The notes under the pieces were generated by a model that had not been told where the DNA came from, ran no database searches, and saw nothing but the letters and a program-made list of their open reading frames with translations. Positions 1 through 29,305 of a stretch of DNA of 29,305 bases are shown here, in pieces. Source of the stretch: a virus; the IMG/VR virus record IMGVR_UViG_3300032282_004141, positions 1 to 29,305 of that record; one strand, 5' to 3'. Made by a program: the position numbers and the translations under genes. How positions within the stretch are numbered: the first letter of the stretch is position 1; each line of letters begins with the position of its first letter.

Positions 1-5
1 CTCCT

Positions 6-281
6 TTAGTCCTGCTGCACGTTCTGTGAAATGTTTGGGCCAATCCACTCGGCCTTGCCATTTTCGTTCAACCGCCACTTGTCTGGCCAGATCGTTGCAC
101 GCCCGCGATGGATCAGGTCGGAGCGAACTGGATCACTAGCCGGCAGCGAGACGCCGATAGTTCCAATCATCTCAGTTGCCAGTAATGTAAGTGCCCTGAT
201 CCTGCGCGTCTGCTCGGCCACAAGCGACGTGTATTCGTCAATCACGTTCTGCATAGCTTCTAGTTCTGGCTGCGCTTGCAT
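6..281 (-). CDS. Hypothetical 91-aa protein downstream of the recombinase
   Basis: I do not recognise a family. The first 35 residues look helical and charged (one ERRI-like stretch with TRRIRAL) and the C-terminal third is Trp-rich and polar. No signal peptide or membrane segment is visible. The ATG at 281 was chosen because AAGGAG lies about nine bases upstream; an internal ATG at 254 is possible. It follows the serine recombinase by 15 bases on the same strand and is probably co-transcribed with it. Role unknown. Confidence 0.6.
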   Translation of the reverse strand: MQAQPELEAMQNVIDEYTSLVAEQTRRIRALTLLATEMIGTIGVSLPASDPVRSDLIHRGRATIWPDKWRLNENGKAEWIGPNISQNVQQD

Positions 282-296
282 CGCCCGATGCTCCTT

Positions 297-941
297 CTAA
301 GTCTGTTTGTGCTTGCCGCGTAGCGACTGCCCGAGCACGCGGCCCCGGTAGTGCTGCAACTCGGCCTGCTTGTTGATCCCACTCACGCTGACGCTGTGCT
401 TCTTTGCGATCTGGTCCAACGTCAGCTTGTTGCCCTTCAAGTCCTTCAAGATGGCGCGTTTCAACGCAGCCGTAAATTTCACCTTCGGTCCGAACACGAC
501 GCCTTGCGCCTTGCGCTCGGCCATGCCGGCCTTGGTCCGCGCCGCGATCATGGACCGCTCGAACTGAGCGACGAGCGCCAGCATTCCAAGGATTAGCGGC
601 CCAATCAGCCGGTTCGACGTGTCCACGCCGTCAAGCGTGCGGATGAACGCGCCTTCTTGCTCAAACTCGTGCGCAATGTTCAGCACGTCTTTTGCCGATC
701 TCCCGAGCCGGTCCAACTTCCAGACGACCAACGTCCAGCCGGGCCGGCACGACATTTTGATTGCGCGCTCGCGAACAGGAAGCCTTCGAGCCGCGCCGCT
801 TACTTTCTCCACAAGAATGTTCTCAGGCTTCACGCCGGCACGGATCAGCGCCGACCGCTGAAGGTCAACTTCCTGATCCTGCGTGCTGACGCGGCAATAG
901 CCGATCATCTCGCCGTTCGGTTCATTCTCGAATGCTGCCAT
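297..941 (-). CDS. Small serine recombinase (resolvase/invertase family)
   Basis: This protein belongs to the resolvase/invertase serine recombinases, which cut both strands of two short crossover sites through a serine-DNA linkage. With the ATG at 941 (214 aa), the motif GYCRVSTQDQ places the catalytic serine at residue 19 with Arg17 beside it. KLDRLGRS (about 75-82) supplies the conserved Asp-Arg and the second arginine. A long helix (ERSMIAARTKAGMAERKAQG) leads to a C-terminal helix-turn-helix around LTLDQIAKKHSVSVSG. The length is normal for resolvases and invertases and far below the large serine integrases. An ATG at 908 is an alternative start, but it lacks a well-spaced ribosome binding site. 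Whether it inverts, resolves or integrates DNA cannot be read from this window; no duplicated fibre cassette is visible. Confidence 0.93.
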   Translation of the reverse strand: MAAFENEPNGEMIGYCRVSTQDQEVDLQRSALIRAGVKPENILVEKVSGAARRLPVRERAIKMSCRPGWTLVVWKLDRLGRSAKDVLNIAHEFEQEGAFIRTLDGVDTSNRLIGPLILGMLALVAQFERSMIAARTKAGMAERKAQGVVFGPKVKFTAALKRAILKDLKGNKLTLDQIAKKHSVSVSGINKQAELQHYRGRVLGQSLRGKHKQT

Positions 942-983
942 TGCGTTCCATGTCACATCCAAGACAAACACTATGCACGAACC

Positions 984-1013
984 ATTAGTGATTGACTTGG
1001 GGCGAAATGTCAA
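984..1013 (-). promoter_or_regulatory. Candidate promoter for the recombinase
   Basis: Read on the minus strand there is TTGACA (1013-1008), an 18-base spacer, then ACTAAT (989-984), about 43 bases before the recombinase ATG at 941. It faces and overlaps the promoter of the plus-strand block. The two -35 boxes form the arms of a dyad (TTGAC...GTCAA, 992-1013), so one bound protein could control both directions. Confidence 0.5.
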
Positions 1014-1020
1014 CTATGTT
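992..1020 (+). promoter_or_regulatory. Candidate promoter for the plus-strand accessory block
   Basis: TTGACT (992-997), a 17-base spacer and TATGTT (1015-1020) lie just before the ribosome binding site (GGGAG) and ATG of the gene at 1047. The spacing is ideal for sigma70. The element overlaps the opposing recombinase promoter, and its -35 box is one arm of the TTGAC/GTCAA dyad. Confidence 0.55.
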
Positions 1021-1046
1021 CTGACCATCGAACACGGGAGACAGTC

Positions 1047-1235
1047 ATGAAGGTTGTGAGCATCAAGAAGGGCAACGCCACTTCACACCGCGCTATCAAG
1101 GCCGAGATCACAATTGACTGGCCGGCTCGCGGGGAAGTCACCTACTGCAAATGGGCCGCCGGCTGGACTGGCGAAGTCGATTGCAGCGCGGCAATGGAAA
1201 AAGAGTTGAACAAAATCCTCAAGGCGGCGGCCTAA
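1047..1235 (+). CDS. Hypothetical 62-aa protein, first gene of plus-strand block
   Basis: I recognise no family. The protein is small and mixed alpha/beta in appearance, with a basic N-terminus (MKVVSIKKGN), a Trp-rich middle (CKWAAGWTGE) and a helical lysine-rich end. The start is well supported by GGGAG about eight bases upstream and by a sigma70-like promoter at 992-1020. It is the first of several short orphan genes on the plus strand that oppose the rest of the phage genome, a position typical of lysogeny or host-interaction genes. No function can be assigned. Confidence 0.7.
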   Translation: MKVVSIKKGNATSHRAIKAEITIDWPARGEVTYCKWAAGWTGEVDCSAAMEKELNKILKAAA

Positions 1236-1268
1236 CGGCCCCGCCTACCTACGCTGGAGTTGTGTGGA

Positions 1269-1460
1269 ATGACCGCAAGCGAGACGATAAACCGCGCACG
1301 AGAGCAATTGGATGCTGCGCTGTCCATCATGAGGCGGACGTGGGTGGATCGTGACGCTAGCGACGATGACCTGTGCGACGCGCAAGAGCGCGCTAGGCAC
1401 GCCAGCGAATTGATAGCCGATCTCCGAAAGGCGTTGGCTAGGAAGAACACCGCAGACTGA
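1269..1460 (+). CDS. Hypothetical 63-aa helical protein
   Basis: This is a short, almost entirely alpha-helical and charged protein (TINRAREQLDAAL at the start, LIADLRKALARK at the end), probably a small helical bundle or coiled coil. GGAG lies about ten bases before the ATG at 1269. In-frame TTG triplets further upstream were not chosen because the ribosome binding site fits the ATG. It sits 33 bases after the 1047 gene and is probably co-transcribed with it. Function unknown. Confidence 0.6.
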   Translation: MTASETINRAREQLDAALSIMRRTWVDRDASDDDLCDAQERARHASELIADLRKALARKNTAD

Positions 1461-1483
1461 GACGAACACTGGAGCCCTGGCAG

Positions 1484-1654
1484 ATGCTCACCGACAGGCA
1501 CAAGCGAACCATCGGGGCATTCGTTGCTGGGTTTACGCTGTGCTTCGTGATGACGCGCGTGCTCGTTACAAGTGACGCAACGTGGCAAACGTGGCTAGCT
1601 GCGATTTGCATCCCGATGGGACTAGGTTGCGCGCTTAGATCAGACAACTTTTAG
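1484..1654 (+). CDS. Small two-helix membrane protein (56 aa)
   Basis: The ORF encodes 56 residues with a basic N-terminus (DRHKR), a hydrophobic segment at about 10-27 (IGAFVAGFTLCFVM) and a second at about 38-50 (WLAAICIPMGLG). It is therefore likely a hairpin membrane protein with both ends in the cytoplasm. GGAG lies about ten bases before the ATG. It sits between the 1269 and 1666 genes in the same direction. Small holins and superinfection-exclusion proteins can look like this, but nothing specific supports either role. Confidence 0.55.
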   Translation: MLTDRHKRTIGAFVAGFTLCFVMTRVLVTSDATWQTWLAAICIPMGLGCALRSDNF

Positions 1655-1665
1655 AGGCCGGATCG

Positions 1666-1869
1666 ATGGCGCGAACAGTAAAAACTATTGAGATCGGGGA
1701 TGATCCGCGCATCGAGGTTGACGTGTGGGACGACGGCAGCCTGCGTATCGATTGCACGTCGGACTGGTGCGGTGACACCGAGACTGGTTTTGGCTCGACG
1801 GTTGGCTTGAATCTCAGGAAAGAGCAAGCCATTGAGCTGCGCGACTTCCTCATCGCAAATCTAAACTGA
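1666..1869 (+). CDS. Hypothetical acidic 67-aa protein
   Basis: The protein is acidic and beta-strand rich (TIEIGDDPRIEVDVWDDGSL), followed by one helix (KEQAIELRDFLIANLN). AGAGG precedes the ATG by about seven bases. After its stop codon the same frame stays open for another 60 codons to a stop at 2052 (see the 1909 entry), so the two could be one interrupted gene, although their composition differs. The shape resembles many small phage proteins that end in a helix of the EQ..ELRDFL type. Function unknown. Confidence 0.65.
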   Translation: MARTVKTIEIGDDPRIEVDVWDDGSLRIDCTSDWCGDTETGFGSTVGLNLRKEQAIELRDFLIANLN

Positions 1870-1908
1870 TGCCGGCAGTTCAGACCCACCAACGCAAAAG
1901 ACGCGGGC

Positions 1909-2052
1909 GTGATTGCCCGCGAAATGGGCCAGCGGCGTCTACTCAAGATGACGTCCGACGGCAAGCCGCAGACCAAGCAACGGTTGCCCGACGGGTCCGA
2001 ACGCAAGGTGTATGTCATCCTGCCGGCAATCTTCGAGGGGAGCACGCCATGA
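1909..2052 (+). CDS. Possible 47-aa protein, GTG start
   Basis: From GTG 1909 the frame reads VIAREMGQRRLLKM and then a polar segment ending in KVYVILPAIFEGS. This looks like a small DNA-binding or adaptor fragment. An ATG at 1924 is the alternative start; neither has a convincing ribosome binding site. It is in the same frame as the gene ending at 1869, and its stop overlaps the ATG at 2049 as ATGA. It may be a remnant of a longer gene. Confidence 0.35.
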   Translation: MIAREMGQRRLLKMTSDGKPQTKQRLPDGSERKVYVILPAIFEGSTP

Positions 2053-2390
2053 GGCACCTGCTCGCCTTGCTCGACGGCGGAACCCACGGAACCCGGGCGG
2101 AACCCAGCGATGGTTCCGCATTGGCTCACCAGAAACTTGTTTCTGATCAAATACTTCCGATAGCCGGAACCCAGGGAACCCTCGGAACCCTCAAAAATCA
2201 GGAAGCGGCAACAGCCGCCCCGCCGCCGGGCGTGTGCCGGCGGCGGGGCGGGGCCTGGCGGGTGTGCGCCGCCAGGATATGCCGCTGCGCAGAGGAGGCC
2301 ACAGCGGCAGATTCGGCAGCGCGGGAGAGCAGCGGCCGGGGTGAACCGCTGTTGCGAGCTGCCGATTGGAAAAGACACCTCATTTCATGA
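2049..2390 (+). CDS. Doubtful 113-aa ORF over repeats and hairpins
   Basis: The ORF begins with an ATGA overlap and ends in ATGA with the next possible ORF (2387). These overlaps match the coupling style of this genome and argue for coding. Against coding, residues from about 55 onward are Ala/Arg/Cys-rich and non-protein-like because they cover the long hairpins at 2217-2365. The part over the GGAACCC repeats gives a GTQGTLGTL peptide. It may be a real but fast-changing protein, or simply an open frame over a DNA or RNA element. Confidence 0.3.
   Translation: MRHLLALLDGGTHGTRAEPSDGSALAHQKLVSDQILPIAGTQGTLGTLKNQEAATAAPPPGVCRRRGGAWRVCAARICRCAEEATAADSAARESSGRGEPLLRAADWKRHLIS
2079..2190 (+). repeat. 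Two triplets of GGAACCC iterons
   Basis: GGAACCC occurs exactly at 2079, 2088, 2099, 2166, 2175 and 2184. Each triplet is spaced 9-11 bases, about one helical turn, and an inverted GGTTCC lies between them at 2112. Helically phased direct repeats are typical of protein-binding iterons in origins or operators. They end 27 bases before a strong hairpin array. Confidence 0.75.
2217..2365 (+). other. Array of strong hairpins (structured RNA or origin-like element)
   Basis: Successive perfect inverted repeats are visible: 13 bp (2217-2229 with 2237-2249), 8 bp (2254-2261 with 2269-2276), 8 bp (2280-2287 with 2302-2309), and an 8-bp outer stem (2313-2320 with 2358-2365) enclosing a 6-bp stem (2330-2335 with 2346-2351). 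The first two loops are both seven bases and both contain GTGTG. No T-tract follows, so simple terminators are unlikely. A structured RNA, a single-strand initiation site or an origin are open possibilities. Confidence 0.6.
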
Positions 2391-2434
2391 CACCCAGCGC
2401 CGGGAGTTGCGGTTTTGCTTTCAGCCCGCGACCA

Positions 2435-2530
2435 TCAATGCGGCAGGTATCTGATGACTGCGATCCACGAGGCATGAGCGGCCAGCGTCAAGGCAACGAC
2501 GATGACCAGAATGGCGACACGCCGCCTCAC
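2435..2530 (-). CDS. Possible 31-aa single-helix membrane peptide, GTG start
   Basis: On the minus strand, GTG 2530 opens an ORF with three arginines followed by a long hydrophobic run (VAILVIVVALTLAAHA) and a short tail ending IRYLPH. This is a classic small membrane-peptide shape. No strong ribosome binding site is visible and all neighbours are on the plus strand. The overlapping plus-strand frame is less protein-like. Low confidence. Confidence 0.25.
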   Translation of the reverse strand: MRRRVAILVIVVALTLAAHASWIAVIRYLPH

Positions 2531-2562
2531 GGCTTCAGCCTGAGTAGAGATTCGGCCGGTCT

Positions 2563-2736
2563 ATGAGCGTTGCCAACTGGCGAGCGGAGATCAGAGAACT
2601 CAATGCGCAAATCAGGCAAATCCGCGTTCGCATTCGGTCACTCGAAAAATCCATCGCCGCTTGCTCAGACGATACAGTACTGGCGGGCGTCTCGAGATCT
2701 AAGCGCGGCACAGGCAGCGGAACTACTCGAGATTAG
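2563..2736 (+). CDS. Possible 57-aa coiled-coil protein overlapping the HTH gene
   Basis: From ATG 2563 the frame begins with an arginine/isoleucine heptad-like helix (WRAEIRELNAQIRQIRVRI) and then becomes polar and Ser/Gly/Thr-rich where it overlaps the helix-turn-helix gene in another frame. The N-terminal half looks coding, the C-terminal half less so. The ribosome binding site is weak. It could be a short gene whose end overlaps the regulator, or the regulator may start later than given here. Confidence 0.35.
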   Translation: MSVANWRAEIRELNAQIRQIRVRIRSLEKSIAACSDDTVLAGVSRSKRGTGSGTTRD

Positions 2737-2818
2737 CGTTCGCACCCTCGAGGGAATCGAGCAGGGGCGGCCGTTCCGCTACGAAAAAATTCTTCGTCTG
2801 GCCCTGAATAGCGCTTGA
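2603..2818 (+). CDS. Small helix-turn-helix regulator (XRE-like)
   Basis: The 71-residue protein has a typical helix-turn-helix, LSAAQAAELLEISVRTLEGI at about 33-52, preceded by IQYWRASRD and followed by EQGRPFRYEKILRLAL. This fits XRE/Cro-type or plasmid-type repressors. The first ~20 residues (RKSGKSAFAFGHSKN) are disordered-looking. The stop codon lies inside the -35 box of the next promoter, whose spacer carries a TACGCA/TGCGTA palindrome. I therefore infer that this protein binds there and represses or activates the 2871 gene. The start is uncertain because the 2563 frame overlaps it. Confidence 0.65.
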   Translation: MRKSGKSAFAFGHSKNPSPLAQTIQYWRASRDLSAAQAAELLEISVRTLEGIEQGRPFRYEKILRLALNSA

Positions 2819-2843
2819 CTACACTACGCATCCTGCGTATATT
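2815..2843 (+). promoter_or_regulatory. Promoter with operator palindrome in its spacer
   Basis: TTGACT (2815-2820), a 17-base spacer and TATATT (2838-2843) make a near-consensus sigma70 promoter. The spacer and the start of the -10 box contain a perfect 6-bp dyad, TACGCA-TCC-TGCGTA (2825-2839), placed where a bound repressor would block RNA polymerase. The helix-turn-helix gene ends inside the -35 box. Confidence 0.7.
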
Positions 2844-2870
2844 GGTGTCATCAGAACAGGAGACACTGAC

Positions 2871-3098
2871 ATGGCCAAGCAAATCAAGAAGGCAGTTATC
2901 CGGGGCTCGCTTCCCATCGAAGGTTTCCGGGGCGTAATCTTCTTCACTGACGGTTCGTATGAGAAAGTGCTGAACAAGGTCATCGTCGAGCCTTACGACC
3001 TGCACGGAGCCTTTCAGCATGACTTCTATCCGTTCGATACGCAGGCCGATGCTGAGGCCGCAACCCGCCGCCGAGTCCGCCAACTGAAAGCAGCATGA
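2871..3098 (+). CDS. Hypothetical basic 75-aa protein
   Basis: The gene has the best-looking expression signals of the block: a near-consensus promoter at 2815-2843 and AGGAG about eight bases before the ATG. The protein starts basic (AKQIKKAVIRGSL), has a beta-rich centre with aromatic residues (GVIFFTDGSYEKVL, HDFYPFDT) and ends in a basic helix (AATRRRVRQLKAA). A hairpin follows at 3103-3118, so it may be a single-gene transcript under an operator, typical of a lysogeny-expressed or anti-host gene. No family is recognised. Confidence 0.75.
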   Translation: MAKQIKKAVIRGSLPIEGFRGVIFFTDGSYEKVLNKVIVEPYDLHGAFQHDFYPFDTQADAEAATRRRVRQLKAA

Positions 3099-3102
3099 CT
3101 AG

Positions 3103-3118
3103 AGGGGCTTCGGCCCCT
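3103..3118 (+). terminator. UUCG-loop hairpin, terminator-like
   Basis: AGGGGC-TTCG-GCCCCT forms a six-pair stem with a UUCG tetraloop five bases after the stop of the 2871 gene, followed by TTCCC. The T-tract is short, so it may be a weak terminator or a 3' stabiliser. Confidence 0.5.
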
Positions 3119-3151
3119 TCCCATTCAAGATGAACACTAGAGGCCTGACTG

Positions 3152-3394
3152 ATGTGCTTCGCATGCGATAGCTGGGAACGCGTGGCGGCCAATGAAAGCC
3201 ATGAGCGACTAGCCGCATTTGCAGCAGCAGGAATGCCGTTGCCGACGATCACTGGCATGATCTGCCCTGTCTGCGATCGGAGCATTGTTGCAACTGTGCG
3301 TGATGCTGAATTGGTGGGTGGCGTTGGGGTGGCGCATTGGGCAGAAGCTCGCGCTAGATACCGTGCTGAAAATTTTCTACCAATAGAAACCTAG
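3152..3394 (+). CDS. Small protein with two CxxC pairs (80 aa)
   Basis: AGAGG precedes the ATG. The protein has CFAC at 2-5 and CPVC at about 38-41, so it may bind one zinc ion as a small zinc ribbon. Between them is an Ala-rich helix and after them a second helix (HWAEARARYRAENF). Its TAG stop shares the palindrome CTAG (3391-3394) with the TAG of the last minus-strand gene, so the two operons converge with interlocked stop codons. Function unknown. Confidence 0.6.
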   Translation: MCFACDSWERVAANESHERLAAFAAAGMPLPTITGMICPVCDRSIVATVRDAELVGGVGVAHWAEARARYRAENFLPIET

Positions 3395-3477
3395 TAGTGC
3401 ATAACCGCCCAGAACGCGGCGCGCGCAAGGCCTACCGCAAGCACAGCCCAGCCAGCATAACACGCTAGATCCATCAT
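3391..3477 (-). CDS. 28-aa single-helix membrane peptide at end of lysis cassette
   Basis: The start overlaps the stop of the XhlA-like gene as ATGA. The peptide is one hydrophobic helix (CYAGWAVLAVGLARAAFWAV). It has no independent ribosome binding site, so translation would rely on coupling. The position after spanin and XhlA-like genes suggests a lysis accessory or holin-type peptide, but the length is at the limit for calling a gene. Confidence 0.4.
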   Translation of the reverse strand: MMDLACYAGWAVLAVGLARAAFWAVMHY

Positions 3478-3692
3478 TTTAGAGATTTGAGCAGGGCTGC
3501 CGCGATCTCCCCTGCTTTGTCTGGGGCTACGTTCAGGACTGTTGCCGTCCCCCACAGGACCAGCAGGAGGCCCAGACGTTGCGACCACGTAACCATGTCC
3601 TCGAGGCGAGATTTGATCGAGCGCACGTCCGATCTCGTTTCGGACACCTCTTTTGCGATCTGCCCAAGCAGATATGAGTGCAACTCGCTCAT
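3474..3692 (-). CDS. XhlA-like haemolysin/holin protein (72 aa)
   Basis: An N-terminal helical and charged stretch (IAKEVSETRSDVRSIKSRL, about 10-28) is followed by one membrane helix (LGLLLVLWGTATVLNV) and a short amphipathic tail. This order, coiled coil then a C-terminal membrane helix in about 70-90 residues, is that of the XhlA family found in phage lysis modules. The start was set at 3692 because it overlaps the Rz1-like stop as ATGA. The gene is downstream of endolysin and spanins, where a holin or lysis enhancer would fit. Confidence 0.6.
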   Translation of the reverse strand: MSELHSYLLGQIAKEVSETRSDVRSIKSRLEDMVTWSQRLGLLLVLWGTATVLNVAPDKAGEIAAALLKSLK

Positions 3693-3955
3693 CCATTGCT
3701 CGCAACCTTGGATGTTGCGGGCTTGTCGATTTTGCAAGGGGCCTTATAGACGACTTCTTTTCCGTCTTTCACGGTAGCGATGTAGCTATTCTGCGCTGCG
3801 ATCTGCTCTTGCTGCCAGCATGGGGACTTGGCCGAATTTTGAATCTTCGGCATGTCGTCGAGAATCTTACTCGTCGCGGGTAGTTGGATCGCGTTGGCCC
3901 CGCACCCCGCCAGAGGTAGACTTATCAGCAGCGCGCTTGCCCATCGTGGCAGCAT
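3689..3955 (-). CDS. Rz1-like outer-membrane lipoprotein spanin (88 aa)
   Basis: The protein has a lipoprotein signal peptide with lipobox LPLAGC, cysteine 18 being the predicted lipidated residue. The mature part contains two further cysteines (SPCWQQEQ and KAPCKID) and a polar tail. ATG 3955 has GAGAAGG about ten bases upstream and lies inside the Rz-like gene in another frame, the classic nested Rz/Rz1 arrangement. Rz1 proteins sit in the outer membrane and pair with Rz across the periplasm to disrupt the outer membrane at lysis. The usual proline-rich Rz1 tail is not obvious. Confidence 0.7.
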   Translation of the reverse strand: MLPRWASALLISLPLAGCGANAIQLPATSKILDDMPKIQNSAKSPCWQQEQIAAQNSYIATVKDGKEVVYKAPCKIDKPATSKVASNG

Positions 3956-4097
3956 TGGTGGTCGCCTTCTCGATCTTGGCCCGTTCGAGGGTCCGTCCTT
4001 TCTGTACGCGGGAGTGGTCCCACGTCGCGAACGCGACGACAACGCCAAGCACAACAGCAGCGTGCAGCCCGAAGCGTGCGATTAGGGCCTCGATCAT
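3867..4097 (-). CDS. Rz-like inner-membrane spanin (76 aa)
   Basis: One membrane helix (LHAAVVLGVVVAFATW, about 11-26) is followed by a basic helix (HSRVQKGRTLERAKIEKA). The start overlaps the lysozyme stop as ATGA, and the 3' half overlaps the lipoprotein gene by 89 bases. Rz proteins are normally 100-150 residues, so this is a short version with a reduced periplasmic coiled coil. It is called from context (endolysin, then Rz, then nested lipoprotein) as much as from sequence. Confidence 0.6.
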   Translation of the reverse strand: MIEALIARFGLHAAVVLGVVVAFATWDHSRVQKGRTLERAKIEKATTNAATMGKRAADKSTSGGVRGQRDPTTRDE

Positions 4098-4849
4098 CCG
4101 GCCTTGCCCTCCTGCTTTGCCTTCACGCGGCGCGAGATGACCAGCGCCACGCAGAACGTGAGGAAGCCCAGCATCAGGCTTTTGCCGTTGGCCCCGATCT
4201 GTCCAAGTATATCACGGATCGGGGCTAGGTCATTCATGGCGGATACGGATTGAACGCCTGTTTCAAAGGCTTTTTCGAGGTACAGGCCAGCGCCGGCAAC
4301 GGCTGTGCCGAGCGATCCCCAGATGGTGCCTGACTTGGCCAACGGCTTTGCTGCCGCTTCCTCGGCGCTCTGGGGCATGTGCTCAGGCGCGTCTGGCTTC
4401 AAGAATAGCACGCGCTCGGCAGTTCGGCGGCGGACAAGGCCGGGTTGCTCGTGGCCACCGGCTTTGGTCCATGCAGCGAACTCGCTGGCGGCCGCGGCGA
4501 ATTCGCCAGCATTCAGCTTCTTGAGCAGCGTTGATTGTGCTAGCTTTCCGACGTTGTACGAGAACGACACCAGCGCGTCGAACTGGTGCTGTGTCAGCGG
4601 CACAGTGACAAGGCGGCTCACCAGAGCCTCATGCTTGGCAAGCTCCCGGCGCAAACCTTCCTCGGCTTCCTCTCGCGTCCACACCATGCCCATGGTGACG
4701 CCTTCTGTGCATCCCCAGCCAATGGTTGGAATGTCCAGCTTGCCGCCGTTCAGTCGCTCTTGGTAGGCCGTGCAGCGGCCATCAGGCAAAAGCTTGCCGT
4801 AGCCCTCGAACTCTTTCAGCAGGTCGATACAGGCGGGAGAGGCAATCAT
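4094..4849 (-). CDS. GH24 phage lysozyme with hydrophobic C-terminal extension
   Basis: This is a glycoside hydrolase family 24 muramidase that cleaves the N-acetylmuramic acid to N-acetylglucosamine bond. The catalytic glutamate is Glu13 in LLKEFEGY, and the TIGWGCTEG block (42-50) carries the conserved threonine. QFDALVSFSYNVG (about 89-101) and the Arg-rich GLVRRRTAERVLF (137-149) are family hallmarks. The canonical aspartate before TIG is not in the T4 spacing. Residues 174-190 and 224-239 are hydrophobic, the second followed by RRVKAKQ, so about 80 extra residues may anchor the enzyme in the membrane. ATG 4849 overlaps the upstream stop as ATGA and has GGGGG in front. Confidence 0.92.
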   Translation of the reverse strand: MIASPACIDLLKEFEGYGKLLPDGRCTAYQERLNGGKLDIPTIGWGCTEGVTMGMVWTREEAEEGLRRELAKHEALVSRLVTVPLTQHQFDALVSFSYNVGKLAQSTLLKKLNAGEFAAAASEFAAWTKAGGHEQPGLVRRRTAERVLFLKPDAPEHMPQSAEEAAAKPLAKSGTIWGSLGTAVAGAGLYLEKAFETGVQSVSAMNDLAPIRDILGQIGANGKSLMLGFLTFCVALVISRRVKAKQEGKAG

Positions 4850-5091
4850 GCCGCCCCCTTTCTTGACCTGATCTGCTCGAGGTCTTTCAACCACTCGCCA
4901 AGGGCGCCGCGGATGGGCTCAAGGTCGGCTAGGCGCCGCTCGAGGTCGATGATCCGGTGAGATTGCGTGTTCTGGGCTTCCGCCATGGCGGCAAGCACGT
5001 CAGCGAGCTCGCCGGGAAGGTGCAAGTTGGTCGTGCTGTGGTGTCTCGATTTCTTGGACCGCCAAGCGTGTGGACTTACGGCGTTGGCCAT
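4846..5091 (-). CDS. Hypothetical 81-aa coiled-coil protein
   Basis: The N-terminus is basic (AWRSKKSRHHS) and the C-terminal half is a charged heptad-type helix (HRIIDLERRLADLEPI, then LKDLEQIRSRKG). It overlaps the upstream gene by 16 bases and the lysozyme start by four. It lies between the fibre-accessory genes and the lysis cassette and has no signal or membrane segment. Function unknown. Confidence 0.65.
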   Translation of the reverse strand: MANAVSPHAWRSKKSRHHSTTNLHLPGELADVLAAMAEAQNTQSHRIIDLERRLADLEPIRGALGEWLKDLEQIRSRKGAA

Positions 5092-5648
5092 GTGATCGCC
5101 TCGTAAACGGCCCGACCGGCAGCCGTATCCGACGCGAGACTAACTAGCTTTTTGTTCACGAGCTTGGTCTGCTCAATCACGAACGAGGCGTTGACGAACA
5201 CCAAATATCGAGCGAGCACGATTTGGCTGCACTCCCACAGCGTCGGGGCCTCCACACCGACCGATGCCGCCAGCGTTGGGAATGTGGCCCGCCTGTCGGC
5301 TTCGCTCATTGCGTTGGCAGCCGCCTCGCCCATGTCGTGCACGGCAACGGCCTGGTTGTGCTTCTCGAGATAGGTCATGGCTTGACCAGAGCCAAGCGTC
5401 AGGAACCGGCCGCGGCACGCTTCTGCGTCATCGTCGATCCGGCGCTTAAGCGATGACTTGAGGTCATCAAGCTCAATGTCGCTTCGCACAATGCGAACCT
5501 GATCGGCCTCAATGACCACGCTTTCTCGAGGGCCGCTGCCCTCGATCACGACGGGACGCCAAAGGCTGGCCTTGTGCGCCGGGGGCGGATCGGCCATCTC
5601 CCGGCGCTCAACAACCTCGTTGCCTTCCACACGCGCATATGCTGCCAT
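5076..5648 (-). CDS. Tail-fibre-associated protein, DUF4376-like (190 aa)
   Basis: The N-terminal part is a small beta-rich head (AYARVEGNEVVERREM) of the kind seen in fibre assembly proteins. The C-terminal 110 residues have the shape of the DUF4376 group: LKSSLKRRIDDDAEACRGRF and GQAMTYLEKH, then a helical region ending KKLVSLASDTAAGRAVY. Such proteins usually lie just after tail fibre genes and are thought to help fibre folding or attachment. ATG 5648 was chosen over the upstream TTG. The location downstream of the fibre supports the call; the precise role is inference. Confidence 0.6.
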   Translation of the reverse strand: MAAYARVEGNEVVERREMADPPPAHKASLWRPVVIEGSGPRESVVIEADQVRIVRSDIELDDLKSSLKRRIDDDAEACRGRFLTLGSGQAMTYLEKHNQAVAVHDMGEAAANAMSEADRRATFPTLAASVGVEAPTLWECSQIVLARYLVFVNASFVIEQTKLVNKKLVSLASDTAAGRAVYEAITWPTP

Positions 5649-5658
5649 CAATCAGCCC

Positions 5659-5787
5659 TCACTGGCACCCAGGCTGCGGCCAAGGGTGCTGCCAATTCCC
5701 GCATGGTGGACCTGATGCGTAGTGCAGCGCGGATATGATCCCGCCAGCGAGCACCAGAGCCAACGCCACAATCACAATCACTTGCAT
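5659..5787 (-). CDS. 42-aa membrane peptide
   Basis: The start overlaps the stop of the 172-aa gene as TGATG. The peptide has a hydrophobic segment (VIVIVALALVLAGGIISAL, about 3-21) and a tail rich in Cys, Trp and Pro (PPCGNW, PQPGC). It could be a signal peptide or a single membrane helix with a periplasmic tail. Function unknown. Confidence 0.55.
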   Translation of the reverse strand: MQVIVIVALALVLAGGIISALHYASGPPCGNWQHPWPQPGCQ

Positions 5788-6305
5788 CAAACAAGCTCCC
5801 AGATCTGCAATTCGGCAACGCCGAAGGCTCCAGCGCCCGTGGTTCCATATATCCACACCGACGTGTAGGCCGTCGCCTGATCTGTGCTGGTTATGGTGCG
5901 ACCGGATGACTCATTTACGATGTCCGTGAATGCCGTGAGTGAGCCGATGATCGTCCCATCCGTCCCGCTCGATGGCGTTCCGTTCTTGGCGTAAATCCAG
6001 ATGTTGTTGTCCGATCGCTGTGGGGTGCCGATGGTGAAACCGTCATCGTTCGAGCCGTAGACAACGACTTTCTGAATGTATTTGCCAGCGCCCCAAGTGG
6101 TCCCGACGTAGCCGTTGCTGGCCTTGCGGACGACTGTCGCGCCGTCCTCCGATGTCGTGTTGTCAAAGCACTGACCGACGACGCCGGTTGATCCGCCGGC
6201 AAGATCACCGATGTGCGTTCCTGTCGTTCGATCAACAAGGGCTGGCGTTGACGGGGCACCAGACCCGCCAGCGCCAAACCCCACAAGATGAGTAGCCATC
6301 AGCAT
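5787..6305 (-). CDS. Discoidin-like carbohydrate-binding tail protein (172 aa)
   Basis: The region FDNTTSEDGATVV, then KYIQKVVVYGSNDDGF, then a beta-rich stretch ending VWIYGTTGAGAFGVAELQIW follows the pattern of F5/8 type C (discoidin) galactose-binding domains found on phage tail appendages. It lies directly after the fibre gene, so a receptor or polysaccharide-binding role at the tail tip is likely. The first 20 residues are Gly-rich. The start may be ATG 6305 or ATG 6299; neither has a strong ribosome binding site and coupling to the fibre stop three bases away is likely. Confidence 0.6.
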   Translation of the reverse strand: MLMATHLVGFGAGGSGAPSTPALVDRTTGTHIGDLAGGSTGVVGQCFDNTTSEDGATVVRKASNGYVGTTWGAGKYIQKVVVYGSNDDGFTIGTPQRSDNNIWIYAKNGTPSSGTDGTIIGSLTAFTDIVNESSGRTITSTDQATAYTSVWIYGTTGAGAFGVAELQIWELV

Positions 6306-6307
6306 AA

Positions 6308-9300
6308 TCAGGCGTCCGTGCTGGCGTCGGTGGTGATGTAGACGGTGACGCCATGCAGGCGGGCGTCAATCGCCATGGTGTCAGAGCCGTCGGATGGAAC
6401 GCGCTTGACTTGGAACACCACCCAATCCTCGGCGGCAGGCGTGCCCGCTATGGTGATGGCCGCGGTGGCGCTTGTCACGTAGATCGTGTTGGTTGTGCCG
6501 CCCGTGTCGGCCACCTGCTGAGCCGTGCCAAACGCGGTGTCACCAGCATCGCCGTCCGACAGCGCCACTGCTTCCAGCGCCCACACCACGCCGAAGTTGG
6601 TAGTCGTGGCAGCATGGCTCCATGTGAACGCTGCCGTGATTGTTCCCTCGTTCCACGACTTAGGCATGCGGATTGAGAACTGAGCGAACTCCTGGGTTGT
6701 GGTGTCGTAGTCGAGCGTTTTGAGCATCACCTTGTTGGTGGTGGTCTCCGCGCTTCCGGCGGCCGCACCATTCGTGGTGCGAGACACCATGGCGCCAGCT
6801 GGCACATAGATTGTCTCCTTGCCCACCTTCTTGACGACGACACCCTCAACCGCCAGTTCACCGGCGGCCGAGCGAGATAGCGTGGTGTCTGTGGCGTGGC
6901 CAAGCTCAATGCTACCGAAGCCCACTGCCTGCGATGTGGATGCCACAAGACCAGCAGCAGGCAACCCCGTGCAGTTGGTCAGCGTGCCGCTGCTTGGCGT
7001 GCCGAGCGCGCCGCTCGGAGCCACGTAGTCGGTTCCGGCCGTTGCCGCCGACGCCACACCGCTGGTCGCCTTCACGATGCCCGTGAGGCTTGCGCGCTTG
7101 ATCAGCTTTCCTGTCGTCGAGTTGAATAGCGCCAACTCGCTGTCAACCGACGATGCCGGGCCGACAACATCGCCAGTTCCGACACCATCAGCGCCCTTGT
7201 CGCCAGCGCGCAAGAACACGACAGAAACGATGGTGTTGTTGGCAATCGTGCCCGCGCCGCCGATGTAGGACACGGGGAACGTGTCGTATGAGCCGGCATC
7301 AGTCAGGGTGCTCGTGATCTGGTATTCTAGGAAATTGGTCCCAGGTGCCGCCACGTCGAGAATACGAACCACGCCCTTGTTTGTTGAGGTCGTGCTGTCG
7401 TCCCATGTGGCGATGTACGCGGCCTGACTGGCGCTCTGGCGGTTGGTCTCGCTGATGTTGAGTTGGGTTGCGCTTGCCGGAGTAGCGTTGTTGACCAGCA
7501 GCTTGCCGGAGCCTGGGTCGCCGCTCGTGCTCGTGCTCCACTGGTAGTCCAGCCCAACGTTCGGGCCAGTTGCTCCCGTTGCGCCGGTTGAGCCCGCCGA
7601 GCCAGTGGCGCCCGTTGAGCCTGTCGGGCCAACGTCGCCAGCTATCCCGATATTCCAAGACGTATAGGTGCCAGACCCAACTGACCTGTCTGACGTGAAC
7701 GCCAGCGTGGAACCGCTATAGCTGGTGACAACGCCTTCCATGTAGTTTGACGCGTCATAAGCTGCACGCACACGCATGTTGGCAGCGTAGGCCAGGCCGG
7801 ATTGAGTGGTGAACGTCTTGCTACCGCTCGAGCCGAGCGCAACTGAGCTTGTCGAGGTCGCAGCGTAGCCAGGGCCAGCCGCGCCAGTCGTGCCCGTGGT
7901 GCCTTGTGGCCCCTGGGTCGTCGTCATGTCCTCGATGGTGACGCTGGCGTAACGCTCAACGCCGTTGTTGGCGACGGTCGGGACTCCGAGATCTTGAGTT
8001 GAGAACGTGCCGCTCGCGTAATAGTCGAGCGTGAAGATCTCTTGAGCCGACAGCGTGAGAACGCCTGCCAGATGCGCCGTGGCCGTCGTTCGGTCTGGCG
8101 TGGCGTTCGGAGCTGCAACGCATAGGCCATCGATCACGGTTGCCGTGGTCGTGCTCTTGAACCGGATCTGAAACGTGTTTGTGCCCATGGTCACGGCCCA
8201 GGCACGGACAAGGTACGTGCCGGCCGGTATGGTGACTTGGTTGGATGCGAGCGACAGTCCGCTGATGACGTTGGTCGCGCCAGAGTTCACGAACGTGTTC
8301 AGTACGTGGTTGGTAAACGAGCCTGTCGTTGCTGTGCCGCCGTCCGTGCCGTTAGATTTCTGATCCTCGATAATCGCGATCTTGCGCACGGTCGAGGCTG
8401 GCGCCGTCGCGTTGGCCAGATCAACCCAGCCTGAGCTTTGATATGATGTGTAAAGATCCTCGTCTTGGACGTAGGCCAGCCACCCACAGTCAGCGGCTGG
8501 TGTGTGCTTGATGTAGGTGCCCCGCCCGTCGTACTCGGCAATATCGTTGGTTGAGTACCCGGCAGCGGCCGCCGTGCCTGTCGGTGTGCCGTTGAACAGG
8601 TATCGAGCGCCAGAGACAGGCGACGACGGAAACGCCGTAACGCGATCAGCCACGGTAAAAACGGACAGCCGCGACCCGATCAGCGGGTGGGTTTCTTCAG
8701 CGACCACAAACCCAGCACCGTCACAGACGATGCGGACGAGGTGCCCCTTGCCGGTCAGAGCTATGCCAGCCGTCGTGCTACTGCCCGGCAGCTTGATATA
8801 CTGCCCGGAGCCCGTGGCGATCTTGACTTGGTTCGCCGTGCCGTCATGCCGGAACAGCGCACTCCAGCCGTTACCTAGCGTCACCGCGCTCGTGAGCGTG
8901 CACTGGAAAGAGCCGCCAGTCGGGTCGCACTGGAATAGATAGCCGTCGTCACCAGAGACAGCCGTGAAGTCGGCTGTCTTGGGGTGCACCTCAACAGCCG
9001 CAGCGCCGGCGCCGGAGCTTGTGGTGATGTTGACCGGCCGGAAGTTTTCATGTGTAACAATAGAAGACCCGGCGGCATCCTTGAGGATGATCTTGAGCGC
9101 CGTGGTGGTGGTATAGATCGAGCACTTGTTGCCGCCGGAGGTGGGATATCCGCCCGCATCGGTGGTGACTGACGTTCCCACGGAAGTCGCCAGCGCCGAA
9201 TCCGAATAGACGGTTTTCGGCGTGCTGGTTCCTGCGGTGTAGAACTCAATTGTTCCGCCGGAAATCGGATCGTCGTTCGCATCCGTCAGGCGCCAGCCGG

Positions 9301-9328
9301 GAGGGAATACGGTCACGGAGTCGGTCAT
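6308..9328 (-). CDS. Tail fibre protein with collagen-like segments (1006 aa)
   Basis: Residues ~8-100 form a fibre N-terminal domain beginning PPGWRLTDANDDPISGG and containing DAGGYPTSGG, a block common in tail fibres that attach to a baseplate or tail hub. After several beta-rich domains come collagen-like Gly-X-Y runs at ~470-484 (QGPQGTTGTTGAAGPG) and ~562-588 (GPTGSTGATGSAGSTG). They bracket a compact beta domain (LAYAANMRVRAAYD ... TSWNIGIAG). The last 300 residues are beta-rich and probably carry the receptor-binding tip. ATG 9328 was preferred to the upstream TTG. P22 has an endorhamnosidase tailspike here; no glycosidase motif is visible. Confidence 0.85.
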   Translation of the reverse strand: MTDSVTVFPPGWRLTDANDDPISGGTIEFYTAGTSTPKTVYSDSALATSVGTSVTTDAGGYPTSGGNKCSIYTTTTALKIILKDAAGSSIVTHENFRPVNITTSSGAGAAAVEVHPKTADFTAVSGDDGYLFQCDPTGGSFQCTLTSAVTLGNGWSALFRHDGTANQVKIATGSGQYIKLPGSSTTAGIALTGKGHLVRIVCDGAGFVVAEETHPLIGSRLSVFTVADRVTAFPSSPVSGARYLFNGTPTGTAAAAGYSTNDIAEYDGRGTYIKHTPAADCGWLAYVQDEDLYTSYQSSGWVDLANATAPASTVRKIAIIEDQKSNGTDGGTATTGSFTNHVLNTFVNSGATNVISGLSLASNQVTIPAGTYLVRAWAVTMGTNTFQIRFKSTTTATVIDGLCVAAPNATPDRTTATAHLAGVLTLSAQEIFTLDYYASGTFSTQDLGVPTVANNGVERYASVTIEDMTTTQGPQGTTGTTGAAGPGYAATSTSSVALGSSGSKTFTTQSGLAYAANMRVRAAYDASNYMEGVVTSYSGSTLAFTSDRSVGSGTYTSWNIGIAGDVGPTGSTGATGSAGSTGATGATGPNVGLDYQWSTSTSGDPGSGKLLVNNATPASATQLNISETNRQSASQAAYIATWDDSTTSTNKGVVRILDVAAPGTNFLEYQITSTLTDAGSYDTFPVSYIGGAGTIANNTIVSVVFLRAGDKGADGVGTGDVVGPASSVDSELALFNSTTGKLIKRASLTGIVKATSGVASAATAGTDYVAPSGALGTPSSGTLTNCTGLPAAGLVASTSQAVGFGSIELGHATDTTLSRSAAGELAVEGVVVKKVGKETIYVPAGAMVSRTTNGAAAGSAETTTNKVMLKTLDYDTTTQEFAQFSIRMPKSWNEGTITAAFTWSHAATTTNFGVVWALEAVALSDGDAGDTAFGTAQQVADTGGTTNTIYVTSATAAITIAGTPAAEDWVVFQVKRVPSDGSDTMAIDARLHGVTVYITTDASTDA

Positions 9329-9329
9329 G

Positions 9330-9416
9330 CTAGGATAGTCCTCGGGTGAGAACGCGCAGAGCACTGGCGCTGGCAACTATCATCACGCTTGCCGTCGCCT
9401 TGAAGATTGCAGCCAT
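9330..9416 (-). CDS. Possible 28-aa hydrophobic peptide before the fibre gene
   Basis: ATG 9416 opens a short frame with a hydrophobic core (AAIFKATASVMIVASASAL) that ends one base before the fibre ATG. In another frame, 9325-9429, a 34-aa ORF fits the TAATG and ATGA overlaps usual for this genome but encodes a polar, unlikely protein. One of the two may be translated, or the 100 bases may simply be spacer. Confidence 0.3.
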   Translation of the reverse strand: MAAIFKATASVMIVASASALRVLTRGLS

Positions 9417-9428
9417 GTGGCTGCACCA

Positions 9429-12080
9429 TTACCTGTTGTCGGTCCTGCTGCCGTAGGCGCCACCTGCCCAGCCGTAGGAAGGCGCGGGCAATGATGGCAC
9501 TTGGGCACCCATGCCGCCGCCGGTCGCCTTGCTGGCAGCAAACCCGCCGAGCGTCTTCTCAGCGCGATTATACAATCCGTTGGCAATGATTTTCTTGGTC
9601 GCGCTATTGCCGCCGATCATTGTGTAGATGGCAGAGCCTATGTCGCGCATGAGAGCGCCGGCACCAATGGCCGACCAAGAGGTGTTCGGGTTCTTCTTTT
9701 CGATCCCGCTCATTGCCTGTTCGAGACGCGCCAGCGTTCTGCGCTCGCCTTCGTCAAACAAGAAATTGTACAGGCTCGCTTGATTGTTCCGCGCCGTCTT
9801 GAGCGCCGTTTGCAGCTTTCCTGGCGTCATCTTCTCGCCGGTCTTCATGTTGACCATGCGGTCAAGGTAGGCGAGGCGAATGTCGTTCTTGGCGGTTTGC
9901 GCCGCTTCCGCTGGAAGGTACTTGTCGTAGGCTTTGAACAGGCTGCTGATCGCTGATGTCGAGCCGTTCCGGATCTCTGACTTACCGGGAGCGCTGAACA
10001 GTTCAGTGATGATACCTTCCGGGTAATCCGTCTTTTTCAGGATGTTCTGCATGATGCGCCCGCCGGCATCGTTACGGCCAGCCTCGAACGCCTCGTGCAC
10101 CTCGCGGCTGATGCCGCGGGCCGTGCGCATGGCAATAGCAGTGCCAGGGTCGCCAGCCTTCTCGGCGGCGATAGGTATCCAGTCGTTATAAGCGTCGTAG
10201 ATGGCTCGAGCTGCTCGTTTGTCTTCCGGCTTCTCTGCGCTCTGGTAGATGCTCAAAAGCCGCTTCCTGAAATTGCCCACATCACCGATGGTGTTGTCAG
10301 GCAGTATTTCAGCCGCCTTGGATGGTGCCTTTCCGGCCTTGAACTCGTCGAGCGCCCTGGACATTTTCGCTGCCATCGGCGTCACGTCGGCATCGATCAT
10401 GATATCCTTCACGCCGCTGCGGATCGTCCCGTCGAGCTCGGCCAGCGCCTCCGGCGTGGCGTCCACTCGCTGAACTTTCGACCACGCTTCTCTAACCTTC
10501 TCTTTCGCAGCGTCTTGGGTGGCGGTCGTGTTGGCCTTGATGTTGGCGCCCATGTCTGCACGTTTCAGCGCCTCACCAGCGCGAGCGGGCGCTATCTGTC
10601 CGGCGATACCAGGCTTGCCCGGTGCAATTTCGCCGGTTAGCGCGTTCTTGATGGCATCGCTCTGCTTGGTGTCGAACTCTTTGATGCGCTCTTGCGCGGT
10701 GTTGCCGTAGGTTCCGCCGCGATATTGCTGCTCTCGCAAAAGTTGGTTTTTGTCGCCATTCAGTTCACCAAGCGTGCGCGGGATCTTAAACTCTTTGCTC
10801 GTCGCCTCAGTGAACGCGCCGCCAGCGTTTCCGGATCGTGCAAACGCCTTGGCAAAGTCCTGCGCGCTCTGGCCGGTCAGCAGCGTTGGATCGATGCCGG
10901 CATCCTGCGCGGCCTTGATGCCCTTGGCAGTGAGCGCGCCGTTCTCGAATAGGCTAGGCTCAACGCTGAGTTTGCGCATCAGCGCATTGCCGGCAGCACC
11001 AGCAGCTTCGCCAGCAGCACCAAAGCCAGCCGACAATCCAGCCTTGACGGCTGATTGCTTGAGGTCAAGCTCCGACACGCCAGTTGCCACGCCGGCCGCG
11101 TCCTGGGCCAGCGATGCCCCGGCTTGCGCGATGCCCTGTCCGCCCATGCGGCCAAGCAGCGGGGCGCCCTTGAGCATGGCGTTGGCAGCTAGACCACCAA
11201 CGGCATAGGGGATTGCCCCATAGGCGCCGCGGGCAACGTCCTGCATGTCGATGCCGGGCGAGTTGACATAGGCTTTCTGCTCGCTGCCGTCCTTGCCCTT
11301 GTAGACCACGACAGGATAGCCGTTCGCGTCCATCTCCTGGCGCATCAAGCGATTGCCAAGCATCGGGCCATAAACGCCGGCCATATCCTTGTCAGACGCG
11401 CCAGTGCCCCAGGCCCAGACCTCCGGCGCTATCTGATGTCCGCCCTCGTCTTGGAGCACGCGAGCAATGTTTGGAATTCCGGCATATCGTGGGTCTTGCT
11501 TGCCGCGGACATCCTGAATGCGGCGGCCTATCCATGTCTTGGCGTCTGGCTCGGCGTTGGGGTCTGCTGCTTTTGGTGCCACTATAGGTGCTGCCGCCTT
11601 CGGTGGCGTAGCCGCGCCAAAATCTTGGCTCCAGGCGTCTGGCGCTGCATCAGGCATGGACGGTGCAACGGGTGCAGATGGCGCTTGCGGCTTGGCGGGC
11701 TGGCCAATCAGTTCCTCGTGCGTCGTCCCAGGCATCCCCAGCGCGCCACGCCAGCGGTTGATGTCCCGGAGTTGTTCTGGCGTTGGCCGCTGCCTGTAGA
11801 GCCGTTCCACCTCGCCATAGTTCTTGCGTAGGCTTTGCGTGTCAGCGATCATCCCGCTGTCGTCGTAGACGTACGGCGGCAGCTCAGGGTGATCCTCGTT
11901 CGGCTTGACGGTGTAGCCAGCCGGCGGGGTGTACGGACCATCAGCAACGCCTTGCTGGCGATTTGCCTCAGTCTCAACGCGGCGTTCAATGCGGTCGTTC
12001 AAACGCTTGTCGCGTGGCGCCATCTGCGCCGGGATAAGCTGGGCATCGCCTCCGAAGTCGAGCGTCCAGGCGTCCGTCAA
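9429..12080 (-). CDS. Large ejection-type internal virion protein (883 aa, P22 gp16 position)
   Basis: This is the last of the internal-protein genes, in the place of P22 gp16, whose products leave the capsid with the DNA and help form the transenvelope channel. It is longer than gp16 (609 aa). Residues ~280-365 are Ala/Gly-rich and hydrophobic (YAVGGLAANAMLKGAPLLG), suitable for membrane insertion. DAWTLDFGG at 3-11 recurs as DAWSQDFGA at 148-156. The start is TTG 12080, with GGGGAG about nine bases upstream and a TTGA overlap with the previous stop. The motif repeat at the N-terminus supports that TTG. It contains NALMRK at 365. Confidence 0.72.
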   Translation of the reverse strand: MTDAWTLDFGGDAQLIPAQMAPRDKRLNDRIERRVETEANRQQGVADGPYTPPAGYTVKPNEDHPELPPYVYDDSGMIADTQSLRKNYGEVERLYRQRPTPEQLRDINRWRGALGMPGTTHEELIGQPAKPQAPSAPVAPSMPDAAPDAWSQDFGAATPPKAAAPIVAPKAADPNAEPDAKTWIGRRIQDVRGKQDPRYAGIPNIARVLQDEGGHQIAPEVWAWGTGASDKDMAGVYGPMLGNRLMRQEMDANGYPVVVYKGKDGSEQKAYVNSPGIDMQDVARGAYGAIPYAVGGLAANAMLKGAPLLGRMGGQGIAQAGASLAQDAAGVATGVSELDLKQSAVKAGLSAGFGAAGEAAGAAGNALMRKLSVEPSLFENGALTAKGIKAAQDAGIDPTLLTGQSAQDFAKAFARSGNAGGAFTEATSKEFKIPRTLGELNGDKNQLLREQQYRGGTYGNTAQERIKEFDTKQSDAIKNALTGEIAPGKPGIAGQIAPARAGEALKRADMGANIKANTTATQDAAKEKVREAWSKVQRVDATPEALAELDGTIRSGVKDIMIDADVTPMAAKMSRALDEFKAGKAPSKAAEILPDNTIGDVGNFRKRLLSIYQSAEKPEDKRAARAIYDAYNDWIPIAAEKAGDPGTAIAMRTARGISREVHEAFEAGRNDAGGRIMQNILKKTDYPEGIITELFSAPGKSEIRNGSTSAISSLFKAYDKYLPAEAAQTAKNDIRLAYLDRMVNMKTGEKMTPGKLQTALKTARNNQASLYNFLFDEGERRTLARLEQAMSGIEKKNPNTSWSAIGAGALMRDIGSAIYTMIGGNSATKKIIANGLYNRAEKTLGGFAASKATGGGMGAQVPSLPAPSYGWAGGAYGSRTDNR

Positions 12081-13537
12081 ATCCCGAACTCCCCTTGCAG
12101 CATCTTGCGGCGGGCTTGGTTGATCTGCTCAGGCTTGGCTTGCGGGTTCTGAATCTTCAATTGCTGCTCAATCTGAGACGAGCGCTCGCTATAGATGCGC
12201 TTCATGTCGTCGAGGCCGGCAAGCGTCTCGATCTTGCCGGACTTGGCCAGGTCTGCGATCTGCTCCGGCGTGCCCTTGTATTGGTTCTTGAGCCAATTGT
12301 AGCGGGCCACCGCCATGCGGTTCATGTCGATTTGCTGGTCAAGCTTAGACGCAAACGTTGTTGGGCCGTCGCTGGTGGTCGGGTTGGCAGCATACATGCG
12401 CTTTGCCTCAGATTCCGACACGGCGGCACCGGACATCGCCTTGATACGGTTGTTGAGACGTTCAGTCGTGGCCGTGGCAAACTGAGTGTAGCCAGACAGG
12501 AATTGTTTGCTCTGCGGGTCAATCTTGCCGCCTGAAAGCCAGTCAGACCAATTGGCGCCAATCGCCTTGGCTTGCCCCTCGAGGCCCAGATACTCAGGGC
12601 GGAATGCGGATTTTATCTGGTTCAGGTCGCCGAGGTCCATTGCCCGGTCAATCAGGGCCTTGTCGATGTGATTGGCACCTTCTTTGCCAAACCGGCCAGA
12701 ATTTGCGGACTCGGCTACGATCTTGCCGGCGTCACCAAACCCGGCAATCCCGAGCGCGACGCCCGTCCTTTGCTCTGGGGTAAGGCTGTCGAATACTCCC
12801 GGCTTGCGTTGCGCCTGGGCTTGCTCCCCAGGCGCTTGGATCTGAATGAGGTTGGGGTCGCTGCCGCCATCATACGATTGCGGGATGACACGCGCTTGCG
12901 GCTGCGCTTGTGCGGTTTGGTTTCCGCCACTTGGCATCAACTCGTTCAGGATATTGGCGCGTGCCTGATCAACCGGGGACTGGCCCTTGATCGTGCTGCG
13001 GATGATCTGTTGCCCTTCCGGCGAGCGCGGATCAATGCCACCAGCGCGCATGGTCCGCACAATGTCTGGTTCCTCGCGCCGGTTGAGGTTGGCAATTTGG
13101 GCCTCTCCCTTACGCATCTCCAACTCTTGCATCAGACGCTTCATCGGATCGTATCCCGACGCCTGGCGCGCCAGAAACTCAGGCCCCATCATGTGGTCAT
13201 TCGGATCAATCCCGAACTTGGCCATATGCTGCGCAACTTGCGGATTGTTCGCCGTCCAGCGCTGCCACACTGCTTGACGCTGCGGCCCCTGTAGCCCGTG
13301 GATGGCTTCGGCTTCCTTTCCGATGCGTTGGACTTCGCGCGCGCTTCGCTGCTCGTCGTGCTCCTGCCGCGTCATGTTCAGACGCTCGCGGTCCATGCCC
13401 GTGCGTTCGCGCTCTAAGCCCATGCGCTCCTGCTGAAGCCTATAGGAGCGGTTTTGCATGAGTGCATTGACGACCGGCTCTGTTTGAAGCTCGGTGTTGT
13501 CGATGCGGTAGGCGGGCATCTGCATCAGTGGCGGCAT
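12077..13537 (-). CDS. Ejection-type internal protein (486 aa, P22 gp20 position)
   Basis: The size and place match P22 gp20 (471 aa). Residues ~28-80 form a strongly charged, Arg/Glu/Met-rich coiled coil (LQQERMGLERERTGMDRERL). The middle is helical with Gln/Ala-rich linkers, and the C-terminus is again helical (QAKPEQINQARRKML). No catalytic motif is visible. It begins one base after the stop of the 109-aa gene. VVNALMQN near residue 25 belongs to a motif shared with its neighbours. By context it is packaged inside the capsid and ejected with the DNA. Confidence 0.65.
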   Translation of the reverse strand: MPPLMQMPAYRIDNTELQTEPVVNALMQNRSYRLQQERMGLERERTGMDRERLNMTRQEHDEQRSAREVQRIGKEAEAIHGLQGPQRQAVWQRWTANNPQVAQHMAKFGIDPNDHMMGPEFLARQASGYDPMKRLMQELEMRKGEAQIANLNRREEPDIVRTMRAGGIDPRSPEGQQIIRSTIKGQSPVDQARANILNELMPSGGNQTAQAQPQARVIPQSYDGGSDPNLIQIQAPGEQAQAQRKPGVFDSLTPEQRTGVALGIAGFGDAGKIVAESANSGRFGKEGANHIDKALIDRAMDLGDLNQIKSAFRPEYLGLEGQAKAIGANWSDWLSGGKIDPQSKQFLSGYTQFATATTERLNNRIKAMSGAAVSESEAKRMYAANPTTSDGPTTFASKLDQQIDMNRMAVARYNWLKNQYKGTPEQIADLAKSGKIETLAGLDDMKRIYSERSSQIEQQLKIQNPQAKPEQINQARRKMLQGEFGI

Positions 13538-13538
13538 G

Positions 13539-13868
13539 TTAGCGCCTCATGAGTGCGTTTGGCGCTTGGCCGTAGAATCCGCCCGGCTGGTTTTCAGCGT
13601 CCATCTGCTGTTCGTTGGCTCGAATGGCTCGGTGGATGTACGGAGCCGACAACCCGCCAGCGCCAGCGCCAGCAATAGCGCCAGGAACGCCACCCATGGC
13701 GCCACCGATGCCACCTCCAGTCGTCATCAGCGTAAGGATGCGCATCAGAGTTGGGTAATCCAACTCAGGCGGTATTCTGGTTGGATCTGGCCCAAGGCCG
13801 CGGGCCATGCGGGCTTGCATTTCTTCAGGCGCCATCTGCTGGCGCATCAGTGCATTAACGTCGCTCAT
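13539..13868 (-). CDS. Small internal virion protein (109 aa)
   Basis: ATG 13868 is preceded by GGGGG. The protein opens with SDVNALMRQQMAPEEMQARM and closes with GQAPNALMRR, the same NALMR motif at both ends. The centre has a Gly/Ala-rich hydrophobic stretch (GGGIGGAMGGVPGAIAG) that could insert in a membrane. It lies between the gp7-like and gp20-like genes. It may be an ejection-machine component; P22 has no obvious equivalent. Confidence 0.6.
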   Translation of the reverse strand: MSDVNALMRQQMAPEEMQARMARGLGPDPTRIPPELDYPTLMRILTLMTTGGGIGGAMGGVPGAIAGAGAGGLSAPYIHRAIRANEQQMDAENQPGGFYGQAPNALMRR

Positions 13869-13929
13869 TGCTGCCCCCAATTCTGTCCAGGCATCAATAT
13901 GGTCCACCAGACGCTTCTTATGGATTAGA

Positions 13930-14604
13930 CTAATCGCCTTGCCCGCCTTTACCACCAGACGCCGCTTTCGCCATGTTGCCCTGGGCTGACACAACAAGCC
14001 CACCGATGCGCATAAGGTTGTTGATGCCGGTCATGCGGTTACTGGCCTGAGCGTTGCCGTAGTTGATCGCATTGCCGGCGAGTTGCTGGCCGAGACCCAT
14101 CCGCGCGTCACCAGCATACTGCCCAGCCTGCTGAGCGATGCCAGCGCGGGCCTGATCGGCGCCATAGCCCATCTGTCCGCCCTGCATCAGGCGGTTTTGC
14201 CAGCCCTGATAGTCTTGGTATCCAAGGCCCTGCCGGGCTCGAGCCGAGGCAAGCGCGGTGTAGCCCGTATTAAGCCCGCCGCGGGCGTTGGCGCTTCGTT
14301 CAATGGCCTTCTGGGCCATGTCCTGTTCATAGCCGAGGTGCGGATTAGCGCCGTTCTGGTAGGTCATCAGTGCGTTTCGGCCGCCGGCTTCGCCGTTCAG
14401 CCCAAGGCTATCCTCGTAGACATTTTGCTGCTTGGCCCCGCGCTCGGCCCATGGGGCATAGTAGCCCTTCGCTTCGTCAGCGCCCTTGTTATAGGCCGCG
14501 ATGCCCTGGTCCGTTCCAGCCTGTAGCTCAGCACGCGATGCACCGTAGGCGTTGGCCATGTCCCGGCCTTGGCTCTTGCCAAACATTGAATCAAAAAAGC
14601 TCAT
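13930..14604 (-). CDS. Ejection-type internal protein (224 aa, P22 gp7 position)
   Basis: The size is close to P22 gp7 (229 aa), the first ejected protein. It begins with an amphipathic SFFDSMFGKSQG segment and continues as a Gly/Ala/Gln/Tyr-rich protein with repeated Arg-Gln-Gly and Tyr-Gly motifs (ARQGLGYQDYQGWQNRL, QAGQYAGDARMGLGQQ), followed by a weakly hydrophobic end. GAGGG precedes ATG 14604, which overlaps the 43-aa gene as ATGA. It contains RNALMTYQ and, near the C-terminus, NNLMRIGG. The ejection role is inferred from gene order and composition. Confidence 0.62.
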   Translation of the reverse strand: MSFFDSMFGKSQGRDMANAYGASRAELQAGTDQGIAAYNKGADEAKGYYAPWAERGAKQQNVYEDSLGLNGEAGGRNALMTYQNGANPHLGYEQDMAQKAIERSANARGGLNTGYTALASARARQGLGYQDYQGWQNRLMQGGQMGYGADQARAGIAQQAGQYAGDARMGLGQQLAGNAINYGNAQASNRMTGINNLMRIGGLVVSAQGNMAKAASGGKGGQGD

Positions 14605-14732
14605 GATACGGCCCTCAATGCTTTGTCGAGTGCGGCGAAGTACCGATACCAAACGGGGTTCATGGCGCCGCTTGGAAGGATTACGGGCTCGTTTGCGGCT
14701 GGGATATTCGGAAGGCCAGCTATGGCAGCCAT
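14601..14732 (-). CDS. Small tail-region protein with NPVWYRYF motif (43 aa)
   Basis: The start overlaps the gp10-like stop as TGATG and the stop overlaps the next ATG as ATGA, strong support for a real gene. The protein reads LPNIPAANEPVILPSG, then NPVWYRYFAALDKAL. Short proteins with a Pro-rich start and a NPVWYRYF-type segment are common among phage tail genes, but I know of no assigned role. It occupies the place where P22 encodes its tail needle and gp14. Confidence 0.65.
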   Translation of the reverse strand: MAAIAGLPNIPAANEPVILPSGAMNPVWYRYFAALDKALRAVS

Positions 14733-16153
14733 CAGGGTTTCAGCGCCTCTGCTTCGATGGTGGCGCCAAGATAAGCGCGGGCCACCGCAGCACTGATTGC
14801 AAACCTGTACGTGCGGCCGTGCACGGATGTCGTGCCTTGCCTTGTCAGCGGAACGCCGCGCTTGTCGTAGTGGCCAAGCTCACCAAGCGGGATCGTGTCC
14901 TCATTGCTCCACGTATAGCCGCCGTTGTCGCTGAATTGCACCATCACGTTGGGCGATACGTCCTGCGTCCCGCCGTCGGAGAGGCCGACACCGGGAAGGA
15001 TCTGCAAAAACACGCGGCCGATCTGGAGCCGTGACGGGTCGCCGTGAACTGGCGGCGTCTGAACGATCATCACCAGCGGGTCGGTGCCTTCGGTGTAGAC
15101 CGTGGGGCGCATCTTGTAGAGCGCACCCGTGGTGCGGTCGCCGGCAATCCAGTCGGTGCCGAACCGGGCCACTGTCGAGACGCGCCAGCTATTGCCCAGC
15201 ACACCGTCAACGTGGCTCTGGCGTTCGTGCCATTTGTCAGTCTTCAGATTGTAGACCCAAGTCCAATCGCCTGGGGACGAGATCGCATAGAACTTGGCGC
15301 CAGCTCGCCACCACGTCGTCGAACGGATCGTGGTCGGGTCGCTGTCCTCAATAGCGCGGACGACAGCAGCGTTGCTCACCTCGCGGCCGCCGTAGCCCTC
15401 CATGATGCGGACGGTGGCGTCATTGGCGATCCATGCCACCGTGCGGTCAATCTTCTGGACACCACCAGCACAAAGACATCCCAACTCAATTGCCGACACG
15501 CGGCCGTCCTCGAACGAGAACGTTGCGCCTCCGGTGTTGCGCCACCATTCAATACTGTCCGTCCCCATTATCACCGCCTCGCCCTCGCGGGTGGTGACGG
15601 CCACGTTTTCATCCGGCGAACTCGCCGCGGTGCCGAACTCCAGCGGATCAATCGTGGTGAAGTCGTCCAGGCCCGTGGTGAACCAGCGCCCGCTTGTGGT
15701 GGTGATGAGCCCAAACCCGTCCAGCATGGCCAGCGAACCGCCCGGGGGGAGGTCCGTGTCGTTGATCTGGGTCAGCGTCCAGCTTTGTGTGTTCACGCAG
15801 TAGAACAGACCATCAGACAGTATCGCGACCTGCGGATAGTCCCGGCGGTTGCGGGCCATGAAAACTTGGCCGTCAGTCGGAAACCCGCCAATCGTCGTCA
15901 CGGTCCCGCTGCGGTCTACGCGGTACACCTGCCGGCCGCTCACCACCACCAGATAAGGCCCTATCTGAAGCGCGCCACGGATACCAGTGCTGGCCAGCGT
16001 CACCCACGCCTCAAGACCATCCGAGCCGATGATGATCTCGCCGTTCTTGCTGTCGTCCCCTGTAGGCTCCCACACGCAGTTGATGTGCCGAGCAGCACCA
16101 GCGTGGCCGTAACGTGCAGGATTGGAGCCAGAGCCAAGGGAAATCTTGGGCAT
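14732..16153 (-). CDS. Packaged DNA stabilization protein, P22 gp10-like (473 aa)
   Basis: The length matches P22 gp10 (472 aa), the tail hub that closes the head under the gp4 ring. The protein is almost wholly beta-strand: repeated blade-like units with conserved aromatics such as GPYLVVVSGRQVYRVD, DGFGLITTTSGRWF and VYNLKTDKWHERQSH suit a beta-propeller-like core. The opening PKISLGSGSNPARYGHAG is typical of the family. Its start overlaps the gp4-like stop as TGATG, and gene order coat, gp4, gp10 is as in P22. Confidence 0.85.
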   Translation of the reverse strand: MPKISLGSGSNPARYGHAGAARHINCVWEPTGDDSKNGEIIIGSDGLEAWVTLASTGIRGALQIGPYLVVVSGRQVYRVDRSGTVTTIGGFPTDGQVFMARNRRDYPQVAILSDGLFYCVNTQSWTLTQINDTDLPPGGSLAMLDGFGLITTTSGRWFTTGLDDFTTIDPLEFGTAASSPDENVAVTTREGEAVIMGTDSIEWWRNTGGATFSFEDGRVSAIELGCLCAGGVQKIDRTVAWIANDATVRIMEGYGGREVSNAAVVRAIEDSDPTTIRSTTWWRAGAKFYAISSPGDWTWVYNLKTDKWHERQSHVDGVLGNSWRVSTVARFGTDWIAGDRTTGALYKMRPTVYTEGTDPLVMIVQTPPVHGDPSRLQIGRVFLQILPGVGLSDGGTQDVSPNVMVQFSDNGGYTWSNEDTIPLGELGHYDKRGVPLTRQGTTSVHGRTYRFAISAAVARAYLGATIEAEALKP

Positions 16154-16815
16154 CAGGTCAATTCGCTAGACGGCACTGAGTACGGCCAGCGCCGCGATGG
16201 GAGACGCGACAACGCACGGTCGAACGCAGCATCCGGGACGTGCACATAGTCAGCAAGCATCGTGTCCCAGCCGGTATCAGCATCGATTGCCACCTGCCGC
16301 GGGACTTCCATGCCGAAATCACCAGCCATACGGACAGCAAGCAGAGCCACGGCGGTCTGAGTGTGCCGGTTGCTGTTGCGGCCTTTCAGCCAGGTCGAGC
16401 CGTTGAACACTATGAAATCGTCAACGCTGTAGCTGGTCAGGCTGTCGAGCACGGTCGATCCTGCTACGGACACGCGGTAGACGGCACCAGTCGTGCCCGT
16501 CGATGACGCAAGCGTGGGCGTGTTCGTGCTGGCGTTCCACGTGCCGGCATAGGTCACGCTGTCTGCAACTGTCGTCGCTGTAGCGGGGGCGCTTGTCGTC
16601 GGGTCGATGACCGCAGGCGGCACCCAGAACACAAACGTGTCCGTCAGTGTAAAGCCCTGGTGCAACGTATCGCAGCCGTTGGCCGCCCACGTGTAGAACA
16701 TATCGTTGAGCGCATCGAGCGCCACCGATGCATCCGATGCACTCATAGTCTCGCCGGCTGCATTGACCAGCAGCCGGCGATAGCTGCGCTGGATGATGTC
16801 TCTAACCGTTGCCAT
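16153..16815 (-). CDS. Tail accessory factor, P22 gp4-like, with inserted beta domain (220 aa)
   Basis: The N-terminus (VRDIIQRSYRRLLV ... SVALDALNDMFYTW) and C-terminus (LLAVRMAGDFGMEVP) match P22 gp4-type tail accessory factors, the ring that attaches below the portal. P22 gp4 is 166 aa. Here residues ~75-147 are an extra beta-rich block (GTWNASTNTPTLASSTGTTG ... DDFIVFNGSTWLKG) that looks like a module known from tail fibres. ATG 16815 overlaps the upstream gene by 14 bases; a TTG at 16824 is a less likely start. Confidence 0.8.
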   Translation of the reverse strand: MATVRDIIQRSYRRLLVNAAGETMSASDASVALDALNDMFYTWAANGCDTLHQGFTLTDTFVFWVPPAVIDPTTSAPATATTVADSVTYAGTWNASTNTPTLASSTGTTGAVYRVSVAGSTVLDSLTSYSVDDFIVFNGSTWLKGRNSNRHTQTAVALLAVRMAGDFGMEVPRQVAIDADTGWDTMLADYVHVPDAAFDRALSRLPSRRWPYSVPSSELT

Positions 16816-17035
16816 CCGGCTCAACTTCTTTCTTCGGTGGTTCGGTGGCCGCGTCTAGTGCCGCGGTGCTTGGGCTGTCGTGCCAGCCTTCGGGGAGCGC
16901 TTCGCCTGGGTTCAAGTAGAACACCTGCGAGCGCCCGTCCGAGTGATAGCCGAACGTGGGAACCTTGCCCTCGTTCGGGTCGGTAGCAGATGGCTCTGTA
17001 GCCATCTGCGTCCCGTTGAGTAGCTGATTAGCCAT
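16802..17035 (-). CDS. Small virion-region protein (77 aa)
   Basis: The start overlaps the coat stop as TGATG. The core VFYLNPGEALPEGWHDSP is a motif seen in small proteins beside phage head genes. Flanking segments are acidic and disordered-looking. Suggested role: head decoration or head-tail joining, from context only. Confidence 0.6.
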   Translation of the reverse strand: MANQLLNGTQMATEPSATDPNEGKVPTFGYHSDGRSQVFYLNPGEALPEGWHDSPSTAALDAATEPPKKEVEPDGNG

Positions 17036-18258
17036 CAGCCGGTGAGCCGAACCGCAAGCTCAGGATAGATCGTCTTGACACCATAGAGGATGTCGAGACG
17101 GATTATGTCGCGGTCGAGGTCGATGTCGTACTGCTTGACCACGCGAACCGAGAGGTTGTTGTAGCTCTCGCGGGCCTTGAACGCGGCGCCGTCCGGCAAG
17201 TCGAGGTCCGCCATCACCAGAGCAAACGCGTTTTTATGGAACACGAGGTTTTGGGGATAGGCGGTCGAGGCCGTGCCAGTGAGCACGGTGATTGCAGCGT
17301 TGTCAGCAATCGCGGCCGACACATTCTGGTACGGGCCGCTGGTGATGGCAGGCGGCGAGATGGTCAGCGTGGCGTTGCCGGAGCCATCCGAGGATGCGTC
17401 CGCCGTGACCACGAACTGCTTGAGGAACGTATAGGCGGACTTCGTTTTGTCGTTGACCGCGTAGACGTTGGCGATGGTGATGACATCGCCGGCCTTCAGG
17501 CGGGACGCGGCCGAGGCCGTCCAGCCGTCCGTGACCAGAGACATCGTGTTGGCCTGCGGCGTCGAGTTGCTGTTCTGCGAGGCGCCGTTGACGAGTGGCG
17601 TGCCGCCGAGCGGGCCAACCGTGTGGTTGGGCACAGACTGCGCTTCGTAAGTGTCGATGCCGGCGTACCTGCCGATGCGCACCTTTTCCATCGCAGTCAA
17701 TTGCTTCCCAGGCTGATACTGGAGCTTCATGTCGTTGGCGACCTGAAGGGCAGCAGCCGGGCTCAGCACGCCGTTGATCTGCTCGCCCATGGGGAACGAG
17801 TTTTCAACAAGGCGCTGTCGAGCAGCACCAAGGTGGAGGAACGTGCTCGGCGTAGTGCCGGCCGTGCCCACCCAATTCGGCACCGTCGTATAGAGGCCCA
17901 TCAGCGAGGTCTCGACATCCTGCGACAGCGCGATCATCGCCGGCTTGATGTAGCGTTCGCTGTAGTTCTCAATGGTAAGGGTGAGGTCCGATGATACGAA
18001 ATCCCACGACACGTGCTTTTGCGTGTCGATGGCCAGCGGCACCGTGCCCTCGATCACGTCCGACGATACGCGGCTGGCGCCGGTCGAGGACTTGAACTTG
18101 ACGGGCTTTCGGATCGAGATGGTGGAGCCAACCTTGACGAACTCCTTGGAGTAGTCGCGGTGCACCAACTCGCCCATGACGAGATTGTTCTGAAGCTGCA
18201 TCAGCGCCTCTTTGGCGATGATGGTCGGCGTAATCAGGGTATTTGAAGAAGCTACCAT
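17035..18258 (-). CDS. Major capsid protein, P22 gp5 coat-like (407 aa)
   Basis: The size and block structure fit the P22 coat family of HK97-fold proteins. Visible features are an N-terminal helix (SNTLITPTIIAKEALMQLQN), a long extended loop region (RKPVKFKSSTG), the segment DLTLTIENYSERYIKPAMIA, a beta-rich central insertion (~225-320, where P22 has its I-domain), and a C-terminal strand (VVKQYDIDLDRDIIRLDILY). It follows the scaffold gene, as in P22. The N- and C-terminal blocks recur in the small genes at 21249-21868. Confidence 0.88.
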   Translation of the reverse strand: MVASSNTLITPTIIAKEALMQLQNNLVMGELVHRDYSKEFVKVGSTISIRKPVKFKSSTGASRVSSDVIEGTVPLAIDTQKHVSWDFVSSDLTLTIENYSERYIKPAMIALSQDVETSLMGLYTTVPNWVGTAGTTPSTFLHLGAARQRLVENSFPMGEQINGVLSPAAALQVANDMKLQYQPGKQLTAMEKVRIGRYAGIDTYEAQSVPNHTVGPLGGTPLVNGASQNSNSTPQANTMSLVTDGWTASAASRLKAGDVITIANVYAVNDKTKSAYTFLKQFVVTADASSDGSGNATLTISPPAITSGPYQNVSAAIADNAAITVLTGTASTAYPQNLVFHKNAFALVMADLDLPDGAAFKARESYNNLSVRVVKQYDIDLDRDIIRLDILYGVKTIYPELAVRLTG

Positions 18259-18294
18259 TTCCGTGGGTCCTAGTTATGGACCAGACGGCGGTAT

Positions 18295-19098
18295 TCACGA
18301 TTGGGCTTGGCGGGCCTTGATGTAATCGGCCATGGAAAGCGAAGACAAATCCACACCCGGATTACCCGCCCCACCCGAGACCGTTTGAACCGGCGCTGGT
18401 GCTTGGCTGATCCGTTTGACGGGCTGGGCCGCAACTCTGGCTTCGATGCGGGCGATCTCTGCACCCTGGTAGGCGGGGTGAAGCCTGGCGATGCGGTAGG
18501 CCTCGTTCGGGTTGCGGCCGAGGTAGTTCGCAATCTCCACCGATCGATCACTTTCAGCGATCAGGTCTGCGGCAATGTCGGACACTGGAAGTCGAGCAAA
18601 CGTAGCCAGCGTGGTGTCGATGTCTGGGAGGCGCTCTCGAGCTGCGTCCACCTTGGCCATGAATGTCGCTTGGCGGGTTTCCGCCAGGCGATGCTCGACC
18701 TGGGTAGCCTGCTGTTGAGCGAGACCATGCTGCACTCCAATCACGGCCTGCTGTGTGCGGGCCATTTCGGAGGCGTTCAGGTCATTCGGATCGACTTGCT
18801 GGGTTGCCTGATACTGCTGCCGAAGCGCGGCCGTCTGCTGCTGGAGCATTTCAAGCTCCCGCTTTTCAGCATGCTTCCGCGCTGTCAGTTCAGAAATCTG
18901 GCGCTCGATACGCTCTTTACTTGCGGTAAACCGCCCTTTTTCGTCGCGCGGTTTGTCCGGGTTTTCGGTGTCCGTTTCCGCCCCTGTCTCTTGTGCGGCC
19001 GGGGCTGGCGCCGGGGGATCAACCTGAGCAACGGCTGCAGGCTGCTGTTCTACTGGTATGGCGGCCGCCGCTGGAGCGTCCGGGGCAAAGATACTCAT
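18295..19098 (-). CDS. Scaffolding protein (267 aa)
   Basis: Between portal and coat, this protein has a Pro/Ala-rich acidic N-terminus, then a long Gln/Glu/Arg-rich coiled coil (residues ~58-145, e.g. RELEMLQQQTAALRQQYQAT) and a helical C-terminus with NYLGRNPNEAYRIA. No catalytic motif is visible. The length is close to P22 gp8 (303 aa), which guides coat assembly and then exits the procapsid. The coat-binding end is expected at the C-terminus (KARQAQS here), less basic than in P22. Confidence 0.78.
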   Translation of the reverse strand: MSIFAPDAPAAAAIPVEQQPAAVAQVDPPAPAPAAQETGAETDTENPDKPRDEKGRFTASKERIERQISELTARKHAEKRELEMLQQQTAALRQQYQATQQVDPNDLNASEMARTQQAVIGVQHGLAQQQATQVEHRLAETRQATFMAKVDAARERLPDIDTTLATFARLPVSDIAADLIAESDRSVEIANYLGRNPNEAYRIARLHPAYQGAEIARIEARVAAQPVKRISQAPAPVQTVSGGAGNPGVDLSSLSMADYIKARQAQS

Positions 19099-19143
19099 TG
19101 GTGGTTTCCTTGGAGATGGCGCAGCAAGCTGCGGAGGTACGCA

Positions 19144-21249
19144 CTAGTACGGCGGGGGTTGTGCACCACCCGGAAACTGTCCGTTGTCCATGTCGCCATC
19201 TGGCGGGCCGCCCATCTGGTCAGCATCCGGCTCAGGCATCATGCCCGGCGGCGGACCTGGTGGCATCGGCCCTTGCATCGGCGGCTCTTGCGGAATGTCA
19301 GGCGGCAACGGCGGCGGCATGGGCGGGGAAATCGCCCCGTACATGGCAAGGCTTTCGAGACCGATCTTGTCGGCGTCGGCCATGGTTTTGCGCGCTGATG
19401 CGTATTTGTTGGCCAACTCAGCCCGCGCCATCGGGTCGTCAAACGGGTTTGGCGGCGGCTGGTTCGGATCGCGCAGGGCTTGGGCTGGCACGAGGTTGCG
19501 AAGGCGCTTGGAGGCTTCAGCAGAATCCGGCCAATCAGCGTTCTTGACGATGAGGTCGGCCAGCACGGGCGCTGTATCCGGGCCAAGCGTCTGCATCAAC
19601 TGCATCATGGCGTCCATCGCCTCAAGGCGGCGTGTCGCGTAATTCGGGCCGGTCACAACGCGGATGTCGTAGCGACCAACAGAGAGGTCGTTGACCATCA
19701 CCGGCACGCCGTCCTCGGCATAAAGCACGTGGTTGATGGGTGCGAACTGCTCGGCACCGTCCTCGCTTTGCAGGCGAACAACGCGCTCGTTATCGTAGAT
19801 CTTCGGTATCAGGTCGATCAGCACGCGGCCTGTCTGTTCGAGCGAGCGCGTGAGGTTGTCCATGTAGTGAAAGTTGGCAACGTCGCCCTCACGCTGGCGG
19901 GCCATGATGGCCTTGCCGGAGGTCTCATTGCTCTTGGCGCCAAGCGAGGCCTCATGGATACCGGACACGTCTTTGAGGTCTTGCTGGGCTACCTGCTGTT
20001 CCTGCCACAACGCAGACGGCGGTTCCGGGGCGCTGATGCGCTCAGGCTTCTCACCATTCGGGCCTGGCTTGTACCGCAGATACGGCTTGTTGCGCGTGTT
20101 CGCGGTGTCCCAGTCCGTTTTGTGCTGGGCAATCATGTCTGTCGTAACAAGCCACGGCGACTTAGGCGACAGCGCGATGTGCTCGGCAGCGGCCGAACGA
20201 TAGAAGTTGTACAATTGTTGCGGATCGCGCATGTGCCGGACAAGGCCATGGCGGATCGTCAGCCGGTCAAGCGGCACCTCATCACCAATCACGGGGATGA
20301 TCGGCAGATGCTTGCCGGGCCATTTGTTCGGGCCTGCCAGCACCTCGGCACCAGTCACCAGCGATTGGCGGACTTCATAGCCCTTGGCCTGCCGCTGCCG
20401 GACAATCTGGCCGTGGGTCATCTGAAGCTGCGCGAGCTTCTGGAAGTCCATGCCGGTGATGTCGTAGCTCTCGCCGTTCTGGAAGCCTGCGATCAGCTTA
20501 TCGACGGGGTGCTTGCACCAGTACTCGGCCACAAGGATATAGTCGTTCGTGGTCCAGAACAGGCCGCTCGTGAAATTGTTCGCACGCTGCTCATTGACAG
20601 AGACCTGAAGCGCGCCGGGATATTTCTCCTTGAACGTGGAGCGCGGCACGAGATCGATGACGATGCACCACATGGCATCGGATCGATCTGGCTTCACGGC
20701 CGCCGGGTCCCAATACACCGCGAGCGGGTACGGGATCAACTCAATTGCCACCTCCTGGTCGAAGCTATCGTCGTCCTGGTAGCGGGTGATGACGCGGAAA
20801 TGGCCGATGCCGCACGCCGCAGCATGATAGGCCGCAGTCGCGTAGACGTGGCGAGCGCTGGACCGATACTGCACATCGGAGATCACGCCGTTATAGATGT
20901 CGGCAAGCTGCGGGTCCTGCTTGCCGCCTACAGGCGTGACTTTGAGCACCGGGGAATTTTGGCGGATGTCGTTGGTGACTTGGTGCAAGAACTGCGGAAG
21001 CTTGTTGATCGTCAGCATGGGCCGATTGACCCGCTGCGCTCGCGCGTACTCCGGCCATTGGTCACCGGCCAGGAACTTCATGTCTATAACCGCGTCCTCG
21101 CGGTTCACCCGGTCGAATTGGAACGCCTCCGACAGCTTGGTTTGCACCTCGCGCACAAGGTCGCGCGGCTGCTCCTGCGGCTTGTCGTACGAGCCGGCAA
21201 TTCTATCTTCCGGGGTGCGCTCAATGCCTTGAGGCGCGGCGATGTGCAT
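19144..21249 (-). CDS. Portal protein, P22 gp1-like (701 aa)
   Basis: The portal is the dodecameric ring through which DNA is packaged and released. The length is near P22 gp1 (725 aa). Blocks typical of P22-type portals are FLAGDQWPEYARAQR, RPMLTINKLPQFLHQVTND, FRVITRYQDDDSFDQE, and SLGAKSNETSGKAIMARQRE at about 440-460. The C-terminus is Pro/Gly/Met-rich and disordered-looking. It is coupled to the upstream small gene by a TAATG overlap. Confidence 0.9.
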   Translation of the reverse strand: MHIAAPQGIERTPEDRIAGSYDKPQEQPRDLVREVQTKLSEAFQFDRVNREDAVIDMKFLAGDQWPEYARAQRVNRPMLTINKLPQFLHQVTNDIRQNSPVLKVTPVGGKQDPQLADIYNGVISDVQYRSSARHVYATAAYHAAACGIGHFRVITRYQDDDSFDQEVAIELIPYPLAVYWDPAAVKPDRSDAMWCIVIDLVPRSTFKEKYPGALQVSVNEQRANNFTSGLFWTTNDYILVAEYWCKHPVDKLIAGFQNGESYDITGMDFQKLAQLQMTHGQIVRQRQAKGYEVRQSLVTGAEVLAGPNKWPGKHLPIIPVIGDEVPLDRLTIRHGLVRHMRDPQQLYNFYRSAAAEHIALSPKSPWLVTTDMIAQHKTDWDTANTRNKPYLRYKPGPNGEKPERISAPEPPSALWQEQQVAQQDLKDVSGIHEASLGAKSNETSGKAIMARQREGDVANFHYMDNLTRSLEQTGRVLIDLIPKIYDNERVVRLQSEDGAEQFAPINHVLYAEDGVPVMVNDLSVGRYDIRVVTGPNYATRRLEAMDAMMQLMQTLGPDTAPVLADLIVKNADWPDSAEASKRLRNLVPAQALRDPNQPPPNPFDDPMARAELANKYASARKTMADADKIGLESLAMYGAISPPMPPPLPPDIPQEPPMQGPMPPGPPPGMMPEPDADQMGGPPDGDMDNGQFPGGAQPPPY

Positions 21250-21455
21250 TATGGGTGTTTCACCGCGTAGACCAGGGTCACTCGGATCGTCTCGCTATCT
21301 GCGTTGATGTCGTAGGAACGAACGGCCGAGGCCTGGATAGTCTTTGGATCTGCCAGCAAGTCGGCGGCGTTGCGCTTGACCAACTCGACAATCTTGCCTG
21401 CCGTCTTGATGTCGTCCTGTCCCGCGTGGTCGTCTACGCCTTGCATGCGTGGCAT
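21249..21455 (-). CDS. Coat C-terminus-like small protein (68 aa)
   Basis: The last 25 residues (SAVRSYDINADSETIRVTLV) align with the coat C-terminal strand (RVVKQYDIDLDRDIIRLDIL) and with the end of the neighbouring 137-aa protein. The first half is different: HAGQDDIKTAGKIVELVKRN looks helical. The TGATG and TAATG overlaps with its two neighbours support expression in the head operon. I infer a miniature coat-related protein, perhaps a minor head or assembly factor. Confidence 0.7.
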   Translation of the reverse strand: MPRMQGVDDHAGQDDIKTAGKIVELVKRNAADLLADPKTIQASAVRSYDINADSETIRVTLVYAVKHP

Positions 21456-21868
21456 CAGGCATACCCCACATCGATACGGATCTCGTCAGTGTCGTCCTTG
21501 ACGTTGTAGGTCTTGAGCACACGGCAGGCGACACCATGAAGGCATTGTTGCGCGCTCATGGAAACGGCGCTTGGCATCTCGAGCCAGCACGTTTGACTGG
21601 CGCCAGCTTCAATCAATTTGGCGGCTATAGCTTTTGCCGCCGGCACAAGGTACTTCTCCTCGTAATCAACAATCTCAAGCGCGAGATCATCCGCTTTGAA
21701 CTGGCAATCAAACGCAATGATGCCACGAGGCTCAGTCTTGAGCGGCATGATGCGCTCTTGTTGATCACGCTCTTTGACTGCGTTCGATTTCATCAGCGGC
21801 AACTCGTCGTTCAACCGCATGAGGAACGCCTTGGCAATGATCGATGCTGTGATCAGAGTGTTACTCAT
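21455..21868 (-). CDS. Miniature coat-like protein (137 aa)
   Basis: ATG 21868 has AAGGA about ten bases upstream. The N-terminus (SNTLITASIIAKAFLMRLND) aligns with the coat N-terminus (SNTLITPTIIAKEALMQLQN). The segment DDLALEIVDYEEKYLVPAAK aligns with coat SDLTLTIENYSERYIKPAMI. The C-terminus (VLKTYNVKDDTDEIRIDVGY) aligns with the coat end. The coat core between these blocks is almost wholly absent. It sits between terminase and portal. It looks like an internally deleted, diverged paralogue of the coat rather than a pseudogene, because the frame is intact and coupled. Confidence 0.75.
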   Translation of the reverse strand: MSNTLITASIIAKAFLMRLNDELPLMKSNAVKERDQQERIMPLKTEPRGIIAFDCQFKADDLALEIVDYEEKYLVPAAKAIAAKLIEAGASQTCWLEMPSAVSMSAQQCLHGVACRVLKTYNVKDDTDEIRIDVGYA

Positions 21869-21923
21869 TAGAAAACCATTCCTTCGGCTCGCTGAGCACT
21901 TTTCATTTTGTAGAATGAAGTTC

Positions 21924-23447
21924 TCAAGCAGCCATCCAGGCGCCATCTTCATTGCTCGAACCGCGATCATAATACGGCTCGTCATCCACCTCGAGCGGGA
22001 AGTTTAGCCCGCCACTGTAGAGGTCGAATATGCGCGCCAGACTGTCCAGCATGTCGTCGTGAAGCCCGACAGGGAACGGCTTGTATTCTTCCTCTATAAA
22101 CGAAGACACGAGGTCGTGGCTGCGGCCCTGGTAGTCGGTGCGGAACATGGAGTGCGGCAGCCACACCTTGCCTTGCTCGAAGTAGGGCATCAGGCGCTTG
22201 ATGCGGTCGTTCTTCGGCATCGGGCCGCCAAGCTCGCGGATCTGAAAGCGGTAGTTGCGGCGCTCCATCTCCGAGTACATGAACTCTACATCGGCCATCA
22301 TGCCGTATTTCTCATATCCCACATCGCCTGGCCTCCACTTGCGATGCAGGGCGAACAAGGCATCAGCGCGCTGTTTGAGGTTCAACCGGTCGCGCAGCAT
22401 ATCGAGCGCGTAGATATTGCCGTCGTTGTTGAAGCCGATGACCCACATCGACGTGTAGTCGCTGGTTTTCTTCTTTTCGCTGGCCGCGTCACAGACGATG
22501 CACACATTCATGCCGGCGCGCGACACATGGTCGAAGTGGCGAAGCCAGGCATCCTTAAACCCTTGCGTCTCGTCAGCCTTGGGGTCCTGCATCATCTGGC
22601 AAGCGAACGTGTATGGCCCCATTTCCCGGCGCTTTTCCTCGAGCCGAGCGCGACTGAGCAGCACGGGCTCACCTTCAATCTTGCCGTCTGCCGTGGCTGG
22701 GTAAACGCGCGGAGTGACGCCGCGATCCATGATGGTGCGGTACGTGTCGTTGAAGTGATAGCGCGTACCGATGTACCTTGAGGCCCCGCCCTCGCTTCCC
22801 AAATTGCGCGACAACTCCCATGCCTCAGTCACCTTGCCGATCATGTCGGGCGTGGTCACGCTTTCGCGGGTCACCGTGTCGTCGTACACCATCAGCTTGT
22901 AGTGCTTTGACGTAGGCTGGCCATCGACGAGGCCCCAGGCTTCGATAGTGCCTTCCTTGGGGTTGCCCTTGCGCTTGACAATAAGGCCCTCATCTTCGGA
23001 CCATTTTGGCGCCTCGCTTTGCGGGTTGGCCCAAAGCACATCGGGAAATAGCTGCTTGAGGAAATCGTTGCTTTCCAGCTCCCGCTTGATCTGCCGCATG
23101 AAGCCTTTGGCGATGGGGCGGGTGTGGCTGAAGATGCCAACCGTAAGCTCGGGATCGTTGAGGATGTCTTGGATCGTGAGGGCGAATGTGATGATCGTGG
23201 ACTTGTAGTGCTCGCGTGCCCAGAGGTCGAGCTTGCCGTTTGGCTCAAATTGCACTTCACGGCAACGCTCGAATATCCAATCTCGATCCGCATCAATTCG
23301 CTTCAATCCTCGCGTCAGCAGAAAGAACAGGTCGGTTTGGCACCATCCCCGCAAGATCGGGGCCGCTTCCTTCGGCGGCAAACGAGCCAAGGAACTCAGC
23401 AACGGCGTGTAGTCCTTTCGCGAACTCGGCAACCGCGGGATCTGCAT
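21924..23447 (-). CDS. Terminase large subunit (507 aa)
   Basis: This is the ATPase-nuclease motor that packages DNA through the portal. The N-terminal ATPase has a divergent Walker A in WAREHYKST (76-84) and a Walker B-like LMVYDD (185-190). The C-terminal nuclease shows CIVCDAASE (aspartate 320) and HDDMLDSLARIFDL near the end. The start is ATG 23447 with AGGTGG about eight bases upstream, which makes it overlap the small terminase by 155 bases; no other Met precedes the Walker A region. Confidence 0.93.
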   Translation of the reverse strand: MQIPRLPSSRKDYTPLLSSLARLPPKEAAPILRGWCQTDLFFLLTRGLKRIDADRDWIFERCREVQFEPNGKLDLWAREHYKSTIITFALTIQDILNDPELTVGIFSHTRPIAKGFMRQIKRELESNDFLKQLFPDVLWANPQSEAPKWSEDEGLIVKRKGNPKEGTIEAWGLVDGQPTSKHYKLMVYDDTVTRESVTTPDMIGKVTEAWELSRNLGSEGGASRYIGTRYHFNDTYRTIMDRGVTPRVYPATADGKIEGEPVLLSRARLEEKRREMGPYTFACQMMQDPKADETQGFKDAWLRHFDHVSRAGMNVCIVCDAASEKKKTSDYTSMWVIGFNNDGNIYALDMLRDRLNLKQRADALFALHRKWRPGDVGYEKYGMMADVEFMYSEMERRNYRFQIRELGGPMPKNDRIKRLMPYFEQGKVWLPHSMFRTDYQGRSHDLVSSFIEEEYKPFPVGLHDDMLDSLARIFDLYSGGLNFPLEVDDEPYYDRGSSNEDGAWMAA

Positions 23448-23706
23448 TCAAATCCACCTGTTTCGGAACAACCTTGGCGATGACGTTCAGGTACACGTCA
23501 GGTTTTTCCTCTCTGCATTTCCGAACAGCATCAGCGCCGTTGTCCTTGAAGTCCTCATAAAGCGCGCGAACAAAGCATTCGTCGAGCTTGTGACGCGATC
23601 CGGCCGGTCGGCCTGATGGATTTCCCGACTGGCCCGGTTGGAACGGTTTGAGGTTAGCAAGGCTTCTCTGCCGTCCCTCTGTTGTTTCAGCGACAACTTT
23701 GTTCAT
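23293..23706 (-). CDS. Putative small terminase, DUF5681-type (137 aa)
   Basis: Residues ~20-40 carry FQPGQSGNPSGRPAGSRHKL, the signature of DUF5681 proteins, which are often found beside large terminases and are presumed DNA-recognition subunits. The rest is helical with a Gly/Asp-rich tail. ATG 23706 lies 17 bases below the stop of the membrane protein gene and has only a weak ribosome binding site. The last 51 codons overlap the large terminase in another frame. Assignment rests on position plus this motif. Confidence 0.75.
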   Translation of the reverse strand: MNKVVAETTEGRQRSLANLKPFQPGQSGNPSGRPAGSRHKLDECFVRALYEDFKDNGADAVRKCREEKPDVYLNVIAKVVPKQVDLNADPAVAEFAKGLHAVAEFLGSFAAEGSGPDLAGMVPNRPVLSADARIEAN

Positions 23707-23722
23707 TGTTTCACGTGCAACG

Positions 23723-24694
23723 TTAGGCCGCGACTTGCAGGCGCTTGGCGAGGGCTTCGAGTGAGGCTTTGACAGTCTGGTCCGTGGTGTCAAGGGTGAA
23801 GACGTGGTTGGTGGGGAGAGGCTTGATCGAGGTGGTGTGGTCGTCCTCACGGCGGCGATAGAGGCCAGCCGCGAAGAAGCATAGAGCGGGCAAGCCAGTG
23901 CCGGCCAGGGCCATGCCGAGGTTGACGGCCTGCTGAACCTTCTCGGCCTGCACGTCGGTTGCTTCCAGGGTGCCGTTCACGGTGAGGGCGACGGCCTTGG
24001 TGAGGAACGCGTTCTGGTGCTCAACGGCGCTGCTCTTGTGCTCGACCGTGGCGGCTTTGTCGCGGATGTTGGCAAGAACCTGCTTGGCATGGGCGATCTT
24101 GCCTGAGAGGTCGTTGGTTTCCTCGAGAACCTTGATGCGCTCGGCAATCTCGTCGCGCTCCTTGGTGCGGGCGAGGCAGCGGGCTTTGCAGTTTGAGCTT
24201 TCCTGCTGAATGGCAAGCTCGAGGCTGGGCAGCTTGGCGCGAAGGCCGTCAGCGGTAACGGTGGCGGTCCATCCGTTCTGAGTGGTCAGTGTCTCAAGGC
24301 GGCGCTGCCAGAACTCAAGCTGTCGCTTGTTCTCGGCAACGGTGTCCTGGGCAGCGTCATACTTGACGTTCTGGACCTTGGTGTCGGAGACGTTCAGGCC
24401 GCGAAGGCCGGCGGTGTAGCCGGCGTGGCTGAAGAACTCCAGGCCGAACAGCGGGATCGAGCAGGCGGCGATGGCGAGCGCTGCGCCCTTCTTGTTCTCC
24501 TGCCACATCTCATAGGCGGCATCAGGGATGAAGGCGGTCACAAAGCTCATGCCGGCCAAGAAAATCGCGTGCTTGGCAGAAACACCCCATCCAAAGTCGA
24601 ACGACATGGCAGCGGCGGCCAAGAGCAGAACGATGGCGAGGCAGAGCCAAAACTTGCCCCAGGGCGTATAGCGGGCGAATAGCTTGCGGATCAT
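23723..24694 (-). CDS. Four-helix membrane protein with coiled coil (323 aa)
   Basis: Three hydrophobic segments lie near the N-terminus (about 13-32, 43-60 and 70-88). A soluble coiled-coil region follows at about 110-235, rich in Glu, Lys and Ala with two cysteines (NCKARC, 168-173). A fourth membrane segment at about 258-279 precedes a basic cytoplasmic tail (RREDDHTTS). No enzyme motif is seen. It is the largest of the membrane genes heading the late operon. Possible roles are superinfection exclusion or membrane scaffolding; neither is supported by a recognised family. Confidence 0.72.
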   Translation of the reverse strand: MIRKLFARYTPWGKFWLCLAIVLLLAAAAMSFDFGWGVSAKHAIFLAGMSFVTAFIPDAAYEMWQENKKGAALAIAACSIPLFGLEFFSHAGYTAGLRGLNVSDTKVQNVKYDAAQDTVAENKRQLEFWQRRLETLTTQNGWTATVTADGLRAKLPSLELAIQQESSNCKARCLARTKERDEIAERIKVLEETNDLSGKIAHAKQVLANIRDKAATVEHKSSAVEHQNAFLTKAVALTVNGTLEATDVQAEKVQQAVNLGMALAGTGLPALCFFAAGLYRRREDDHTTSIKPLPTNHVFTLDTTDQTVKASLEALAKRLQVAA

Positions 24695-24703
24695 GTCGGC
24701 TCC

Positions 24704-24895
24704 CTACGGGTTTGGACGCACGACGGTAGCGGGTGGCGATACTGGTTTAGCTGGTGCGGGCTTGGCGACTGGCGGGCAGGTCTCCAGGGCGCACTTGAGG
24801 GACGTGGGGAAGTCGGGATTCTCAACGTCTTTGCCGCATGCAGACGCCGCAAGAGCGAGGCTGAGAGCGAGCGCCGTAGCGAGATCGCGATACAT
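24704..24895 (-). CDS. Small proline-rich lipoprotein (63 aa)
   Basis: A signal peptide (DLATALALSLALAASAC) ends in a lipobox-like cysteine at residue 20. The mature 43 residues have two further cysteines (LKCALETCPP) and a Pro/Ala/Lys tail (AKPAPAKPVSPP). AGGGA lies before ATG 24895. Size and Pro-rich tail are reminiscent of Rz1-type outer-membrane spanins, but the genome already has a candidate at 3689-3955 and the upstream neighbours do not look like Rz. Confidence 0.65.
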   Translation of the reverse strand: MYRDLATALALSLALAASACGKDVENPDFPTSLKCALETCPPVAKPAPAKPVSPPATVVRPNP

Positions 24896-24905
24896 TTGGG
24901 CGTCC

Positions 24906-25079
24906 CTACTTGCTGGCCAGAGCTGTGCCGATGGTCACTACGCCCCAGTCCATCAGGGAGCCGGCCAGCGGCATCTGCACGCCGAGGATCTTGAGGCATA
25001 GAATGGTTCCGCCAGCGACCGCGACGAGCGCGAAAATCTGCTTGAGCGTCATGACAATGCTGTTGAGGTCGAGCTTCAT
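24906..25079 (-). CDS. 57-aa small membrane protein
   Basis: ATG 25079 is preceded by AAGGG. The protein has a hydrophobic segment (IFALVAVAGGTILCLKILGV, about 15-34) and a second weaker one (WGVVTIGTALAS). It is likely a membrane hairpin of the pinholin or accessory-protein type. It ends just before the ribosome binding site of the lipoprotein gene. Confidence 0.6.
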   Translation of the reverse strand: MKLDLNSIVMTLKQIFALVAVAGGTILCLKILGVQMPLAGSLMDWGVVTIGTALASK

Positions 25080-25087
25080 GAAAACCC

Positions 25088-25204
25088 TTAGCGTTGAATG
25101 CAGGTCTGCTCGGCCGAACGAGCGGCTTCACAGGCTGCCTTTGTGGTAAATTCCTGAACGATTGCGCCTTGAAGGCCGGTCCAGGCAATCAATAGCCAGG
25201 TCAT
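25088..25204 (-). CDS. 38-aa small phage protein (MTWLL type)
   Basis: The protein has a hydrophobic start (TWLLIAWTGLQGAIV) followed by a polar segment with two cysteines (FTTKAACEAARSAEQTC). Such short proteins, a signal-like start followed by F.T...C..A, are frequent in phage genomes and may be secreted. AAGG precedes the ATG, which overlaps the upstream stop as ATGA. Confidence 0.6.
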   Translation of the reverse strand: MTWLLIAWTGLQGAIVQEFTTKAACEAARSAEQTCIQR

Positions 25205-25296
25205 GGAACCTTGATCCATCCAGCAGAGATAAGGCCGGCAACGGCGACTGAGCAGACCAGCACGTTGACTGAAAAAAGCAAAATGGCGAGCGTCAT
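25201..25296 (-). CDS. 31-aa single-helix membrane peptide
   Basis: This is one hydrophobic helix (LAILLFSVNVLVCSVAVAGL) with short polar ends, ATGA-coupled to the genes on both sides. ATG 25314 is an in-frame alternative start that would add MGNEAR. Function unknown. Confidence 0.5.
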   Translation of the reverse strand: MTLAILLFSVNVLVCSVAVAGLISAGWIKVP

Positions 25297-25385
25297 GCGA
25301 GCTTCATTGCCCATAGAGTGCCGAAGATCCAGAAGCCGGCGAGCAGCAGAGAACCAGCTATCAGTTTGGCTCTAAGGTCTGTCAT
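25293..25385 (-). CDS. 30-aa single-helix membrane peptide
   Basis: A basic start (TDLRAK) precedes one hydrophobic helix (LIAGSLLLAGFWIFGTLWAM). It has ATGA overlaps at both ends, which supports translation by coupling within the run of micro-membrane genes. Function unknown. Confidence 0.5.
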   Translation of the reverse strand: MTDLRAKLIAGSLLLAGFWIFGTLWAMKLA

Positions 25386-25588
25386 TGCTCGTACTTCCTA
25401 GACCTTGAGTACTCTTGCTTGAGTACTTCCAGCCGTTCCGCTTGATCCCGCAGCAGAGCTTCCTGCTTCTCGTCTTCAGCGCAAGCAATGCTCTCAGCCA
25501 CAACCTCAAGTACGGCGCTTCGGCGGCGATCACTCTTGAGGTTTGACAGCACTTTGAAGATCTCAGTTGCCGCCTCAATGTCGGTCAT
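25382..25588 (-). CDS. 68-aa helical protein heading the small-gene run
   Basis: ATG 25588 has GAAGGAAG upstream. The protein is helical and charged: IEAATEIFKVLSNLKSDRRR, then VVAESIACAEDEKQEALLRD and a coiled tail (AERLEVLKQEYSRSRKY). No membrane segment is seen. It is the first well-supported gene after the late promoter apart from the possible 57-aa ORF. It may be a regulatory or structural partner of the membrane peptides. Confidence 0.7.
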   Translation of the reverse strand: MTDIEAATEIFKVLSNLKSDRRRSAVLEVVAESIACAEDEKQEALLRDQAERLEVLKQEYSRSRKYEQ

Positions 25589-25603
25589 TGCCGCTGTCTT
25601 CCT

Positions 25604-25777
25604 TCAAATTGCCGCATGGCGGGGGTAAGTTCCTGGCGTCAGGTCAAAGGTTAGCGGGCTGCTGATCAGGAGAGACCGAGCCAGGATTAGGTTGGCGTAA
25701 CGCGTAAGGTGCGTGGCGTAATGGGATGCGGCCGGATGCTTGTTCAGCGTGTCCGGCCGTTTGTGTTTCGGGCGCAT
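25604..25777 (-). CDS. Possible 57-aa leader-region protein
   Basis: This frame fills most of the space between the late promoter and the 25588 gene. It starts basic (RPKHKRPDTLNKHPA), has a helical middle (YANLILARSLLISS) and ends TYPRHAAI. CAGGA lies about five bases before ATG 25777. Plausible, but it has no recognised relatives and could be an untranslated leader. Confidence 0.45.
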   Translation of the reverse strand: MRPKHKRPDTLNKHPAASHYATHLTRYANLILARSLLISSPLTFDLTPGTYPRHAAI

Positions 25778-25854
25778 GTCCTGATTGGGTGGCTCAGACG
25801 GTTTAACCGGAGCCAGGGGCGGAACGCTGAGATTAGCCGCTCATCCTCATGCGC

Positions 25855-25883
25855 ATATGCCACATTTTAGCAACGTGTGTCAA
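25855..25883 (-). promoter_or_regulatory. Candidate late-operon promoter
   Basis: On the minus strand TTGACA (25883-25878), 17 bases, then GCATAT (25860-25855). The -35 box overlaps the stop codon of the NusG-like gene, and transcription would run into all virion and lysis genes. The -10 box is imperfect, as expected for a regulated promoter. Confidence 0.55.
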
Positions 25884-26320
25884 CCGGGCCTAAGCTGAGC
25901 GTATGCAATTGCCTGTTGATGCGTTTTGCCGAGCATTTCATAGGCGATGATGCAGGTTCGGCCGCGGGTCTCGACCACGCGCACTGCGATGTCGGCCCCG
26001 TGCATGGAGCGGATCGCGGTGTCGCCAGCGGCGAACGGGTTTTCATGCCGGATGATCTGGCGCACCCGGCAGTGAGCGTACAGCTTGGCCACCTCAGAGC
26101 GGGGCACTGTGCCGAGCCTGGCGCGCAGGTGCTTGGCCTCAAGGGGCTTGGCCTCGGCGTAGACGTACCCGGGCGTCAGCGGGGCTCTGGATCGGCCGAA
26201 CGAGCGCTTGGCGAGCTTGGCGCCTGGGAGATAGGCGCGGATACGTGATTGCCGGCATTCCTCGGCGGCCTTGTGCTCCCGCAGCGGGGCCGTGGTGTAG
26301 ATCTGTAGGGTGCTGCTCAT
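25880..26320 (-). CDS. NusG-like transcription (anti)termination factor (146 aa)
   Basis: The N-terminal part follows the NusG core: a first strand LQIYTTAPL, helix EHKAAEECRQSRIRAYLPGA, and the strand TPGYVYAEA. The C-terminal 50 residues read as a KOW-type domain (NPFAAGDTAIRSMHG ... YEMLGKTHQQAIAYAQLRP). The linker is short and the total is smaller than host NusG (about 180 aa), closer to a specialised RfaH-type paralogue. It lies directly upstream of the late promoter, so a role as antiterminator of the ~22-kb late operon is a reasonable inference. GGAG precedes ATG 26320. Confidence 0.75.
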   Translation of the reverse strand: MSSTLQIYTTAPLREHKAAEECRQSRIRAYLPGAKLAKRSFGRSRAPLTPGYVYAEAKPLEAKHLRARLGTVPRSEVAKLYAHCRVRQIIRHENPFAAGDTAIRSMHGADIAVRVVETRGRTCIIAYEMLGKTHQQAIAYAQLRPG

Positions 26321-26346
26321 GTTGTGCTCCGTTGATACGCGGGCAC

Positions 26347-26562
26347 TCAGGAAATCAGGCAGGAGCGTACCCATGACGGATGACGCCTAATGCCGTTGAC
26401 CACGGTTGGGAAATCTTCAGCCACCTTCGCGCATGCTTCACGCTCTGCGGCGATGGCTTCGTCAAATGCGACTTCGGTCAATTCGTGCTCGTGCACGTAA
26501 CCAGTCCTGCGCGCTTCATCTAACGCAGAAATCAACTTTTCAGCCCATTCTTTTGGCGTCAT
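26347..26562 (-). CDS. Small phage protein with EREACAKVAE motif (71 aa)
   Basis: The start overlaps the HNH stop as TGATG. The protein contains TPKEWAEKLISALDEARRTG and AIAAEREACAKVAED, a motif seen in many short phage early proteins of unknown role. The C-terminus is basic (GIRRHPSWVRSC). Confidence 0.65.
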   Translation of the reverse strand: MTPKEWAEKLISALDEARRTGYVHEHELTEVAFDEAIAAEREACAKVAEDFPTVVNGIRRHPSWVRSCLIS

Positions 26563-26792
26563 CAGTTCCGCTCCATGTTGCACGACTGATGGGCTAGTCT
26601 CAGATTGGTTGCCTCTGCCGTGCCGCCGTGTCGTTTTCGTTTAAGGTGCTCGAAAGTCATATCCATGTTCCGAGGCGGGTGCTGTGGCCAGTCCATCCAT
26701 TCGCCGCACCAATGGCAATAACGCCCGTCGCGTTTAAGTAGCCGAACGCGCATTGCGTCCCGTCTGTCTGGGATGTCTAATGTCCCACTCAC
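26562..26792 (-). CDS. HNH endonuclease (76 aa, GTG start)
   Basis: CHWCGEW provides one metal-binding Cys pair. The catalytic core reads MTFEHLKRKRHGGTAEATNL, then RLAHQSCNMERN, giving the His-Asn-His pattern of small HNH nucleases. Such proteins often sit in phage early regions or beside terminase and can act as packaging helpers or homing nickases. The start is GTG 26792 with GGGGAG upstream and a GTGA overlap; an internal ATG at 26753 is possible. Confidence 0.82.
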   Translation of the reverse strand: MSGTLDIPDRRDAMRVRLLKRDGRYCHWCGEWMDWPQHPPRNMDMTFEHLKRKRHGGTAEATNLRLAHQSCNMERN

Positions 26793-27007
26793 GGCGCTTG
26801 GCTCCCCTTGATCCGCTTCGTGAGCCTTGGCTTCTCAGCGTTCTTGCGCTTGGCGATCTTTGCTGATGTGCTCATTCTCGGAGGTCTGGCCTTGGGCTTG
26901 CCGTCCTTGTCTAGGATGATCTGGTGCTTGGGAGGTGGTGGGGTCAGTTTCATTTTTTCCTCGATCAGGCCGTAAACTAGAGCGTGGGTCTGGCACATCT
27001 CGGTCAC
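26789..27007 (-). CDS. Basic 72-aa protein (GTG start)
   Basis: A short Cys/His-containing start (TEMCQTHALVYGL) is followed by a Pro/Lys-rich, strongly basic region (KMKLTPPPPKHQ, KIAKRKNAEKPRLTKRIKG). It is likely disordered and nucleic-acid binding. GTGA overlaps join it to its neighbours on both sides; ATG 26998 is an alternative start. Confidence 0.6.
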   Translation of the reverse strand: MTEMCQTHALVYGLIEEKMKLTPPPPKHQIILDKDGKPKARPPRMSTSAKIAKRKNAEKPRLTKRIKGSQAP

Positions 27008-27168
27008 GCCAATACATGCTCCAGCGTCTCAGGAAACATATCTGGCGTTCTCGGGCAGCGCACGACCGGATCGCCGCGCCGGATGTGGTCGCGCACATAA
27101 CTCTGTGATCTGCCAACGGACTCCGCGTACTGCCGGACAGTGCATGGAAATTGGATGCGATTTCTCAT
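27004..27168 (-). CDS. Small helix-turn-helix protein (54 aa)
   Basis: PCTVRQYAESVGRSQSYVRD at about 8-27 is a helix-turn-helix of the excisionase/AlpA kind, followed by HIRRGDPVV, the typical wing. AGGAA and GGGAG precede ATG 27168, which overlaps the upstream stop as ATGA. A DNA-binding role in early regulation or DNA architecture is likely. Confidence 0.65.
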   Translation of the reverse strand: MRNRIQFPCTVRQYAESVGRSQSYVRDHIRRGDPVVRCPRTPDMFPETLEHVLA

Positions 27169-27305
27169 TTCCTCACTCCCTGGAATTTGTCGCAAGCAGC
27201 TTGGGATGCGGCGACGTGGTTGTCAAAACGAACGCTCTTGGGGTTTCTGCACATGAGGCCGCGCTGCCATCCACATTTGCCGCATGTGTCGCGCTTTGTG
27301 GTCAT
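27165..27305 (-). CDS. Small Cys-cluster (zinc) protein (46 aa)
   Basis: CGKC at 8-11, Cys19 in LMCRNPKS and Cys38 in AACDKF form a four-cysteine set that probably binds one zinc. Similar short proteins are common in phage early operons. It is ATGA-coupled on both sides. Confidence 0.7.
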   Translation of the reverse strand: MTTKRDTCGKCGWQRGLMCRNPKSVRFDNHVAASQAACDKFQGVRK

Positions 27306-27853
27306 TCGCGCTCTCCCGTGATACGGCGTGTGATTTCCTCGGCAAGCGTTCCGGCTTTCCATTTCGGCTTGTTGGCGAAGTAATCGCGGTTTGCGATGGG
27401 CGCCGGCTCCGTTTCCCGCTCTGGACGGACAGGCTTGATGCCTGATGCCGGTTGCTGAAGGTGCTTGTGCGCGCGGTAGTAGGCTGCCCAGGTTCCGTAT
27501 TGCTTCATCATCTCGTGCTGCCATTCGTTCGCCAGCCGGCAGCGCTCGATTTCCTCTCGTGTATCAGGCGCCCGCTTGGACGGGCCATACGAGCGGTAGT
27601 TGTTCGCGGCCTTGCTCTCCGGGTGCACGATGTCGGCAGCTCTGGCGATGAACTTCCGCAGCGTCGCCGGCAGCGGGAATGCCCGCTCGTCGTACTCGTC
27701 GCGAACAAGTTGGAAGGCTTGGTCAAGTACTTTCGGCTCGGCTCCCTGAATAACGCCCATCATGTCTTGCAGCCAAAGCGTTTGCGCGTGGTCTGACTCG
27801 TGACGCTTCGAGTAATGACGAGACAAACGCTCGATGAACTCTCGGGGTGTCAT
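27302..27853 (-). CDS. Possible helicase loader/replication protein (183 aa)
   Basis: It follows the initiator-like gene with an ATGA overlap, the place of a helicase loader (as in O-P of lambda-like phages). The first 75 residues (REFIERLSRHYSKRHESDHA ... YDERAFPLPATLRKFIA) are helical with a spacing reminiscent of loader or DnaT/P-type domains. The C-terminus is basic and Pro-rich (KPVRPERETEPAP). No ATPase motif is visible, so it is not a DnaC-type ATPase. Assignment is mainly by context. Confidence 0.4.
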   Translation of the reverse strand: MTPREFIERLSRHYSKRHESDHAQTLWLQDMMGVIQGAEPKVLDQAFQLVRDEYDERAFPLPATLRKFIARAADIVHPESKAANNYRSYGPSKRAPDTREEIERCRLANEWQHEMMKQYGTWAAYYRAHKHLQQPASGIKPVRPERETEPAPIANRDYFANKPKWKAGTLAEEITRRITGERE

Positions 27854-28545
27854 GCTGCGGCCTCCATGGCGTCAAACAGCCTGGAAAGGCTCTCCGGGGT
27901 GGATACGATTGGGCGGTTGCCGTGGGTCGTCTTGCCGGCCTTGGCCTCGGCCTGGAGCCGCTGGGCAATCGTCGTCCATGTTTTCAACGGAAAGGCTATC
28001 CGAAGCCCACTAGCCGTGTCGGCCTGGAGCTTCATGAACGAGTTTGTCGTCGTGTCCTGGCCGAATACTGCGATGGTGTTGTTGAGCCACGTTCGAGCGC
28101 TGTATTCGTCACCGGCATTCATCCACCGGCATATGCTCTCAATCATCACATCAGTCGCGTCGCGTTGGCTAGCTAGCCTACTATTAGAAATACTTACTTC
28201 CGTAGGAAGTTCCTTAGTCGCGCACGCGAGAGGCGCAGCGTGCTGCGCGCATTCTGGTGCGTTTGGCGCATCGTGCTGCGTTTTCGGCGCATCCTGCTGC
28301 GCTGGCGCATTGTGCTGCGCGCATTGTGCTGCGTTTCGTGCTGCCTGGACGGCCCTGATTTTCAGGCCGGTGATCTCGGCAAGCTCTTTCGTGTCAGTAA
28401 TACCGCTCGCAATCAGGACTGCGATAAGCTTTGCGGTCGTTGTTCCTTGCGTTGATCTTGCGATTTCAACAGGATTGGACTTGCATTGTTTGCAGTGTTC
28501 TGTCATAACTTGCTCGCTTTCGTTTGCCTCGAACGCAGCACTCAT
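27850..28545 (-). CDS. Replication initiator-like protein with embedded iterons (231 aa)
   Basis: The N-terminal region has CKQCK and a winged-helix-like segment (TAKLIAVLIASGITDTKELA, then GLKIRAVQAARNAAQ). Residues ~70-105 are a low-complexity Ala/Gln/His/Pro linker (QHNAPAQQDAPKTQHDAP), and the C-terminal half is helical (ICRWMNAGDEYSARTWLNNT). The DNA for the linker holds six copies of a 15-base repeat, like the ori iterons inside the lambda O gene. I infer an origin-binding initiator. The start at 28545 lies under a hairpin whose loop carries GGAGGAA; ATG 28506 is the alternative. Confidence 0.6.
   Translation of the reverse strand: MSAAFEANESEQVMTEHCKQCKSNPVEIARSTQGTTTAKLIAVLIASGITDTKELAEITGLKIRAVQAARNAAQCAQHNAPAQQDAPKTQHDAPNAPECAQHAAPLACATKELPTEVSISNSRLASQRDATDVMIESICRWMNAGDEYSARTWLNNTIAVFGQDTTTNSFMKLQADTASGLRIAFPLKTWTTIAQRLQAEAKAGKTTHGNRPIVSTPESLSRLFDAMEAAA
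28233..28333 (+). repeat. Six iterons GCGCA-N3-TGCTGCG inside the initiator gene
   Basis: Copies begin at 28233, 28247, 28266, 28287, 28305 and 28319; the second has one mismatch (TGGTGCG). The gap between GCGCA and TGCTGCG is exactly three bases in all. Spacings of 14, 19, 21, 18 and 14 put copies in two reading frames, so the repetition is not explained by the protein. Candidate replication origin. Confidence 0.75.
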
Positions 28546-28549
28546 TCAG

Positions 28550-28574
28550 CCCCGCCGGTTCCTCCCCGGCGGGG
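28550..28574 (-). promoter_or_regulatory. Hairpin presenting a Shine-Dalgarno before the initiator
   Basis: A perfect 9-bp G+C stem (28550-28558 with 28566-28574) has a seven-base loop that reads GGAGGAA on the minus strand, four bases of single strand then separating the stem from ATG 28545. The stem would bring the loop ribosome binding site nearer the start, or hide the GGGG within it. On the plus strand it is only a weak terminator (TTTG follows). Confidence 0.55.
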
Positions 28575-28675
28575 TTTGTCGTTCAGGCGGATTTCTGAGA
28601 ATGGTAGTAGCTCCGATGGTAGGCGTTGCGCTGATCGGCAATCCCTGGCTTGGCGCGGTAGTTTCGATCAGCGTT

Positions 28676-28822
28676 TTACATCCCACCGCCGAGCATTCGC
28701 TGGTGGACTGCGCGAACGTATTCCTGGCCGAAACCGACCTTCTTCGCGATCAGTGGGCGAGGGACGCCGCAAACGATCATTTCGCGGATGGTCTCGGCTT
28801 TTGTCTTGAATGATTTCTTCAT
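28676..28822 (-). CDS. Small HTH protein with in-frame open extension beyond TAA
   Basis: GAGGAGGGC precedes ATG 28822 (ATGA overlap). The 48-aa protein has KAETIREMIVCGVPRPLIAK and VGFGQEYVRAVHQRM, a helix-turn-helix. After the TAA (28676-28678) the same frame stays open to 28583 and encodes a protein-like basic stretch (DRNYRAKPGIADQRNAYHRS). The gene may be split by a nonsense change, or the stop may be read through. Confidence 0.62.
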   Translation of the reverse strand: MKKSFKTKAETIREMIVCGVPRPLIAKKVGFGQEYVRAVHQRMLGGGM

Positions 28823-29022
28823 GCCCTGCCCTCCTCTATATCCCCGTAGTGGCCAATCAGTTCGGTGCCGCGGCGAATGAAAAACCAGCCTTGCAGGCAC
28901 ATTGCGTGGATTTCGGTCCAGTCTCCGAACCTGTATCTGTACGGAGCGGTCACGATCCATTTAGGTTTGGATTTGTCTTGACGGGTGTTGTTTTCAACAC
29001 GATTTGCCGTTAACGTCTCCAT
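28819..29022 (-). CDS. Hypothetical 67-aa protein, first complete early gene
   Basis: GGAGGGGG precedes ATG 29022. The first 20 residues are polar (ANRVENNTRQDKSKPKW) and the rest is beta-rich and aromatic (YRYRFGDWTEIHAMCLQGWF, then IRRGTELIGHYGD). No family is recognised. It is the first complete gene of the early minus-strand chain; no convincing promoter is visible in the 70 bases above it. Confidence 0.65.
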   Translation of the reverse strand: METLTANRVENNTRQDKSKPKWIVTAPYRYRFGDWTEIHAMCLQGWFFIRRGTELIGHYGDIEEGRA

Positions 29023-29092
29023 GCGTTGCCCCCTCCTATGGGGCAATGTTCCAGACGGTGGAGCGCGGCTACTACCGACACTCGACCAAAGG

Positions 29093-29119
29093 GGCCTAGC
29101 CGTTCACAGCGGCTGGGCC
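29093..29119 (-). terminator. Hairpin after the gene entering from the right
   Basis: A 10-bp stem with one G-T pair (29093-29102 with 29110-29119) and a seven-base loop follows directly after the stop of the 29120 ORF on the minus strand. A short CCTTTGG comes after it. It is probably a weak terminator separating that gene from the early operon. Confidence 0.45.
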
Positions 29120-29305
29120 TCAATCGTTTGGACGCCACGCACTGACTGGAAAGGCCGGGGCCGGAGCCCCGTAGTCGGCCATGGGTATCGGCCCCAGGCT
29201 GACGCCGACACCGGGGCGAGATCCGTTGAGGTGGCGACTGGAGGAGACCACCACGCCCGTGGTTGGCCAGGCGCAACACGGATCTCGCGCCGCTATGGGC
29301 GGCAC
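29120..29305 (-). CDS. Partial ORF cut by the window edge
   Basis: The minus-strand frame is open to the right edge and ends at 29120. Visible residues are Pro/Ser/Val-rich (TTGVVVSSSRHLNGSRPGVG), ending MADYGAPAPAFPVSAWRPND. The start is outside the window. An internal ATG would give only a 20-aa tail. No function can be assigned, and a competing frame in the same region cannot be excluded. Confidence 0.35.
   Translation of the reverse strand: MPPIAARDPCCAWPTTGVVVSSSRHLNGSRPGVGVSLGPIPMADYGAPAPAFPVSAWRPND

Follow-up and report, generated by a model that had tools for sequence, protein, structure and literature searches.

In a clade of P22-like viruses that are known only from environmental DNA, the interval between the terminase gene and the portal gene (here called the slot) always carries a gene for a small protein related to the major coat protein. 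We analyzed one such virus, the 29,305-base IMG/VR virus record referred to below as the window, together with its relatives (loci with L numbers). We conclude that the slot proteins are real mini-proteins related to the peripheral (P) domain of the coat, that they are maintained and stay with the portal, and that they did not arise by recent copying of the resident coat. An earlier note had described them as internally deleted coat relatives kept for a function, and this part of its reading is supported by profile scores, by recurrence in the slots of 10 other lineages, and by purifying selection. The window carries both a long (137-aa; the mini) and a short (68-aa) slot form.

Head genes of the window and the coat segments of the slot proteins

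The head genes of the window are all on the minus strand, in the order terminase, 137-aa ORF, 68-aa ORF, portal, scaffold, and coat:

21924-23447, minus strand: terminase large subunit, 507 aa (PHROG 38, E 2.5e-62)
21455-21868, minus strand: 137-aa mini-coat (BLASTP to the coat; coat profile; PHROG 283 major head protein, E 2.2e-4)
21249-21455, minus strand: 68-aa protein, predicted helix plus coat-like hairpin (BLASTP, E 1e-4; hhalign; short-family profile; AF2)
19144-21249, minus strand: portal protein, 701 aa (Pfam P22_portal, E 2.5e-179)
18295-19098, minus strand: scaffolding protein, 267 aa (PHROG 8865 head scaffolding protein, E 8.5e-27)
17035-18258, minus strand: major coat protein, 407 aa (Pfam P22_CoatProtein, E 5.9e-61)

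In a phmmer search against the PDB, the 407-aa coat matched chains annotated as "Gene 5 protein" (5l35/7sp4; E 5e-18). Both small frames are intact at the coordinates first reported for them, and their reported coupling to the head genes is seen in the overlaps: the mini stop and the start of the 68-aa ORF share TGATG, and the stop of the 68-aa ORF and the portal start share TAATG. The terminase and the mini are separated by a 55-nt gap with no overlap, and GAAGGA lies upstream of the mini ATG.

The three blocks that had been noticed in both the 137-aa protein and the 407-aa coat were recovered by BLASTP as two colinear segments (N-terminal and middle blocks, E 9e-9; C-terminal block, E 7e-7) and by a profile of 12 coats (65.5 bits). 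In a control with 1,000 shuffles of each slot protein, the best shuffle reached 3.8 to 9.2 bits depending on the protein; the coat score of the mini was above all 1,000 of its own shuffles (best, 3.8 bits), as the earlier note had expected of a true coat relative. The same profile gave 53 bits for the L005 mini and 28.5 bits for the 115-aa ORF of L004, and among ORFs of <330 aa that end inside contigs, it matched solely slot ORFs at E <0.2. Profile-profile alignment to the coats, which had also been suggested, was run as hhalign and gave E values of 3.9e-11 for all slot proteins and 6.3e-5 for the short family. At the curated cut-off of PF11651 (i.e., 24), the coat scores 207 bits and neither small protein matches; we therefore file the small proteins as coat relatives and not as members of P22_CoatProtein (PF11651). 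The segments of the mini that align with the coat are as follows:

21788-21868, minus strand: N-arm block (SNTLIT..IIAK..LM.L), mini residues 1-27, aligned to coat residues about 5-30
21614-21757, minus strand: E-loop return strand, P strand, and spine helix, mini residues 38-85 (F..DDLAL.I.DYEEKYL.PA), aligned to coat residues about 67-115
21458-21589, minus strand: P-domain strands with P-loop turn, mini residues 94-137 (LEMP...RVLKTYNVKDDTDEIRIDVGYA), aligned to coat residues about 346-395

Coat residues from about 116 to 345 and most of the E-loop are missing from this alignment, which agrees with the reported loss of the coat's middle. The I-domain corresponds to coat residues 217-330, as judged by a match to a solved I-domain chain (6mpo), and the A-domain is placed by elimination in the missing stretch (i.e., 116-345). 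The N-arm, the spine helix, and the P-domain hairpin of the P22 gp5 coat (PF11651; PHROG 283) thus align in order with the 137-aa protein, but, unlike a gp5-type coat, the slot proteins (137 or 68 aa, compared with 407 aa) lack the A+I region and most of the E-loop, so that the mini falls short of a full HK97-fold subunit. In the HK97 fold, the P-domain consists of the spine helix, along which the N-arm runs, and a three-stranded sheet with the P-loop (PMC5701804). As predicted from these alignments, the 137-aa protein is a P-domain plus N-arm, and the short form is a helix plus the P hairpin.

The only block common to the 68-aa protein and the coat is the C-terminal one (no other block was found by BLASTP), as had been observed previously. 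Taken alone, this protein is marginal (8.5 bits with the 12-coat profile, compared with 9.2 bits for one of its 1,000 shuffles), so that the expected superiority over shuffled sequences was borderline for the single protein and held at the level of the family. The short forms score 3.9 to 16.7 bits with this profile, and the L026 protein (3.9 bits) falls below at least three of its shuffles. When a profile of six short forms was run against 18,855 six-frame ORFs, it ranked itself first and then the coats (E from 2.6e-4), and it also picked up the L004 ORF and the L005 mini. With a profile of nine short forms against 30,664 ORFs, the next approximately 50 matches were all coats, except for the L004 slot ORF. 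The profile evidence for a relationship between the short form and the coat is therefore convincing for the family and weak for the 68-aa protein alone.

The AF2 model of the 68-aa protein (pLDDT 72) contains a helix (residues 10-33) and two strands that form a hairpin (41-49 and 54-62). The model of the mini (pLDDT 45) contains a helix (71-87) and strands at 113-122 and 127-136. The matches obtained in fold searches with these weak models were middling and generic (e.g., POTRA-like; Z up to 5.2), and no coat was listed among them.

Distribution, selection, and exchange of slot genes

Scans with terminase, portal, and coat queries, through which the relatives with slot genes were obtained, yielded 143 distinct loci with the slot covered. 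An ORF with the coat hairpin occupies the slot in 10 of the 10 relatives whose portals are at least 58% identical (their coats are at least 69% identical) and in none of the 133 more distant relatives; portals and coats just outside the clade occur without the slot gene. The slot ORFs are 49 to 150 aa long (mostly 49 to 58 aa, with longer forms of 115 aa in L004 and of up to 150 aa in L005) and mostly overlap the portal start, as seen in the window, L005, L026, L029, and L036. Those of L137, L139, and L199 were recovered by a profile built without them, and each lies directly before the portal. The slot gene stays with the portal and the coat in L026, L028, and L029, where the terminase is of another type; the terminase has thus apparently been replaced as a module. 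In these three loci and in L137, L139, and L199, the upstream gene is terminase-like but not of the window's terminase type. One locus just outside the clade has an unrelated 72-aa slot ORF that overlaps both the terminase and the portal (L006:10500-10718).

A closely related coat was found in no cultured phage, and the slots of the cultured P22-like phages PBR31, BA3, VvAW1, P26218, and PAE2 contain nothing coat-like (in P26218 and BA3, the small ORFs between the terminase and the portal are unrelated). Searches of IMG/VR recovered no close relatives with the window mini and only the query itself with the L005 mini, and a back-translated pattern of the short family gave nothing that was confirmed. 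In tblastn searches of 50,697 phages, the window mini had a single weak match, to a coat (E 2), and the L005 mini had only weak matches to major capsid proteins (E 0.1 to 0.6); tblastn with the short protein of L029 gave nothing credible.

Purifying selection on the short form is strong. Between L036 and L038, the short forms differ by 22 synonymous and 5 nonsynonymous changes (dN/dS 0.04; p 9e-10), the pair L028-L029 has a dN/dS of 0.33 (p 0.008), and a purifying signal was also obtained for L029-L199 (p 0.014) and L029-L139 (p 0.005). For the mini, the synonymous excess between the window and L005 (p 5e-4) comes from one saturated pair. The mini has diverged much faster than the coat: between the window and L005, identity is 34 to 36% for the minis and 93% for the coats. 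With most of the related coats in the comparison, among them the resident one, the mini shares about 32 to 35% identity. FastTree grouped the two minis outside the clade coats (support 0.83), and IQ-TREE gave their position relative to these coats no supported resolution. The proposal that the mini was duplicated from the resident coat is thus not supported, given the nearly equal identity to most coats, the low identity between minis whose coats are nearly alike, and the lack of supported nesting within the clade coats.

The terminase, portal, and coat proteins of L004 and L010 are about 99 to 100% identical, yet the two loci have different slot alleles (coding sequences of 345 bp [115 aa] and 174 bp [58 aa], respectively):

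L004:5888-6235: slot allele of L004
L010:10512-10688: slot allele of L010
L038:8799-8975: the gene of L010, also present in this locus

The segment in which L004 and L010 differ is sharply bounded by the terminase stop on one side and the portal start on the other. The slot is thus filled in every clade member, with exchangeable contents in which the hairpin is kept.

Possible roles of the slot proteins

We tentatively propose, as the most likely role, that the slot proteins are a portal-vertex or assembly-initiation factor, a reading to which we give somewhat less than an even chance. By sequence, the slot between the terminase and the portal encodes stand-alone fragments of the coat P-domain, and its gene is tied to the portal by position and, in the loci compared, by overlapping start and stop codons. 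The A-domain forms the capsomer centers, and because this domain is missing, a slot fragment would form no capsomer ring; the pentamer subunit suggested in the earlier note is spoken against by the same absence. A fragment could use the inter-capsomer and scaffold-binding surfaces of the coat: P-loops make inter-capsomer contacts at the three-fold axes (PMC6449081), the HK97 scaffold binds the P-domain sheet and the spine helix, and scaffold density in P22 and T7 lies near the spine helix and the N-arm (PMC10275583). Expression together with the portal suggests a low, portal-like copy number. The slot protein would be made with the portal, in small amounts, and would act at the portal vertex during head assembly, where it might link the 12-fold portal, with its scaffold, to the five capsomers around it or might seed portal-containing shells. 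The poor AF2 model of the mini, the lack of a coat among the listed fold-search matches, the fast divergence of the mini, and the absence of the gene just outside the clade count against a portal-vertex role, as does the allele swap between L004 and L010, since a structural partner with the same portal and coat would have to tolerate it. It is more doubtful that the P-domain of an HK97 coat has become an independent conserved protein that is made with the portal and is built into, or acts at, the portal vertex.

The same swap between loci that otherwise have nearly identical head proteins is what would be expected of conflict genes, as is the fast divergence of the mini (36% identity, while the coats are 93% identical). 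The fragments might accordingly be accessory coat mimics that poison the capsids of competing phages or satellites or that serve as decoys for coat-sensing host defenses. We consider such mimicry improbable, because accessory genes usually come and go, while this gene is present in every clade member examined (10 of 10) at a fixed position overlapping the portal start, and because the C-terminal block is kept while the remainder varies. As a capsid-size or pentamer determinant, a slot protein would be a minor subunit of the shell, in the manner of T4 gp24, the coat paralogue of which the eleven pentamers are made (PMC9958956). This option is very unlikely: gp24 keeps the whole fold, while the slot proteins are without the domain that forms capsomer centers, and the slot genes adjoin the portal and not the coat.

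Two further readings concern the origin of the proteins. The short form might be an unrelated helix-hairpin protein (e.g., a gpW-like head-joining factor) that resembles the coat hairpin by chance, with only the 115- to 150-aa forms being derived from the coat. The head-joining protein gpW of phage lambda is about 68 aa long and is encoded between the terminase and the portal, which, together with the shuffle-level scores of single sequences (L026 and the window) and the mere 25 or so residues in common with the coat, would suit this idea. We nevertheless hold it to be quite improbable, somewhat more so than mimicry, because the short-family profile puts coats, over 45 of them, above all other ORFs and because the L004 ORF and both minis, which occupy the same slot, bear the same hairpin plus further coat segments. 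The likeness of the 68-aa protein to gpW is one of size and gene position, and a Pfam search with this protein matched no family. Decaying coat duplicates without function would explain the high divergence, the variable length, and the loss of most of the coat. We regard decay as the least probable of these readings, since the frames are intact in 11 lineages and the slot and its gene overlaps are conserved; for the short form, it is largely refuted by the strong purifying selection, and for the mini itself, the synonymous excess of its one saturated pair points in the same direction.

Comparison with known systems and other features of the window

The nearest known case is T4 gp24, a paralogue of gp23 that probably arose by gene duplication (PMC9958956); like the slot proteins, it is a minor coat paralogue retained beside the major coat, but it has a complete HK97 fold, and the slot proteins lack the capsomer-forming domain. 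In contrast to the gene of a P22-like coat, the slot gene is coupled to the portal and not to the scaffold. The N-terminal scaffold domain of the HK97 major capsid protein is a small helix-turn-strand element that acts on the P-domain and the portal vertex, much as is proposed for the slot proteins; it is, however, fused to the coat and adds a strand to the P-sheet, while the slot proteins resemble the P-sheet itself (PMC10275583). We found no published description of such slot proteins in the open-licence literature. Coat paralogues with the whole fold are already known (e.g., T4 gp24), but we are aware of none, in any phage, that has been reduced to the P-domain, or to its helix and hairpin, and is encoded by a gene of its own linked to the portal.

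The slot proteins suggest that a helper derived from the coat, of a kind not yet described, works at the vertex through which DNA enters the shell. If this reading is true, they would represent a minor coat dissected down to one domain, which would help to reconcile the 12-fold portal with its 5-fold surroundings. Its confirmation would provide a genetic handle on the placement of the 12-fold portal at one vertex of an icosahedral shell, as well as a minimal module for finding which coat surface binds the scaffold and neighboring subunits.

Elsewhere in the window, three other minus-strand genes were noted:

297-1013, minus strand: serine recombinase close to an end of the record (Resolvase domain, E 4e-34)
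6308-9376, minus strand: likely tail-fibre protein of 1022 aa, which contains a short collagen-like Gly-X-Y stretch and weakly matches DUF2793
25880-26374, minus strand: possible phage antitermination factor (weak NusG-like match, E 0.006)
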